A stretch of DNA of 64,000 bases from an uncultured SAR86 cluster bacterium (GTDB lineage Bacteria; Pseudomonadota; Gammaproteobacteria; Magnimaribacterales; D2472). A program made the translations under genes and the position numbers. This document shows, in pieces, positions 1 through 64,000 of this stretch. Position 1 is the stretch's first letter. Every line of letters begins with the position of its first letter. The stretch is taken from NCBI GenBank assembly GCA_902605165.1, contig CACLBJ010000001.1, positions 186,001-250,000 of the forward strand. The letters are read 5' to 3'. The notes beneath the pieces were generated by a model that was not told the DNA's origin, did no database searches, and worked only from the letters and a program-made list of their open reading frames with translations.

Positions 1-159
1 GGTTTAATTTACTGGCCTGCTTTACTAGGGATTTCTTTAGGTAGTCTATTTAGCGCTCAAACTGGTGTTCATCTGGCTCACAAAATAAGTGAGAAACTAT
101 TAAAAGCTCTTTTTAGTATTTTTATCCTTTCAGTAAGCTACTATATGCTTTTTATATGA
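1..159 (+). CDS. C-terminal fragment of a TauE/SafE-like membrane permease (5' end outside window)
   Basis: Frame 1 is open from base 1: GLIYWPALLGISLGSLFSAQTGVHLAHKISEKLLKALFSIFILSVSYYMLFI*. The stop overlaps the lgt ATG (ATGA). Confidence 0.6.
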   Translation, partial: GLIYWPALLGISLGSLFSAQTGVHLAHKISEKLLKALFSIFILSVSYYMLFI

Positions 160-965
160 TTATTGAATTATCAGACTTCTTTAACAACCCAAGCCTCATA
201 GCTGTTGGAAATATATCTATTCAATACTATGCAGTTACATGGATACTTTCAGCGATATTTATTTATCTTTATCTTGCTAACAATTCAATCACAAAAGAAA
301 TTGGTATATCTAAAGAAAAGGCAAATGATCTTGTCTTTTTGTATGGATTAATATTTGGAGCAATGATTGGTGGAAGGGTTGGATACATGCTTTTTTATGG
401 ATTTGATCAGCTTATAAATAACCCTCTTAAGCTTTTCTATATTTGGGAGGGCGGCCTTTCATTCCATGGAGGGCTAATTGGCGTAATCATCTCGATGTTT
501 GTTTTTTCAAAACAAAATAATATTAACTTTATAAGGCTTTTAGACTCTGCAGCTCTTAGCATGCCAATAGGCTTATGCTTAGTTAGGATTGGTAACTTTT
601 TAAATGGTGAACTGTATGGAAGAGCAACAGATGGAAGTTGGGGCTTCATTTTTCCAACTGATCCCTTTGGTCTTACAAGACATCCTTCACAACTCTATGA
701 ATCATTTGGTGAAGGTCCTTTGCTGTTCATTCTCTTGCTGATTGTAAATAAATACACAAAAAAAAGAGGTTTAGTTGCTGGATCTTTTCTGTTTTTTTAC
801 GGAACTATAAGATTTGTTATAGAAAACTTTAGGCAACCAGATTCACATCTTGGTTTTATTTTTTCTGATTTTCTTACAATGGGTCAACTTTTATGTATTC
901 CTATGATCCTTATTGGTTTAATATTTATAATTACTTTTAAAAATAAGAATGAAATCATATCTTAA
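156..965 (+). CDS. lgt: Prolipoprotein diacylglyceryl transferase
   Basis: ORF 269 aa with Lgt motifs (GGLSFHGGLIG, RIGNFLNGELYGR, RHPSQLYE). Confidence 0.95.
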   Translation: MIIELSDFFNNPSLIAVGNISIQYYAVTWILSAIFIYLYLANNSITKEIGISKEKANDLVFLYGLIFGAMIGGRVGYMLFYGFDQLINNPLKLFYIWEGGLSFHGGLIGVIISMFVFSKQNNINFIRLLDSAALSMPIGLCLVRIGNFLNGELYGRATDGSWGFIFPTDPFGLTRHPSQLYESFGEGPLLFILLLIVNKYTKKRGLVAGSFLFFYGTIRFVIENFRQPDSHLGFIFSDFLTMGQLLCIPMILIGLIFIITFKNKNEIIS

Positions 966-1815
966 TCTACTTTCTCACATCTTAGAAAATGGTGAAAAGC
1001 GTGAAGACAGAACTAATGTTGGAACTCTTTCTTCATTTGGGCATCAACTGAAATTTGATTTAAGAGATGGATTCCCAGCAGTAACTACTAAGAGACTTGC
1101 CTGGAAAGGAGTTGTTTCTGAACTTATTTGGTTTTTGGAAGGCTCAGATGATGAGAGAAGGTTAGCAGAGATAAGATATAACAAAAGTAGAGATGAGTTA
1201 ACTGATATAGATAAATATCCCACCATTTGGACAGATAATGCAGATAACCAGGGAAAAAATCTGGGATATGAGAATTCATCATCGGTAAAAAAGCTTGGTC
1301 CAGTATATGGAGTTCAATGGAGAAATTGGGATGGTAAAGATCAAATTGAAGAGCTCTTGGGCTCTCTTCGAAATAATCCTACCAGCAGAAGGCATATTTT
1401 AAGTGCATGGAACGTGGCGATGATAGATAAAATGGCTCTTCCCCCATGCCATCTATTAGCACAATTCTATATCTCTAGTGACCAAAGCTTAGATTGCCAT
1501 ATGTACCAAAGAAGTGCTGATATGTTCCTTGGAGTTCCCTTCAATATAGCAAGCTACTCCTTGCTTATGCATATATTAGGAAAAGTATTAAATTTAGCTC
1601 CAAGATATTTTATCCACTCTTTTGGCGATGCCCATATTTATTTGAACTCAGTTGATCAAGTTAAGGAACAAGTTAAAAGGACTCCGCGAGCGCTTCCTCA
1701 ATTAAAATTTCCAGATATAAATAATTTAGAAGATCTTAAAGATCTTAGCTTGGATGATTTTACACTTGAGGGATATGACCCTCACCCAGCTATAAAAGCC
1801 AAGATGGCAATTTAG
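949..1815 (+). CDS. thyA: Thymidylate synthase
   Basis: ORF 288 aa with ThyA motifs (PPCHLLAQFYI, QRSADMFLGVPFNIASY, FGDAHIYLNSVDQ, DPHPAIKAKMAI). Confidence 0.97.
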   Translation: MKSYLNLLSHILENGEKREDRTNVGTLSSFGHQLKFDLRDGFPAVTTKRLAWKGVVSELIWFLEGSDDERRLAEIRYNKSRDELTDIDKYPTIWTDNADNQGKNLGYENSSSVKKLGPVYGVQWRNWDGKDQIEELLGSLRNNPTSRRHILSAWNVAMIDKMALPPCHLLAQFYISSDQSLDCHMYQRSADMFLGVPFNIASYSLLMHILGKVLNLAPRYFIHSFGDAHIYLNSVDQVKEQVKRTPRALPQLKFPDINNLEDLKDLSLDDFTLEGYDPHPAIKAKMAI

Positions 1816-1818
1816 AGG

Positions 1819-3240
1819 TTAGCCTTGATTTTGGATATAGTCTCTTCTTAGAGCTAAATTCTTAACACGAATCTCTTCGTTTTCTGTGTATTTGATCCAG
1901 CTATTTGCTGTCTTTTTTATCTTCTTATCATCGTCGCGGGCAGCAATCCTAAATTCTTTTTTTGCTTGCTCGAAATTCTGAAGTTCAAAGTATGCTTGAC
2001 CTAGAGTAAGACGCGCCTGAGATGGGTCCTTTACCTTCCCTTTCTTAAGGCCTTGTTCAATAGCATCTACAGCCTCTTCTAATTTATCCTCAGAAAGATA
2101 TAAGCTACCAAGAATTATGAATGTTTGTCCATCTTTTGCTAGCTTAGCGGCTTTCTCCATAATAGGTATTGCAATATCAATTTCTTGAGCCATTCTCCAT
2201 GCATCAGCCAGCAGCTTCAGATTCTTCTCATTGTCCTTAACTACTGGAAGGATTTTCTCCTCTTTTGTTTTTTCATCAATGACTGGAACTTTTTTTATTC
2301 TTCCGGCCTCTAAAACTTTTGCTGCCCAATAGGGATTATTGTTTAAGAGAAGTAACTGAGCTAATGCGAGATATTCTGATTCTTTATCAAGTAAATCCTT
2401 TTGGTATGCCGCATTAAGAGTAATCATATAATCTAGCTCTCTACTTAGTTGGCCATAAATACCGCCAAGTTGAATAAAATACATTTTTTTAGGGTAAAGG
2501 TTTACCAAGATTTCATATATATCAAGCTGTTTATAAAGAGACTCTTCTTTACCAATCCTTAGTGAGAGTTCGTTATAACATGCAGCCATTAGCACATACC
2601 AATTTTCTTTTGGTTTGTATTCCTCAAGTTCAGCAGTTTGAACAGCACTTAGCATGCTCTCTAAAGCTTTTTCATAGTAGTCTAGTTTCTCACTTTCAGA
2701 TTTCTTATCAGTCCCAACCTGGAAATATGCTTGCCCTAAAAGAGACCAACCTTGAGCAGTGACAACTTCAACTTCATCCATCCACTGAAGAAGAACCTTA
2801 ACTCCTTCTTCATAATCCTCATTCACAAAGTTTAGTTGAGCAAGAGTGAATAAAGATGCCACCCTTAAAGGTATTGTAGATTCAGGCTCTGCTAGAAGGT
2901 TTTTATATGCTTGCATAGCATCGGAATATCTTTCTTCTGAAAAATAAACATACCCCCAGTAATTCCACATCACTGATCTGTCATAACTACGCAAACTGTC
3001 CCTCTTTTCTAGAAGTTCATTTAAAATTTCCTTCACTGTGACAAAATCTGGATCTTCTTTGCCGTTTTCATCTACACGCTCAAGTGCTTCAACTACTTTA
3101 ACTATCTTTTTAGCAGTTGATGTTTGAAGTGCTCTTGCTTTTTTATATGTAACTTTTTGATCTTGAGATTGCGCACCTAGGTCAAAAGGTGCTATGACTA
3201 GGCTAAAAACAAAAAATAATGACAGTAATCTTAAAAACAT
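1819..3240 (-). CDS. Signal-peptide TPR-repeat protein of a TonB2/TtpC-type cluster
   Basis: ORF 473 aa, N-terminal signal peptide, repeated TPR-like helices; immediately downstream of tonB. Confidence 0.75.
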   Translation of the reverse strand: MFLRLLSLFFVFSLVIAPFDLGAQSQDQKVTYKKARALQTSTAKKIVKVVEALERVDENGKEDPDFVTVKEILNELLEKRDSLRSYDRSVMWNYWGYVYFSEERYSDAMQAYKNLLAEPESTIPLRVASLFTLAQLNFVNEDYEEGVKVLLQWMDEVEVVTAQGWSLLGQAYFQVGTDKKSESEKLDYYEKALESMLSAVQTAELEEYKPKENWYVLMAACYNELSLRIGKEESLYKQLDIYEILVNLYPKKMYFIQLGGIYGQLSRELDYMITLNAAYQKDLLDKESEYLALAQLLLLNNNPYWAAKVLEAGRIKKVPVIDEKTKEEKILPVVKDNEKNLKLLADAWRMAQEIDIAIPIMEKAAKLAKDGQTFIILGSLYLSEDKLEEAVDAIEQGLKKGKVKDPSQARLTLGQAYFELQNFEQAKKEFRIAARDDDKKIKKTANSWIKYTENEEIRVKNLALRRDYIQNQG

Positions 3241-3242
3241 AT

Positions 3243-3935
3243 TTATGAGTCTTCCATTATAAACGTAAATTTATGTTGCACACCTTCAACTCTAACAGCC
3301 TTTCCATCAACAATTTTTGGTTTATATTTCAACTTGAGTGCTGCTCTAGAAGATGCAGAGTTAAAAATTGAGCATGGTCTAAGTTGTGCCTCAGGATCAT
3401 TTGGGTTTTTTGAAGTGCAATAACCTTCAACTGGAACTACATCTTCAATGGTGCCAGATTCAGTTATAGTAAAGGCAACAATTGCAAATCCCATAGTCCC
3501 CCTCTCTTGAGCTCTTCTTGGATATTGGGGTTGGATTTTAAAAAGAGGAATGTATTCTCCGTCTCTAAAGAAACTCCCCCCGGCAGTAAATTTAGCTTTT
3601 GGTTTTGGGATATTGACATCAATTCCAGTAGTTGGCTGAAGATCTACTTCGGGTTGCGCAATATCTTCGGGCTGCTCTTCTGGTTCATCTGGCTTATCAA
3701 CCTGTTCCATAAAAGTATCTATTTCTCTCTCAGGCATAACAATATCTGCCAACTTTACTGATTTATCATCTTTTAGCCCGCTATCTCCTAATGAGATAAG
3801 AGTAACCATTAGAACGAATAGAAAAAAAGTTGTAAAAACTGATAGTACTAAAACAGCGAAGTACTTGTTAATTTCAAAAAGCTTAATATAGGCTACTTTA
3901 ATTGGAAGAAGAAGATTTGACGCTAACCCACCCAT
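3243..3935 (-). CDS. tonB: TonB family energy transducer
   Basis: One N-terminal TM, Pro/Glu-rich linker (PDEPEEQPEDIAQPEVD), C-terminal TonB domain (PQYPRRAQERGTMGFAIVAFTITESGTIEDV). Confidence 0.9.
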   Translation of the reverse strand: MGGLASNLLLPIKVAYIKLFEINKYFAVLVLSVFTTFFLFVLMVTLISLGDSGLKDDKSVKLADIVMPEREIDTFMEQVDKPDEPEEQPEDIAQPEVDLQPTTGIDVNIPKPKAKFTAGGSFFRDGEYIPLFKIQPQYPRRAQERGTMGFAIVAFTITESGTIEDVVPVEGYCTSKNPNDPEAQLRPCSIFNSASSRAALKLKYKPKIVDGKAVRVEGVQHKFTFIMEDS

Positions 3936-3941
3936 AAAAAC

Positions 3942-4352
3942 CTACTTTGGCTCTGAAGCTAGAGATATTGCAGAAACACCAGCTTCCCTTGCTCCATCCA
4001 TAACTTTAATTATGGTATCGGCAACTGCTTTCTCATCCGCTTGGATCACAACTGAGCCTTGAGGGTTATCAGCTAAAAGTTTTACAACATTAGCTTTAAC
4101 TTGTCTTACATCAATTCTTCTTCCATCCATCCATACTTCTCCAGTTGGACCAACTGCAATAAGAATAGCTGCATTTTCTTGAGTCTCAGCTGTGTCTGAA
4201 TCAGGTCTATTTATTTCCAAACCTGGTTCTTTAATAAAGTTTGCTGTAACAATAAAGAATATGAGCATAATAAATACCACATCTAACATTGGGGTAATAT
4301 TGATTTCGCTTTCTTCCTCTTGAACTGCTGTAGATATTGCGTTTCTTCTCAC
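3942..4352 (-). CDS. exbD: ExbD/TolR biopolymer transport protein
   Basis: 136 aa, INITPMLDVVFIMLIFFIVTANF signature. Confidence 0.92.
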   Translation of the reverse strand: MRRNAISTAVQEEESEINITPMLDVVFIMLIFFIVTANFIKEPGLEINRPDSDTAETQENAAILIAVGPTGEVWMDGRRIDVRQVKANVVKLLADNPQGSVVIQADEKAVADTIIKVMDGAREAGVSAISLASEPK

Positions 4353-4363
4353 TTTAATTTCTC

Positions 4364-4891
4364 CTAAACTCTTTTAATTCTTTCTTCAAGAATTCCGGTG
4401 TGTCTCTCGCTCACACTAGATATATAAATCATTGCAAAAATCCCTGATAGAGATACAACCATGCCTGCCATAGTTGGAAGGGTTGCCTTTGAAACACCTC
4501 CAGCCATTGCTCTAGCATCACCGCCTCCGCTGAAAGCCATAACTTGGAAGACCTCGATCATTCCAGTAACTGTTCCAAGCAAACCAAATAATGGAGCTAG
4601 CGCAATACATGTTTTTATAAGTGTCGTATTCCTATTAATAGAAGATTTTGCCTCAGCTAAAAATTTTTCTCTAATTTGTAGGGCATGCCATGAAGTTTTA
4701 TCAGCTCTTGAATCCCATTTGGAAACAAGAGATTTAAGAAACATATCATGGCCATGTGAAAGATAATATATCCTCTCAAATATTAATCCCCACATTAAAA
4801 GAACTAAAAGTGCTATTAACCAAAGCACACTGCCACCAGCTTCCATGAAGTCTCTGATGGAAATGAAAGATTCAGTTATAGCGTAAATCAT
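4364..4891 (-). CDS. exbB: ExbB/MotA/TolQ proton channel protein (ExbB2-like)
   Basis: 175 aa, APLFGLLGTVTGMIEVFQVMAFSGGGDARAMAGGVSKAT signature. Confidence 0.92.
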   Translation of the reverse strand: MIYAITESFISIRDFMEAGGSVLWLIALLVLLMWGLIFERIYYLSHGHDMFLKSLVSKWDSRADKTSWHALQIREKFLAEAKSSINRNTTLIKTCIALAPLFGLLGTVTGMIEVFQVMAFSGGGDARAMAGGVSKATLPTMAGMVVSLSGIFAMIYISSVSERHTGILEERIKRV

Positions 4892-6279
4892 TATTTGCTT
4901 TCGGCTCTTTCAGCTAATATCCCAGTACTTTGCTCCTCAAGAACACCAACGATCTCACGCGCAGATGAGTTTGCAAATGAATGGAGTAAAGTTGTCGGAA
5001 TCGCGACAAGCAGTCCAAGAACTGTAGTTACAAGAGCCTGCGAAATACCACCGGCCATTAGTTTTGGATCACCCGTTCCATAAAGAGTAATTTGTTGGAA
5101 TGTCACGATCATCCCTGTTACCGTCCCAAGTAATCCTGCCAATGGAGCAACAACTGAAATAATCTTAACAATACCAATATATCTTTCAATATCCGGCCTT
5201 TCAGCCATAATAGCTTCTGCAAGTTTTAACTCTAATGTGTCTATATCTTTTGAGAAATGTTCCTCTCCAACTTTTAAGACTCTTCCAAGTGGATTATTAG
5301 GGTTAAGAGCTTTCGATTTTGATTGCTTTCTTACTGCTCTTCCAGTTACATATAAAACATAGAGTTTATATAAAGCTAAAAGAGTCCCAAGAAGACCAAC
5401 GATAACAATCGCATAACCGATCTCTCTACCTTGAGCTAATCTTTCAGTTAGGCTTGGTGTTTGAATTAAGTTAGCAAGAAGGCTTCCTCCAGTAGGTCCT
5501 GTAGGGTCAATACCGAAAGTTACTTGCTCACCAGCTCCTGCTGATGCAATGTTATTAGCAGTTCTTGTATATCTTCCTTCAGGTTGTCTTGGTAAAAATG
5601 CATATTGTCCTTTAGAAGCAGCAAATTCTAGATACCTCCCATCACACACAGCATTAAAGAGTCCGACACGGACTACATCGCAATTAGAAGTTTCACCATC
5701 TACATCAATGACACTTGCCTCAAAAGAAGCAATTTCTCCACCAGCAACCATTTCTCTTTGTAGCTCATACCAAAGGCCTTCAATTTCTCTAATTGTTGGG
5801 AGTTCTGTTGTCTCCGACATTTTAGCAGTCAAATTGTTTAAAAAATCAACTCTGCCTGTTCCAAATTGAGCAGATGATAATGAGCCAGTGAACTGAACAG
5901 CTGCTTCACCAGAAGCACTTTGAAGGTGTCCAAATAATTCCACAAGTGAACCAAGCTCTTTTTTATAAGCCTCTTCTTTAACTCGTAAGATTTCTTCGTT
6001 CTTCTTATATTCAGCTTCTAGCTGGTCAGCAATCCTTTCCTGTCTTGCAAGCTCTCTTTTTTCAGCAGCAAGGATAGATGCTTGTTTATTCTTATTTGCC
6101 ATAAACTCAGCTTCTCGGATAGCATTTTCAGATTGTTCTCTGACTTGGCCTTCTTTAACTAGCTCAAGGAGTTGTTGAACAGTAGAAGGAGCCTCGCCTT
6201 CAACAGCGTCTTCTTGAGCAACTAAAACGTGATTACTGCTAATTAAAAGTGCGAATAGATAAATTTTTAAAAGTCTCAT
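4891..6279 (-). CDS. TtpC-like large MotA/TolQ/ExbB family protein with periplasmic coiled-coil domain
   Basis: 462 aa, signal peptide, coiled-coil N-terminal half, C-terminal APLAGLLGTVTGMIVTFQQITLYGTGDPKLMAGGISQAL. Confidence 0.88.
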   Translation of the reverse strand: MRLLKIYLFALLISSNHVLVAQEDAVEGEAPSTVQQLLELVKEGQVREQSENAIREAEFMANKNKQASILAAEKRELARQERIADQLEAEYKKNEEILRVKEEAYKKELGSLVELFGHLQSASGEAAVQFTGSLSSAQFGTGRVDFLNNLTAKMSETTELPTIREIEGLWYELQREMVAGGEIASFEASVIDVDGETSNCDVVRVGLFNAVCDGRYLEFAASKGQYAFLPRQPEGRYTRTANNIASAGAGEQVTFGIDPTGPTGGSLLANLIQTPSLTERLAQGREIGYAIVIVGLLGTLLALYKLYVLYVTGRAVRKQSKSKALNPNNPLGRVLKVGEEHFSKDIDTLELKLAEAIMAERPDIERYIGIVKIISVVAPLAGLLGTVTGMIVTFQQITLYGTGDPKLMAGGISQALVTTVLGLLVAIPTTLLHSFANSSAREIVGVLEEQSTGILAERAESK

Positions 6280-7031
6280 CTTGCACCCCCTTTAACTACA
6301 GGTAATAGAAGCATGTCTGTAGGTGCAAGTTTCTTAGCCATTCTTATACCATCTCTGATAGCTGTTCTATAGCCTGAAACCTCTTCCCAATCATTTGTTT
6401 CGTTATTCCAGAAACCACTTTGTTGTTCATCCTTAGTTTGATAGAACATTCCTATTCTTCCAACAGCAAGAATGTTAACAACCATCTCTTTTCCGTCTAT
6501 AACTATCGTATCTTCATATGAAGAAATCTTTCTACCATACTCTGCCTCGATGTTATAAGCTTCAAGTATCTGTCTCACTTGCTCTGATGCAGTTATTTTT
6601 GGATTTGATAGTGAGCTTCTCACAATGTCTATTCTTTCCAATCTTTCATCAATATAGAATGGTGTATCTAGTGCGACGAATTGCTCAAGCCCTTCGAGCA
6701 TTCTCTGAGCCAATGGTGGGATTTGTCTTTGCATAACGACAACCTGAACTAACTGCTCATCGAGCTTATCCATTAAATCAAGCTGAGCTTGAATTTGAAT
6801 TCTTTTTTGTTCGTTATATAACTTAAGTCCTTCTACCTGCTTAGCTACCACCTTATATTCATTTACAATCTTGTCAGTTTGTTTTTCGGTACCATCAATT
6901 TTTTCTTGTGATACAGCGCTTTGGCCAGAGTTTTCTCTACCAACCTCTAAAACTGATTCCATATCACTGGCAGATAGAATAGATGTACTTACCAAAAATA
7001 AAAACGGTAAGATGAGTTTTTTTGTCAACAT
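6276..7031 (-). CDS. DUF3450-like periplasmic protein of the TonB2 cluster
   Basis: ORF extends to 7088, but ATG at 7031 (MLTKKLILPFLFLVSTSILSAS) has a GGGAG SD and starts a signal peptide. Coiled-coil protein preceding TtpC. Confidence 0.78.
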   Translation of the reverse strand: MLTKKLILPFLFLVSTSILSASDMESVLEVGRENSGQSAVSQEKIDGTEKQTDKIVNEYKVVAKQVEGLKLYNEQKRIQIQAQLDLMDKLDEQLVQVVVMQRQIPPLAQRMLEGLEQFVALDTPFYIDERLERIDIVRSSLSNPKITASEQVRQILEAYNIEAEYGRKISSYEDTIVIDGKEMVVNILAVGRIGMFYQTKDEQQSGFWNNETNDWEEVSGYRTAIRDGIRMAKKLAPTDMLLLPVVKGGAR

Positions 7032-7120
7032 AAATGCTCCCTCATATGTGGTGTCTTGATATTCTAACAACTGATTTAAAAACCTCAAAAAAAAAATTCA
7101 TTGTCCTAAATTAGTTGTTG

Positions 7121-7144
7121 AATAAAAACCTAAAATATTTTAGG
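7121..7144 (-). terminator. Candidate intrinsic terminator at the 3' end of the DUF1295 gene
   Basis: Perfect palindrome CCTAAAATATTTTAGG (7129-7144) followed on the minus strand by TTTTTATT. Confidence 0.4.
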
Positions 7145-8014
7145 AAAAAATATGGGTGTTTTCTTAACATATTTTTGATATTCAAGATTGTCTCCCCATT
7201 TTACGCTAGCTCTTGCTTCAAGCATTCTGACACCGCTTACAAAATAGATCAGTACAAAAGAAAAAATTGGTGATATCAACGTCCAATATTGCGCTCCCTC
7301 AAGGTATGGTAAAGACATGATTGCTATGCCCGTCCATAAAACAACTTCACCAAAGTAGTTTGGATGCCTAGAAGAAGACCAAAGCCCTGTTGTAATGAAC
7401 TTATTTGCATTCTCTGGAATTGCTCTGAATTGAGTTTTTTGATTATCTGCAATAACTTCAATAGAAAATCCAGCAATAAAAATTAATAGTCCCAAATAAA
7501 ATATTGGTTCAACTGCGAGCACTCCGTTTGAGACTGCAGTTAGAGCGCATAATGAGCAAATAACTACCCATAATGCAGACAAATTGAATGTCATAAAAAA
7601 TTGTGTTGGGCTTGTCTTTATTGTTCTAAATCTCTTATCTTCTCCTGCATCTAATACTCTTTTTAATAAGAAACTCCCAAGTCTTATAGTCCAAACTAGA
7701 ACTGCAATAGAGATAAATAGGCTTAATGAGAATGTTGCTCCATATGTCTGATAGTAAACAAAAAGAGATCCAAATGCGTAACAAATGGATCCAGTTAAAT
7801 CATAAAACTTTTCAGTTTTAAAGATTAACGCTGGCACAAAGGCAACCCAATGAATTATTAAAATATACCAAGCAGTTTTAATGACTAAATCAGAATCTGA
7901 AAGCCCCGCAAAAGCTATAGTTGCAAGTATTACACCTAGCGAAATAGCTGAATTTATTATCATATTTTTTGGTGTCTCTTTCATATTTTTACCATCCACA
8001 TTGCCTTCCTTCAT
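7130..8014 (-). CDS. DUF1295 / steroid 5-alpha-reductase-like membrane protein
   Basis: 294 aa multi-TM; TTGLWSSSRHPNYFGEVVLWTG motif. Confidence 0.8.
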   Translation of the reverse strand: MKEGNVDGKNMKETPKNMIINSAISLGVILATIAFAGLSDSDLVIKTAWYILIIHWVAFVPALIFKTEKFYDLTGSICYAFGSLFVYYQTYGATFSLSLFISIAVLVWTIRLGSFLLKRVLDAGEDKRFRTIKTSPTQFFMTFNLSALWVVICSLCALTAVSNGVLAVEPIFYLGLLIFIAGFSIEVIADNQKTQFRAIPENANKFITTGLWSSSRHPNYFGEVVLWTGIAIMSLPYLEGAQYWTLISPIFSFVLIYFVSGVRMLEARASVKWGDNLEYQKYVKKTPIFFPKIF

Positions 8015-9791
8015 TTTGTTTATCTAGCCACTCTTTGAGAGGTGAGTAGTAATTAATTATAGATTTACCACTTAATTCTCTGACTCCAGTTAGTTCTTCA
8101 AAAGCATCTTGCCATGGAACACTGCTTCCTAGTGCAAGCATTGACTTTAATTTTTCACCTGCTTCAGGATTATTGTAAATTGTGCATTCATGAAGAGGTC
8201 CATCAAATCCAATATTATTACAAAGAGACTCGTGAAACTGATATTGCATAATTCTTGCTAAATAGTACCTAGTATATGGTGTATTTCCAGGAATATGATA
8301 TTTAGCTCCTGGATCAAAAGCATCATAATCCCTTGCTATAGGGGCCTCAACGCCCTGATATGACTCTCTTAATTCCCACCAAAGATTATTTAATTGATCA
8401 GTTTCTACATCACCTGAGAAGACTTGTGATCTCCACTTATCAAGGATAAGCGTCCATGGGATAACAACAATTCCCTCGAGGGCTTGCTTCATTAAAAGAG
8501 ATATTGGATCAGAAATTGCATTTAAATATTGCTCTTCATCTATGTAACCAAGCTCTTTCAAATATGCGGGTGTTATTGAAAGAGATAACAAATCGCCAAC
8601 AGCTTCGTGAAATCCATCATTTGCCCCACTTTCATATATTGATGGCAGATGGTTATAGGCTTGGTAGTAAAAAATGTGTCCGAGTTCATGATGAATAGTA
8701 ACGAAATCCTCTTCATTTTTTTGGATACACATTTTAATTCTTAAGTCCTCTTCAGAATCAAGATTCCATGCGGAAGCATGACAGGTTACATCTCTATCTC
8801 TAGGCTTAACAAAAAGGGATCTCTCCCAAAATGTATCAGCCAGCCTCTCGAATCCTAAAGAAACAAAGAAGTCTTCAGCAACTCTGACCATATCAACTTC
8901 AGAAAGATTTTCCTCTTGGATAATTTGTGTAAGGTTGATAGAGAAATCTGCTGATGAAGGCTCATAAACTAAGTCATATATGTTGTTCCAGGATTGTGCC
9001 CACATATTTCCTAAAATATGAGCAGGTATCATCCCATCTTTTTCAACAACATCGTCTCCATAAAACTCATTTAGCTCTCCTCTTACATGGCAATGAAGCG
9101 AATCATAAAGAGGCTTTACCTCCTCCCAAACTCTGTCTACATCAGATAAGAATTCATCTGAGCTCATATCATATTTGCTAAACCATAAGTCGCTAAGACC
9201 ATTGAAACCAAGATCTTTGGAGCCCATTTCGCCTATTTCTACCATTCTCAGATATTTTTCTTTCATTGGCTTGCCAATCTCTCTCCAACCGGACCATGCC
9301 ATTAGAAGATCGTTTGGATTCCTGGAGTTATCGATGATTTGTTCGAATCCCTCTAAATCATAGCAAGTGCCATCTTCAAAACAATGTCTTCCACTCCCAT
9401 ACATAGCAGAGAGTTCAGCTTTTAAGTTGGCTATTTCAGTAGCAAGATCTTCATCTAAAGGTGATGGCATAACAAAACCGCTCTTAACAAAATTAAGTTT
9501 TCTTCTAGTATCTTTTGATACATCCACATCATCAAATTCAGCTGCTCGTCTTGCATTCTCAACAGACAAAAGGCTGTATCTTTTGCTATAGTCAGCAACA
9601 ACTTTTTGTGAGTCATAAGTAATGAAGTTAGACGAAATCCAATAAGCTGAGCTTGCAATTGGTCCTTCTTTAGAACTGAATTCCTCCATCTTGTCTAAGA
9701 AAAGAATTGCATCTTCTTCTGTGAGCTTGGTTTCATTAGAGCATCCTTGGAGTAAAAGGATTGCAAATGTATAAATAAAGAATTTGTTCAT
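7989..9791 (-). CDS. M2 family (ACE-like) peptidyl-dipeptidase, predicted lipoprotein
   Basis: Lipobox LLLQGCSN; HHELGHIFYYQAYNHLPSIYESGANDGFHEAVGD active site. Confidence 0.9.
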   Translation of the reverse strand: MNKFFIYTFAILLLQGCSNETKLTEEDAILFLDKMEEFSSKEGPIASSAYWISSNFITYDSQKVVADYSKRYSLLSVENARRAAEFDDVDVSKDTRRKLNFVKSGFVMPSPLDEDLATEIANLKAELSAMYGSGRHCFEDGTCYDLEGFEQIIDNSRNPNDLLMAWSGWREIGKPMKEKYLRMVEIGEMGSKDLGFNGLSDLWFSKYDMSSDEFLSDVDRVWEEVKPLYDSLHCHVRGELNEFYGDDVVEKDGMIPAHILGNMWAQSWNNIYDLVYEPSSADFSINLTQIIQEENLSEVDMVRVAEDFFVSLGFERLADTFWERSLFVKPRDRDVTCHASAWNLDSEEDLRIKMCIQKNEEDFVTIHHELGHIFYYQAYNHLPSIYESGANDGFHEAVGDLLSLSITPAYLKELGYIDEEQYLNAISDPISLLMKQALEGIVVIPWTLILDKWRSQVFSGDVETDQLNNLWWELRESYQGVEAPIARDYDAFDPGAKYHIPGNTPYTRYYLARIMQYQFHESLCNNIGFDGPLHECTIYNNPEAGEKLKSMLALGSSVPWQDAFEELTGVRELSGKSIINYYSPLKEWLDKQNEGRQCGW

Positions 9792-9832
9792 TTAATAACT
9801 CCCAATTAAAATGAGTAAACATATTGTAAACC

Positions 9833-10402
9833 ATGAAGATACCAACAAATCAATTTAGAACGGGAACAAAAATACTTCTTGATGGAGCGCCATGCTCGGT
9901 GCTAAGTCATGAGTTTCATAAGCCAGGAAAAGGTCAAGCAGTTGTAAGAATAAAATATAGAAATTTGTTATCAGGAAATGTTATTGAAAAAACTTTTAAA
10001 TCTAACGAAAGTGTAGAGCTTGCTGATGTTACTGTAAAAGAAATGGCATTTTTGTATAAAGATGAATCAAAATGGTACTTTATGGATAACAGTTCTTATG
10101 AACAAATAGAGCTGGATGAAAAGATTATGATTGATGCAAAAAAATGGCTTATTGGTGAGGAGCTTTGTGAAATAGTGCTTTGGAATGACTTAGCTATAGC
10201 AATTAGTGTTCCAAAAATTGTAAGTTTAAAGATTGAAACATCTGAACCTGGTGTAAAAGGAGATACGGTGTCCGGAGCTCAAAAACCAGCAGTTCTTGAA
10301 ACTGGAGTTTCAATTCAAGTCCCTCTTTTTGTTGAGGAAGGTGAAGTTGTTAAAGTGGATACTCGTTCATCAGAATATTTAGGAAGAGCGAATGATAACT
10401 GA
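9833..10402 (+). CDS. efp: Elongation factor P
   Basis: 189 aa; HEFHKPGKGQAVVRIKYRNLLSG, SGAQKPAVLETG, GEVVKVDTRSSEYLGRA. Confidence 0.97.
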   Translation: MKIPTNQFRTGTKILLDGAPCSVLSHEFHKPGKGQAVVRIKYRNLLSGNVIEKTFKSNESVELADVTVKEMAFLYKDESKWYFMDNSSYEQIELDEKIMIDAKKWLIGEELCEIVLWNDLAIAISVPKIVSLKIETSEPGVKGDTVSGAQKPAVLETGVSIQVPLFVEEGEVVKVDTRSSEYLGRANDN

Positions 10403-12089
10403 CGAAATACGGAATAAGATTCTAAGCCATATTGATAAGCACTTCTCTGAAGAAGAGGTTTCAGCAGCTTCTTCAAAGTTCCAGATAGAGATACCTGATA
10501 GTTCTGAGAAAGGTGATCTTACATGCAATATTGCTCTTATATTAGGCAATATTACTAAAAATAATCCTAAAGAAATTGGTCTTGAGATTGGAAATGTCTT
10601 AAAGGACATTAATTCAATAAGCTCTATTGAGGTTGCAGGCCCTGGATTTATTAATATCTTTCTTAATCACTCTGGGACTCTAAAAATAATTAAAGATATT
10701 CTTGATAAGAAAACTATTCGTAAGGCAGAGGATCCAAAAAGTATTCAAGTCGAATTCGTCTCAGCAAATCCAACCGGTCCACTTCATGTTGGCCATGGAA
10801 GAGGTGCTATTTATGGAGACGTAATTTCAAAGCTACTTGAAAGAAAAGGCCATAAAGTTCAAAAGGAGTACTATGTAAATGATGCAGGAAGACAAATAGA
10901 TATTCTAACGGCTAGTGTATATCTAAGAGCTATAAATCTAGAAGATAATATTTTTCCTGAGAGTGCTTACAAAGGAAAATACATTCAGGAAATTGCTAAG
11001 AATGCTAATTTACAGGAATCTGTAAGTGTTGATGATCTCTTCAATAATCTCCCCGAGGATGAGGAGGAGAAGATCGATGAGATTATCTTGCATCTCAAAT
11101 CTGCCAGCGAGAAAGACTGGCACTCAACTAAAAAAGTATCATTAGAGAGTGTTCTTTCTGCTATAGAGAAAGATCTGAAAGATTTTGGTGTAACTTTTGA
11201 TAACTGGTTCTTGGAATCCTCTCTTTTAGGCACTGATTCAAAGATTAGTGCGGCTGTTCAACAACTAGATACAAAAAGTCTAATAGATAGTCGAGATGGA
11301 AATATTTGGTTTAAGTCTTCCGATTTTGGTGATGATAAGGATAGAGTTTTAATAAGGGCAGATGGAAGACAAACTTACTTCGCTTCTGATGTTGCTTATC
11401 ACAAGGATAAATTAGATAGAGGCTTTGATGAGATTATAAATATTTGGGGCTCTGATCATCATGGATATATTAAGAGAGTTGAAGCATCTCTAGAGGGCCT
11501 TGGCTATGATAAAAATAAACTTTCTGTGAAGCTGGTTCAGTTTGCAAATCTAATTAAAGGCGGTTTACCTGTAAAGATGTCCACAAGAAGTGGAGAATTT
11601 TACTCTCTTGAGGACTTATTGAGTGATGTTGGTTCTGATGTTGCTAGATTCTATTATCTCTCAAAACAAACTGATCAGCATTTGGATTTTGATCTAGACT
11701 TAGCAGTCTCTAGCAAAAAAGAGAATATGTACTACTACATTCAATATGCACATGCCAGAATATGCTCGCTTGAAAAAAAAGCTGGTCTAAAAAAATTTCC
11801 AGCAGAAAATATTTCTGAAGATCATGTAGATATTTGTTCTAATCTTATTCATGAGATCTCAAAATATCCAAATGTACTTGAGAAAACTTGCAACAACCTT
11901 TCACCACATTTATTAATCTTTTATCTAAAAGATTTAGCTTCAATTTTTCATAATTTTTACAACGACAACAAGATATTAGACAAGTCAGAATCTGAAAAAC
12001 TAACTATTCTTGCGGTTACACATGCTGCAAAGGAAATAATAGCGGATAGTCTTAGCTTGTTAGGTGTTAAAGCATTAGAAGAAATGTAA
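10392..12089 (+). CDS. argS: Arginyl-tRNA synthetase
   Basis: 565 aa; VEFVSANPTGPLHVGHGRGAIYGD (class I HIGH-like), VKMSTRSGEFYSLEDLL. Confidence 0.97.
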   Translation: MITDEIRNKILSHIDKHFSEEEVSAASSKFQIEIPDSSEKGDLTCNIALILGNITKNNPKEIGLEIGNVLKDINSISSIEVAGPGFINIFLNHSGTLKIIKDILDKKTIRKAEDPKSIQVEFVSANPTGPLHVGHGRGAIYGDVISKLLERKGHKVQKEYYVNDAGRQIDILTASVYLRAINLEDNIFPESAYKGKYIQEIAKNANLQESVSVDDLFNNLPEDEEEKIDEIILHLKSASEKDWHSTKKVSLESVLSAIEKDLKDFGVTFDNWFLESSLLGTDSKISAAVQQLDTKSLIDSRDGNIWFKSSDFGDDKDRVLIRADGRQTYFASDVAYHKDKLDRGFDEIINIWGSDHHGYIKRVEASLEGLGYDKNKLSVKLVQFANLIKGGLPVKMSTRSGEFYSLEDLLSDVGSDVARFYYLSKQTDQHLDFDLDLAVSSKKENMYYYIQYAHARICSLEKKAGLKKFPAENISEDHVDICSNLIHEISKYPNVLEKTCNNLSPHLLIFYLKDLASIFHNFYNDNKILDKSESEKLTILAVTHAAKEIIADSLSLLGVKALEEM

Positions 12090-12608
12090 ATGAAAGATTT
12101 CGCACAACAAAAAAAAGATATAAAGAAAAATAAAAGTGTTTCAAGCAGAAAAAGTGGTAGATCGCCAGTTCCTATAAAGCTCATTTTAGCTTTGATGGTT
12201 TTTCCATTCGTATTTCTTATGGGCTCTGGGCTATTCTTTAATACAGAGTCTGAGATTTATACAGTAGAAAAAACAGCAAATGATATTACTTTCACATTTG
12301 AGCAAGACCTCAAAGATGAAAATATATACCTTGAGCTAGAGAAGATTTATGAAGAGGCAACTTGTGAATCTTATCTTCAGATTGAAGCCTATGGTAAAAA
12401 GATATTTGCAGAAGAAACTTTAAATAAAATGGAAGAGTTAGGTTTTGAGCCCTACTTAGAGGAGGTAACATCTAAAAACTTTAATGGAATACTTTTCAGA
12501 GTAATGATTGGCCCCATGCAAAGCATCTCTGATACAAATAATGCCAGAGAAACTCTTATAAGAGCTGATTTTCTTCCTCTTCTAAGAACAAAATGTGTTC
12601 AAATATGA
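12090..12608 (+). CDS. SPOR-domain membrane protein
   Basis: 172 aa; basic N-terminus, single TM, C-terminal SPOR-like YLQIEAYGKKIFAEETLNKMEELGFEPYLEE; downstream of argS. Confidence 0.75.
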   Translation: MKDFAQQKKDIKKNKSVSSRKSGRSPVPIKLILALMVFPFVFLMGSGLFFNTESEIYTVEKTANDITFTFEQDLKDENIYLELEKIYEEATCESYLQIEAYGKKIFAEETLNKMEELGFEPYLEEVTSKNFNGILFRVMIGPMQSISDTNNARETLIRADFLPLLRTKCVQI

Positions 12609-13279
12609 CGAAACCTTTTGCTGATTTCAAAGAAGATCTAAGGTTCTTTTGTAGTGAGAATGCAATCGATAATGACAAAATATCTGTTGTTGGTGTCTCC
12701 AAAAAAAAGAGCTTAGAAGATATATTGGAACTTTATAAGCTTGGTCTTAGAGATTTTGGTGAGAATTATGCTCAAGAACTTAATGAAAAATCTTTGGCCC
12801 TTAATTCAGAAAACATAAGATGGCATTTTATTGGTCCCATCCAAACCAATAAGATTGGTTTAATTGTAAAAAATTCTTATCTTGTTCATTCGGTTGATAG
12901 AGAAAAAGTAGTTAAAAAAATGGATCTTGAATCAAAAAAGATTAATAAAATACAAAAAGTGTTGGTTCAAGTAAATATTAGTGGGGAAGCCTCTAAATCT
13001 GGAATCTCCTCTGGTGATGTTGGAGAGTTTGTAGATTTTGTTGATAGCTTTGATAACTTAGAGCTTATTGGGCTAATGTTTATGCCAAATATTAACCAGG
13101 ATAAATCTTCACATATCAAAGAAATAATAGATTCTGTTGCTTTGTTTGAAAGTATGAAATCAAAAAAAAGAAATATAAAAGTTCTATCTTTGGGAACTTC
13201 ATCTGACTATAAAGAATGCATTAAAGAAGGGTCAAACCTCATAAGAGTTGGAGAAATTCTCTTTGGTCCTCGGCTTTGA
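12605..13279 (+). CDS. YggS/PROSC family PLP-homeostasis protein
   Basis: VVGVSKKK, LRDFGENYAQEL, WHFIGPIQTNK, LSLGTSSDY. ATG at 12605 overlaps the previous stop as ATGA. Confidence 0.92.
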   Translation: MTKPFADFKEDLRFFCSENAIDNDKISVVGVSKKKSLEDILELYKLGLRDFGENYAQELNEKSLALNSENIRWHFIGPIQTNKIGLIVKNSYLVHSVDREKVVKKMDLESKKINKIQKVLVQVNISGEASKSGISSGDVGEFVDFVDSFDNLELIGLMFMPNINQDKSSHIKEIIDSVALFESMKSKKRNIKVLSLGTSSDYKECIKEGSNLIRVGEILFGPRL

Positions 13280-13295
13280 TTTATAATTCAATCTT

Positions 13296-13817
13296 ATGAA
13301 TAGTAGTTTGTTTTCTTTCCTAGAGCTTGTAAGTACAGGCCTAATGTTTATTGCTGTAATTTATTCTATTTTTTCTATATTCAAAGTTAATTATTTCAAT
13401 CCCATAGTTCAAATATTCGTTAAGATTGTAGATCCATTTACAAAAGTCTTTTTCGGGGTCAATAAATCTATATCAGGATTGATTGTCGCAATAGTTTTTA
13501 AGTTTTTAGGACTCTTAAGTTATGTGTCCAGTTATAGTTATATTCTGCTTATTTCTATAAGTTTTTTTGAGGTTCTTATCGTATTCTTTAAGATACTTTT
13601 TTACTTTGTTATTGCTGGTGTTGTTAAGAGTTGGGTTGCTCCATTTTCTGAAAATGATATGTGGAAGATTGTTGAGGAAGTTTCTAATAAAATTCTTGAT
13701 CCAATAAGAAAATTTATTCCAGCTATCGGTGGCTTAGATTTCTCTCCTATCTTTGCATTTATTTTACTTAATTCCATAAATGTTTTTCTGGCACAGCTTG
13801 CTGTTTCTATTCTCTAA
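13296..13817 (+). CDS. YggT family membrane protein
   Basis: 173 aa, four TM, duplicated IFKVNYFNPIVQIFVKIVDPF / ISNKILDPIRKFIPAIGGLDFSPIFAF; downstream of yggS. Confidence 0.85.
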   Translation: MNSSLFSFLELVSTGLMFIAVIYSIFSIFKVNYFNPIVQIFVKIVDPFTKVFFGVNKSISGLIVAIVFKFLGLLSYVSSYSYILLISISFFEVLIVFFKILFYFVIAGVVKSWVAPFSENDMWKIVEEVSNKILDPIRKFIPAIGGLDFSPIFAFILLNSINVFLAQLAVSIL

Positions 13818-14906
13818 ATGATTGTAGAAACAAAAAAAATACTTATTGATTCTAAATTAGAATTTGCTTCGGGAGAGGCTCTTGAAAGCTTTGAGTTAAT
13901 GACAGATTTTTATGGGGAGCTAAATGAGAAAAAAGATAATGCAGTCCTTGTGTGTCATGCATTCTCTGGAAGTCATCATGCTGCAGGAAAAAGGGATAGC
14001 AACATTGGTTGGTGGGATGAATTCATTGGTCCAGACAAAACAATAGATACAAATCGTTTCTTTGTGATCTCCGTAAACAATCTTGGAAGTTGTTTTGGTT
14101 CAAGTGGCCCACTTAGTAAAGATAAAAATGGGGAGAGGTTTAATAATAATTTTCCTCAGCTCGAGGTTATTGATTGGGTTGAATCTCAAAAAATGCTTGC
14201 CGATAAATTAGGAATAAAAAAGTGGCATTTAGTTATTGGTGGAAGTTTAGGCGGAATGCAGTCGCTTCAATGGGCTGTAAGTTATCCTAAAATGGTAAAA
14301 AAAGTTGGCATTCTTGCCTCTGCAGCTAAAACAAGCTCTCAAAATATTGCTTTGAACGAGGTTGAGAGAGAAGTTATAAGGAAAGATAGTGATTTTCATG
14401 GCGGAAAATATCTCGAATTTAACAAATCTCCAGTTAAAGGCCTTAAGGCTGCAAGGATGCTTGGTCATATAACTTATTTATCTGCTAAAAACATGGATCA
14501 GCGCTTTGGAAGAAAGTTACAAAACACTAATTCCAAAATAGCTGAAGATATTGATTTTGAAATTGAGAACTATCTTCAATACAAGGGAGGAAAGTTTGCA
14601 GAATCATTTGATGCTAATTCATATATTCTTTTAACAAAAGTTATGGATAAATTTGACATTGCTCATGGGTATGACAACAGTCTTGAAGTTGCTCTTGAAA
14701 ACATTGATGCCGAAGTTCTAGTTGTATCATTTACCTCAGATTGGATGTTCCCTTCAAGCAATGGAAAAGAGATATGTTTGGCATCAATCAAAGCGAATAA
14801 AAAATGTTCATATATTGAATTAGAAGGAGAGCATGGTCATGATAGCTTCCTTTATCCAAATGAAGATTACCAAAATGCTATAAAAAACTTTATCGAATCA
14901 AAATGA
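13818..14906 (+). CDS. metX: Homoserine O-acyltransferase (alpha/beta hydrolase)
   Basis: VCHAFSGSHHAAG, GSLGGMQSLQWAVSYP nucleophile elbow; followed by metW. Confidence 0.92.
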   Translation: MIVETKKILIDSKLEFASGEALESFELMTDFYGELNEKKDNAVLVCHAFSGSHHAAGKRDSNIGWWDEFIGPDKTIDTNRFFVISVNNLGSCFGSSGPLSKDKNGERFNNNFPQLEVIDWVESQKMLADKLGIKKWHLVIGGSLGGMQSLQWAVSYPKMVKKVGILASAAKTSSQNIALNEVEREVIRKDSDFHGGKYLEFNKSPVKGLKAARMLGHITYLSAKNMDQRFGRKLQNTNSKIAEDIDFEIENYLQYKGGKFAESFDANSYILLTKVMDKFDIAHGYDNSLEVALENIDAEVLVVSFTSDWMFPSSNGKEICLASIKANKKCSYIELEGEHGHDSFLYPNEDYQNAIKNFIESK

Positions 14907-15496
14907 AATCAGATTTTAAGAGAATAATTGAAAAATGGATTCCGCAAAATACTAAAGTGCTTGACTTAGGCTGTGGTGATGGAGATCTTTTGGAACACCT
15001 TAAAAATTCGAAAAATGTTAATGGTTTTGGTATTGAAATAGATATTTCTAAAGCTAATGAGTGTCTTAGAAGAAATATCCCAGTTATGCAGTGTGATATT
15101 GATGAGGGTATTAGAGAGTTCAATGATTTAGACTTCGATGTAACGATAATGGCGAATTCAATTCAGTGTCTTAAAAATCCTAATATAGCTCTTCAAAATA
15201 TCCTTAATATCTCTAGTAAATGTATTGTTACTCTTCCCAACTTTGCTCACTGGTCCTGCAGATTAGATTTATTTTTAGGAAAGATGCCAGTTACAAAGAA
15301 TCTTCCAGTGCCTTGGTATGAAACTAAGAATATTCATTTGTGCACTATTAAAGACTTCGAAGAACTTTGTAAGGAGTTAGATTTGTTTGTAATCGAGAAA
15401 TTATATTTAAACAACAGCTTCAAGGAGAGTCCTTTAACAAAATTATTACCTAATCTTTTTGCTGCCGAAGGTGTGTACTTAATTGAAAGGAAATAA
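14903..15496 (+). CDS. metW: Methionine biosynthesis protein MetW
   Basis: VLDLGCGDGDLLEHL, LPNFAHWSCRLDLFLGKMPVTKNLPVPWYETKNIHLCTIKDFEEL. Confidence 0.95.
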   Translation: MKSDFKRIIEKWIPQNTKVLDLGCGDGDLLEHLKNSKNVNGFGIEIDISKANECLRRNIPVMQCDIDEGIREFNDLDFDVTIMANSIQCLKNPNIALQNILNISSKCIVTLPNFAHWSCRLDLFLGKMPVTKNLPVPWYETKNIHLCTIKDFEELCKELDLFVIEKLYLNNSFKESPLTKLLPNLFAAEGVYLIERK

Positions 15497-16076
15497 ATTA
15501 ATTATAGCCTCCTCCAATAAGGGGAAAATTAGCGAATTCCAAAAGATTCTTCCGCATTTTGAATGTATTCCTCAATCAGCTTTTAATATTTGTGATGTTG
15601 AAGAAACAGGAAAAGATTTTGAAGAGAACGCTATTCTGAAAGCCAAAAATGCATTTTTGGAGACAAATATTCCTTGTATTGGTGATGACTCAGGTTTGAT
15701 CGTCCCTGCAATTAATAATGAGCCTGGCCTTTATTCGGCTAGATATGCAGGAGTTAATGCAACAGATAGCGATAATAGAAATAAACTTATATCCAAACTA
15801 AAAGATGGAAAGCTTGAATCAACTTATGCGTATTTTTTTTGTTGCATTATTGCTGTGGGGATAAAAAGTCAAAATGAGATTATAGTTTGTACTGGAAAAG
15901 TTGAGGGTGAGGTCAAAACTATAGAGAGAGGTAAAAAAGGTTTTGGTTATGATCCAATGTTTTATCCTAGAGGATATTCTGAGTCCTTCGCGGAACTTAA
16001 TTCTCTAGAAAAGAATAAAATAAGTCATAGAGGTCTAGCTCTAAAAAAACTTATGGAAGAATTAAATAAGACTTAA
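15483..16076 (+). CDS. rdgB: RdgB/HAM1 family dITP/XTP pyrophosphatase
   Basis: TTG start; IIASSNKGKISEF, GDDSGLIVPAINNEPGLYSARYAG, GFGYDPMFYP, KNKISHRGLAL. Confidence 0.95.
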   Translation: MKGNKLIIASSNKGKISEFQKILPHFECIPQSAFNICDVEETGKDFEENAILKAKNAFLETNIPCIGDDSGLIVPAINNEPGLYSARYAGVNATDSDNRNKLISKLKDGKLESTYAYFFCCIIAVGIKSQNEIIVCTGKVEGEVKTIERGKKGFGYDPMFYPRGYSESFAELNSLEKNKISHRGLALKKLMEELNKT

Positions 16077-16706
16077 TTTGAAGCTATATATTTCTCGTCC
16101 TTCATTGATTCCTTTTTTTTGAAACTTAGAAAACTCTCTCCCAGGTATTTGCTTTATAGTCTCAACAGAAAACTTATCTTCAAAATCTCTTAATACATCT
16201 TGTATATGTTCAGCATAGTTTTTCCAATCTGTAGAAAGAAAAAGGAGTGAATTTGGTTTCAAGCATGCTTGAATGCGTGCAAAAAATTCTTTATTTAAAA
16301 GTCTTCTTTTGTGATGTCTGTCTTTTGGCCATGGGTCAGGACAAATAATATAAACTTCATCAAATCTAAAACCCTCTTCTTCAAAAATAAGATCTCTTAT
16401 ATCTCCTTCATGAATGCATATATTTTCTAGTGAATGCTCTCTAATTTTCCCAATTAAATTCCCAATTCCAGATTTGTACACTTCAGATGCTAAAAATAAT
16501 GTATTGTTTTTTTCTTTTGCAAAGGAAAAGAAATCTTCTCCGTTACCAAAACCTATTTCAAGTGCAATTTTATCGAATGATGGATTGTCATTTAGAGTAT
16601 TAGGATGTTTCAACGAATAATCTGCTAAAAAACTTAGATTTTTTTCTTGAAGCTTTGTTATTCTTCCTTTTCTTCTAGCAAAGCTTGGTAGAAAGTTATA
16701 TCTCAA
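16062..16706 (-). CDS. trmB: tRNA (guanine-N7-)-methyltransferase
   Basis: LEIGFGNGEDF, CPDPWPKDRHHKRRLLNKEFF. Confidence 0.95.
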   Translation of the reverse strand: MRYNFLPSFARRKGRITKLQEKNLSFLADYSLKHPNTLNDNPSFDKIALEIGFGNGEDFFSFAKEKNNTLFLASEVYKSGIGNLIGKIREHSLENICIHEGDIRDLIFEEEGFRFDEVYIICPDPWPKDRHHKRRLLNKEFFARIQACLKPNSLLFLSTDWKNYAEHIQDVLRDFEDKFSVETIKQIPGREFSKFQKKGINEGREIYSFKLSLI

Positions 16707-17504
16707 CTACTTTATCACTCCATCATCAGGAGACGATTTCGATGCATATAGTCTCTTCTGCATTCTTCCGGCCAAGAATGCTTCTCTACCTGACTCAATT
16801 GCTTTTTTCATAGCTGAGGCCATGAGAATTGGATTTTTGGCTTCGGCTATCGCTGTATTCATTAATACACCATCGCATCCTAGCTCCATTGCTATAGCTG
16901 CATCCGAAGCAGTTCCTACTCCTGCATCAACTATTATTGGTTTATTTGAGTTCTCCAAAATTATCTCTATATTGTATGGGTTTGTTATTCCTAATCCTGA
17001 ACCAATGGGAGCTGCTAAAGGCATTATTGAAACACATCCAATGTCATCAAGCTCTTTACATAATATTGGATCATCGGTGCAATAAACCATTACTTCAAAA
17101 TTATCTTCAACCAACACTTTTGCAGCTTCAAGTGTTTGGGTCATATTTGGAAATAGAGTTCTTTCATCCCCAAGAACCTCTAATTTGACTAGATTATGGC
17201 CATCTAATAGCTCCCTTGCTAGATTGCAAGTTCGAACCGCATCATCCACACTATAGCAGCCTGCTGTATTGGGAAGAATTATAAATTCTTCAGGATTTAA
17301 GAAATTAAGAAGGTTTGGTTCATCTTTGTTTTGGCCAATATTGGTTCTTCTAATTGCAACAGTAACTACATGCGCTCCAGATGCAACTATTGCGGCTTGT
17401 GTTTCTTGGAAATCTTTATATTTTCCTGTGCCAACCAAGAGCCTGGACGAGAATTCTCTAGAACCGATAACCAGCTTATCCAATTTATCCTCCGCCAACG
17501 GCAA
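16707..17504 (-). CDS. thiG: Thiazole synthase
   Basis: [51 protein letters not shown]. Confidence 0.96.
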
Positions 17505-17697
17505 TAACTATTTCAACAACGTCTTTGTCATTGAGAGTATAGTTATCAATCTGAGATTTTGGAACAATCTCTCGATTTATTTCTACAGCGAATCTTGCTT
17601 CCTGGAGATTTAAACTATCTACAAGTTCTTTGAGGGAGTTCGATTTTAGGAGGATTTCTGAGCCGTTAAGGATAATGCCTATTGTTTTAGCATTCAC
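17485..17697 (-). CDS. thiS: Sulfur carrier protein ThiS
   Basis: 70 aa, ubiquitin-like, C-terminal VIAVGGG; overlaps thiG. Confidence 0.92.
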
Positions 17698-18557
17698 AAA
17701 GCATCAGACATAGAGCTTCTTAATTTTTTAAGAGCACCACTTTCGATCTGTCTAACCCTTTCAGCAGAAATTTCATACTCTTCTGCTAACTCATGGAGCG
17801 TAACTTTAGAGTCAGATAAATATCTCCTTCTTATAATATCTTTGCTTCTGTCATCAAGGCCTTTGAGAGCATCTAAAAGCTCAGCATTATTAAATGCCAT
17901 TGTTTGTTCTGCTTCTACTTGGTCTTCAGGGTTAAAACTATTATCTTCTAGATATTGTGATGGCGCCATTATTTGATCGTCACCGTCACCTGTATTTACA
18001 GGAGCATCGAATGATGAATCATTTGAAGATAGTCTATTTTCCATATGCAAAACATCTTTGACTTGGACATTTAGATCTTCAGCTATTTTTTCTGCTTCAT
18101 CTTTAGTAAGCCATTCCAGTGACTTTTTCTTACTTCTTAGATTGAAGAATAATTTTCTTTGAGCTTTGGTAGTAGCTATTTTTACTAGTCTCCAATTTTT
18201 AAGTATGTATTCATGGATTTCAGCTTTTATCCAGTGGACTGCAAAAGAAACAAGTTTTACGCCTCTATTAGGGTCAAATCTATCAACAGCTTTCATAAGA
18301 CCAACATTACCTTCTTGGATAATGTCGCCTATTGGCAAACCATAGCCTTGATATGATCTTGCAATATGAACTACAAAACGAAGATGTGAAATAACCAATT
18401 GCCTTGCAGCTTCAAGATCATCATTATCATAAAGCTTATGTGCAATTTCTTTCTCTTGCTCAGGCGTTAGAATTGGTATTGAGTGCACACAAGCTAGGTA
18501 AGACTCTATATCTTTGCCTGGTGTTGTTAGCTCAATTTTCTGTAAATCAGTACCCAT
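17694..18557 (-). CDS. rpoH: RNA polymerase sigma-32 factor
   Basis: VISHLRFVVHIARSYQGYGLPIGDIIQEGNVGLMKAVDRFDPNRGVKLVSFAVHWIKAEIHEYILKNWRLVKIATTKAQRKLFFNLR. Confidence 0.96.
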   Translation of the reverse strand: MGTDLQKIELTTPGKDIESYLACVHSIPILTPEQEKEIAHKLYDNDDLEAARQLVISHLRFVVHIARSYQGYGLPIGDIIQEGNVGLMKAVDRFDPNRGVKLVSFAVHWIKAEIHEYILKNWRLVKIATTKAQRKLFFNLRSKKKSLEWLTKDEAEKIAEDLNVQVKDVLHMENRLSSNDSSFDAPVNTGDGDDQIMAPSQYLEDNSFNPEDQVEAEQTMAFNNAELLDALKGLDDRSKDIIRRRYLSDSKVTLHELAEEYEISAERVRQIESGALKKLRSSMSDAL

Positions 18558-18608
18558 TATAATTTGCGTTTATAATACATTATACATAAATATTATGTAG
18601 ACCTTAAA

Positions 18609-19397
18609 TTATAGCAATTTTTTTACATAATCTTCCACTTTTTGACTATAAGCCCGTCTGATAAGTTCATTTCTGTATGCAATAAACGGTGGATTGAGTA
18701 TGTTTTTCTTGGAGTATTTGAGTTTTTCAAAGTCCTCTAGATTGAGTATCGAACCCCCATAAGATGCAAGAACAGCATCTGCGGCAGCAATATCCCACTC
18801 AGAAGTTGGTCCAAATCTTGGGTAGATATCTGCTTCATCGTCACATAAAGCACAAATCTTTAATGAGCTGCCCTTTTCAACAAGCTCATAATCTATTTCA
18901 GAGTCTTGAAGAAATTTTAAGAACATTGTATCTGCTTCTCTTTTATGACTTCTGCTCATAACAATCCTCAGTGGTGCTGCTTTTTCAGCCTTTGTTTGGG
19001 AAACTGTATCAAGGCTTGTCCAAATCTTCATATCAGTTGGCCTTTGAACAAGCCCAAAAATACTTCGGTGCTCATAAATAAAAGATATATTTACTGAAAA
19101 GTCTCCATTTCTATTAATAAATTCTTTAGTTCCATCAAGTGGATCTATTAACCAGTAGCTATCTTCATAGGAAATATTGTTTTCGAAGGTCTCTTCAGAA
19201 ACAGCCTGAGTTTCAGGAGTTATTCTTTTTAGTCCTTCAATAATTATATTGTTTGATGATTCATCCGCTAGTGTTAAGGGAGATCCATCATCTTTATTTT
19301 TATGTGAAAAATCAGAATTATAAATATCCATTATCGAGGAACTGGCTTTTGAAGAAATATCTATTAAGTCTGGTAAGAGTTTATTGAAATCTAGCAT
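18609..19397 (-). CDS. cysQ: 3'(2'),5'-bisphosphate nucleotidase (inositol monophosphatase superfamily)
   Basis: YWLIDPLDGTKEFINRNGDFSVNIS, GPTSEWDIAAADAVL. ORF runs to 19427; preferred start MLDFNKLL at 19397. Confidence 0.9.
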   Translation of the reverse strand: MLDFNKLLPDLIDISSKASSSIMDIYNSDFSHKNKDDGSPLTLADESSNNIIIEGLKRITPETQAVSEETFENNISYEDSYWLIDPLDGTKEFINRNGDFSVNISFIYEHRSIFGLVQRPTDMKIWTSLDTVSQTKAEKAAPLRIVMSRSHKREADTMFLKFLQDSEIDYELVEKGSSLKICALCDDEADIYPRFGPTSEWDIAAADAVLASYGGSILNLEDFEKLKYSKKNILNPPFIAYRNELIRRAYSQKVEDYVKKLL

Positions 19398-19462
19398 TTT
19401 TAATTTTTTTTTGATTATAAGGATCATTTACTTATAATTACAGTTTCCAACTAATATAAATA

Positions 19463-19621
19463 ATGAATCAAAAACTTTTAGAAAATTTAGAATTTGTTCA
19501 CAGCAGACTTAAGTGGCTGAGCAAAGATAGAAAAATTGTACTGCCTCACCATAAAACATTTGATCTTGTGGATGAGTTAATGGATAAAGTCTCAGAGTCA
19601 ATAGATATTGCAAAGAAATGA
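19463..19621 (+). CDS. Small hypothetical protein (52 aa)
   Basis: ATG..TGA reading MNQKLLENLEFVHSRLKWLSKDRKIVLPHHKTFDLVDELMDKVSESIDIAKK*. Its stop overlaps the ATG of the next gene (ATGA). Below the supplied ORF-track size cutoff. Confidence 0.55.
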   Translation: MNQKLLENLEFVHSRLKWLSKDRKIVLPHHKTFDLVDELMDKVSESIDIAKK

Positions 19622-20478
19622 GTAAGTATTCCTGCTTTGATTTAAAAATAAAAGACCATATATGTAGTCTTGTTTTAAATCGTCCAAATGAACTAAATAC
19701 AATGACTAGAGACTTTTGGGTTGAGCTAGGAGATGCTTTAGAGGAAATAAATAGAGATTCTGAAGTAAGGGTTGTAGTTCTTTCATCTACTGGAAAACAC
19801 TTTTGTGCAGGTATGGACCTTAGTGCTTTTTCTAATGGAGTTGATGATATTCCTGATGATAAGAAACCAGATCATGCTCGAGTTGGAGAAGTTCTATATA
19901 GAACAGCAAAAGAACTTCAAGGGTATATCAGCAAACTCGAAGAAATAAGAGTCCCAGTAATTGCAGCTGTTCATGGTGGTGTTATTGGGGGAGCATTAGA
20001 TTTAATTACTGCATGTGATATGCGTTTTGCCTCAAACGATGCTTTCTTTTGCATCCAAGAAATCAATATTGGCATGGCTGCTGATGTTGGTACCCTCCAA
20101 AGGCTACCAAAGATTATTCCTGATTCAAAGATGAGAGAGATGGCTTATACAGGAAGAAGAATGCTTGCTGATGAAGCTAAAGATTCAGGGCTTGTAGGAG
20201 AAGTTTATGAAACACAAGATCAAATGCTTGATGCAGTTCATAAACTAGCAGCTGAAATAGCCTCTAAATCACCAGTAGCTATATATGGTCTTAAGGCGGT
20301 TATGAATTACTCAAGGGATCACAATGTAAGTGATAGCTTAGACTTTAATGCTCTATGGAGTGGTGCAATGCTTAGTCAAACAGATATGGCTGAAGCTATG
20401 ACTGCACAAATGGAAAAAAGAGATGCTAACTTCGACAAAATGGTCGATGTTAAAAAATTCAACGAATCAAAAAGTTAA
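19618..20478 (+). CDS. Enoyl-CoA hydratase/isomerase family protein
   Basis: STGKHFCAGMDL, AAVHGGVIGGALDLITACDMRFAS. Confidence 0.92.
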   Translation: MSKYSCFDLKIKDHICSLVLNRPNELNTMTRDFWVELGDALEEINRDSEVRVVVLSSTGKHFCAGMDLSAFSNGVDDIPDDKKPDHARVGEVLYRTAKELQGYISKLEEIRVPVIAAVHGGVIGGALDLITACDMRFASNDAFFCIQEINIGMAADVGTLQRLPKIIPDSKMREMAYTGRRMLADEAKDSGLVGEVYETQDQMLDAVHKLAAEIASKSPVAIYGLKAVMNYSRDHNVSDSLDFNALWSGAMLSQTDMAEAMTAQMEKRDANFDKMVDVKKFNESKS

Positions 20479-21230
20479 GACTTTCTCAGAAATACTGGGC
20501 TATCAGTAGTTGAATCAGCTTTAGAGTATTTGTACCCATCAAGATCAAAATCAACTAACTCATCAGTTTTCTTAATTCTGTTCTGGATAATGAACCTAGC
20601 CATCAAACCTCTAGCTTTTTTGGCATAAAAGCTAATTATTTTGTAGTTCCCATTTTTATAGTCTTTAAAAACTGGAGATACCACCTTCGCTTCATCACTT
20701 ATGTTGCCCAGAACCTTATAGTATTCATTAGAAGCTAAGTTTACGATTGTATCTGAATCTTTAAGTAGATCTTTTTTAACAGACTCGCCCCAAAACTCAT
20801 ATAAGTTTTTCCAACCATTAATTTGTAATTTAGTTCCCATCTCTAATCGATATGGATTCATTACATCAAGAGGTTTAAGTGCACCATATAAACCAGATAA
20901 TATTCTCAAATGCTTTTGTGCAAAATTAAGATCGCCTTTTTTAAAGTCTTCAGCCTGCAAACCCTGGTAAACATCGCCTTTGAAGACAAGCAGAGCAGGC
21001 TTTGAGTTATCTGAAATCTTTTTTTCAGCTTTCCAGGACTGATATCTATCAAAGTTTAGTGATGCCAGTTTGTCACTAAGGCTCATTAAGGATGCGATTT
21101 CACTTGGCTCTTTTTGCTTCAGCTCTTTTACAAGCTCGCCAGACTTTTTTAGAAAGCTTGGCACAGAGTGTGTATCATTATAATTAGCACTATAATCTAG
21201 TGTCTTTGCTGGAGATAAAACTGTAATCAT
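20475..21230 (-). CDS. yaaA: YaaA family peroxide-stress protein
   Basis: MITVLSPAKTLDY, FKGDVYQGLQAEDF, LRILSGLYGALKPLDVMNPYRLEMGT. Confidence 0.95.
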   Translation of the reverse strand: MITVLSPAKTLDYSANYNDTHSVPSFLKKSGELVKELKQKEPSEIASLMSLSDKLASLNFDRYQSWKAEKKISDNSKPALLVFKGDVYQGLQAEDFKKGDLNFAQKHLRILSGLYGALKPLDVMNPYRLEMGTKLQINGWKNLYEFWGESVKKDLLKDSDTIVNLASNEYYKVLGNISDEAKVVSPVFKDYKNGNYKIISFYAKKARGLMARFIIQNRIKKTDELVDFDLDGYKYSKADSTTDSPVFLRKS

Positions 21231-21256
21231 TGGCTTATTTTAGAAATTAATATTTT

Positions 21257-21709
21257 ATGAATCAATCTATAGGCAAATTTTTTTCATACTTTTTACCAAT
21301 AATTGTGATTCTGGTTATATATATTGTTATTAGTAGATATATATTTGGGGTTGGTAGAGCAGATTTACAAGAGTTAGCCTTGTATTTGCATGCACTAGTT
21401 TTCTTGGGTTGTGCTGGTTGGGCTCTTATTGACGAAGAACATGTTAGGGTGGATATTCTCTACAAAAACAAATCAGAATCGTACAAAAAACTCGTAAACA
21501 CCTTGGGTTTAGTTTTTTTCGTACTGCCAGTAGTTTTTATAATAAGTTTTTACTCCATAGATTTTATTAAATTATCTTGGCTCTTAAAGGAATCATCAAC
21601 TGAGCCAGGTGGCTTAAAAACTGTTTATCTGCATAAAACAATTATTTTACTGTTTCCGCTAGTACTTTTTTTAGCAGCTGTTAAACAATTCAAAGAGCTA
21701 TGGAAATAA
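21257..21709 (+). CDS. TRAP transporter small permease (DctQ family)
   Basis: Four-TM 150 aa; ELALYLHALVFLGCAGWALIDEEHVRVDIL. Confidence 0.85.
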   Translation: MNQSIGKFFSYFLPIIVILVIYIVISRYIFGVGRADLQELALYLHALVFLGCAGWALIDEEHVRVDILYKNKSESYKKLVNTLGLVFFVLPVVFIISFYSIDFIKLSWLLKESSTEPGGLKTVYLHKTIILLFPLVLFLAAVKQFKELWK

Positions 21710-23031
21710 TACCGCTTTTATTAATAATTTTTGTTTGTAGTTCATTGCTGATAGGTTATCCAGTTGCTTTTACGTTAGCTGGTGTATCAATAATATTCGC
21801 TCTGGTATGTTCATTATTTGGGGTTTTTGATTTAAATCTTTTAAAAAACTTGCCAATAAGAATATTTGGAATTATGAATAACCAAACCCTTCTTGCTGTG
21901 CCGTTATTTGTTTTTATGGGAGTAGTGTTGGAAAGATCAGGAATTGCAGCAAAGATGCTACAAGATATGGCTAAAGCCTTTTCTGGCATAAAAGGCGGTC
22001 TTGGTATTTCCATTGTTATCGTGGGTGCATTATTAGCTGCAAGCACAGGTATCGTTGGTGCAACAGTTGTGACTATGGGGTTAATGTCACTTCCGGCTCT
22101 TCTTAAGGAGGGATATGATAAAAAATTCTCTTCTGGTCTTGTCGCAGCAACTGGTACTTTAGGCCAAATTATTCCTCCGTCAATTGCATTGGTTCTTCTT
22201 GGTGATGTTATGTCTAATGCATATCAGCGAGCTCAAAATGATATGGGCATCTTCTCAGTAAAAACAGTTTCTGTTGGAGACTTATTCATAGGAGCACTTT
22301 TGCCAGGACTTATTATTTGTATTCTTTTTCTGATCTACACAATCTTTTGGAACAGAAATTTAAATATCAGTAGTGAGATGGAAAGCAAAGTTAATCTTCT
22401 CTCTTTATTAAATACTCTTTTGCCGCCTATCTTACTAATCTTTATGGTTCTGGGATCTATTATTTTTGGTATTGCTACGCCAACAGAAGCAGCTGGCGTT
22501 GGAGCAATTGGTTCAATACTCATATGTTTGTACTTTAAAAAGTTGAATATGGAGCTTATAAAGGAAGCTAGCAGAAGAACAGCTTTGGTTACAACTATGG
22601 TCTTTACTATCCTAATTGGTGCATCCATATTCTCTCTAATTTTTAGAGGTGTTGGTGGTGATGAATTAATAAGCTTAGTTTTTGAGATGTTGCCGGGTGG
22701 AAAATATTCAGCATTGTTGTTTGTAATGCTGATGATTTTTTTGCTGGGTTTTATATTAGATTTTATTGAGATTTGTTATGTATTTGTTCCGCTAATTGCG
22801 CCACCGTTACTTATGATGGGTTTTGATCCTGTTTGGCTTGGGATAATGCTAGCAATTAATCTTCAAACTTCTTTTTTAACACCTCCCTTTGGGTTTTCAC
22901 TCTTTTACCTGAGAGGAGTTGCAGATAAATCAATAAGAACAATAGAAATATATAAAGGAGTAATACCTTTTATAGCGATTCAGTTATTAGTCTTGTTAAT
23001 GGTTATACTTTTTCCAAGCTTAGTCTTATGA
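21700..23031 (+). CDS. TRAP transporter large permease (DctM family)
   Basis: 443 aa multi-TM; ALLAASTGIVGATVVTMGLMSLPALLKEGYDKKFSSGLVAATGTLGQIIPPSI, ATPTEAAGVGAIG. Confidence 0.93.
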   Translation: MEIIPLLLIIFVCSSLLIGYPVAFTLAGVSIIFALVCSLFGVFDLNLLKNLPIRIFGIMNNQTLLAVPLFVFMGVVLERSGIAAKMLQDMAKAFSGIKGGLGISIVIVGALLAASTGIVGATVVTMGLMSLPALLKEGYDKKFSSGLVAATGTLGQIIPPSIALVLLGDVMSNAYQRAQNDMGIFSVKTVSVGDLFIGALLPGLIICILFLIYTIFWNRNLNISSEMESKVNLLSLLNTLLPPILLIFMVLGSIIFGIATPTEAAGVGAIGSILICLYFKKLNMELIKEASRRTALVTTMVFTILIGASIFSLIFRGVGGDELISLVFEMLPGGKYSALLFVMLMIFLLGFILDFIEICYVFVPLIAPPLLMMGFDPVWLGIMLAINLQTSFLTPPFGFSLFYLRGVADKSIRTIEIYKGVIPFIAIQLLVLLMVILFPSLVL

Positions 23032-24113
23032 GAATCCTATTTTTTACCATCTTTTTTATTGTTTCATGTTCTCAAGATGAAATAGTCACTGATAAAACTT
23101 TAATGGTATTTGAAGATCAAAAAATCTTGTTCGATTCAGGCCTTATAAATAATGATAATGAAATCACTAGAACGCTTGGGTCAGGAAGAGTGGTTCTCAA
23201 GAAGATTAAATTACCTGAGACTGGTAATTTTCATCGTGCCAAAGCGATCATCACGTTAAAGTCGACAGGAGACCCATGGGATAAGTCTGGGTCGTTTTTC
23301 ATATTACCTGAGGATGATCTTAATAATCTTAACGAAGTCACTTCATTAGAGTTATTAAGATTTATAACTCCTTTTGGTGTTGGTCACTTTAATAACAAAG
23401 AAAATATACAAAAGCTAAAACCTTCTTATATACCAAGGTGGGAAGATGACATCACTTGGGAAGAAGATATATCTCATTTACTGCCAGTTTTGAAAGATGA
23501 GGTTTGGGTTGGTCTTTACATTGATACTTGGTCAAATGAAGGCTGGAATGTTGATATCGGTTTTAAGTTTGATGAATATTATACAAAAACAAATAAACCA
23601 CTAAAGACTATATTTCCTCTGCTAAATACAACTCCAATGTTTCCGGAGCAAAGTGGTTATGATAAGTTTGCTAGCGAGCCTATAACAAAAAAATTCAAGT
23701 TAGCTAAAGATCATGAAAACGTAAGATTATATTATTTAACAACAGGTCATGGCGGTCATAGTGGCGGTGATGAATTTGTAAAGAGACTTAATTTGATAAG
23801 TCTTAATGACAAAGTTATAAAAGAGTTTATCCCTTGGCGGGACGATTGTGCTTCCTTTAGAAGATTTAATCCCAGCTCAGGCGTTTGGATGACAGAAGCT
23901 GAGTGGAAAGGTGAGATAATTGAAGAAAGAATTGCATCGTCAGATTATTCGAGATCTGGGTGGTGCCCTGGCAGCAAAGTAACTCCTGAAATAATTGAAT
24001 TAGGTAGGTTAGAAAAGGGAGAACACTCCATTACAATATCTATTCCTGAAGCTCAAATAACAACAGAGGAATTCTTCAATTTTTGGAATGTGTCTGCTTA
24101 TTTAATTTACTGA
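23028..24113 (+). CDS. PNGase F-like peptide-N-glycosidase family lipoprotein
   Basis: Lipobox FFIVSCSQ; C-terminal YYLTTGHGGHSGGDEFVKRLN...PWRDDCASFRRFNPSSGVW...SDYSRSGWCPGSKVTPEII, typical of PNGase F. ATGA overlap with dctM. Confidence 0.82.
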   Translation: MRILFFTIFFIVSCSQDEIVTDKTLMVFEDQKILFDSGLINNDNEITRTLGSGRVVLKKIKLPETGNFHRAKAIITLKSTGDPWDKSGSFFILPEDDLNNLNEVTSLELLRFITPFGVGHFNNKENIQKLKPSYIPRWEDDITWEEDISHLLPVLKDEVWVGLYIDTWSNEGWNVDIGFKFDEYYTKTNKPLKTIFPLLNTTPMFPEQSGYDKFASEPITKKFKLAKDHENVRLYYLTTGHGGHSGGDEFVKRLNLISLNDKVIKEFIPWRDDCASFRRFNPSSGVWMTEAEWKGEIIEERIASSDYSRSGWCPGSKVTPEIIELGRLEKGEHSITISIPEAQITTEEFFNFWNVSAYLIY

Positions 24114-24121
24114 ATTAATTA

Positions 24122-25108
24122 TTAAGATGTTTTTGTTTTGAGCTCAATTCCTGCGTTATTTTTTTGCAACGCTTGTTCAGCTCTATAGCTTGACCTAACC
24201 ATTGGACCTGAAACAACTTCCAAGAAGCCTTTGCTAATTCCAATCTCTCTATATTTTTCAAACTCTTCAGGAGTAACCCATCTCTCAACTGGTAAGTGAT
24301 TAAGAGTTGGTCGCAGATATTGTCCAAGAGTTAAGATATCAACTTTATGATTAATAAGGTCATCCATAGCTTGCTCAATCTCTTCATCTGTTTCGCCAAG
24401 GCCCAGTATTAAACTTGTTTTTGTTAATACTTCCTTATTTATTTCTTTTGATTCGTATAAAACATCCAGTGTTTGCTGATATCCTGCTCTAGGATCTCTT
24501 ACTGGATGAGTTAACCTTTCAACTGTCTCAAGATTTTGAGCAAAAACTTCGATACCCGAATTCACAATAGTATCTATTGAAGATTTAATTCCTTTGAAGT
24601 CTGGGGTAAGTGCCTCTACAGCAGTATTGGGATTAAGATTTTTTATAGCCTGAACCGTTTGAGCATAATGTTCAGCGCCTCCATCTTCAAGATCATCTCT
24701 ATTAACTGAAGTAAGAACAACATATTTAAGGCCCATAGTTCTGACAGCTTTTGCTGTTTTTAAAGGCTCTTCTTGATCTAGCCAGCCTTTTGGATTTCCT
24801 GTATCTACCGAACAAAATTTACAAGCCCTTGTGCAAACTGAACCCATCAACATAAAGGTTGCTGTTCCGCTTGACCAACACTCTGAGATGTTTGGGCACA
24901 TTGCCTCTTCACAAACTGTATTGAGTTTTTTGGAGGCAACTTGATCTTTGACCAGCTTATATTTGGGATCAAAACTAGCTTTTACTCTAATCCAGCTTGG
25001 CTTCTTTTCTGCAGGAATAGATGCAAACTTATTTGCCTTTTGACCATTTTTAACAGCCTTAATGCCGTCTCTATTTACAATCTTTACTGTAGGTATTATT
25101 TCCATCAA
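24122..25108 (-). CDS. lipA: Lipoyl synthase
   Basis: [38 protein letters not shown] (radical SAM plus auxiliary cluster). Confidence 0.97.
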
Positions 25109-25720
25109 TTAAAAAATCTGTTGAATGTTTACTTCTACTGCTGATTTTACTTTCTCCAGAGTGATGTTGCTATATATATCTTTAATTTGTGTAACTTGAA
25201 GCCCTTCGTAACCACAGGGATTAATATTTTTAAAAGGATCTAGATCCATATCAACATTGATGCTTATGCCATGATAGGAATATCCTTTTGAAAAACGGAG
25301 TCCAATTGAAGCTATCTTCTTTGAATCTACATAGACTCCGGGTGAGCCTTCAATAGTATTGCTGTGGATCTGAAAATCTAAAAGCGTCTTCTGCACTAAA
25401 TCCTCTAATTGCTTTACAAACTTCTTTGGTCCAAGATTCCTTTTTTTTATGTTTAACAAAAAATATATAACGAGCTGACCTGGTCCGTGATAGGTAACCT
25501 CTCCTCCTCTATCTGCTTGGAATATATCAATATCTGTTTTTTTTAAAATGTGTTTTTGGTCTGCGGCAGTTCCAAGCGTGAAGACTGGATCATGCTCAAG
25601 CATCCAAATAGATTCATCTTCACCTTCTGCTACAAAATCTTTCATTGCAGAAAAGGTTTCTCGATATTGTTTTTTACCTAAATCTTTAATCACTTCTTGA
25701 TCTAGCTTCAACGAAGGCAT
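25109..25720 (-). CDS. lipB: Lipoyl(octanoyl) transferase
   Basis: DRGGEVTYHGPGQLVIYFLLNI, KIASIGLRFSKGYSYHGISINV. ORF extends to 25753. Confidence 0.95.
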   Translation of the reverse strand: MPSLKLDQEVIKDLGKKQYRETFSAMKDFVAEGEDESIWMLEHDPVFTLGTAADQKHILKKTDIDIFQADRGGEVTYHGPGQLVIYFLLNIKKRNLGPKKFVKQLEDLVQKTLLDFQIHSNTIEGSPGVYVDSKKIASIGLRFSKGYSYHGISINVDMDLDPFKNINPCGYEGLQVTQIKDIYSNITLEKVKSAVEVNIQQIF

Positions 25721-26807
25721 CTTCTGCAATTGAATGATAGTCTGAGACCTCATCTAAAAAATCTTGAAAAGAAGTATGAACCTTTCTTATCGTCTCGTCG
25801 TTAAGACTTTCCGTAATAATCTCATCAGAGATTTTTTTAAATTCCATAATGACTTCTTCAGGAAGTTTTCTTAACTCAACTCCATGAGTCTCAATAAGTT
25901 CTTTGAGAGCCTTATTGTTTGAAGCTGTGTATTCATCTAATAAATCTTGATTAACCGCTTTAGCTGCAGTTTCAATAATTGCTTGTAAGTCAGGTGTAAG
26001 TGAATCCCATGCATCATCATTTACTAATAATTCAAGCATAGATCCGGGCTCATGCCACCCAGGATAATAATAATATTTTGCAACTTGTTGGAAACCAAAA
26101 GCTAAATCATTATATGGGCCAACCCACTCAACAGCATCTATAGTCCCAGTCTGCATAGCTGTATATAATTCACCGCCAGGGATATTTACTGGATTGCCTC
26201 CGGCTCTTTTAAAAACCTCTCCCCCAACTCCAGGTATCCTCATTTTTAATCCCTTTAAATCTTCTAATGAATTAATTTCTTTATTGAACCAACCAAACAT
26301 CTGTGTCCCAGTGTTGCCACATGGAATCGGATAGATGTTAAAGGGTTTATAAAGCTCTCTCCATATTTCTAATCCACCGCCTCTATTCACCCATGCATTC
26401 ATTTCTTTGGCATTTAGTCCAAAGGGAACTCCGGCAAAGAATTGTGCTGCAGGAATCTTGCCTTTCCAATAATAAGCGCCGCTATGCCCCATTTGAACTG
26501 ATCCTGAGGATACAGCATCGAAAACTCCCATTGCTGGAACAATTTCGCCAGCTCCATAGACAGTTATACTCATTCTTCCATCACTCATTTCTTTAACGAG
26601 CTTTGCTAGTCTTTCTGGGGCCATCCCTAAACCAGGATAATTTTTAGGCCATGTTGTTACGAGAGACCAGTTATAGGTTTTTTGCTTATCAATTTTTTGT
26701 TGGGAATTGGAGGAATCTGAGCAGCTTACTGCAAACAATAAAGCAATGAATACTAAACTACTCTTAATTAGATTTTTTCTAATTTTGCGAATGCTAAAAC
26801 TAACCAT
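25686..26807 (-). CDS. TRAP transporter substrate-binding protein (DctP family), lipoprotein
   Basis: Lipobox LLFAVSCSDSS; YNWSLVTTWPKNYPGLG, LKGLKMRIPGVGGEVFKRAGGNPVNIPGGELYTAMQTGTIDAVEWVGPYND. Confidence 0.92.
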   Translation of the reverse strand: MVSFSIRKIRKNLIKSSLVFIALLFAVSCSDSSNSQQKIDKQKTYNWSLVTTWPKNYPGLGMAPERLAKLVKEMSDGRMSITVYGAGEIVPAMGVFDAVSSGSVQMGHSGAYYWKGKIPAAQFFAGVPFGLNAKEMNAWVNRGGGLEIWRELYKPFNIYPIPCGNTGTQMFGWFNKEINSLEDLKGLKMRIPGVGGEVFKRAGGNPVNIPGGELYTAMQTGTIDAVEWVGPYNDLAFGFQQVAKYYYYPGWHEPGSMLELLVNDDAWDSLTPDLQAIIETAAKAVNQDLLDEYTASNNKALKELIETHGVELRKLPEEVIMEFKKISDEIITESLNDETIRKVHTSFQDFLDEVSDYHSIAEDAFVEARSRSD

Positions 26808-28945
26808 TTTGTTCCCTCTTGTTCAAAATTTATTTGAACTCGAGCTGACTCACCAGCTCCTTCATAATTTAGTACTATACCCTCTCCAAACGTTGGATGT
26901 GAAACTTTTTCACCGAGAGAAATTCCAATGGAATCCGAAGAATCCTTTAAAGATGGGCTCATCTGACCTTTTCTTTTGTAAGGGATTGTTGTCTGTGCCC
27001 TAGGTCTTATCTCTTCGATTAGTTCTGCCGGTATTTCCTTTAGAAATCTTGAAGGTGGATTAAATATATCAGTTCCATGAAGTCTTCTTGATTCTGCATA
27101 AGTTAAGTAAAGTTTTCGCATTGCTCTTGTTATTCCTACATAACAAAGGCGTCTTTCCTCCTCTAGCTGAGATGCACTTTCCATTGATCTGCCATGTGGA
27201 AACAAGCTTTCTTCCATGCCAGTTAAGAAAACTAATTTAAACTCTAATCCTTTTGCTGAGTGTAATGTCATTAACTGAACAGCATCATCATGTTCACCTG
27301 CTTGCCTATCTCCAGCATCTAAAGAAATAACATCTAAAAAACTTTCAACAATCTCCTTATTATCTTTATCTTCATTAAAAGATTGTTCAAAGTTTTTTGC
27401 AGCCGATATAAGTTCATCAAGGTTCTCTGTCCTTGTTTTACCCTTTTCTCCGGGCTCCTTCTTATGGAAATCATATAGACCTGACTTTACATTTATATGC
27501 TCAACTAGTTCAGAAAGGTTATGCGTTTGCAGCATCTCAAAAGCATTCGCAATAAACTCTAAATATGAGCCAAGCCCCGAAGCTCCCTTCCCTTTTATTG
27601 CACCTTCATCAATTAATTTAGCAGCAGCTTTGATATATGAAATTCCAGATTTTTTTGCTTCATCTCTTACCTTGGCTAAAGTCTTTTGACCTACACCTCT
27701 GGTCGGATTCGATATTGATCTTTCAAAAGCAGGATTATCCGAATTATTAAAGATTACCTTTAAATAGCTTATTGCATTTTTAATCTCGAGCCTGTCATAG
27801 AATCGAAGTCCGCCATAAATTCTGTAGGGAATACCTATCCTTAATAAGGCCTCCTCTATGGCTCGTGATTGAGCATTAGATCTATAAAGCACAGCTGAGT
27901 CTTGATAGAGTTCTCCCTTTTCCATCCAGTCTTTTGCGACACCAGCTACAAATCTTGCCTCCTCTTGTTCATTGAAGGCTTGATATAAGATTAGATTTTC
28001 TCCCTCAAGCTCCTCGGTCCATAGGTTCTTTCCAAGCCTATCAGCATTATTATCGATTAAAGCATTGGCTGCAGAGAGAATTTTACTTGTAGACCTATAG
28101 TTCTGCTCTAATTTAACAACGCTTACCTTTTTAAACTCTTTTATATAAGCATCTACATTCTCAACTTTTGCACCCCTCCATCCGTATATGGACTGATCGT
28201 CATCTCCAACGGCTGTTGTAAGTGCGTCCTTTGAGGTTATTTCCTTTAACCACTTATATTGAATAGTATTGGTGTCTTGAAACTCATCAATCAAAATAGA
28301 TCTAAATCTTTTATGAAAATAGCTTTTAACAGAAGCATTTTTTCTGATGAGCTCATAAGATTTTAGTATTAACTCTGCAAAATCTACCAAACTGTCATTT
28401 CTACAAAGCTCTTCGTATTCTGAATAGACTCCTTTAATTGTTTTTCTATAAAAGTCTCCTCTATCTCTTATTGATTTAGCTCTTTTACCGGAGTCCTTCC
28501 AGCTATTTATTTGCCATTGGGTTTGTCGGTATGGAAACTTCGCTTCATCAATGCCTTGTTCTTTGGATAGTCTTTTTATAATTCTCAACTGATCATCAGC
28601 ATCAAGGATTGTAAAACCTGAAGACAGCTCAGCTTCTTTGTTAAACCTTCTTAAAATTCTATGAGAGAGGCTGTGAAAAGTTCCGCACCAAATTTCTGGT
28701 GATGGATGTTGCAGAAGATCTTCAATCCTTGATCTCATTTCATTGGCTGCTTTGTTTGTAAAAGTTACTGCCATAATAGAGCCCGGTGAAAAGCTCAGTG
28801 CCTCGACTTGCCATGCAACTTTATGAACAAGCACCCTAGTTTTTCCTGATCCAGCTCCCGCTAAAACCATTATATTTTGGTCTTCAGAGGCAACAGCATG
28901 CCGTTGTTGATCGTTCAGGTTTTCAAGTATGTGGGATACGTCCAT
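26768..28945 (-). CDS. uvrD: UvrD/Rep family DNA helicase (helicase II)
   Basis: LNDQQRHAVASEDQNIMVLAGAGSGKTRVLVHK, DDDQSIYGWRGA, TLHSAKGLEFKLVFLTGMEESLFPH. Confidence 0.95.
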   Translation of the reverse strand: MDVSHILENLNDQQRHAVASEDQNIMVLAGAGSGKTRVLVHKVAWQVEALSFSPGSIMAVTFTNKAANEMRSRIEDLLQHPSPEIWCGTFHSLSHRILRRFNKEAELSSGFTILDADDQLRIIKRLSKEQGIDEAKFPYRQTQWQINSWKDSGKRAKSIRDRGDFYRKTIKGVYSEYEELCRNDSLVDFAELILKSYELIRKNASVKSYFHKRFRSILIDEFQDTNTIQYKWLKEITSKDALTTAVGDDDQSIYGWRGAKVENVDAYIKEFKKVSVVKLEQNYRSTSKILSAANALIDNNADRLGKNLWTEELEGENLILYQAFNEQEEARFVAGVAKDWMEKGELYQDSAVLYRSNAQSRAIEEALLRIGIPYRIYGGLRFYDRLEIKNAISYLKVIFNNSDNPAFERSISNPTRGVGQKTLAKVRDEAKKSGISYIKAAAKLIDEGAIKGKGASGLGSYLEFIANAFEMLQTHNLSELVEHINVKSGLYDFHKKEPGEKGKTRTENLDELISAAKNFEQSFNEDKDNKEIVESFLDVISLDAGDRQAGEHDDAVQLMTLHSAKGLEFKLVFLTGMEESLFPHGRSMESASQLEEERRLCYVGITRAMRKLYLTYAESRRLHGTDIFNPPSRFLKEIPAELIEEIRPRAQTTIPYKRKGQMSPSLKDSSDSIGISLGEKVSHPTFGEGIVLNYEGAGESARVQINFEQEGTKWLVLAFAKLEKI

Positions 28946-28998
28946 ATGATTGTTTTAGTATATATTGAAACTAATCATGTGGGTGTTAATATAATTTT

Positions 28999-29928
28999 AT
29001 GAACAAAGTTATTGAACATCTAGGAAGTAAGTACCCAATTATTCAAGCTCCAATGGGCTGGATTGCAAGGAGTCAGCTTGCTTCTGCTGTCTCAAATGCA
29101 GGTGGGTTTGGAGTTATAGAAACCTCATCTGGAGAGGTCGATGCTTGTAAAGAAGAAATAAAAAAAATGGCAGAGTTAACTGATAAACCTTTTGGAGTTA
29201 ATTTGCCTCTACTGTTTTTAAGTGATTCAACAATGGTGGATTTTATTGTTGAGCATGGTGTAAATTTTGTTACAACGTCTGCTGGAGATCCTGGAAAATA
29301 TATAGATGTCCTAAAATCGGCAGATATTACCGTTTACCACGCGGTTCCAAGTTTGGCGGGGGCAAAGAAAGCCTTTGAAGCTGGTGTTGATGGGTTGGTT
29401 GTAGAAGGAACCGAAGGTGGTGGTTTTAAGAGTCCAGAGGAGGTTGGTTTATTTGTTTTAATTCAAGCAATTAAGAATGAAATTGACTTGCCAATTGTTG
29501 CTGCTGGCGGAATTGTAGATGGAGTTGGGATGGCAGCTGCATTTGCTGCCGGCGCTGAAGGCATCCAGATGGGAACAAGATTTGTTTCAAGTAAAGAAAG
29601 CCCTGTTCATGATAACTTCAAAAATACAATTGTTGGCTCAGGAACAAATGGGACTTTAATTCTTAATAAAAAATCAAAGCCTTGCATAAGGGCTCTTAAA
29701 ACAAATCTAACAGATTCAATTTATGAGAAAGGCATTATGGAAATGTCTGAAATGATGGGCATTAAGAGTTTATATTTTGATGGAGATATGGAGGCTGCAC
29801 CAGCGCTTGCAGGACAATCAGTGGGTTTAATTGATAAAGTAAAGTCAGTTGAAGAAATAATTAATGAAACTATTTTTGAGTTCAATCAAACAGTTTCAAG
29901 GTTAAATGAGAGTAAATTTAATGAGTAA
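28999..29928 (+). CDS. Nitronate monooxygenase / 2-nitropropane dioxygenase family
   Basis: YPIIQAPMGWIARSQLASAVSNAGGFG, VEGTEGGGF, LPIVAAGGIVDGVGMAAAFAAGAEGIQMGTRF. Confidence 0.9.
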   Translation: MNKVIEHLGSKYPIIQAPMGWIARSQLASAVSNAGGFGVIETSSGEVDACKEEIKKMAELTDKPFGVNLPLLFLSDSTMVDFIVEHGVNFVTTSAGDPGKYIDVLKSADITVYHAVPSLAGAKKAFEAGVDGLVVEGTEGGGFKSPEEVGLFVLIQAIKNEIDLPIVAAGGIVDGVGMAAAFAAGAEGIQMGTRFVSSKESPVHDNFKNTIVGSGTNGTLILNKKSKPCIRALKTNLTDSIYEKGIMEMSEMMGIKSLYFDGDMEAAPALAGQSVGLIDKVKSVEEIINETIFEFNQTVSRLNESKFNE

Positions 29929-30337
29929 TGAAATAAAAGATTTTTTTAAAACGTATTCGGACTTCGTCACTAAAGTAACCAGTGATCCTAGTCTTGATCT
30001 TGATGCATTAATGGAAAGATTAAAAGAGGTTGATGCTTCCTCCGATATTAAATCCGCAAGACTGTTAACTGCTGCAATGGGCCTTGGCAGCGAGACTGGA
30101 GAATTTGTTGAGATTGTAAAGAAAATGTACCTTCAAGGTAAGCCAGCTTCGGAAGAGAATATCTTTCATATGAAAAGAGAGCTGGGTGACATAATGTGGT
30201 ATTGGGCTACAGCATGTGCAGCCCTTGATTTAGATCCACATGAAGTAATTGCTGAAAATCAAAAGAAGTTAGAGGCCAGATATGGTGAACAATTCGAAGT
30301 GCAAAGAAGTGAGGTTAGAAAAGAAGGCGATCTTTGA
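29921..30337 (+). CDS. MazG-like nucleotide pyrophosphohydrolase domain protein
   Basis: GLGSETGEFVEIVKK, KRELGDIMWYWATACAALDL (EExxE..ExxD-like). Confidence 0.75.
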   Translation: MSNEIKDFFKTYSDFVTKVTSDPSLDLDALMERLKEVDASSDIKSARLLTAAMGLGSETGEFVEIVKKMYLQGKPASEENIFHMKRELGDIMWYWATACAALDLDPHEVIAENQKKLEARYGEQFEVQRSEVRKEGDL

Positions 30338-30684
30338 TGATTGAAAATATAGTTGCTTATATTTATTCAATTACCGGCTTAATATTTTTTTTAGCATGGC
30401 AAATGAACTTCAGCCTCACAAAATATTTTCTAAAAGAGAAAAACCTTAGTAAGACACTTTACCTGGAGCTCTTTTTCATAATTATTATTATGATTTCTTA
30501 TTACCTAAGTAGTTCAGCTTTCTTTATTCTGTTATTCATAATCCATGCAGCTAATATCTTTACGATTATTTTCCTTAAAGATCAGGTCTTAGATTCTTTA
30601 GAAGTTTTTGATTCGCAAATTATGGAGGTAACAACAGTTTCTTATTACATAGTTGTTGGATTCTTGCTCGTGTTTTTTGCTTAA
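30334..30684 (+). CDS. Hypothetical four-TM membrane protein
   Basis: 116 aa hydrophobic ORF, ATGA overlap with upstream gene. Confidence 0.6.
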   Translation: MMIENIVAYIYSITGLIFFLAWQMNFSLTKYFLKEKNLSKTLYLELFFIIIIMISYYLSSSAFFILLFIIHAANIFTIIFLKDQVLDSLEVFDSQIMEVTTVSYYIVVGFLLVFFA

Positions 30685-32037
30685 TTACTCAATAGCTTGA
30701 GTAACTAAATCATAAAAAACTGAGGCATTAAAGGTGCTATTTACTGCAGCTCCTGATGCTCTTGGCAAGGTTAAGATCCAGTTAGAAGAATCAAGGCTTG
30801 ATGGTATTAATTTCATTTTTCTTTCGTTTGAAAGATTTAAGATAGGCGCGTAAAGACTATTTCTAACTACAACTATGTTCCTATTAAAATCAATCATAAT
30901 ATATTGTCCATCAAAGCCAATTGTAGAGTGAATAAAGATATTATCGGGGCAATTTCCGTTTGCATCAGGAGATTTTGCGCAAACTTTCCAAAACTGTAAT
31001 CCGTAATATTCTAGCTCTCTAATCTTATTTACATAGGAGTTATAACTTAAAGTACCGTCTTCCCAAATACCTCCTAACATAAGCATATAACCAAATTTTG
31101 CATAATCCCTTGCGTTAGAGTCTAAACAGCAATATGCAAGAAGATTTCCATTAGATTGACCAGAGGTAATAAAATCTTTCCACCAAAGAGCATCTATATT
31201 TATTTTTGAAAAAAGTTGATAATCAGCAAATGTTTGAACATCTTGACCGGTGGCGCGAAATATAATTTCCCCTAAAATCATAGTGTCACAATTTGAATAT
31301 TTAAAGTCTCCCCTAATATAAATCTCTGTTGTTGAGTACCAAGGCTGAATGACTCCGCTCTCAGCAAGATTTCTATTTATGCAACCTGAGAGCTGATCAT
31401 CTGAATAAACGATATCACCTCCAGATCCAGAGTCTAATTGATTTTGGCATACCCTAAGATTTTGATTAACAAAGTCAAAACACATAGGCTCGAGTCCAGA
31501 CCTCATATCAAGAATGTTTTTAATTGTGATTTCAGATCTTTCATCATTTGCCCACTCTGAAATATATATAGATGCGGAATCGTTTATAGATGAAATTAGT
31601 CCTTGTGACTCAGCAATACCAATAAGAAAGCTTGTAAACGACTTAGCGCTCGACCAGGAAGAAGAAAGGCTTTGTTGATCTCTGTCACCAAAAAGAAATT
31701 GCAAAGTTGCAGCATCGAGGGTTGTAGAGCTTTCTATTGAGTTGATCTCTCCTTCTAAAATACCTCTATATCTTTCATGAACCAGTTTGCCATCCTTGAT
31801 TACGATAGCTGATTGAGTAAAAGTCCCATCAGCAAAAGCGTAATTAAAAGCGGTGTTTAATTTTACTTCATTCATGTTCACAGAACTTGGGGAAGCAACT
31901 TCCCAAATAAGTGGGTGCTCAGGAAAAACATCAGGTTCAAAAATTTCCGAACTAGAAGAGTTTGATCCTCCGCTACATGAATAAATAAATAATAGGGAAA
32001 GAATAAAAAAATTGAGCCTAATTGTAGTCTTTCTCAT
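30685..32037 (-). CDS. Serine hydrolase, beta-lactamase/penicillin-binding class C family, lipoprotein
   Basis: Lipobox LLFIYSCSGG; SSWSSAKSFTSFLIG (SxxK), YSNCDTMILGEI. Confidence 0.8.
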   Translation of the reverse strand: MRKTTIRLNFFILSLLFIYSCSGGSNSSSSEIFEPDVFPEHPLIWEVASPSSVNMNEVKLNTAFNYAFADGTFTQSAIVIKDGKLVHERYRGILEGEINSIESSTTLDAATLQFLFGDRDQQSLSSSWSSAKSFTSFLIGIAESQGLISSINDSASIYISEWANDERSEITIKNILDMRSGLEPMCFDFVNQNLRVCQNQLDSGSGGDIVYSDDQLSGCINRNLAESGVIQPWYSTTEIYIRGDFKYSNCDTMILGEIIFRATGQDVQTFADYQLFSKINIDALWWKDFITSGQSNGNLLAYCCLDSNARDYAKFGYMLMLGGIWEDGTLSYNSYVNKIRELEYYGLQFWKVCAKSPDANGNCPDNIFIHSTIGFDGQYIMIDFNRNIVVVRNSLYAPILNLSNERKMKLIPSSLDSSNWILTLPRASGAAVNSTFNASVFYDLVTQAIE

Positions 32038-32893
32038 CCAGTCGCTTTAGTAAACTTGAAGTATCAAGCTTGCCTGCTCCCATATCTTGAAGTTCTTTAT
32101 AATATGATTTTATCATTTCAGTAACAGATATGTTTGCACCAATTTTTTTTGAAAACTTTGAGACTATTTCTAAGTCTTTAACCATTAAATCAACCGCAAA
32201 ACCAAAATTATATTGATCATCAATCATCGAATTCCATCTATTTTCCATTTGCCAAGACTGCGCTGCTCCTTTTGAAATAACATCTAGGACATCTTTTGAT
32301 GAGATGCCAGACTTTTTCGAAAAGCTAGCTGCTTCAGCAAGCGCTTGAAGGAGGCCGGCAATACAGATCTGATTAATCATTTTTGTTAATTGCCCATTCC
32401 CTGATATGCCCATATATTTATGGAAAGCTGAATAACAATCAAGAATTGGAGATATTTGTTTATAAGCTAAGTCATCTCCTCCTATCATCGCTGAGAGCGT
32501 GCCATTTTTTGCTCCAACCTCACCACCAGAGACGGGAGCATCTAAAAAAATAGAATCTTTTTTTAAAAGCTCATTGCTTATTAAAGTCGCCGTATCAACT
32601 GAGGTTGTTGAATGATCAACTACTATAGTTTCCTCATTCAAGTGTTCCATGATTCCATCGCTACCTAAAACAATTTCTTCAATATCTTTATCTTCGCTGA
32701 GGCAGAGAAAGATTACATTAGATTTTAAAGCAAGATCTTTTATAGATTCACATACCTCCCCTTTAAATTCGGAAGTCCATTTTTGTGATTTATTTGTTGT
32801 TCTATTAAATACAGCGGTCTCGTAAGATTGAGAAATATGCCCTGCAATAGGGAACCCCATAGTCCCAAGGCCAATAAATCCAACTTTTAACAT
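32018..32893 (-). CDS. 3-hydroxyisobutyrate dehydrogenase-type NAD(P)-dependent oxidoreductase
   Basis: KVGFIGLGTMGFPIAGHI, DHSTTSVDTATLI, FLDAPVSGGEVGAKNGTLSAMIGG. Confidence 0.92.
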   Translation of the reverse strand: MLKVGFIGLGTMGFPIAGHISQSYETAVFNRTTNKSQKWTSEFKGEVCESIKDLALKSNVIFLCLSEDKDIEEIVLGSDGIMEHLNEETIVVDHSTTSVDTATLISNELLKKDSIFLDAPVSGGEVGAKNGTLSAMIGGDDLAYKQISPILDCYSAFHKYMGISGNGQLTKMINQICIAGLLQALAEAASFSKKSGISSKDVLDVISKGAAQSWQMENRWNSMIDDQYNFGFAVDLMVKDLEIVSKFSKKIGANISVTEMIKSYYKELQDMGAGKLDTSSLLKRLDEKDYN

Positions 32894-32897
32894 TTAG

Positions 32898-33542
32898 TTA
32901 TCTTTCTTTGAGGCCATTTTCTTTGAGTGTTTCCATTATTTTCTCAAATTGATCCTGACCAAAGAAATATTTACCTCCTATAACTGTTAATGGAACACCG
33001 TGGTGACCAGCATTAAGTTGATCAACCTGATTTTGTTTTATTTGTTCTATAATTTTATCCTCATGAACCGTAACGCTCTCTCTGAGCTGGATAAGATCAA
33101 GGCCTACTTTTTTTGCTGCATTAGATAAATTTTCATCACTATTCCAGTTTTCTACACCACCGAAAATAAGACTTGATACCTCAAATGCAAATTCTATTCC
33201 AACACCTTTAATTTCTGCCATTTGTCCAAGGTGACAGATATCGAAAATATATGGCTGGTTTTTTGCTATTTTTCCAGTCACAGTATTTTGAACAATTGGA
33301 TCAGGTTTTAATTTAGTTGTAAAAGACATACCAAGTCTTCTAGCTTTCTTGTTAGCATCTAGGCTTAGCGCTAAAAAATATGGCAGACCTTTTTTATCGA
33401 AGAACTCTGGTTTTCTTATTGCTAAAGGATAAACAACCTTAAAATTTATATCTATTTCATACTTTTCTTTAAGCTCAAGCATTCTAGGGAGTATCAGGAA
33501 TGAATATGGGCTTCTATAAGAAAAATATAAGTCTATCTTCAT
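32898..33542 (-). CDS. DsbA-family / 2-hydroxychromene-2-carboxylate isomerase-like protein
   Basis: MKIDLYFSYRSPYSFL, VDQLNAGHHGVPLTVIGGKYFFGQDQFE. Confidence 0.82.
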   Translation of the reverse strand: MKIDLYFSYRSPYSFLILPRMLELKEKYEIDINFKVVYPLAIRKPEFFDKKGLPYFLALSLDANKKARRLGMSFTTKLKPDPIVQNTVTGKIAKNQPYIFDICHLGQMAEIKGVGIEFAFEVSSLIFGGVENWNSDENLSNAAKKVGLDLIQLRESVTVHEDKIIEQIKQNQVDQLNAGHHGVPLTVIGGKYFFGQDQFEKIMETLKENGLKER

Positions 33543-34516
33543 AAAATCTTTGCTTTAGTATTGAATTCTGATGAAGCATCAGTGAATTCACTTTTTAGCC
33601 TATCGACTAATTCCTCAACGGTAGGAGCATCTTCAATTAACCCAATTCCTTGACCAGATCCCCAAATATCTTTCCAAGCCTTTGAGTCTGTGTTGCCCCC
33701 AGAGCCAAAATTCATTGCAGACTTATCTGCAGTTGGGAGATTGTCTGGATCAAGGCCAGAGTTTTGGATAGATGGTTTAAGGTAGTTACCTAAGACTCCA
33801 GTAAATAAGTTTGAATAGACAATATCATTAGCAGAACTTTCAATTAACATCTGTTTGTATTCAGGTTCAGCATTTGCTTCTTGTGTTGCGATAAATCTAG
33901 TGCCTAAATATGCAAAATCAGCTCCAAGCGCTAGTGCGGATGCAACGGAATATCCATCACCAATAGAGCCTGATAAAATAATAGTTCCATCAAACCAAGA
34001 TTTTACCTCTCTTAAAAGAGCAAAAGGAGATAATGCTCCGGCATGACCTCCTGCTCCAGCGCAAACTAAAATTAAACCATCTACTCCCATATCTGCAGCT
34101 TTCTTTGCATGCCTTACATTAATAACATCATGGAAAACTAAACCTCCATAGCTATGAGCAGCTTCTACAACTTCTAAAGGTGGCCTTAGTGACGTAATAA
34201 TTACTGGTACCTCATGTTTAACGCAAATTTCCATATCACCTTGCAATCTATCATTTGATCCATGGCAAATCTGGTTAACTGCAAAAGGCGCTACCTTCTT
34301 ATCTGGATTTTGTTCTTGATACTCTTTTAATTCTGTTTTAATTCTTACAATCCATTCCTCTAGCACATGCTGTGGTCGTGCATTAAGTGCTGGGAAAGAT
34401 CCAATTATCCCAGCTTTACATTGTGCTATTACCAAGTCGGGAACAGAGATAAGAAATAAAGGTGCCCCAATGACAGGTATAGAAATATTATCTTTTATTG
34501 AATCTGGTATAGGCAT
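33539..34516 (-). CDS. Nitronate monooxygenase family protein
   Basis: VIGAPLFLISVPDLVIAQCKAGIIGSFPALN, GVDGLILVCAGAGGHAG, GADFAYLGTRFIAT. Confidence 0.9.
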   Translation of the reverse strand: MPIPDSIKDNISIPVIGAPLFLISVPDLVIAQCKAGIIGSFPALNARPQHVLEEWIVRIKTELKEYQEQNPDKKVAPFAVNQICHGSNDRLQGDMEICVKHEVPVIITSLRPPLEVVEAAHSYGGLVFHDVINVRHAKKAADMGVDGLILVCAGAGGHAGALSPFALLREVKSWFDGTIILSGSIGDGYSVASALALGADFAYLGTRFIATQEANAEPEYKQMLIESSANDIVYSNLFTGVLGNYLKPSIQNSGLDPDNLPTADKSAMNFGSGGNTDSKAWKDIWGSGQGIGLIEDAPTVEELVDRLKSEFTDASSEFNTKAKIL

Positions 34517-34561
34517 ATAAGCTCCTAAGTAATAGAATTAAAAAACTTAATATACCAGTAA

Positions 34562-35194
34562 ATGAATAACCGTTTTAATCTATTTTTAATTTTTTTTTCT
34601 ACTCTCCTTTCTTCTTGCTCACAGGAAAAAGAAAATCCAGTTTGTTTGGAATATGAAAGCCAAGAAGAGGAATTTGCTAATGTGCAAATTGTTGGAGAAA
34701 AAGATATTAATTTAGATTTTTCTTCCTTCATAGCTACGTATCAAACTAGAGGAGAGTTTAGTGGTCCTTTAGGAGATCTTGCTGAACACGAGGGCTTGGA
34801 TTTATTCAATATTGATAAAGATTTATCTGATATACCGATACACACAATAGCCGAGGGAGTTGTTGTTTATGCCAGGACTGGATGTCCATCAAGTACACAG
34901 TTTTCAGATAATAAAATTTTGCGAGAGTGTGGTGCAGGCTGGGGCAATCATTTAGTAATTGATCATGGAAATAATATTTACTCAAGATATGGTCACATGA
35001 GGTTTGATGGAGTTTATAAAAGCGTTGGGGATAAAGTTAATAAAGATGAAATCATTGGACTTATGGGCAACTCTGGAAGAAGTGAGGGAAGACATCTTCA
35101 TCTGGAAATAGGATATTATTCAGGTGATTTTGATAGCTGTGAGCCTTCTAAGTCTTTCGACTTTGTTGTTAATCCAGCTGCTTATGGATTTTAG
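34562..35194 (+). CDS. M23 (LytM-like) peptidase-domain lipoprotein
   Basis: Lipobox LLSSCSQ; GNHLVIDHGNNIYSRYGHMRFD...GLMGNSGRSEGRHLHLEIG. Confidence 0.85.
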   Translation: MNNRFNLFLIFFSTLLSSCSQEKENPVCLEYESQEEEFANVQIVGEKDINLDFSSFIATYQTRGEFSGPLGDLAEHEGLDLFNIDKDLSDIPIHTIAEGVVVYARTGCPSSTQFSDNKILRECGAGWGNHLVIDHGNNIYSRYGHMRFDGVYKSVGDKVNKDEIIGLMGNSGRSEGRHLHLEIGYYSGDFDSCEPSKSFDFVVNPAAYGF

Positions 35195-36483
35195 TTGTTG
35201 CTTGCGTAATCTAGAGCTAAATAAACCATTGCTTTAACCCCTTCATCTAAAGCTCGATCATCTATTTTAAAGAATGGAGTGTGATTTCCAGGAGCTACAT
35301 CAACACCTGGCTCGTTTACACCTAACCAAAAATACATTCCTGGTATTTGTTGAGAAAAGAAAGAAAAATCCTCAGCTCCTGTAGTAGGTTTATCAAGAAT
35401 AAAAAATTTCCCATCAGCAGCTTCTGACAACGTCTGCGAATATTTATTTGTTAATTCTACGTTGTTAAAAGTGACTGGATAAAAACCTCCGACATCAAAC
35501 TCTACATCAACCTTTGTTCCAGTTCCTTCTGCAACTCCTCGAGCTATCTGTCTAATCTCATCATAAATCTCAGAACGCAAGTCTGGATCGAATGTTCTGA
35601 TCGTTCCTGTAATTTGTGATTTATCAGGGATAATATTGTTCCTAGTTCCAGCTTGAACCATTCCTACTGAAATTACTGCAGGATTGTTAATGATATTTAT
35701 TCTTCTACTTACAACTGTATTTAATGATTCAATTAATTGTGCTGTAGCCATAATTGGATCGATGCTATCCCATGGTCTTGATCCATGTGCTTGAACGCCA
35801 TTAACGGTTATTCTGTAAGAAGATGCAGCGGCCATTGCTGGTCCAGGCAGAACACCAAGATGACCATGTCGTGAATTAGTGACATGAAGTCCGAATATTA
35901 CTTCAGGGTTATATCTATCAAATATTCCTTCAGCAAGCATAAGTTCAGCTCCACCGCCCTCACCCTCAGGGGCACCCTCTTCAGCTGGCTGAAATATAAG
36001 CATTATATTTCCTTTTAGATTCTTTTTATTTTTAGCAAGAAATTCAGCAGCTCCCATCAAGATAGCAACATGAGCATCATGACCACATGCATGCATAACT
36101 CCGACATCTTGACCTAAATATGTTGTTCTTTGCTTCGATGCGAATGGCAGTCCTGTTTGCTCAGTAACCGGAAGTGCGTCCATATCTGCTCTCAGGGCTA
36201 TTGTTGGTCCAGGTTTGCCGCCTCTTATTAATCCAACAACTCCGGTATAAGCAATTCCAGTTTCAACCTCTACGCCAAGGGATGCTAAGTGCTCAGCAAC
36301 TTTTTTTGAAGTTCTAAACTCTCTATTGCCTAGCTCAGGAAACTCATGGATATCATGACGCCATTCAATAACTTTTTGCATTAAAGGATCTAGATCAGCT
36401 TGAAGTTTCTCTTTAAGGTCTTGAGCAGCCAAAAACCCCGAGATGAGAATTATTGGTATAAATAAATATTTCTTTATTTGCAT
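35191..36483 (-). CDS. M20 family amidohydrolase
   Basis: RHDIHEFPELGNREFRTSK, MHACGHDAHVAILMGAA, GAEDFSFFSQQIPGMYFWLG. Signal peptide from Met at 36483; ORF runs to 36519. Confidence 0.92.
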   Translation of the reverse strand: MQIKKYLFIPIILISGFLAAQDLKEKLQADLDPLMQKVIEWRHDIHEFPELGNREFRTSKKVAEHLASLGVEVETGIAYTGVVGLIRGGKPGPTIALRADMDALPVTEQTGLPFASKQRTTYLGQDVGVMHACGHDAHVAILMGAAEFLAKNKKNLKGNIMLIFQPAEEGAPEGEGGGAELMLAEGIFDRYNPEVIFGLHVTNSRHGHLGVLPGPAMAAASSYRITVNGVQAHGSRPWDSIDPIMATAQLIESLNTVVSRRINIINNPAVISVGMVQAGTRNNIIPDKSQITGTIRTFDPDLRSEIYDEIRQIARGVAEGTGTKVDVEFDVGGFYPVTFNNVELTNKYSQTLSEAADGKFFILDKPTTGAEDFSFFSQQIPGMYFWLGVNEPGVDVAPGNHTPFFKIDDRALDEGVKAMVYLALDYASNN

Positions 36484-36546
36484 TCTTAAAAGTTTACAAA
36501 AAAGGTTTTGGATTGTCATTTTTATGATGACTTGGTATTGAAGTCA

Positions 36547-37236
36547 CTAATCTAGATTAATGTTATCTGCTACCCAGCTAATTGACCAAAGATGTCCTAA
36601 TCTTTTTCCTCTATATTGACGTGGAAGCCTAACAACACTGGATTCTTTAAAATCTATTAACTGGGGATCATAATCAAAGCTATTAAAAGCGTAATCTAGT
36701 TTTTTAATCGTTCTCCACTGGAAGTAGGAAACATTATTATTTTTTGATGTTGGATGTTCATAGCTGCAATATTTTTTTAAGTCGCTACTGCCTAAAGGTG
36801 CAGCTATAACATGAATCTCTGTTTCTATAGACTCTATCTCATTTAGCAATAATGAAGAAAGTATGCCCCCATAACTATGTCCCAAAATTGTAATCTTTTC
36901 GATATCTTTCATTGCTAATATTTCTTTCACAAGGATTGGAATGGTTTTTTGTGGACATTTTGTTGTATCCCATCGGAAAAAAAAAGTCTTTGTAAATTCA
37001 TTATCTATGGTCTGAAGTGGATAAATCCATTCAAACCCTCTGCTATCCCGGCCATGGATGCTAATCAGGATTTCTTTGCCTATTTGGTTAGCTTCGAGAT
37101 CATGAAGACCAAAATCGAGATCCATAAGCTTCTGACCAGATTTAAGATATTCCTTATTAGGGTCTAGCTCATAAAGATTTAAAGAAAGTAATTCTAATGG
37201 AGTGACTAAAAGGGCAAATAAAAGATGAAACTTCAT
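36547..37236 (-). CDS. Alpha/beta-hydrolase/lipase-like exported protein
   Basis: Signal peptide; ITILGHSYGGILSSLLL nucleophile elbow. Confidence 0.65.
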   Translation of the reverse strand: MKFHLLFALLVTPLELLSLNLYELDPNKEYLKSGQKLMDLDFGLHDLEANQIGKEILISIHGRDSRGFEWIYPLQTIDNEFTKTFFFRWDTTKCPQKTIPILVKEILAMKDIEKITILGHSYGGILSSLLLNEIESIETEIHVIAAPLGSSDLKKYCSYEHPTSKNNNVSYFQWRTIKKLDYAFNSFDYDPQLIDFKESSVVRLPRQYRGKRLGHLWSISWVADNINLD

Positions 37237-37242
37237 AATATT

Positions 37243-38319
37243 TTATTCTTTAACAAAACCTTGCCATCTCTGCATATATTTTATGAAAGTTTCACTTAAG
37301 CCTTCTTGGGTCAGATGCTCTTTAGAAACAGGAAGCTCTATTGGTTCAAACCTTTCATCTGCTATCACTCTCCTGGGGAAGTCATGATGAAGTATGCCAG
37401 CTCTTCCAACTGTTACGAAATCAACATCCTTTTCTAATATTTTCATAACGCTTTCGCCTGATCTTATGTTGCCAGCTACTGTAAGCATTGTGTTGCCAAA
37501 ATCCATGTCTGTGAAATGCTGTAATAAATTTTTTCCTTTATATTCTTCTTCGTTAGGTTCTTTAAAAGAGTCCCAAAGTGACATATCTAAGAAATCAATA
37601 TTATTTAAGGCAATGAGCTCCTGACATACCTCTTTTATCTCTCCAAGCTTTAATCCAAATCCTTCTGGTGAAAGTCGAACCCCTAGAACAAAATTTTTGC
37701 CACATACATCTCTGATTCCATCAACTATCTCAAAAATAATCCTCGACCTGTTTTCGTTAGAGCCGCCGTATTCGTCCTGTCGTCTATTGATTTCGGATGA
37801 TAAGAATTGAGAGAGTATGTAACCATGGGCTCCATGTATTTCAACTCCTTGATAGCCAGATTTTTTAGCCCTAACTGCTGCAGCTATAAAGTCGTCTCTT
37901 AGCTCTAAAACCTCTTCAAAAGATAAGCTTCTTGCACCTGTGCTGTTGTCATCTGATGGGCATACAGGTTGAGTATTTATTAGTTCTTCTGGGGAACGCA
38001 TTCCAGCATGGTGAAGTTGAGCAATTGCTAGACTATCATGCTTTTTAATTTCAGTTGTTAGCTTTGTTAAACCATTAATATGCTTATCATCAAAAATTCC
38101 TAATTGCCCAGGAAATCCTTTGCCTATATCTTGGACATGAGATGCGCATGACATAGTTAAACCAAAACCACCTTGTGCCCTCTTTGTTAACCAATGGTAT
38201 TCATCATCTGAAAGTACTCCATCTTCGTGACTTTGAGTGTTAGTAAGAGGTGCAAGCATAAATCTGTTTTTCATTTGATGACCAGAAGCAAAAGTTAACT
38301 TGTCATTGAGTGATTTCAT
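37243..38319 (-). CDS. NADH:flavin oxidoreductase (Old Yellow Enzyme family)
   Basis: NRFMLAPLTNTQSHEDG, LHHAGMRS, GYQGVEIHGAHGYILSQFLSSEINRRQDEYGGSNENRSRI. Confidence 0.93.
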   Translation of the reverse strand: MKSLNDKLTFASGHQMKNRFMLAPLTNTQSHEDGVLSDDEYHWLTKRAQGGFGLTMSCASHVQDIGKGFPGQLGIFDDKHINGLTKLTTEIKKHDSLAIAQLHHAGMRSPEELINTQPVCPSDDNSTGARSLSFEEVLELRDDFIAAAVRAKKSGYQGVEIHGAHGYILSQFLSSEINRRQDEYGGSNENRSRIIFEIVDGIRDVCGKNFVLGVRLSPEGFGLKLGEIKEVCQELIALNNIDFLDMSLWDSFKEPNEEEYKGKNLLQHFTDMDFGNTMLTVAGNIRSGESVMKILEKDVDFVTVGRAGILHHDFPRRVIADERFEPIELPVSKEHLTQEGLSETFIKYMQRWQGFVKE

Positions 38320-39272
38320 GTCAGTCTTAGGCTCCTAAAGTAAAAGAAGAAAAATAATGTAGCTATTGAGGAAAGAATATGCCACAACGCATGTGCCTGC
38401 ACTACAGAGTCTGGATTACAGAAGTCTGTTTCAGGATAGCCCTGAAGCCAGATTACAAATGCTGTCAAATACGTAAACATTCCAAACCAAAACCATCTAA
38501 ACCTAGTCTTTCTCATGAGTGATTTCTTATTAATAAATATTGCTGGTATCCAAAATAAGATAGTCCACCAGTATTCACTAAAGTTTGCAAAAATCTCATT
38601 AGGAAAAACTCCAAAGACTGCTGCAACCAGAAAGCCTATAAAACCTGATAGCAATCTAAGAAGTGGTGAATAAAAGTGCTGCAATGCTTCCGTAATTACC
38701 CATAAAGCTATTGATAAGAACCATAGATTTAAACCAATGCCAAGGTCGTTTCCAAAATTCCAACTCATCAATGCATAAATTGTGATGTAGGAGACGTAAG
38801 TCTTCGCAAAAACATTTTCTGAATAATCCTTAATAACAAAAATATTTACAAGCCAGGGAATTGAAATAAACATTATCATACTTAACCAATCAGCCCACTG
38901 CCCCCATGCAGTATGAGTTCCATGCATAAGGAGTGATCCTGGCCCCAAAAATAACGCAGCGGTTGCAAATATTATGGCGGTTGGAGAAGCGCCATGAAAT
39001 CTTGATTTGCCTCTGGACTCTCTTGATAAAATCCAGAACATTATTAGACCGGTAGTAATAAATCCAATATTTGAAAGGGCATTACTTGGCTCCCGAAAGT
39101 AGCCACCGCTGATCCTTTCACACCACCGCGAAACATCATTAATGCTATAGCCTGACTCTACAGAAAGGAAGCTTCCCGTTTGAGCTAATAAAAGATAGGC
39201 GATAAAAAAAAAGAAAGAAGCAAATAGAGGTATAAAAAAAACTTTTTTACTCATTAAAGATTCTAACCCCAA
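38316..39272 (-). CDS. Ceramidase-family (CREST-like) multi-TM membrane protein
   Basis: C-E...FREPSNALSNIGFI, GPGSLLMHGTHTAWGQWADWLSM, VQAHALWHILSSIATLFFF: spaced Ser/His/Asp residues as in alkaline ceramidase/CREST proteins. Confidence 0.72.
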   Translation of the reverse strand: MGLESLMSKKVFFIPLFASFFFFIAYLLLAQTGSFLSVESGYSINDVSRWCERISGGYFREPSNALSNIGFITTGLIMFWILSRESRGKSRFHGASPTAIIFATAALFLGPGSLLMHGTHTAWGQWADWLSMIMFISIPWLVNIFVIKDYSENVFAKTYVSYITIYALMSWNFGNDLGIGLNLWFLSIALWVITEALQHFYSPLLRLLSGFIGFLVAAVFGVFPNEIFANFSEYWWTILFWIPAIFINKKSLMRKTRFRWFWFGMFTYLTAFVIWLQGYPETDFCNPDSVVQAHALWHILSSIATLFFFFYFRSLRLT

Positions 39273-39823
39273 ACAGAAATATAGTCGTCAGTATTCATTT
39301 CAGGTAACGATTTTTTCTTACCCTTTGGCGTCCCAATATAAATATAACCAATTACTGTTTGTTTATTACTTAAACCAAATTTTTCTGAGATCTTTTCATT
39401 GAATGCAAATCTTCCAGTCCTCCAAATTGCTCCATAGCCCAATGCATTCAAGGCAAGCATAATGTTTTGTCCAGCAGTACCTGTAGATATGATTTGTTCT
39501 ATTCCAGGGACTTTTGGATGATCTTTTTTTGTTGATACGAGTACCACAATTAATGGAGCCCTAAAAGGAGCATTTCTATATTTCTCTAGGATGTCATCCG
39601 TTAAATTTTCAAAACTTTCTTCTGCAACTTCAACAAATATATCAGAGAGTTTTTTAAGTCCTTCGCCGCTAACCTGGATGAAACTTGAAGGTCTGACCCA
39701 TGCATGGTCTGGGGCTCTAAGAGCAGCTTGATATACTTGCTCCATTTCATCTTTTGATGGAATGGGATCAGTAAGATTGCGATGAGAGTTTCTTTCAAGA
39801 ATATTCTTAAGTGCTTTATTCAT
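39263..39823 (-). CDS. Nitroreductase family protein (YdjA-like)
   Basis: ERNSHRNLTDPIPSKDEMEQVYQAALRAPDHAWVRPSSF, GTAGQNIMLALNALGYGAIWRTG. Confidence 0.9.
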   Translation of the reverse strand: MNKALKNILERNSHRNLTDPIPSKDEMEQVYQAALRAPDHAWVRPSSFIQVSGEGLKKLSDIFVEVAEESFENLTDDILEKYRNAPFRAPLIVVLVSTKKDHPKVPGIEQIISTGTAGQNIMLALNALGYGAIWRTGRFAFNEKISEKFGLSNKQTVIGYIYIGTPKGKKKSLPEMNTDDYISVWG

Positions 39824-39826
39824 AAC

Positions 39827-40273
39827 TTAGATAAATGACTTAAGGACTGTTTTTATATTTTCAATTAGATTTGGGTTTTGATTAAAACTTTTAACACTGT
39901 AATCTGGTTTATTCCAGTCATGTGATGAGTCAGTAAAATAATTTGAGTCAATAGTTACCCAGCTTGAGTCATCCAGAGTTCCTGCTTTTACAAAAACTAT
40001 TCTATCAAGTTCTTTTGCAAAACTTATTACTCCAGATCCACATTTCTCACAAAAGCCTCTATTTATATGCATGCCACCACTACCAACTGTTTCATAAAAT
40101 TTTGGGTTGCCTTTAATAACAAGGTTCTTTTTCGCTAAGACGAGAATAGTTGCTTTTCCAGAGCCGGTAGCTTTTTGACAATCTTTGCAATGACAATGGT
40201 GTCCAGAAATAACTTTATTCCTTTGAAATGAGTAACTTACTGATCCACATAAACAGCTACCAGTCTCAATCAT
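39827..40273 (-). CDS. GFA (glutathione-dependent formaldehyde-activating)-like zinc protein
   Basis: GSCLCGSVSYSF, HHCHCKDCQKATGSG, FCEKCGSGV. Confidence 0.88.
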   Translation of the reverse strand: MIETGSCLCGSVSYSFQRNKVISGHHCHCKDCQKATGSGKATILVLAKKNLVIKGNPKFYETVGSGGMHINRGFCEKCGSGVISFAKELDRIVFVKAGTLDDSSWVTIDSNYFTDSSHDWNKPDYSVKSFNQNPNLIENIKTVLKSFI

Positions 40274-41961
40274 AAATTATTTTTCCAGTCTTCAATGATC
40301 ATGTCAGATGCTTTTTCGCCAATCATAATTGTTGGGGCATTGGTATTACCTCCTATTAACGTTGGCATGATTGAAGCATCAACAACTCGCAAACCTTCTA
40401 CTTTATGAACTTTAAGCCTTTGGTCAACAACTGCCTCATCGTCACTGCCCATTTTGCATGTTCCTACAGGGTGATAGACAGTGTCTGCTCCTTCACGAAT
40501 AGCCTTTTCAATATCAGCATCATCATTTATATCAATCGGTCTTTGACAATGTTGTTTTATATATTTGTTTACTGGCTCCATATTTAAGATACCCATCATT
40601 TTTTTGTATCCTTCGATCATATCTTTCATGTCATCAGGATGAGACAAAAACTTTGGGTCTATCAAGGGATCTTCAAATGGATCTGCAGACTTTAATGTAA
40701 CTGTTCCTCTGGACTTTGGTCTCAACAAACAACTGTGGCAGCTAAATCCATGTCCCCAAACTTGTGTCCTTCCATGATCAACAACCATAGCAGGTGCAAA
40801 ATGAAGCTGTATGTCAGGAATTTCTTTTGACTCGCTGGATTTTATAAATCCCCCTGCTTCTGCGATAGTCGAAGTGAATAATCCTGTTTTCTTTAATATG
40901 TACTTTAATACTTCTAATGGGTATTTTATTAAGAATGCCTTTATAGATGTACCAATAAACTGCATAGAGTTATATTTATGAACAGTAAGATAGTCAATGT
41001 GATCCTGAAGGTTTTTTCCTACTCCAGGAAGGTCAACCTTGTGCTCAATACCATGTTTTTCTATTTCTTCTCTTGGTCCTATTCCTGATCTCAGTAATAT
41101 TTGAGGAGAGCCAAAAGCACCTGAACATAGAAGAACTTCTTTTGAGGCTGATATATTATGTGATTCTCCTTCTGCATCTATATATTCAACTCCAGCCGCC
41201 TTTTGATTATCAATTAGGATCTTATTTACATTTGCTTCGGTGATAACGGTTAAGTTCGGTCTATCTATAGCAGGTACCAAATATGCTTTTGCAGTGCTAC
41301 ATCTCTTGCCATCTTTTTGTGTAGTTTGATAGAAACCTATACCCTCTTGTTCTCCACCATTAAAGTCTTCATTATGTTTGTAAAGTTTTGAGCCGGCTTC
41401 CACAAAATCTTTTGTCGGATTGTTCTCATGTCTTATCTTAGAAACATTAAGCGGGCCACCTTGCCCATGGAACTCGTCAGCAAACATTTCATTATGCTCA
41501 GCTTTCTTAAAATATTTTAGGATCTCATCATATGACCATCCTTCATTTCCTAAACTTGCCCAGTGGTCATAATCCCATCTGTGTCCTCTGACGTATAGCA
41601 TGGCATTTATTGAGCTTGAGCCACCAAGTGTCTTGCCTCTAGGTTGTGCACCTCGCCTATGTTCTTTAATTTCTTGCTTGAATGAGTGGACACCACCGGT
41701 TGTATCAACTACCTCAGCAGCTGGTTCAGCTACTGTCACCTCTTCAAATTCTTTTTGAGGAACTGTCTCATAGTTCCAACTAACTGGATTATTTGGACCA
41801 AAGAATGCAAAACCTATAGGTATGTGGATCCTTGGATCTTTATCTTTTATTCCGGCTTCCATAATACAAACACTGGTATTTGGATCAGCACTCAATCTAT
41901 TAGCTAAAACGCACCCTGCAGAACCTGCTCCTATAATGACAAAATCATATGTTTTATTCAT
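40270..41961 (-). CDS. GMC-family oxidoreductase (choline dehydrogenase-like)
   Basis: FVIIGAGSAGCVLANRLSADP, RGKTLGGSSSINAMLYVRGHRWDYDHWA, YHPVGTCKMGSD. Confidence 0.94.
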   Translation of the reverse strand: MNKTYDFVIIGAGSAGCVLANRLSADPNTSVCIMEAGIKDKDPRIHIPIGFAFFGPNNPVSWNYETVPQKEFEEVTVAEPAAEVVDTTGGVHSFKQEIKEHRRGAQPRGKTLGGSSSINAMLYVRGHRWDYDHWASLGNEGWSYDEILKYFKKAEHNEMFADEFHGQGGPLNVSKIRHENNPTKDFVEAGSKLYKHNEDFNGGEQEGIGFYQTTQKDGKRCSTAKAYLVPAIDRPNLTVITEANVNKILIDNQKAAGVEYIDAEGESHNISASKEVLLCSGAFGSPQILLRSGIGPREEIEKHGIEHKVDLPGVGKNLQDHIDYLTVHKYNSMQFIGTSIKAFLIKYPLEVLKYILKKTGLFTSTIAEAGGFIKSSESKEIPDIQLHFAPAMVVDHGRTQVWGHGFSCHSCLLRPKSRGTVTLKSADPFEDPLIDPKFLSHPDDMKDMIEGYKKMMGILNMEPVNKYIKQHCQRPIDINDDADIEKAIREGADTVYHPVGTCKMGSDDEAVVDQRLKVHKVEGLRVVDASIMPTLIGGNTNAPTIMIGEKASDMIIEDWKNNL

Positions 41962-42039
41962 GAAAATATTTTAACATCTATCAGATTGCATGTTGATAGC
42001 TTGACCTTTAGAATAACCACCTAGTTTACGAGGTAGAAA

Positions 42040-44472
42040 ATGAAGAATATCAGTTATTTGTTAAGTTTATTATTAGTTTTTTCCTATGTTTCTTTTGCAG
42101 ATGAAGAAGTTAAGGAAGTCCCTAAAGAATCAGAAGAAGTTACAGAAGATGTAGCGGAAGAGGCAATAGATGAGGAAGATGAAGAAGATAAAGATCCAAC
42201 TATTAGTGAGTTCATTGAGGAGGGTGAGTTTGAAGTCATTGAAGGAATGCTCGATATTTATTACGAAACAGAAGAAGATACTTACTACACAATTGTTGAA
42301 GAGGAAAATCTTTCAAAAGAATTTATCTATTTTTACTACATCATAAGTGGTGCCCAAGCTGGCGGAGCAAGCGGTGGAGATATGGGAGATAGTTCTGTAT
42401 TAGAGTTTAGAAAATTTAAGGACGATATAGCGCTCTATAAAAAGAATACAGTTTTTAACTATGATGACTCAAATAATATTTCAAAATCTACTTTAACGAA
42501 CATACTTGAATCATTTGTTGGTAGGTTTGAGGTAAAGATAGAAGAGGAAGGTAGATATCTAATTAATATCGATAAGCTATTTCTAGGTGAAATGCTTGTT
42601 GGGCTCACCCCGCCTAAAGAATATGCAGAGTATTACAGTCTTATTCTTGGAAGAATTGATGACAAAAAAACATATATCAGCCGAGTAAAAAACTACCCAA
42701 AAAATACTTCTATAGAGGTAACCTATGGCTTCTTTAATCCCAGTCCTAAAGGTTCAGTCGATGCAGTGCCAGATGCAAGATATTCAAGTATCGTAGCAAG
42801 GCATATGTTTGTTGAAATGCCAGATAACAATTATGTGCCAAGAACTGCTGATCAGCGAGTAGGATATTTCTCAACAAAGATTACCGATTTGAGTACTTAT
42901 GATTACTTTAAAGGCAAGGATCTAATCAATAGATGGCGTTTAATTAAAAAAGATCCGACAGCGGAGCTTTCTGAACCAATAAATCCTATTGTTTTTTGGG
43001 TAGAAAATTCAACACCTGAAGAAATAAAACCATTTGTTGTTGAAGCAATCGAGCTTTGGAATATTGCCTTTGAAAAAGCAGGGTTTAAAAATGCTGTTGT
43101 TGCAAAAATCCAGCCAGATGATGCTGAATGGGATGCTGGTGATGTTCAATATAATGTTATTCGTTGGGCTTCAACCCCCTCTCCGAGGTATTCTGGATAT
43201 GGTCCAAGTGTTGCTAACCCAAGAACTGGAGAGATGATAGCTGCTGACATAGTTCAAGAGTTTAACTCCATCAGTTATGGATATAGACTTAGAAAGATTT
43301 GGGGTTACGATGAAGAAAATGATCCGCTAAGACAGTGGATTGTATCCTTAACACTTCATGAAATTGGTCATACTCTTGGTCTGCGTCATAACTTTAAAGC
43401 AAGCTGGTTGTATGGGCCTACTGAAATTCATGACAAAAGTGTGACTGGTAAGAACCATATTGGTTCTGTTATGGATTATGATCCAATCAATATTGCGCCT
43501 GAGGGTGTTGAGCAAGGAAATTACTTCCCAACGGTGCCTGGTTTTTATGATATCTGGGCTATTGCTTTTGGTTATACCCCAGAGATGAGCGAACAAGAGA
43601 GAAATGATTTATTAGCTCAGTCAACAAAACCTGAGCTTATATTTGGCACCGATGACGATGCCATGGGATCTCCAGGAAGGAATACTGATCCAAGAAACAA
43701 AAGGTATGACATGTCAAATGATCCAATAACTTATTCAGTTCAAAGAATTCAAACGATTGACAAGAAAATTGCTGAGTTGCCAGAAATATTTAATGAGCCT
43801 GGATCAACTTACTCTGAGCTCAAAGGTACATTTGATAGCCTGGTTAGAGATAAAGGCAGGTTTCTTGAGTCTGTAGCAATCCAAATTGGAGGAGTCTATT
43901 CCAATAGGCTTGTTGTAGGGCAAGATGAAAACATGACGCCTTTTGAGGTGGTTCCATATAGTGAGCAAAAAAGAGCAATGAAAGTTCTAAATGCTGAACT
44001 GTTTGCAAATGATGCTTTTACGTTTGATCCAGAAATATTAAAACTACTTCAATCAGAAAAAAGAGCTGCTAGCTATGGAAACTCTGATAATGATCCAAAG
44101 ATCCATGATCTTGTTTTAAGAATGCAAATGAGCTCTCTTAGCTTTATTCTTCATCCAAGAGTAATGAAGAGACTCTCAGATAGCTCTCAGTATGGTAATG
44201 AATATTTACCAAATGAGGTTCTAGAAGACATCTTTAAGGGTATCTTTGTACCAAGAGAGATTCCTAGTACATTTAAAATGAATCTTCAGTCAGCGTATGT
44301 TGATGGCTTAATCGAAGCTATGAGCGATGGAAGCTATGATGAAATATCTAGAGCAGCAATCTTTAGCTCGCTTAATAAGATTAAGAACTTCACAAATTCA
44401 GCATATGGTAATGATATGGTAAAGGGGCACTTTAGTTATTTAAACTGGAAAATAAACGATGCCCTTGATTGA
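42040..44472 (+). CDS. Zinc-dependent (M10/metzincin-like) metalloprotease, DUF5117/DUF4953-like
   Basis: Signal peptide, very acidic N-terminus, LTLHEIGHTLGLRHNFKAS metzincin motif, VMDYDPIN. Confidence 0.85.
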   Translation: MKNISYLLSLLLVFSYVSFADEEVKEVPKESEEVTEDVAEEAIDEEDEEDKDPTISEFIEEGEFEVIEGMLDIYYETEEDTYYTIVEEENLSKEFIYFYYIISGAQAGGASGGDMGDSSVLEFRKFKDDIALYKKNTVFNYDDSNNISKSTLTNILESFVGRFEVKIEEEGRYLINIDKLFLGEMLVGLTPPKEYAEYYSLILGRIDDKKTYISRVKNYPKNTSIEVTYGFFNPSPKGSVDAVPDARYSSIVARHMFVEMPDNNYVPRTADQRVGYFSTKITDLSTYDYFKGKDLINRWRLIKKDPTAELSEPINPIVFWVENSTPEEIKPFVVEAIELWNIAFEKAGFKNAVVAKIQPDDAEWDAGDVQYNVIRWASTPSPRYSGYGPSVANPRTGEMIAADIVQEFNSISYGYRLRKIWGYDEENDPLRQWIVSLTLHEIGHTLGLRHNFKASWLYGPTEIHDKSVTGKNHIGSVMDYDPINIAPEGVEQGNYFPTVPGFYDIWAIAFGYTPEMSEQERNDLLAQSTKPELIFGTDDDAMGSPGRNTDPRNKRYDMSNDPITYSVQRIQTIDKKIAELPEIFNEPGSTYSELKGTFDSLVRDKGRFLESVAIQIGGVYSNRLVVGQDENMTPFEVVPYSEQKRAMKVLNAELFANDAFTFDPEILKLLQSEKRAASYGNSDNDPKIHDLVLRMQMSSLSFILHPRVMKRLSDSSQYGNEYLPNEVLEDIFKGIFVPREIPSTFKMNLQSAYVDGLIEAMSDGSYDEISRAAIFSSLNKIKNFTNSAYGNDMVKGHFSYLNWKINDALD

Positions 44473-45321
44473 TTAAAATGAGCCGCCTCTTAATTTAGTA
44501 TTTGGCGGCCCAAATGTCAGAGATAAAGCTTCTTTAACTGTTTTTGCTTTTCTAATATCTTTAAGAATTGCACTCCATCCCATAAAAGTAATCTTTACAG
44601 GGTTAAATGTATTAACATTATTAACTAATCCATATTTGACCGGTTCTTTTTCAGGCTCAAATGTTCCGAACATCTTGTCCCAAATAATAAAAAGGTTTCC
44701 ATAATTTTTATCTATATACTCTTTGTTGGCTCCGTGATGAACTCGATGATGAGATGGTGTATTAAAAATAATTTCTAGCGGGCCAAGCTTATCAACTATT
44801 TGAGTGTGTCCAACTACACCCCAAAGTGTGCTTACAACTCCTGCAATAACAACAATGGTTGGATCCATTCCAACTAATGGAAGCACTGCAAAAAAGGGAA
44901 GTTTTGATAATGGTGCAAACCAAGCCTGACGAAGCGATACCGCAAAATTCATCTCCTCACTTGAGTGATGGCTCATATGTATCGCCCAAAGAAATCTTAC
45001 CCTATGGGAAAGCCTATGATAGATATAAAAAACTAGGTCTATCAAGACAAAAGCTAATACCCACATAAGCCATAAAGGTATTATGCTTGCTAAATCAATA
45101 ACCCTAAATTGATAAAGAAAGATATGAACTGCAAAAGATAAGCCTTTTGCAGCAGATCCGATTAGTATGTTCCCAACAAGAAGCCCTGCTGTGCATAAAG
45201 TATCATCAAGTCTATAAAAAGATTTATTAGTAATTGATGAAAATATTGCTTCAAGAGCAATCATTCCATAGATTATGGGCAGCCCAATGGCATAAACTTC
45301 GGCAACTGTAAGGTTAGTCAT
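44473..45321 (-). CDS. Sterol desaturase / fatty acid hydroxylase family protein
   Basis: HRLSHRVRFLWAIHMSHHSSEEMN, PSHHRVHHGANKEYIDKNYGNLFIIWDKMFGTF histidine boxes. Confidence 0.93.
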   Translation of the reverse strand: MTNLTVAEVYAIGLPIIYGMIALEAIFSSITNKSFYRLDDTLCTAGLLVGNILIGSAAKGLSFAVHIFLYQFRVIDLASIIPLWLMWVLAFVLIDLVFYIYHRLSHRVRFLWAIHMSHHSSEEMNFAVSLRQAWFAPLSKLPFFAVLPLVGMDPTIVVIAGVVSTLWGVVGHTQIVDKLGPLEIIFNTPSHHRVHHGANKEYIDKNYGNLFIIWDKMFGTFEPEKEPVKYGLVNNVNTFNPVKITFMGWSAILKDIRKAKTVKEALSLTFGPPNTKLRGGSF

Positions 45322-45887
45322 TTAGATTTCAGTGACTCAATATTTTTGATAAGTGAGTCTAGCTCAGGTTTATTTGCTCTTATTTCGTCCATAGATAAGC
45401 CTTGAAGCTCATGAGGAAAAACGAGCCATTGATCTGTTTCATGTATGTAGTAATCAGGTATTCTGTCTGTTTTATTTTTGCTTGGTTTGAAGTATGGGGT
45501 TGCTATTCGTATTTCTGGTGTGTTCTTTTTACATGCAGACTCTAAATCACTTACAACCTTATTAACTGACATGCCGGTGTCATACACGTCATCAACAATT
45601 AAAAGGGAATCCTCTGACTTAAGTTTTCTTATCACATAATTAAGCCCAAAGACTTGGACTTCATCTTTCCTAGAGTCAATTCCTGAATAATATGAAGTCC
45701 TAATAGCGATATGGTCTGAAGGAATATCAAGAAAATCTAGAAATTCCTGAACTGCTATACCAACTGGAGCTCCGCCTCTCCAAACTCCAATAATATAATC
45801 TGGTTTAAAACCACTCTCAAAGATTTTCCAGGCTAAATTGTAAGAGTCCTTTAGAAGTTGGTCTGCCTGGATAAAATGCTTTTCCAT
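45318..45887 (-). CDS. Phosphoribosyltransferase (purine/xanthine-guanine type)
   Basis: IIGVWRGGAPVGIAVQEFL, SLLIVDDVYDTGMSVNKV PRPP motif. Confidence 0.87.
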   Translation of the reverse strand: MEKHFIQADQLLKDSYNLAWKIFESGFKPDYIIGVWRGGAPVGIAVQEFLDFLDIPSDHIAIRTSYYSGIDSRKDEVQVFGLNYVIRKLKSEDSLLIVDDVYDTGMSVNKVVSDLESACKKNTPEIRIATPYFKPSKNKTDRIPDYYIHETDQWLVFPHELQGLSMDEIRANKPELDSLIKNIESLKSK

Positions 45888-45946
45888 AAAGCGTATATTA
45901 CTCCAAACAGACCTAATATATAAACTAGCAGTTCTTAAATACTTTG

Positions 45947-48265
45947 CTAGAAGCTATATCTTAACCTTGTCATAAATTGTCTTGGTGGTATCAGCTCAAG
46001 ACCTGTAGCGGCAACACCAAAAACATCTGTCATACTTGAATTAACGCCAGCTTCGTCAGTAACGTTTAGAAGCATAAAATCAACTTCTAGATCATCGCTA
46101 AAACCAATGCTGGTTGTAATATTTCCAATCTGATAGTCCCTAACATAATCTACAAGCGGATTATTGGAGACCCTTTGCTGGAAACTACCTCTTTTAACAA
46201 ACTGAACAAGAGTAGTTAAAGAATTCCCTGATGCTAAGTTGGTCTCATATTTTAGAGTTATGTCAGCTGTAAGTTCGGGAGTTTTAGCAAGCTGATTACC
46301 TTTTACATTTTCTCTAAGGCCATACCTAATATCTTCTTCGCCGAAGAAGTAAGGATAGGCGTCTACATTATCTAAAACCTCATAATCTGATGTTACTTCT
46401 GAGTCTAAAAATGCAAGATTCATATCAAGACTAAGTGAATCTGTTATAAATCCAGTAAATTCAATCTCAAGACCGGACATTTCTGAGTCAGGTATATTAG
46501 CCACACCACCTCTATATATATCCGGATCAGTAGCTTGAAATTGGAGATTTTCATATGAGTAAGAGAAAACAGCTATGTTTGCCCTAGCAGCACCATCTGC
46601 AAAAGTTGACTTAAGGCCCAACTCAACGGAGTCAACAGTCTCAGCTTCAAAAGTTGGAAACACCATTGGAGGAGCGTTATCATCATCAAATCCAAATGTT
46701 AAGTTACTACCGCCTGGCTTAAATCCTTTTGCTAAAGCGAAATAGCCCATAATATCTTCCGAGAAATCAACCTCAGCTACAACTCTTGATGTTATCTCAT
46801 CAGTAGTTCCCTCTTCTTGGAACGATTCAACATTTAAAAAGTTTGTTACATCTGTTGTGAATGTATCTTCGGAATAACGAAGTCCAGATATGATTCTGAA
46901 ATCATCACTAAGACTATATGTTGTTTGTGCATAAACTGAATAGGACTCTCTGCTTGGGTTTGCATCTGTAAAGAAATCAACCTCTGCAATTGGGCCAAAT
47001 ATATCGAACCTTCCTGGAATTCCATAGTCATGGTCATAGCAATAACTTGGATCAGCAAAGGACTCACCACATAAATATTTAATTCTTCCATCTAAATCAT
47101 CATCCCTATAGCCTCTGATTACATTTTCTATTTCATGATCCATATAGAAAGCACCAACTGTCCAATCGAGTTTCCCATTAAGAGCAGGTTCGTTTGAAAC
47201 TAAATTAATCTCAAAAGTTGAGGTATCAACTAAGGAAGTCTCAGGGGTAAATTCAGCTCTTTGATAAGTTGATCCTGCTGGAAGTCCTTCAATTGATAAA
47301 ACTGGATCAAGGTAATTATGTCTATCATTATCTCTAACAACTAGGACATCATCTTCCTGAACACTTGCTATTATTTTTAAGTTAGCGTATCCAAGATCAG
47401 ATTCATAAATTGCTGCAACAACCATTGATGATAGCTCATGTTTGGAAACAGTGTCCTGTGAAAGCTTCCTCATTCCAGAAGTTTGATCATCAATTCCTCT
47501 CATAGCTGCGCCATTTCTATCGACTTTGAAATATTGACCAAAGACTCTTAGGCTTGAAGTATCATTTAAATCAAACATCCAGTCTGTTCTAAAGCTTTTG
47601 TTATTGTCATCATCAAGATCCTGGCCTGTAACAACATTCTTGCTAAAGCCATCTCTCGTTGTTGAAGATATTGAGAATCTTGATGCTATTTTGTCAGATA
47701 CTACAAAATTGTTAGAAGTGCTAACTTTTTTCAAATTGTAATCACCAAAGGTTACGCTTAATTTTCCTTCTGCTCCCTCTGTTGTCGGTGCTCTACTAAT
47801 AACATTAACTGCTCCACCAGTGGAGTTTTGGCCAAAAAGTGTTCCTTGTGGCCCTCTCAATACTTCAATTCTCTCAACATCCAAGAAATCTGTACCGAGC
47901 GCAAATGGAGAGGCTATAAATACACCATCCATATGGTATGCAACCGATGGAGCTGCAATAGCATTCTGATTTGTCTCGTTACCCACTCCTCTTATTGAAA
48001 TAATAGTTTTGTAACCTTCATTTTTGGCTACAGTTACGCCTGGCACAATAGCACTAAGATCTACAAAGCTTGTTATATTCTTTTCTTCAATATCCGATTC
48101 AGTCAAAGCAGTCACTGCTTGTGAAATATCCTGAAGACTTTCAGAACGTTTTTCAGCTGTAACAACCACTTCCTCAACTTCCTGCGCCATCAGATTCAAT
48201 CCAAAAGCGCCTACAAAAGAAGCTAAAATTACTTTTTTAAATAAAAGATTTACATAATTTTTCAT
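45947..48265 (-). CDS. TonB-dependent outer-membrane receptor
   Basis: Signal peptide, EEVVVTAEKRSESLQDISQAVTAL TonB box/plug, C-terminal TRLRYSF. ATG at 48265 has SD ggggaa; the ORF extension to 48316 is probably untranslated. Confidence 0.93.
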   Translation of the reverse strand: MKNYVNLLFKKVILASFVGAFGLNLMAQEVEEVVVTAEKRSESLQDISQAVTALTESDIEEKNITSFVDLSAIVPGVTVAKNEGYKTIISIRGVGNETNQNAIAAPSVAYHMDGVFIASPFALGTDFLDVERIEVLRGPQGTLFGQNSTGGAVNVISRAPTTEGAEGKLSVTFGDYNLKKVSTSNNFVVSDKIASRFSISSTTRDGFSKNVVTGQDLDDDNNKSFRTDWMFDLNDTSSLRVFGQYFKVDRNGAAMRGIDDQTSGMRKLSQDTVSKHELSSMVVAAIYESDLGYANLKIIASVQEDDVLVVRDNDRHNYLDPVLSIEGLPAGSTYQRAEFTPETSLVDTSTFEINLVSNEPALNGKLDWTVGAFYMDHEIENVIRGYRDDDLDGRIKYLCGESFADPSYCYDHDYGIPGRFDIFGPIAEVDFFTDANPSRESYSVYAQTTYSLSDDFRIISGLRYSEDTFTTDVTNFLNVESFQEEGTTDEITSRVVAEVDFSEDIMGYFALAKGFKPGGSNLTFGFDDDNAPPMVFPTFEAETVDSVELGLKSTFADGAARANIAVFSYSYENLQFQATDPDIYRGGVANIPDSEMSGLEIEFTGFITDSLSLDMNLAFLDSEVTSDYEVLDNVDAYPYFFGEEDIRYGLRENVKGNQLAKTPELTADITLKYETNLASGNSLTTLVQFVKRGSFQQRVSNNPLVDYVRDYQIGNITTSIGFSDDLEVDFMLLNVTDEAGVNSSMTDVFGVAATGLELIPPRQFMTRLRYSF

Positions 48266-48321
48266 AAAATTTCCCCGTAAAGTTTTTTTCTTTTGTAATT
48301 TTTGTCTGCAGGACAATTGAA

Positions 48322-48342
48322 GTTAAACTCGGTCCGTTTAAC
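48322..48342 (-). promoter_or_regulatory. Perfect 7-bp hairpin in the receptor 5' leader
   Basis: gttaaac-tcggtcc-gtttaac on the + strand; 7-bp arms and 7-nt loop, 57-77 nt upstream of the receptor ATG. Confidence 0.55.
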
Positions 48343-48347
48343 AAGCG

Positions 48348-48451
48348 GCGTTCCTTCGGTTTTCACCTACTTCCGTCTCCTAAGAGATGAACGATTTTTG
48401 CGTTCCTTCAGCTTTCGCTTACTTCCGACTCCGAAGAGTTGAACGATTTTA
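48348..48451 (-). repeat. Two tandem 52-bp imperfect direct repeats in the receptor leader
   Basis: Units 48348-48399 and 48400-48451 align end to end without gaps with 44/52 identities. Each contains terminal cgttc...gaacg inverted repeats. Confidence 0.8.
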
Positions 48452-48636
48452 ACTCACATATTACTCAAAAATTGAGCTCCTTTTTAACCATGGAGATGGT
48501 GCAAATTAAATCACAATATAAAATAATACTTTCTTAAATTTGACTTAACAAGCTGCAAATCAATATTGAGCAACTTTTTTTGTTTTTTTTCCCTAAAAAT
48601 CAGATTTCTAACCTTAAACCTGTAAAATTTATCTAA

Positions 48637-49926
48637 ATGTTAGAAAAAATCTTCAAACTCGAATCGAATAAAACTTCCCTAGGCAAAGAAGTTTTAGCTG
48701 GTATTACAACCTTTGTGACAATGGCTTATATCATATTTGTTAATCCTCAGATGATGGCTGATAGCGGCATGGACTTGGGTGCAAGTTTTGTTGGCACATG
48801 TCTCGCGGCATCGTTTGCTTGCATAATTATGGGAGTTTATTCAAATTGGCCAGTAAGTTTAGCTCCTGGAATGGGGCTGAATGCGTTTTTTACTTATACG
48901 GTAGTCGGTGAAATGGGTTACTCATGGGAGGTGGCACTTGGTGCAGTATTCTTGGCAGGTGTTTTATTTTTCATAATGAGTGTTACAAGGTTAAGAAGAT
49001 GGATGCTCGATAGCATCCCTCTTAATCTACGAATCGCTATGGGAGCTGGTGTTGGTTTATTTATTGGTTTTATAGGCTTAAAAAATGGAGGATTAATAGT
49101 TTCGAACAATGCAACATTTCTTAGTCTTGGAGACTTCACAAATCCTGAAACTTTACTTGCTGCATTTGGTTTCCTAATAATATGTTCTCTTTCTGTAAGA
49201 AATACTCCTGGGGCTATCCTTATTGGCGTAATTCTTGTAACAGCATTCTCTATCTTTCTTGGACTTATAGAGTTTGGAGGACTAGTTTCTATGCCTCCCA
49301 GTATCGCTCCCACTTTTATGAAAATGGATATTCTTGGGGCTTTGGATCTTGCAATGCTAAGTGTGGTAATGTCATTTCTTTTTGTAAATCTATTTGATAC
49401 TGCTGGAACTTTGTTAGGTGTTGCTACAAGAGCAAAAATAACTGATGAGTTTGGCAATGCAAAAAACTTTGATAAAGCTCTGAAAGCTGACAGTAGTTCA
49501 AGCATATTTGGAACTTTCTTTGGCTGCTCCCCTGTTACAAGTTATGTAGAAAGCTCTGCAGGAGTAGAGGCTGGAGGAAGAACGGGTTTAACAACTGTGG
49601 TGGTAGGTCTTCTCTTTTTGGTTGCAATTTTCTTTTCGCCTCTTGCTGCAATTGTTCCGGCATATGCTACTGCAGGTGCATTAATTTATGTTTCTATTCT
49701 TATGATGAGCGGCATGGAAAAGCTAAATTGGTCTGATTCGACAGAGCTGTTACCAGCTCTAATTATTATAGTAATGATTCCGCTTACTTTTTCTATTGCA
49801 AACGGTATTGCTCTTGGATTCTTGGCATATGTTGTCCTTAAAATCTCTAATGGAGAAATAAAAAATATTTCCTCTGGGGCTTGGTTTTTAACCGCCATTT
49901 TTGTTTCAAAGTTTCTTTTCTTATAA
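48637..49926 (+). CDS. NCS2 family nucleobase permease (AzgA-like)
   Basis: GITTFVTMAYIIFVNPQMM, APGMGLNAFFTYTVV, FDTAGTLLGVATRA, SSSIFGTFFGCSPVTSYVESSAGVEAGGRTGLT. Confidence 0.94.
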   Translation: MLEKIFKLESNKTSLGKEVLAGITTFVTMAYIIFVNPQMMADSGMDLGASFVGTCLAASFACIIMGVYSNWPVSLAPGMGLNAFFTYTVVGEMGYSWEVALGAVFLAGVLFFIMSVTRLRRWMLDSIPLNLRIAMGAGVGLFIGFIGLKNGGLIVSNNATFLSLGDFTNPETLLAAFGFLIICSLSVRNTPGAILIGVILVTAFSIFLGLIEFGGLVSMPPSIAPTFMKMDILGALDLAMLSVVMSFLFVNLFDTAGTLLGVATRAKITDEFGNAKNFDKALKADSSSSIFGTFFGCSPVTSYVESSAGVEAGGRTGLTTVVVGLLFLVAIFFSPLAAIVPAYATAGALIYVSILMMSGMEKLNWSDSTELLPALIIIVMIPLTFSIANGIALGFLAYVVLKISNGEIKNISSGAWFLTAIFVSKFLFL

Positions 49927-49928
49927 AA

Positions 49929-51455
49929 ATGTTACAAAGATTTGTTAGGATCTCTATTATCCTTTTTTCTGTAAGCATCTGTGGGTCAACTGATCATCAA
50001 CCAACAGTAACTATAAAAGAAACAGAGTTCTTAGGGAGTTTGCACGACAATAATGAGGTGGAGATGTTTCTTGGTTTACCGTTTGCTGCTCCGCCTGTTG
50101 ATGACCTAAGGTGGGAGAAGCCTATTGCTTGGATTCCGGGCGCAAAAAAAGAAATTATTGCGAATAAATTTAAGCCAGCATGCTTCCAAAACCAAAGAAT
50201 TGTTAATTGGTATAAACGGCTAATTATTGATTTTGGAGGTAATCCAGATACTTTTGATATTCCAATATTTAGTGAAGATTGTTTATATTTAAATCTATGG
50301 CGGCCAAAGGGCGCAAAAAAAAATTTACCTGTAATTGTTTATATACATGGCGGAAGCAACAAAGCTGGTTGGTCATATGAGCCTAATTATCTTGGTCACA
50401 ATATTGCTAACAAAGGATTTATATTAATAAGTATTCCATATCGTCTAGGAGTATTTGGTTTTTTCTCTCACCCAGATATTGAAAATCCTAACCTAGCTTT
50501 ATTTGACCAGATCTTGGCCCTTGAGTGGATACAAGAATATGTGGCTTACTTTGGCGGAGATCCATCTAATGTTACTTTAATTGGAGAGTCGGCTGGAGCA
50601 GGAGGTATAGGTCATTTAATAGCATCACCATTAAGTAAAGATCTATTTCACAAGGCTGTCCATCAAAGTGGTGGCTCTTCTTTAACCTATCCAACTTCAA
50701 GTTCAGATGTAAGAAAGCTAGCAAATAGCTTTGCAAATTCTTTTAATGATCCGTCAATTAAAAATCTAAAAAATATAAGCGCAGAAGAAGTACTTGAAGC
50801 TTCAGAGGAAGTCTATGCTGAGCACTATTTTAACTATGTTGATGATGGTTTTTCTGTAACCAGAAATTTATCTGATAGTTATAAGAGTGGAAATATTCAA
50901 AATGTAGATCTTCTAATTGGATCCAATAATGATGAGTGGTCTTTATATTTTGATGGGAATGTAAATATTCGTCTATGGCTCGATCAAGAAACAACTCCTG
51001 AAAAAAAAATAAAGCTTTTAGAGCTTCTTGCTAATATTGAGGATCCTATTAGAAAGATGGATCTATTAATTACAGCTAAAAATTTTGTTTGCCCCTCTTT
51101 GTTTATGGCTGAAGAGTTAAAAAGAAATGGAGGTAAGGCTTGGGTATATCAATTTAATAGGGTCAGAGATGATGAGTTAGCGCAAAAATATGGAGCCTTT
51201 CATGGAGCAGAGCTTCCATATGTTTTTGATACTCATGATCAATGGCTCCCAACAAATAAAGCTGACAAAGTGCTTACTGAAGAGATTCAGTCTTATTGGT
51301 TATCTTTTGCTAAAACTGGAGACCCTAATAACGATGGTGCAGTGGTATGGCCAGAATATGAGTCATCCAACGATTCAACTCTTGTTTTAGATAATGAGAT
51401 ATATCAAAGAAGCCATGAAAGTTCTGAGATTTGTAAAATAATGGACTTATTTTAA
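49929..51455 (+). CDS. Type B carboxylesterase, exported
   Basis: FLGLPFAAPPVDDLRWEKP, SEDCLYLNLWRP, VTLIGESAGAGGIGHLIASP, FHGAELPYVF. Confidence 0.93.
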   Translation: MLQRFVRISIILFSVSICGSTDHQPTVTIKETEFLGSLHDNNEVEMFLGLPFAAPPVDDLRWEKPIAWIPGAKKEIIANKFKPACFQNQRIVNWYKRLIIDFGGNPDTFDIPIFSEDCLYLNLWRPKGAKKNLPVIVYIHGGSNKAGWSYEPNYLGHNIANKGFILISIPYRLGVFGFFSHPDIENPNLALFDQILALEWIQEYVAYFGGDPSNVTLIGESAGAGGIGHLIASPLSKDLFHKAVHQSGGSSLTYPTSSSDVRKLANSFANSFNDPSIKNLKNISAEEVLEASEEVYAEHYFNYVDDGFSVTRNLSDSYKSGNIQNVDLLIGSNNDEWSLYFDGNVNIRLWLDQETTPEKKIKLLELLANIEDPIRKMDLLITAKNFVCPSLFMAEELKRNGGKAWVYQFNRVRDDELAQKYGAFHGAELPYVFDTHDQWLPTNKADKVLTEEIQSYWLSFAKTGDPNNDGAVVWPEYESSNDSTLVLDNEIYQRSHESSEICKIMDLF

Positions 51456-52042
51456 AAGTTGGCTGGGTTTTTAGGTGTAAAGGTATTGTAGTATTCTCTG
51501 ATACTTAAGATATCCTGCTTATCATCTCCGGTTGGCATAAACTCTTTACCAAAAACCAACTCCTTCTTAAGGAAATCAAGTGAAACTAATACAACTCCCG
51601 AGTTAAGCTCCTTAGCAATTCTTAAAAAACCTGTTTTCCACTCACCTACTTTTGATCTTGTTCCTTCTGGTGCAAGACCAATAAGGCCATTTTTTTTATC
51701 TTCCATTTGTCTTAGTAGATCTTTTATAAGTCCGCCTGGTTTTGACCTATCAACGGGGATCCCTCCCATATATTTCATAAACTTTCCTAAGATGCCGCTA
51801 AAAACTGTGTGTTTGCCAATAAAGTATACCTTTAGGTCAACCGCTGCAATAGCGGCCAAGCCTACTACCGCATCCCAGTTTGATGTATGAGGTGCAACAA
51901 TAGCAACAAACTTCTTGTTCTTATAAAGATCTGAGATTTGTCCTTTTATTTTCCATCCGGAAAGCTTAATTAATATTTTACCAAGCCATTGAAATGGCTT
52001 AGGCCTATTAGCTTTATAACTCTCAGGAAATTTAAAGTTCAT
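51452..52042 (-). CDS. Lysophospholipid acyltransferase-like (PlsC family)
   Basis: VAPHTSNWDAVVG (HX4D), GLAPEGTRSKVGEWKTGFLRIA. Confidence 0.88.
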   Translation of the reverse strand: MNFKFPESYKANRPKPFQWLGKILIKLSGWKIKGQISDLYKNKKFVAIVAPHTSNWDAVVGLAAIAAVDLKVYFIGKHTVFSGILGKFMKYMGGIPVDRSKPGGLIKDLLRQMEDKKNGLIGLAPEGTRSKVGEWKTGFLRIAKELNSGVVLVSLDFLKKELVFGKEFMPTGDDKQDILSIREYYNTFTPKNPANF

Positions 52043-52045
52043 GAT

Positions 52046-52333
52046 TCACATTATAATGCTATTTGAAGATATTCCCTCTTTTTTTAGAAGTTTACGTTTT
52101 GAAGATATTCCCCCTTTGCCGCTATATCCTCCCAAATGTCCATCTGACCTAATCACTCTGTGGCATGGTATTTCAATTGGTCTTGGATTTTTTCCACATG
52201 CATTTGCAACAGCGCGTGCAGACTTTGGTTTTCCAATCGCCACAGCGATTTCCTTATAAGTCCTCACTTCTCCTTCTGGAATCTTTTTTAGCTCATTCCA
52301 AACCATAATCTGAAATTTTGTTCCTTTAAGCAT
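52046..52333 (-). CDS. Stand-alone MGMT/Ogt C-terminal domain protein with active-site Cys
   Basis: 95 aa; GEVRTYKEIAVAIGKPKSARAVANACGKNPRPIEIPCHRVIRSDGHLGGYSGG-like. Confidence 0.9.
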   Translation of the reverse strand: MLKGTKFQIMVWNELKKIPEGEVRTYKEIAVAIGKPKSARAVANACGKNPRPIEIPCHRVIRSDGHLGGYSGKGGISSKRKLLKKEGISSNSIIM

Positions 52334-53173
52334 TTATTTCAGGTGCTCAATTAGCAGCGTTGGAACTTTGCAAGTATGAGATTTAATAGTAGCTACCAAG
52401 GTCCCTTTCTTAAGCCCTTCTTTTATTGGTGTTACATCAACATTATTGCTGACTAATCTTTTGTGAGCATCTTCAATTGAATCCACTTCCCATGCGAGTC
52501 CCCACAACTCATCAGCTGATTCTTTTTTATCTTTATCTTCAATCACCTCAATTGTGGTCGCATTTGTTCTAAAAAATAGCATTCTTCTCTTCCAATGCTC
52601 TATAGTTTTATCTAACGCTAATCTTATTTTATAAACATCCCTATAAATGCTTATAAAGTTATCTGCATCCTGCGTATTTATTACTACATGATCAAGCTTT
52701 TTTACCTTTGAAGCATCTTGGTTTTCATTCTTTGGAAGACTACCCACAGTGTGTTTAATAATAAAGATAAATAACTCTCTGCTGAGAGTGCTTGGTAAGA
52801 AAATATTTTTCCATCGTCTTATCTTTCCATCTCTTTCACTTGTTGCCTCGCCAGAACTTATCTCAACTTCATATCCATCCTTATTTAAGACTTCTTTAAC
52901 ATGTTCTATATTTTTTGTTCCAAGAGCTATCCCTGCTAAATGATCTCCTTTAACTGCAAGTAAAGAATTAATAAACTCTGTTCCTGGGCCCGCATCGCAT
53001 GGCGATAGAAGCTCTAAGTATGTATTCTCACAATTAAATAAAGCATTTTCTGTTCCTAGCTCGTTATGTTTTCCTTTCCAGCATGGGGCGATACCAAGAA
53101 TTTTTTCATAATCACTTATGGCCTGGTCTAGATTTTTTACCGCAATTATTATGTGATCTACTGATGAAATCAT
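52334..53173 (-). CDS. VOC-superfamily (glyoxalase-like) protein
   Basis: SSVDHIIIAVKNLDQAISDYEKILGI... and second module LDHVVINTQDADNFISIYRDV. Confidence 0.85.
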   Translation of the reverse strand: MISSVDHIIIAVKNLDQAISDYEKILGIAPCWKGKHNELGTENALFNCENTYLELLSPCDAGPGTEFINSLLAVKGDHLAGIALGTKNIEHVKEVLNKDGYEVEISSGEATSERDGKIRRWKNIFLPSTLSRELFIFIIKHTVGSLPKNENQDASKVKKLDHVVINTQDADNFISIYRDVYKIRLALDKTIEHWKRRMLFFRTNATTIEVIEDKDKKESADELWGLAWEVDSIEDAHKRLVSNNVDVTPIKEGLKKGTLVATIKSHTCKVPTLLIEHLK

Positions 53174-53180
53174 TCTTGTA

Positions 53181-53714
53181 TTAATCCTTTAGGCTATTAA
53201 TTTTCTCAATGAATAGCTCTGCGCCAAGTGAAACATTATCAACCCAATCATCCTTTGCTTCATTATTTGCATTATCTGAAATGTATTTAAAGCACCTAAA
53301 GTCAATATTTTTTAACTTACATACTTTTGCAATAGCAAAGGCTTCCATATCGACGATATCTGTTTTTAATTTTGGAGTGCTGGTTACAAACTTATCGCCT
53401 GTGCCACACGTTACTCCCTCTCTTCCAAAGGTAATCTCGATGTCTTGCTCAAAAGGAGTTTGCCCTACTTCAAAACCAAGTGGTGAAGCATCCATATCTC
53501 TTTGGAAGAACCTTGAGGCCTCAACCAGTCCTTTTATTTTCGTATCAAGGGATCCAGCTGTTCCAAAATTTATAATTTGATGAGGTGAGTGTTTTTCTAT
53601 TGCGTTTAAAGTATTAAAGACAGCATTCACTTTGCCAATACCGATGTACTCTATTTCGTAATTAGGGAGATCAGATCTTTTAAGCTCATCTTCAATTGCA
53701 ACCAAAATAAGCAT
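53181..53714 (-). CDS. Purine nucleosidase/phosphorylase-like (MTA/SAH nucleosidase superfamily)
   Basis: IINFGTAGSLD, VDMEAFAIAKVCKLKNIDFRCFKYISDNAN. Start chosen at MLILVAIEDEL. Confidence 0.8.
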   Translation of the reverse strand: MLILVAIEDELKRSDLPNYEIEYIGIGKVNAVFNTLNAIEKHSPHQIINFGTAGSLDTKIKGLVEASRFFQRDMDASPLGFEVGQTPFEQDIEITFGREGVTCGTGDKFVTSTPKLKTDIVDMEAFAIAKVCKLKNIDFRCFKYISDNANNEAKDDWVDNVSLGAELFIEKINSLKD

Positions 53715-53716
53715 TC

Positions 53717-54352
53717 TTACTTCCAGCTTCCTTTTCTTCCAGATAAGTCCCATTCAATCCTAGAATACATTAACTCAATCCTTCTCTTAATATATCTTTT
53801 TGCAAAAGCATCACTAATTTCTGGCAGGGGAATAAAAGACATGCATCCGAGGCCATCAATTATTTTTAATGTAAGTCCTGAATCGTTTTCTTTTACGGCA
53901 AGATTATGAGGTATTATGTTTTTTGTTAGTAACTTGGTTTCTTTTAGAAACATCTCAAAATCTTTTAATGCATTATTAATTTCTGAGGTTCTGCCTTTGC
54001 TAAATAAATACTCCTCTAAATTCAAAGCTACTTTGTCATTGTTTGTTATGAGTTCTGTGCATGATGCTAGACCCTTACTAGTTCCTACAAATTCGTGCCA
54101 TCTTGCAAGATGTCTCCAAATCTTTTGAGGGTTTCTTTTGACAGCTCTTTGTTGGTATGCTCTCTCCTCTCTGAAGTTGTCATCAAAACTTTGTTCTGAT
54201 CTGAGTTTTTTATACCATGGTGCATTTGAGCGTATCTTTTTAACAACTTCTTGTTTACTAATTTTTAAGCATAGGTTTTTGTTATCCGGATGGATATAGC
54301 AAACTCTATTGCCACCCTCTGCAAATGGTCTAACTCCTTCAAGATTAATCAT
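53717..54352 (-). CDS. YrbL-like PhoP-regulatory-network protein
   Basis: FAEGGNRVCYIHPDNKNLCLKI, YKKLRSEQSFDDNFREERAYQQ, LKIIDGLGC. Confidence 0.75.
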   Translation of the reverse strand: MINLEGVRPFAEGGNRVCYIHPDNKNLCLKISKQEVVKKIRSNAPWYKKLRSEQSFDDNFREERAYQQRAVKRNPQKIWRHLARWHEFVGTSKGLASCTELITNNDKVALNLEEYLFSKGRTSEINNALKDFEMFLKETKLLTKNIIPHNLAVKENDSGLTLKIIDGLGCMSFIPLPEISDAFAKRYIKRRIELMYSRIEWDLSGRKGSWK

Positions 54353-54358
54353 ATTCTT

Positions 54359-54685
54359 TTAATTTACTGATTTATAAATATTTATAATCGTAACACCAAT
54401 TACAACAAGGAAAAGCCCAACAACAGATTGCCAGTTAAGTGCTTGCTTATAAAAAATGTAACTAAGTAAAGTTATGGTAAAGACTCCTATACCTGACCAA
54501 CTAGCATAAACAATTGATAGAGGAAGCTTTTGTGAAACTATAGCAAGAAAATAGAATGAGATGCCGTAAGAAAAAAGTAAAATTGAGGTTGGAATTAGTT
54601 TTGTAAAATTTTGAGATGCTGGGAGAAGCATCGTACCTAATACTTCAAATATTATTGCTAGAAAAAGAACAATATAGGGATTCAT
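54359..54685 (-). CDS. Small multidrug resistance (SMR/EmrE-like) transporter
   Basis: 108 aa, four TM; LPLSIVYASWSGIGVFTITLLSY. Confidence 0.9.
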   Translation of the reverse strand: MNPYIVLFLAIIFEVLGTMLLPASQNFTKLIPTSILLFSYGISFYFLAIVSQKLPLSIVYASWSGIGVFTITLLSYIFYKQALNWQSVVGLFLVVIGVTIINIYKSVN

Positions 54686-54703
54686 TAAAATTGTAAGTCT
54701 TTG

Positions 54704-55102
54704 CTAGGCAACATCGTGGCAATCGCAATCAAGCTCTTTACATAACTGAAAGTTCTTTGTGTGTGCATAAACTACAAGGGCAGACCCCATTAATGTAAAA
54801 ATGATTACAGATGTTTCTGTAAGAAAACTTTCTGATAATGCTGTAGCAGTTAGAACGCCTAGGCCTGCTAAACCGACTAAAAATACACCATAATCATTGT
54901 GATTTGAAACGCCAGTAATTAATGCATAAACGCTAATTGGGATAGCTAAAAATAAAATAGCCCAATGAATTAGCTCATTATCAATAGAAAGGGCTAATGC
55001 TCCAGAGGTAATAATCAAGAAGGATGGGACAAGTAAGCAATGCAGTGCACATGCTATTGATAGTCCAGCTGCAAACTTATCAGTAATTGGATGGATTTTC
55101 AT
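54704..55102 (-). CDS. MerC-domain membrane protein
   Basis: 132 aa; DKFAAGLSIACALHCLLVPSFL, C-terminal CKELDCDCHDVA. Confidence 0.82.
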   Translation of the reverse strand: MKIHPITDKFAAGLSIACALHCLLVPSFLIITSGALALSIDNELIHWAILFLAIPISVYALITGVSNHNDYGVFLVGLAGLGVLTATALSESFLTETSVIIFTLMGSALVVYAHTKNFQLCKELDCDCHDVA

Positions 55103-55195
55103 AATTTCGTAAATTATACAGTATTTATGGATTGCTAAGTCTTGCTATAGAGATCGCTCTAACTCTAGAATATGCAATACACAGAAGGGAAACAT

Positions 55196-55354
55196 ATGAT
55201 GGAAAATAAGAAAAAAAGTTTGCACAACTCTGGTGCTTGGGTTGGGGTTGGAACTGCGATAGGGGTAGCGGTTTATGCTCTGACAAGTGAACCAACTTGG
55301 ATAGCGGTGGGAGTTGCTATTGGCGCAGCGTTAAGTTGGCGAAAACCTAAATAA
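55196..55354 (+). CDS. Small glycine-rich membrane peptide, hypothetical
   Basis: MMENKKKSLHNSGAWVGVGTAIGVAVYALTSEPTWIAVGVAIGAALSWRKPK; likely starts at the internal MMENKKK. Confidence 0.5.
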   Translation: MMENKKKSLHNSGAWVGVGTAIGVAVYALTSEPTWIAVGVAIGAALSWRKPK

Positions 55355-55366
55355 TAAAAAATGTTG

Positions 55367-55394
55367 AAAAGAAAATTATTCTTTTAATTTTTTT
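55367..55394 (+). terminator. Candidate intrinsic terminator
   Basis: aaaagaa-aatta-ttctttt hairpin followed by aattttttt just downstream of the small + strand ORF; stem is A/T-rich. Confidence 0.35.
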
Positions 55395-55402
55395 CTAAGA
55401 TT

Positions 55403-55441
55403 TTACTTTGCGCAGCGGGAGCACTCACAACAGTCACACAT
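55403..55441 (-). other. Cys-rich micro-ORF / possible frameshift tail
   Basis: Minus-strand ATG..TAA encodes MCDCCECSRCAK*; same frame open upstream to the end of the HXXEE gene. Confidence 0.25.
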
Positions 55442-55461
55442 ATCTATATTATTAACTAAGT

Positions 55462-55998
55462 CTATTTTGCATTAAATGCTTCTTTCTTGTTTGCTATAAA
55501 GTAGTAAGCTAAAGATAGAAGGAGAGCCATTAACATAACTTGTGGGCCTATTAACTCAAATAAGGTAAAAGTTCCTGCGCCCAAAATGAATAAATAACCT
55601 ATTTCTTTTTTTGTTTTTATAAAATGTTCTCTGAGCGCAGCCTTAAAAATAAAATAGTTTATCGGTAAATAAAGTAAGGTCCCTGTAATAGCGCCTGGAC
55701 TAAAGTCTGAAAAATAGAGACTGAAAAAGAGGTGAAAAAAAGCATTAACTATTTGTGTGGTCATTAAGAAAAATAAGATTATTTGAGCGCTTGGTTTATC
55801 TTTTTTAGTAGCATGTAAAAAGATCATTATTAATAAAACTGCTAGAAGCCTTAAAAGAACTTCTTCAGTTGATAAAGAGTTATTGTCTAAAAAATATGAA
55901 AGTCTCCATTCTCTGAAATTAAAGACTATATGTTCTTCGAAATGATGAATTACATATGCGAGGGGGCTTAGAAGTATGAGATTCCTAAATTTTTGCAT
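55462..55998 (-). CDS. HXXEE-motif membrane protein
   Basis: 178 aa multi-TM; SPLAYVIHHFEEHIVFNF. Confidence 0.75.
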   Translation of the reverse strand: MQKFRNLILLSPLAYVIHHFEEHIVFNFREWRLSYFLDNNSLSTEEVLLRLLAVLLIMIFLHATKKDKPSAQIILFFLMTTQIVNAFFHLFFSLYFSDFSPGAITGTLLYLPINYFIFKAALREHFIKTKKEIGYLFILGAGTFTLFELIGPQVMLMALLLSLAYYFIANKKEAFNAK

Positions 55999-56000
55999 TT

Positions 56001-57725
56001 CTAGTTTTTAGCATTTCGCCGTCTTCTAATTAAAACAACAACTAAAGACATAGCTAGAATAATGAAGAGGACTGCTTTCCAAATTAGGGGAAGATAATTT
56101 CTCTTGAACGTATTTATTGTCATTTCTGCTGCCCATTCATAGTCTAGAGGAAGTTCAATTACTCCATTCTTTTCTGCATATGCTTCATATTCCTCTATTA
56201 GCTCTAGAAGCTTATTAGGCATACTTGTCGCCAAATTAATTGTTTCGCCAGGATCTTCAGAGAGATTAAAGAGCTCCCATTGATTTGATCCATTTGGTGG
56301 CCTATTCCTTACTATTTTAAAGTCGCCTTTAAAGAGTGCAGAGTTTCCAGTTACCTCTAAACCAACTGAATCAGAGTCTGTATAGTTTTTATCATCTGAT
56401 CCTGCCAAAGAACTCTGTAACGACTTACCAATTATTCTTTCATCTACTTCATCAAAAACAATATCACTAAGGGTCGCTGCTATGTCTGTAACAAAAGCAA
56501 AGTTCTGATTTTTCCCTTTTTTAATTTCTGGCCCACTTATAATCAGCGGCACTCTAAGACCGCCTTCAGACATATGGAATTTAAATAAATGACTTGGACT
56601 TGCCATTGCTTGAGCAAACTCAGTCCCAATGTAAACATAGCTATCTTGATCACCTAAAGTTTCATAATCACGATCATAGATAGTTGTTTTAAACCACTCC
56701 CTCCATGGGGCATGGTCGCTGGGATCATTCCCTTCTGGCCCATTATCTGCAGTTAATATAAAGATTGTATTTTCGTAAAGGCCTTCTTTTTTAAGATAGG
56801 TCATAAATCTACCAATATGAAAATCCATTGCATCTAGCATGCCGGCAAAGACAGCCATGCTTTTAATTAGCATTTTCTTATTTTCTTGGTCTACCTCAGA
56901 CCAATCATCAAAGCCTGAAAAGGAATCAACAATTTCTTTATTAGGTGGGAATATTCCATACTCAATTGCCCTATTCTTTCTTTGCTCTCTCAGCTCTTCC
57001 CAGCCTGCCTCATATGTTTCTAAATACTTGTCAATAAATTCTTGTGGTGCCTGTAATGGGATATGTTGAGCTTGGAAAGATAAGTATGAAAAAAAGGGGG
57101 TATCTTGATTTTTATCTTCTTCAATAAATTCAATCATTTGATCTACAAAAAACTTACTTGAATAGAAATCTTCGGGAAGTTCTGCTTCTTCCCCGTTTTT
57201 AAACCAGGGTGACTCAAGATAGTAAGGAAGATATGAGTGATGGCTAAAGTTGTTACCGCCTGTAGCATCCAAGATGAATGTTTTATCAAAACCTCGATTA
57301 TATGGAAGTGCCGCTGTCTCCTTGCCACCAAAAGCTAAATGCCACTTACCTGTCATATATGTTCTGTACCCGGCAGGCTTTAATATCTCAGCAAGGGTTA
57401 GAGCATCATCCCTTAAATACCCTTCATATCCAGGAGTATTGCGATACTTTGTTGGCATAACCTCAGGAATCATTGGAATACCAGTGTTGTGATTATCCAT
57501 TCCAGTTAAAAGCATTGCTCTTGATGGGGCGCATTCAGGAGTGGTGTGATAGTTTGTAAATAGCATGCCCTCGCTGGCCAAGATATCTATATTTGGTGTG
57601 CTTATTTCTCCCCCATAAGCTTGCAGGTCGGTTAGACCGAGGTCATCGATTAAGATCAATACAATGTTTGGCTTATCATTTGCTTGATTTATTGGTGAAA
57701 AAAAACAGAGAGCTGTTAAAAACAC
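56001..57725 (-). CDS. Arylsulfatase-type sulfatase with C-terminal TM anchor
   Basis: KPNIVLILIDDLGLTDLQAYGG, TTPECAPSRAMLLTGMDNHNTG (CxPSR), GKWHLAFG; C-terminal TM plus RRRRNAKN. Confidence 0.93.
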   Translation of the reverse strand: MFLTALCFFSPINQANDKPNIVLILIDDLGLTDLQAYGGEISTPNIDILASEGMLFTNYHTTPECAPSRAMLLTGMDNHNTGIPMIPEVMPTKYRNTPGYEGYLRDDALTLAEILKPAGYRTYMTGKWHLAFGGKETAALPYNRGFDKTFILDATGGNNFSHHSYLPYYLESPWFKNGEEAELPEDFYSSKFFVDQMIEFIEEDKNQDTPFFSYLSFQAQHIPLQAPQEFIDKYLETYEAGWEELREQRKNRAIEYGIFPPNKEIVDSFSGFDDWSEVDQENKKMLIKSMAVFAGMLDAMDFHIGRFMTYLKKEGLYENTIFILTADNGPEGNDPSDHAPWREWFKTTIYDRDYETLGDQDSYVYIGTEFAQAMASPSHLFKFHMSEGGLRVPLIISGPEIKKGKNQNFAFVTDIAATLSDIVFDEVDERIIGKSLQSSLAGSDDKNYTDSDSVGLEVTGNSALFKGDFKIVRNRPPNGSNQWELFNLSEDPGETINLATSMPNKLLELIEEYEAYAEKNGVIELPLDYEWAAEMTINTFKRNYLPLIWKAVLFIILAMSLVVVLIRRRRNAKN

Positions 57726-57747
57726 ATAGAATATTTTTTTTTATATT

Positions 57748-58230
57748 TCAAACCTTTTTCCATACTAAAAAGTCCTTAAAACCATTAGATTCAGCGGACA
57801 GTGTTAGGGATTTATTCTTTAATTTAAATTCATGCCTTCTTGTTAAGGTTGTGCCAACCCATTGGGGTAAAAGACTTGTTTTGATATTGTGATATACATT
57901 TATATCATCTGCATTAAATTCACCTGCATATGAAACGTAACCATTTGCGGCTAAAAAATAATTCTTTGTTGTTTTTAGTAAGTCGCCCTCAAGAGATACC
58001 TCGTCATCATTTTTTAACAAGTGGCTAATTTTTGCTATTTTTGATCTATCATTTGATACATCAGTACGGTTTTTCTGCATAAGTGTTGCGGACATCCAGC
58101 CCTCAGAGTGATATATCAAGAAACCATCTACACTTCCTGAAAAGGGAAAGGTTTTATCCCCATTAGGTTTTTCAACAACCCATTCATCTAGTTCCCAGAC
58201 CCCTACAAACTTTTGCTCGATTTTATCCAT
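57748..58230 (-). CDS. Lipocalin-like domain protein
   Basis: KFVGVWELDEWVVEKPNGDKTFPFSGSVDGFLIYHSEGWMSATLM; ORF extends to 58284, preferred ATG at 58230. Confidence 0.7.
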   Translation of the reverse strand: MDKIEQKFVGVWELDEWVVEKPNGDKTFPFSGSVDGFLIYHSEGWMSATLMQKNRTDVSNDRSKIAKISHLLKNDDEVSLEGDLLKTTKNYFLAANGYVSYAGEFNADDINVYHNIKTSLLPQWVGTTLTRRHEFKLKNKSLTLSAESNGFKDFLVWKKV

Positions 58231-58237
58231 AAATGTT

Positions 58238-58702
58238 TTATAACTTGTCTGCTTTTTTGGTCTGCGTGCCAATGTCTGCAGCAATTGAGTTAGGAACGAG
58301 CATGGTTAAAGCATAGTGAGCTATTTTCCACCTATCATTGTGCAAATGTATAACCCCAGTACCCCGGCAGTATCCTAATTTTTCATTGAATAAAATTTCA
58401 TCAAACCAGCGCGTTTCACCGGTCCCTTCCCAGTTTCGCTCTTCTACTATATAAGTCCATCCGTGACCATCTGCAAATGCTGGTTTGGCATAAGATTTGA
58501 ATTCATTTATAGTCCAGCGTTCAGTTTTATCTGTTCCCAAGAAAACTGCATCTTCAGTATAGCGAGCAAAGTAGGCCTGAAAATTTCCTTCATGAGCATC
58601 TTTGTGAAGGCCATCCAAAAGAGCATCAATTTTAGCTTGATGTATATCAATGCCAAAACTCAATTGACTAAAAAAAATTACAATTAAAAGAAATGTTTTC
58701 AT
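58238..58702 (-). CDS. Exported SnoaL/NTF2-like (DUF4440-type) protein
   Basis: Signal peptide; ALLDGLHKDAHEGNFQAYFARYTEDAVFLGTDKTERW. Confidence 0.72.
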   Translation of the reverse strand: MKTFLLIVIFFSQLSFGIDIHQAKIDALLDGLHKDAHEGNFQAYFARYTEDAVFLGTDKTERWTINEFKSYAKPAFADGHGWTYIVEERNWEGTGETRWFDEILFNEKLGYCRGTGVIHLHNDRWKIAHYALTMLVPNSIAADIGTQTKKADKL

Positions 58703-58736
58703 GATGCTTTAATTTTTATTATGTGTCTGTCTTAAT

Positions 58737-59423
58737 TCATCGCCTTAATAGTATAACTAGCCAACGGCCAAGGTTTAAAATATCAGCCAGCGCAGCCGAT
58801 ACATAAGTGAGGGCTGCTGCCCTTAAAATACTGCTAACCGCTTTTTCATTTGATTGTGATATGTAGTCCCCTTCCCTTAATAGCGGGAGCGCCTTAGAAA
58901 AACTTGCGTCAAATTCAATTGGCAAAGTCACTGCATGAACCATCATACGAGCGATAAAACCAGATAATCCTAGGAAGAGCAACAAAGAAAATGGCATTGG
59001 ATGCCGAGTAATAATACCAATCACTGGGGATAAATAGATAATAGCAACACTCCAGCGGGCCACTTTATCAACAATCGGGACCATTTTTGTTCTGGCTGCC
59101 AGACGTTTATCGCCTTGTTGATCTTGTATTGCATGTCCAACTTCATGAGCGGCAATTGCTATTGCGGTTAGAGATTTAGACTCATAATGCTCTCGCAAAA
59201 GCCTAACTTTTTTTTCAATTGGATCATAATGATCTCCTAGCTCAGTTACTTCAACCTCCACACCTTTTAAAGAAAATCGCTTAATTAGATGTTTTGCGAG
59301 CTCTCCCCCAGTGCCGGGCATTTCAGGTTTTGTAGATGAATATCTCCACATAACCAGCTTCACCCACAAAGATGGACCAAATATTATGGCTAGAACTACG
59401 AGCGCCCCTACTACAAAAATCAT
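58737..59423 (-). CDS. YugP-like neutral zinc metallopeptidase
   Basis: AIAAHEVGHAIQDQQGDKRLAARTKMVP, LPIEFDASFSKALPLL. Confidence 0.9.
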   Translation of the reverse strand: MIFVVGALVVLAIIFGPSLWVKLVMWRYSSTKPEMPGTGGELAKHLIKRFSLKGVEVEVTELGDHYDPIEKKVRLLREHYESKSLTAIAIAAHEVGHAIQDQQGDKRLAARTKMVPIVDKVARWSVAIIYLSPVIGIITRHPMPFSLLLFLGLSGFIARMMVHAVTLPIEFDASFSKALPLLREGDYISQSNEKAVSSILRAAALTYVSAALADILNLGRWLVILLRR

Positions 59424-59426
59424 ATT

Positions 59427-59678
59427 TTAATCTCTAAATAAATTATCATTGTTTGATAATTTTTTAAGCAGTTTTTTTCGTAAAAAGAAAATGTAATAAA
59501 TTACCCAAGATCCCAAAGCTAAGAGATAAAGAGTTATTCCTAGTATAAAGTCATCTACGAAAATAGGTGGAACAAAAATAAAAAATAAAAAGAAAAGGTT
59601 GGTCAGATTCAATGTCCAGGGGAATGTCTTCGTCAACAAACTTTCATTTTTAAAAAACTTTTTTATATTTTCGTTCAT
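59427..59678 (-). CDS. Hypothetical small two-TM protein
   Basis: 83 aa hydrophobic ORF directly upstream of the YugP-like gene. Confidence 0.55.
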   Translation of the reverse strand: MNENIKKFFKNESLLTKTFPWTLNLTNLFFLFFIFVPPIFVDDFILGITLYLLALGSWVIYYIFFLRKKLLKKLSNNDNLFRD

Positions 59679-59685
59679 TTATTAA

Positions 59686-59787
59686 TTATTTTCTAAAACC
59701 TTGTTTTACAAATTTAATTATCATTAATATAACTATGTAAATCATTAAAAAATCAAGCAATCTACTAGCAATATTGAAAAAATCCAT
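59686..59787 (-). CDS. Candidate 33-aa single-TM micro-protein
   Basis: ATG..TAA: MDFFNIASRLLDFLMIYIVILMIIKFVKQGFRK*. Confidence 0.3.
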   Translation of the reverse strand: MDFFNIASRLLDFLMIYIVILMIIKFVKQGFRK

Positions 59788-59812
59788 AATTATTATCCTA
59801 GCATCTCTGTCA

Positions 59813-59989
59813 TTAATCGCGACACATATCATCTACTGGCATAAGTCCGTCACCCCCTAACCCCATAGCACAGATTATTTCGCCGATAGTGTTAACTCTT
59901 TGTGCTGGAGTTGTGTTTGTAAAAAATAAAAAAGCAAAAAGAGAAATAATTAGAATAAGGTAAAAATGGTTTTTTACGATCTGGAGCAA
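59813..59989 (-). CDS. Candidate 58-aa secreted peptide (TTG start)
   Basis: LLQIVKNHFYLILIISLFAFLFFTNTTPAQRVNTIGEIICAMGLGGDGLMPVDDMCRD*; signal-peptide-like N-terminus, ggaa upstream of the TTG. Confidence 0.4.
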   Translation of the reverse strand: MLQIVKNHFYLILIISLFAFLFFTNTTPAQRVNTIGEIICAMGLGGDGLMPVDDMCRD

Positions 59990-60073
59990 AGCTTATTTCC
60001 GATTAGCTGGTTGTCTATAGCAAGGTTTTCATTTTCTGCAATTTTAACGATATTTGAAAATGTTAAGTTAATT

Positions 60074-60538
60074 CTATTCCAATAAGGATTCGAAAAACTC
60101 AGGATTTTCCATCAAAGCGCTAGAAATTTTCTGGCCGACCTGCATCGCATCCTCATTAATTGCTGCCATAGTTTTCGTGAGCATTTCGCCCTGTTTGGAA
60201 CTAATTGACTTTCCTTCATCTGTGATCATAAAGTTATACATAGCGATTATTTCTTTTTCTGAATACACTGATTTATATAAACCGGGAATTTTCTTTTCTA
60301 CAGAAGACAAATATTCTTGTATAAAAGGATCTAAGAAGTCATTCATTTCATCGCTTTCTAAGTCCATTCCAAACATCGTTAGCATGGAGTACATAGAATC
60401 CCTCATTGTTTGTTCTTGTTGAGAAATAACTTGTTCTTTTACAATAAAGTTAATCATTTCTTCATAAGAAACCTCATCTGAGATGCTAATTATAGAAAAT
60501 AAACACGTAATAAATGTAAAAAGATATTTTTTTAGCAT
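60074..60538 (-). CDS. DUF2059-like exported protein
   Basis: Signal peptide; YKSVYSEKEIIAMYNFMITDEGKSISSKQGEMLTKTMAAI. Confidence 0.7.
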   Translation of the reverse strand: MLKKYLFTFITCLFSIISISDEVSYEEMINFIVKEQVISQQEQTMRDSMYSMLTMFGMDLESDEMNDFLDPFIQEYLSSVEKKIPGLYKSVYSEKEIIAMYNFMITDEGKSISSKQGEMLTKTMAAINEDAMQVGQKISSALMENPEFFESLLE

Positions 60539-60648
60539 AATAATTTTGATTTTTTAGTATGTTTATAATTAAAACATATTTCTTATTCTACTTATATAGC
60601 TTTTATATGAAATGTTTTATTTTTTTTGACCAACCAAGGAATCTTTCT

Positions 60649-60735
60649 TTATTCAACAGTAACGGAGTAAGTTTGAACGACAATTAACTCTTCGCATTTT
60701 CTGCAATCTTTGAGGTGATTGAAGTTCAGTTTCAT
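60649..60735 (-). other. Possible 28-aa CxxC micro-ORF
   Basis: MKLNFNHLKDCRKCEELIVVQTYSVTVE* on minus strand. Confidence 0.15.
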
Positions 60736-60738
60736 GAA

Positions 60739-60966
60739 TTATCCATCAATCCCAAAGAAACCATTGCCATCACCATCATCATCGCTTGAATCACCCTCTT
60801 CATCTACTCTATTTTCAATATCCCTATCATCTTGAAAAATGTTGGTTGCAATAATGGTTGTTATTGCCAACATTGGCATGGTGTAAACCATCGCATTGGT
60901 AAATATTGCAATTGCATATGTTGGTACAGCAATTATTAAAACTTTCTTTATTAGATTTTTTTTCAT
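60739..60966 (-). CDS. Small membrane protein with acidic DxDxDG-like tail
   Basis: 75 aa: two hydrophobic segments, then DRDIENRVDEEGDSSDDDGDGNGFFGIDG. Confidence 0.5.
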   Translation of the reverse strand: MKKNLIKKVLIIAVPTYAIAIFTNAMVYTMPMLAITTIIATNIFQDDRDIENRVDEEGDSSDDDGDGNGFFGIDG

Positions 60967-60972
60967 ACTTTA

Positions 60973-61752
60973 TTATAAATTTTTAATTTCTGAGTGATGT
61001 ATTAATTTTATATTATTTGCTTCAGCGAGTTTTTTTGCGCTATTGGTGTACCCTGAATTTGATATAACTACTCCTATATTTGCTCCATAGTATCCCATTC
61101 CTGCAACCACCTCTTGAACTGCGCTATTACCAACTGGTTTTTGATATTTTTTACACTGTGCAACAAGAACGTCGTCTCCTCTTTTTGCAATAACATCAAC
61201 TCCCTGATCTGATGAACCGGTTGTTGCCTCTGCTTCATCCCAGTTATTTTTTAAAAACTTATTTGCGCAAAAGTGTTCATATTCGTATGGGTCCATTTCG
61301 TCATCAAAACCCTCTGATTTAGAATAATCATTGATAACTTGTTCTATTTTATAAATGGTTTCATCTGGAATTTCAAAGTCGCCTATTTCTCTTGCATATC
61401 TCATAACATCTTCAGATTCAGTATTGTCTAGCAGATGTTCGATAAGTTCTTTTTTGAATCTTGAATAGTTCTTTTTTCCAAAACTGTTAGTAGATACCGT
61501 ACTTCTATATGCAGTTGCTACTAGGGATGTTTCTTCAAACATTAAGTCGTTTAGTTCACCTTCTAATTGTTTAATCGCTCTCTCTTTAACCATACCGTTT
61601 TTAATAAGAAATCTATATGAGAAATAGGTTGTTGCGGGAAATGCTAAAAACCAAAATCCTAAATAATCTTCTGGGAGGAGAAGAGCAAAAACTAGAAGGG
61701 AAATGAGAAAACTAAAGACCAAAGAAAGAATAAATGACAAGAATTTTTTCAT
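60973..61752 (-). CDS. Membrane-anchored Mrr-type restriction endonuclease-like protein
   Basis: Two N-terminal TM helices; FCANKFLKNNWDEAEATTGSSDQGVDVIAKRGDDVLVAQCKKYQKPVGNSAVQEVVAGMGYYGANIGVVISNSGYT (D..QxK nuclease core). Confidence 0.88.
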   Translation of the reverse strand: MKKFLSFILSLVFSFLISLLVFALLLPEDYLGFWFLAFPATTYFSYRFLIKNGMVKERAIKQLEGELNDLMFEETSLVATAYRSTVSTNSFGKKNYSRFKKELIEHLLDNTESEDVMRYAREIGDFEIPDETIYKIEQVINDYSKSEGFDDEMDPYEYEHFCANKFLKNNWDEAEATTGSSDQGVDVIAKRGDDVLVAQCKKYQKPVGNSAVQEVVAGMGYYGANIGVVISNSGYTNSAKKLAEANNIKLIHHSEIKNL

Positions 61753-61759
61753 AAAAATA

Positions 61760-62785
61760 TTAAACTTGCTTTAATGCTGAATCAACTAGCTTTTTCTTAT
61801 ATTTACTAAGTTCAAATGTTGATACCTTTTCTAGACTGTATGAAACGCCATCAATTACTATTGAGTTAGTTGAAGTAGATAGAGATAGGTTGCAAATCTC
61901 TTTTGATGGCATGTCGTCAACAAGAATTTTAAACTGGCCTTTGTAGTCTCTATAACCAAACCTATCACAATGAATTTTGAGTCTTGGATTCATAACTAAG
62001 ATTGTTTTTATGATTTGGAATGACTTTTGCTCTTCTGCGGTTGTAAAAATACCAGAGGAAGATTGCCTTCCCTCTAAAACTTTAATTTTTTCAATGGCCT
62101 CGTGGAGAGAAACTGAATTTAATAATTTCCTAAGTCTTTTGTTTTTAGATTCTGTTGCTCTTTTTCCTCCCATATTTTGATATATCATTTTTAATAGTTC
62201 ATCACTTGCTGGAAAGAGGGTTTTTGTCAGGGCAATATTAAAATCATTTAAAAAATAGGTTTCTTCAGAAATTTCTAAAATATCCTTCACGTTAAAAAGT
62301 TGTAGATGGAAATTCGCAATATCTTCTAGATCCGATCTTGTGAAGTCTCTCAAATCAAATACAAGAAATGGTTCTTCGCATAATGATTTGCTGTTATTCC
62401 ATTTCACTGTGTAAAACTCATACACAACTCCATTGGTTAAGATACCTATCTTTGATTCTTTATGATGATCAAAATATTTAGATAGTTGTTTAAAGTGAGA
62501 TTTAGTTAGGTTTGAAGTTGCTTTTTTACACTCTATTAGCATTATGGGATTTTTCCTATTAAGGGTAACCACCATATCAACTTTTCTTACACTTCCTTTG
62601 GTATTTCTTAAACTATATTCGTGTGAATAATGATCCATTTTGTTATAGCCCAATAAATTAAAAAATGGTTCTATTAGGTAATCTCTTGTCTTGGACTCAT
62701 TGTCGCTCAGCTTGATTGCTTTTTTATAATCCCATTTATCAAATGATTTTTCTAAAAGACTGCCAATCTGTTTTATTGTTGCCAT
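61760..62785 (-). CDS. Type I restriction R-subunit N-terminal (HSDR_N)-like nuclease protein
   Basis: NESKTRDYLIEPFFNLLGYN...YSLRNTKGSVRKVDMVVTLNRKNPIMLIECKKA (PD-(D/E)XK); no helicase domain. Confidence 0.78.
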   Translation of the reverse strand: MATIKQIGSLLEKSFDKWDYKKAIKLSDNESKTRDYLIEPFFNLLGYNKMDHYSHEYSLRNTKGSVRKVDMVVTLNRKNPIMLIECKKATSNLTKSHFKQLSKYFDHHKESKIGILTNGVVYEFYTVKWNNSKSLCEEPFLVFDLRDFTRSDLEDIANFHLQLFNVKDILEISEETYFLNDFNIALTKTLFPASDELLKMIYQNMGGKRATESKNKRLRKLLNSVSLHEAIEKIKVLEGRQSSSGIFTTAEEQKSFQIIKTILVMNPRLKIHCDRFGYRDYKGQFKILVDDMPSKEICNLSLSTSTNSIVIDGVSYSLEKVSTFELSKYKKKLVDSALKQV

Positions 62786-62845
62786 AAAAATATTCTGCCA
62801 TAACTCTCTTTAAATGTCCTATGAATACACATAAGAGACCACAAC

Positions 62846-62870
62846 AAGTCATAACAACACTTTATGACTT
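62846..62870. repeat. Perfect 9-bp inverted repeat with 7-nt loop
   Basis: aagtcataa-caacact-ttatgactt. Confidence 0.7.
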
Positions 62871-62943
62871 CCGCTAATGCTAAAAAATAAGTGAAAATTT
62901 TAGGGTAGTTTTAACCAGGGTTAAGTTTTAGTGATTTTTGAAA

Positions 62944-62961
62944 CCCCCGCAGAATGCGAGG
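62944..62961 (-). terminator. Candidate glmS terminator
   Basis: Minus strand CCTCGCATTCTGCGGGGGTTT: CGCA/TGCG stem flanked by CC/GG, short T run, 24 bp past the glmS stop. Confidence 0.4.
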
Positions 62962-62984
62962 TTAAAACTGGTTGTCTTCCAAAC

Positions 62985-64000
62985 TTACTCCACCGTGACT
63001 GACTTAGCTAGATTTCTTGGTTGATCTAGGTCTGTTCCCCTCAGGCATGCTACCTCATAGGCAAGTATTTGCAGAGGTATGGTATAGATAATTGGAGCAT
63101 TGTAGTCGCCGCAATCTGGCATATTTATAAATTTCCCCTTCTTTACCTCAATAGTTGAGTTTGCATTTCCAAAAACATACAAGGTCCCGCCTCTTGCTTT
63201 TACCTCTTCAAGATTTGATAAAAGTTTCTCAACTAAACTATCTTCGGGCGCAAGGGCTATAACTGGTATTTCTTCATCAACCAAAGCTAGGGGGCCATGC
63301 TTTAATTCCCCCGCTGGGTATGCTTCAGCATGTATGTACGATATTTCTTTTAATTTTAATGCTCCCTCTTGTGCGATAGAGAAATACATTCCTCTGCCTA
63401 AAAATAATGCATTGTGCTTAGTAGAGATATTTTGTGTTATTTGAGAAATGTTTTCTTTTAAGCTAAAAGCTTGATCAACCAATGCCGGAGTTTCTCTTAG
63501 TTCTTGGGTTGCTTGTTTTCTTTTATCAGCATTTTTATCTTGGCTTTTAGCGATTGATAAGGCGAGCATCATTAAGGCAGCTAATTGAGTGGTAAAAGCT
63601 TTCGTTGATGCAACTCCTATTTCGGGTCCTGCATTGGTGAATATTTTCCAATCAGCCTCTCTTGCCATAGTGCTTGTTGGAACATTACAGATTGTCACAA
63701 TACCAACATACTTTTCGGCTCGAGCATATTCTAAAGCAGCCAATGTATCAGCTGTTTCACCAGATTGAGAGATTGTTACAAACAATGTGTGGTCTTCAAC
63801 AATTGGATTCCTGTATCTGTACTCGCTGGCAAAATCTATATAGCAAGGTACCTCACATATTTCTTCAAACCATTTTCTGGCAGTTTTTGCTGCATGAAGG
63901 CTAGTACCACATGCAACAAACTGGATCCTTTTTACTTTCTTGAATGCATCACTTGATCCCAAACCAAAAATATTATCTAAAACATCATTCTCACCAAGCC
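62985..64000 (-). CDS. glmS: Glutamine-fructose-6-phosphate aminotransferase, C-terminal part (5' end outside window)
   Basis: Frame stays open to the edge (LGENDVLDNIFGLGSSDAFKKVKRIQFVACGTS); SQSGETADTLAAL, GPEIGVASTKAFTTQL, DLDQPRNLAKSVTVE*. The TTG start in the ORF track is internal. Confidence 0.97.
   Translation of the reverse strand, partial: LGENDVLDNIFGLGSSDAFKKVKRIQFVACGTSLHAAKTARKWFEEICEVPCYIDFASEYRYRNPIVEDHTLFVTISQSGETADTLAALEYARAEKYVGIVTICNVPTSTMAREADWKIFTNAGPEIGVASTKAFTTQLAALMMLALSIAKSQDKNADKRKQATQELRETPALVDQAFSLKENISQITQNISTKHNALFLGRGMYFSIAQEGALKLKEISYIHAEAYPAGELKHGPLALVDEEIPVIALAPEDSLVEKLLSNLEEVKARGGTLYVFGNANSTIEVKKGKFINMPDCGDYNAPIIYTIPLQILAYEVACLRGTDLDQPRNLAKSVTVE

Follow-up and report, generated by a model that had tools for sequence, protein, structure and literature searches.

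What controls a TonB-dependent receptor gene whose leader carries two tandem repeats and a hairpin? The question was raised by the initial annotation of the window, i.e. the whole stretch of 64,000 nucleotides from an uncultured SAR86 bacterium analysed here. Two adjacent 52-nt units with complementary cgttc/gaacg ends, a 7-bp inverted repeat, the order unit, unit, hairpin, SD, ATG on the receptor strand and a leader of roughly 370 bp had been described, and all of these descriptions were borne out. TRF placed the units at 48348-48398 and 48400-48450 (period 52, 86% identity, score 157), the sole tandem repeat that it found across the window. The inverted repeat is exact (gttaaac 48322-48328, gtttaac 48336-48342) and the intergenic gap measures 371 bp (48266-48636). 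Counted by us, the distance from the end of the hairpin is about 43 nt to the SD sequence and 56 nt to the ATG at 48265. The repeats are conserved across species to a greater extent than the neighbouring intergenic DNA. The leader contains the following features in the direction of transcription.

48523..48551, minus strand: candidate sigma-70 promoter of the receptor, TTGTTA-17-TATTAT, hexamers conserved
48397..48447, minus strand: predicted glutamine-I riboswitch aptamer 1 (5′ copy), RF01739, 66.3 bits, model 1-53
48345..48395, minus strand: predicted glutamine-I riboswitch aptamer 2 (3′ copy), RF01739, 65.1 bits, model 1-53
48322..48342, minus strand: putative expression-platform hairpin GUUAAAC-GGACCGA-GUUUAAC, common 3′ of aptamers before GlnII, TorF, TBDR and GlnA
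48302..48316, minus strand: platform segment UUGUC-CUGCA-GACAA, with UCCUGCAGA conserved in most platforms and invariant in the TBDR leaders of the genus
48272..48278, minus strand: Shine-Dalgarno-like ACGGGGA, conserved in the genus

Comparison with Rfam, which the initial annotation had suggested as a check, identified the repeats. Both aptamers match RF01739 far above its gathering score of 35 bits, over the full model length, without a single non-standard pair and with E-values of ~1e-12 in 64 kb, which is far beyond chance. The helices P1, P2 and P3 are present together with the conserved CGGAAGUA and GAAGGAACG strands (RF01739 alignment, leader alignment), and the cgttc/gaacg unit ends correspond to helix P1. 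The glutamine-II riboswitch (Downstream-peptide, RF01704), which has a related core and ligand, was ruled out by a score of 14.9 bits as compared to its cut-off of 33. On these grounds of sequence and predicted structure, the 52-nt units are tandem glutamine-I riboswitch aptamers, which presumably bind glutamine. They resemble the known glutamine-I riboswitch (glnA RNA) in aptamer sequence and structure, in association with nitrogen genes and in tandem form, of which 157 doublets and 4 triplets are on record (PMC9481103), but differ in their host, which is a SAR86 bacterium and not a cyanobacterium, in the TonB-dependent receptor as target, in the GUUAAAC/GUUUAAC platform hairpin and in the predicted OFF polarity. 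The earlier suggestion of a structured RNA or copy-variable switch for the receptor was thus right as far as the letters tell, the riboswitch class having been missed; one, two or three aptamers per leader occur across loci and genomes. A tandem operator, the other reading offered for the repeats, found no support.

As a 9/12 match in a consensus scan, the candidate sigma-70 promoter is alone no better than approx. chance; both of its hexamers are kept in 7/7 leaders of the genus. In one of these leaders (L045), about 31 bp upstream of aptamer 1 (CATCTCCATGGTTAAAAAGGAGCTCAA..., window positions 48468-48498) are deleted, a segment that is strictly conserved elsewhere in the genus.

The hairpin beside the repeats is, to judge from its distribution, part of the expression platform of the aptamers. 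The platform, GUUAAAC..YCGAGUUUAAC followed by UUC and usually by UCCUGCAGA, is found in the GlnII, TorF and receptor leaders of the window's genus and in the GlnII/GlnA leaders of genus g22. Its core pattern matched 39 times in 203 SAR86 genomes, and 38 of these matches are located in genera g1 and g22 with an aptamer immediately 5′ of them; in these two genera, the reversed pattern used as a control was found once. Aptamers and platform therefore seem to have been copied between leaders as one cassette. In 17 distinct sequences, the stem shows no broken pair, all six pairs being kept; substitutions are one-sided, lead to G-U at three pairs and never occur as double changes, and therefore agree with an RNA helix but do not prove it. 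In the leaders with this platform, the start codon lies anywhere between ~73 and 150 nt downstream of the aptamer. Folding of 29 leaders with P1 either enforced or free revealed no consistent change in accessibility of SD or AUG, a comparison in which the automatic choice of the SD was wrong for some f4 TorF leaders, and translational control by simple SD sequestration is unsupported by it. As an intrinsic terminator was not found on the receptor strand either, the output step is without structural support. Other leaders look different: some TorF leaders of g22 have a hairpin followed by a U-run resembling an intrinsic terminator, and the small-protein leaders of other genera contain another platform, CAUCU...AGGAGAUG, that overlaps the SD.

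The genes surrounding the leader give an indication of what the receptor transports.

45947..48265, minus strand: TonB-dependent receptor, 772 aa, PF07715 and PF00593, orthologs 57-96% identical
45318..45887, minus strand: purine phosphoribosyltransferase (PRTase)-like gene downstream of the receptor, PF00156, weak xanthine/hypoxanthine PRTase models, PDB 1vdm with E=7e-16
44473..45321, minus strand: fatty-acid hydroxylase family gene after the PRTase gene, PF04116
48637..49926, plus strand: NCS2-type (xanthine/uracil-type) permease divergent from the receptor, PF00860

The receptor ORF was taken as 45947-48265 because the order on the minus strand puts the ATG at 48265; a longer TTG-started ORF was discarded as a mechanical extension. 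PDB 1vdm is a purine PRTase. The arrangement of receptor, PRTase and divergent permease is kept in the SAR86 orthologs with enough flanking sequence, down to 57% receptor identity, and in the more distant L054 and L055 a permease lies close by on the opposite side. Since the conserved locus holds a purine PRTase and an NCS2-type permease, gene neighbourhood alone suggests that the receptor probably imports purines. Solved structures and NCBIfam gave just generic siderophore/B12 receptor matches, all under the NCBIfam cut-offs, and were set aside as guides to the substrate. Among the orthologs seen, the fatty-acid hydroxylase gene is found at this place only in the window's genus. Named orthologs of the receptor are almost all from SAR86 records.

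Comparison of the receptor leaders (orthologs by tblastn) revealed two arrangements. All six orthologs of the same genus have both aptamers in a gap of 348-382 bp, and a sigma-54 promoter was found in none of the receptor leaders of this genus. In contrast, 14 of the 15 other SAR86 orthologs, all from other genera, have a gap of 179-265 bp in which the receptor strand carries a sigma-54 promoter that fits TGGCAY-N5-TTGCA exactly and is located 52-131 bp upstream of the start of the matched coding region; such a site occurred in 4 of 30,000 dinucleotide-shuffled leaders (1.3e-4 per shuffled leader). An ortholog of this sigma-54 type (L042) has an SD-like TTTTACGGGGA similar to the ACGGGGA of the window. 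In the more distant gammaproteobacterial orthologs L052, L054 and L055, TGGCACGATCC-NTGC-type sites were recognised by eye. Promoter and sigma factor go together: RpoN was matched in 14/14 promoter-bearing genomes, in one case as a fragment at a contig edge, whereas the six same-genus genomes gave no RpoN match. The fifteenth ortholog (L053) has neither promoter nor aptamer, even a weak aptamer being sought in its leader without success, and its RpoN is a 78-aa remnant. Hence, both elements of NtrC/sigma-54 control, a -24/-12 promoter and RpoN, are present with the orthologs of other genera and missing from the window's genus. Genome-wide counts of the sigma-54 consensus were left out as evidence because bare counts cannot tell promoters from chance or coding matches; the RpoN-less genus still has 0-4 matches per genome. 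Absence of the repeats from orthologous leaders had been named in advance as an argument against a regulatory element. Within the genus the aptamers are kept, and outside it they are indeed missing; this absence is informative rather than refuting because a sigma-54 promoter stands in their place. The riboswitch appears to have taken over the position of an ancestral sigma-54 promoter at the receptor.

The receptor is not the only target. The window's own genome (16 contigs, ~83% complete) contains seven aptamers in three leaders, and all of the genes concerned probably have nitrogen roles. Two aptamers are in the leader of a GlnII-type glutamine synthetase (GS), three in that of a gene pair for a TorF-family porin and, behind it, an ammonium transporter (torF-amt), and the remaining two in that of the receptor. 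The association of RF01739 with nitrogen-gene leaders is therefore seen directly at GS and torF-amt and, for the receptor, in the sigma-54 promoter of its orthologs. Aptamers occur in 10/10 genomes of the genus. Order-wide, 95 of the 203 genomes have one at E<=0.001, and in 81 the family cut-off is exceeded; GS, torF-amt and, by sequence, glutamate synthase are among the targets. When 369 genomes were drawn evenly from the class, only SAR86 and one other streamlined genome (G486) gave matches.

The torF locus mirrors the receptor. Genera g3 and g4 have a sigma-54 promoter in front of torF-glnK-amtB, and the short-chain dehydrogenase gene beside it is the one that also adjoins this locus in the window's genus; L160 differs in that another glnK-amt pair comes after torF. 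The window's own genome has three aptamers upstream of torF-amt, and glnK is gone. Another member of the genus, G007 (L161, G007:C3:71500-77500), has two aptamers followed by torF-glnK-amt and thus retains the PII gene in a genome without RpoN, which makes it a likely evolutionary intermediate of the swap. RpoN is found in 0/10 genomes of the window's genus as compared to 87/97 others of the family. In the genus, 9/10 genomes are without PII. Subtraction from the listing gives 21/21 without PII for g22, which belongs to another family, is the other genus with aptamers before GS and torF-amt and is also without RpoN. Together, PII is missing from 30/31 genomes of the two platform-sharing genera versus 8/172 other SAR86 genomes (Fisher p ~2e-27, a value that ignores phylogeny). 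Some SAR86 genomes are incomplete, which does not explain absences from whole genera.

Sigma-54 promoters are fired by NtrC, a protein activator, when nitrogen is scarce. The NtrC/sigma-54 regulon of the glnK-amtB type has the same targets in the relatives, i.e. the purine receptor and torF-glnK-amt, but combines a -24/-12 promoter with a protein activator, whereas the window's genus has an RNA sensor, has lost RpoN and has usually lost glnK. RNA-based glutamine sensing thus appears to have replaced PII/NtrC/sigma-54 control in this lineage, and so the genes should be switched off at high glutamine. We propose the broader scenario with moderate confidence: two SAR86 genera would have exchanged PII/NtrC/sigma-54 for an RNA-only regulon of OFF-type glutamine riboswitches, often tandem, which control GS and ammonium transport in both and purine uptake additionally in the window's genus, the cassette of aptamers and platform having spread between leaders by copying while the protein regulators were lost.

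For the receptor itself, the best explanation, and one that we hold to be quite probable including its OFF polarity, is that a tandem glutamine-I riboswitch tunes a probable purine-uptake receptor, possibly along with the PRTase, to intracellular glutamine as a signal of nitrogen status. Transcription would begin constitutively at the candidate sigma-70 promoter upstream of the aptamers. Binding of glutamine would stabilise P1 of each aptamer, upon which the platform would reduce expression at high glutamine, be it through transcription, translation or RNA decay. Such an OFF switch would mimic the old NtrC logic with uptake turned on when nitrogen is scarce, and two aptamers may sharpen the response. 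We infer the OFF polarity, opposite to that of the cyanobacterial switches, because sigma-54 promoters were replaced and because the targets GS, amt and receptor serve nitrogen scarcity. As the glutamine riboswitches of both tested types are ON switches (PMC6316151), an OFF switch would differ from them in its output.

This precedent is an argument for the same riboswitch acting in the ON direction, so that glutamine boosts a receptor needed for nitrogen-replete growth in a manner similar to cyanobacterial gifB and the Prochlorococcus DUF4278 genes. DUF4278 small proteins encoded under aptamers in some SAR86 lineages would also fit an ON switch. We nevertheless regard it as unlikely, given that the targets are nitrogen-scarcity genes, that two of the leaders replace sigma-54 promoters and that the receptor-type platform is unlike that of the small-protein leaders. 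Less probable still is that GTTAAAC...GTTTAAC serves as a DNA operator of a dimeric protein, the aptamers being incidental or vestigial. A perfect DNA inverted repeat with extra conservation in the spacer (YCGA) would suit a protein-binding site, but the near-exclusive position beside aptamers (38/39) on the transcribed strand speaks against it, every arm change seen preserves RNA pairing via G-U, and aptamers of full length with such high scores are not vestigial. That the units are a dispersed repetitive element or a functionless chance tandem duplication is hardly conceivable. Similar units do exist at three places in the genome, but each of them is a leader whose gene probably has a nitrogen role, the RF01739 consensus positions are retained and cross-species conservation exceeds that of the surrounding intergenic DNA.

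Associations of glutamine-I RNAs with GS, PII, GOGAT and amt have been reported before (PMC2864571). In 2018, a review considered glutamine riboswitches restricted to cyanobacteria, the links to GS, PII and ammonium transporters coming only from uncultured environmental sequences (PMC6316151), and a phage of the OM43 clade carries one as well (PMC9004378). Our literature search, with most subscription papers outside its scope, found no paper linking SAR86 to a glutamine riboswitch. As far as the searched literature shows, the SAR86 host, the TonB-dependent receptor as target, the common platform and the coinciding losses of sigma-54 promoters, RpoN and PII are new, and SAR86 is a plausible source of many orphan environmental glutamine riboswitches. 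A comparable case is the cobalamin riboswitch on btuB (PMC11162775), where the leader of a TonB-dependent receptor gene likewise contains a riboswitch for a metabolite. The ligand of that switch is the imported compound, whereas that of the SAR86 receptor would be a general nitrogen signal. If true, the swap would clearly exemplify how a global nitrogen regulator gives way to a chemically different one, with a likely intermediate (G007) preserved, and would predict how nitrogen is sensed in an abundant, mostly uncultured ocean group; it would also link an otherwise unassigned TonB-dependent receptor to a nitrogen strategy based on purine uptake.

Several observations concern other aptamers and genomes. 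G486, the non-SAR86 streamlined gammaproteobacterium, has single aptamers before genes that by eye appear to encode the large and small subunits of glutamate synthase (L156, L157). In g7, g8 and one g9 genome, one aptamer precedes a circularly permuted ATP-grasp protein (L059-L063, L066, L076, L077, L111; PF14403 in L059). Ten f2 genomes (G108, G110-G113, G124-G126, G128, G129) match the sigma-54 DNA-binding domain only in ORFs of 78-91 aa, which are either RpoN remnants or a stand-alone C-terminal domain. The N-terminal GlnII sequence of L013 (G009:C6), from the window's genus, resembles the longer GlnII of family f4 (g22), which suggests transfer of a GS-riboswitch cassette between the two lineages. 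At L073, L075 and L108 (g4, g6), aptamers precede DUF4278 (YRG-repeat) small proteins of 54-56 aa, one of them above the Pfam cut-off; in cyanobacteria this family is linked to glutamine riboswitches and to the GS inactivating factor IF17. Unannotated basic small proteins of ~45-55 aa, several with a PYYL end, follow the aptamers of L064, L067, L071, L074, L123-L127 and L136, whose leaders contain an SD-overlapping hairpin. It is possible that these basic proteins are analogues of GS-inactivating factors.
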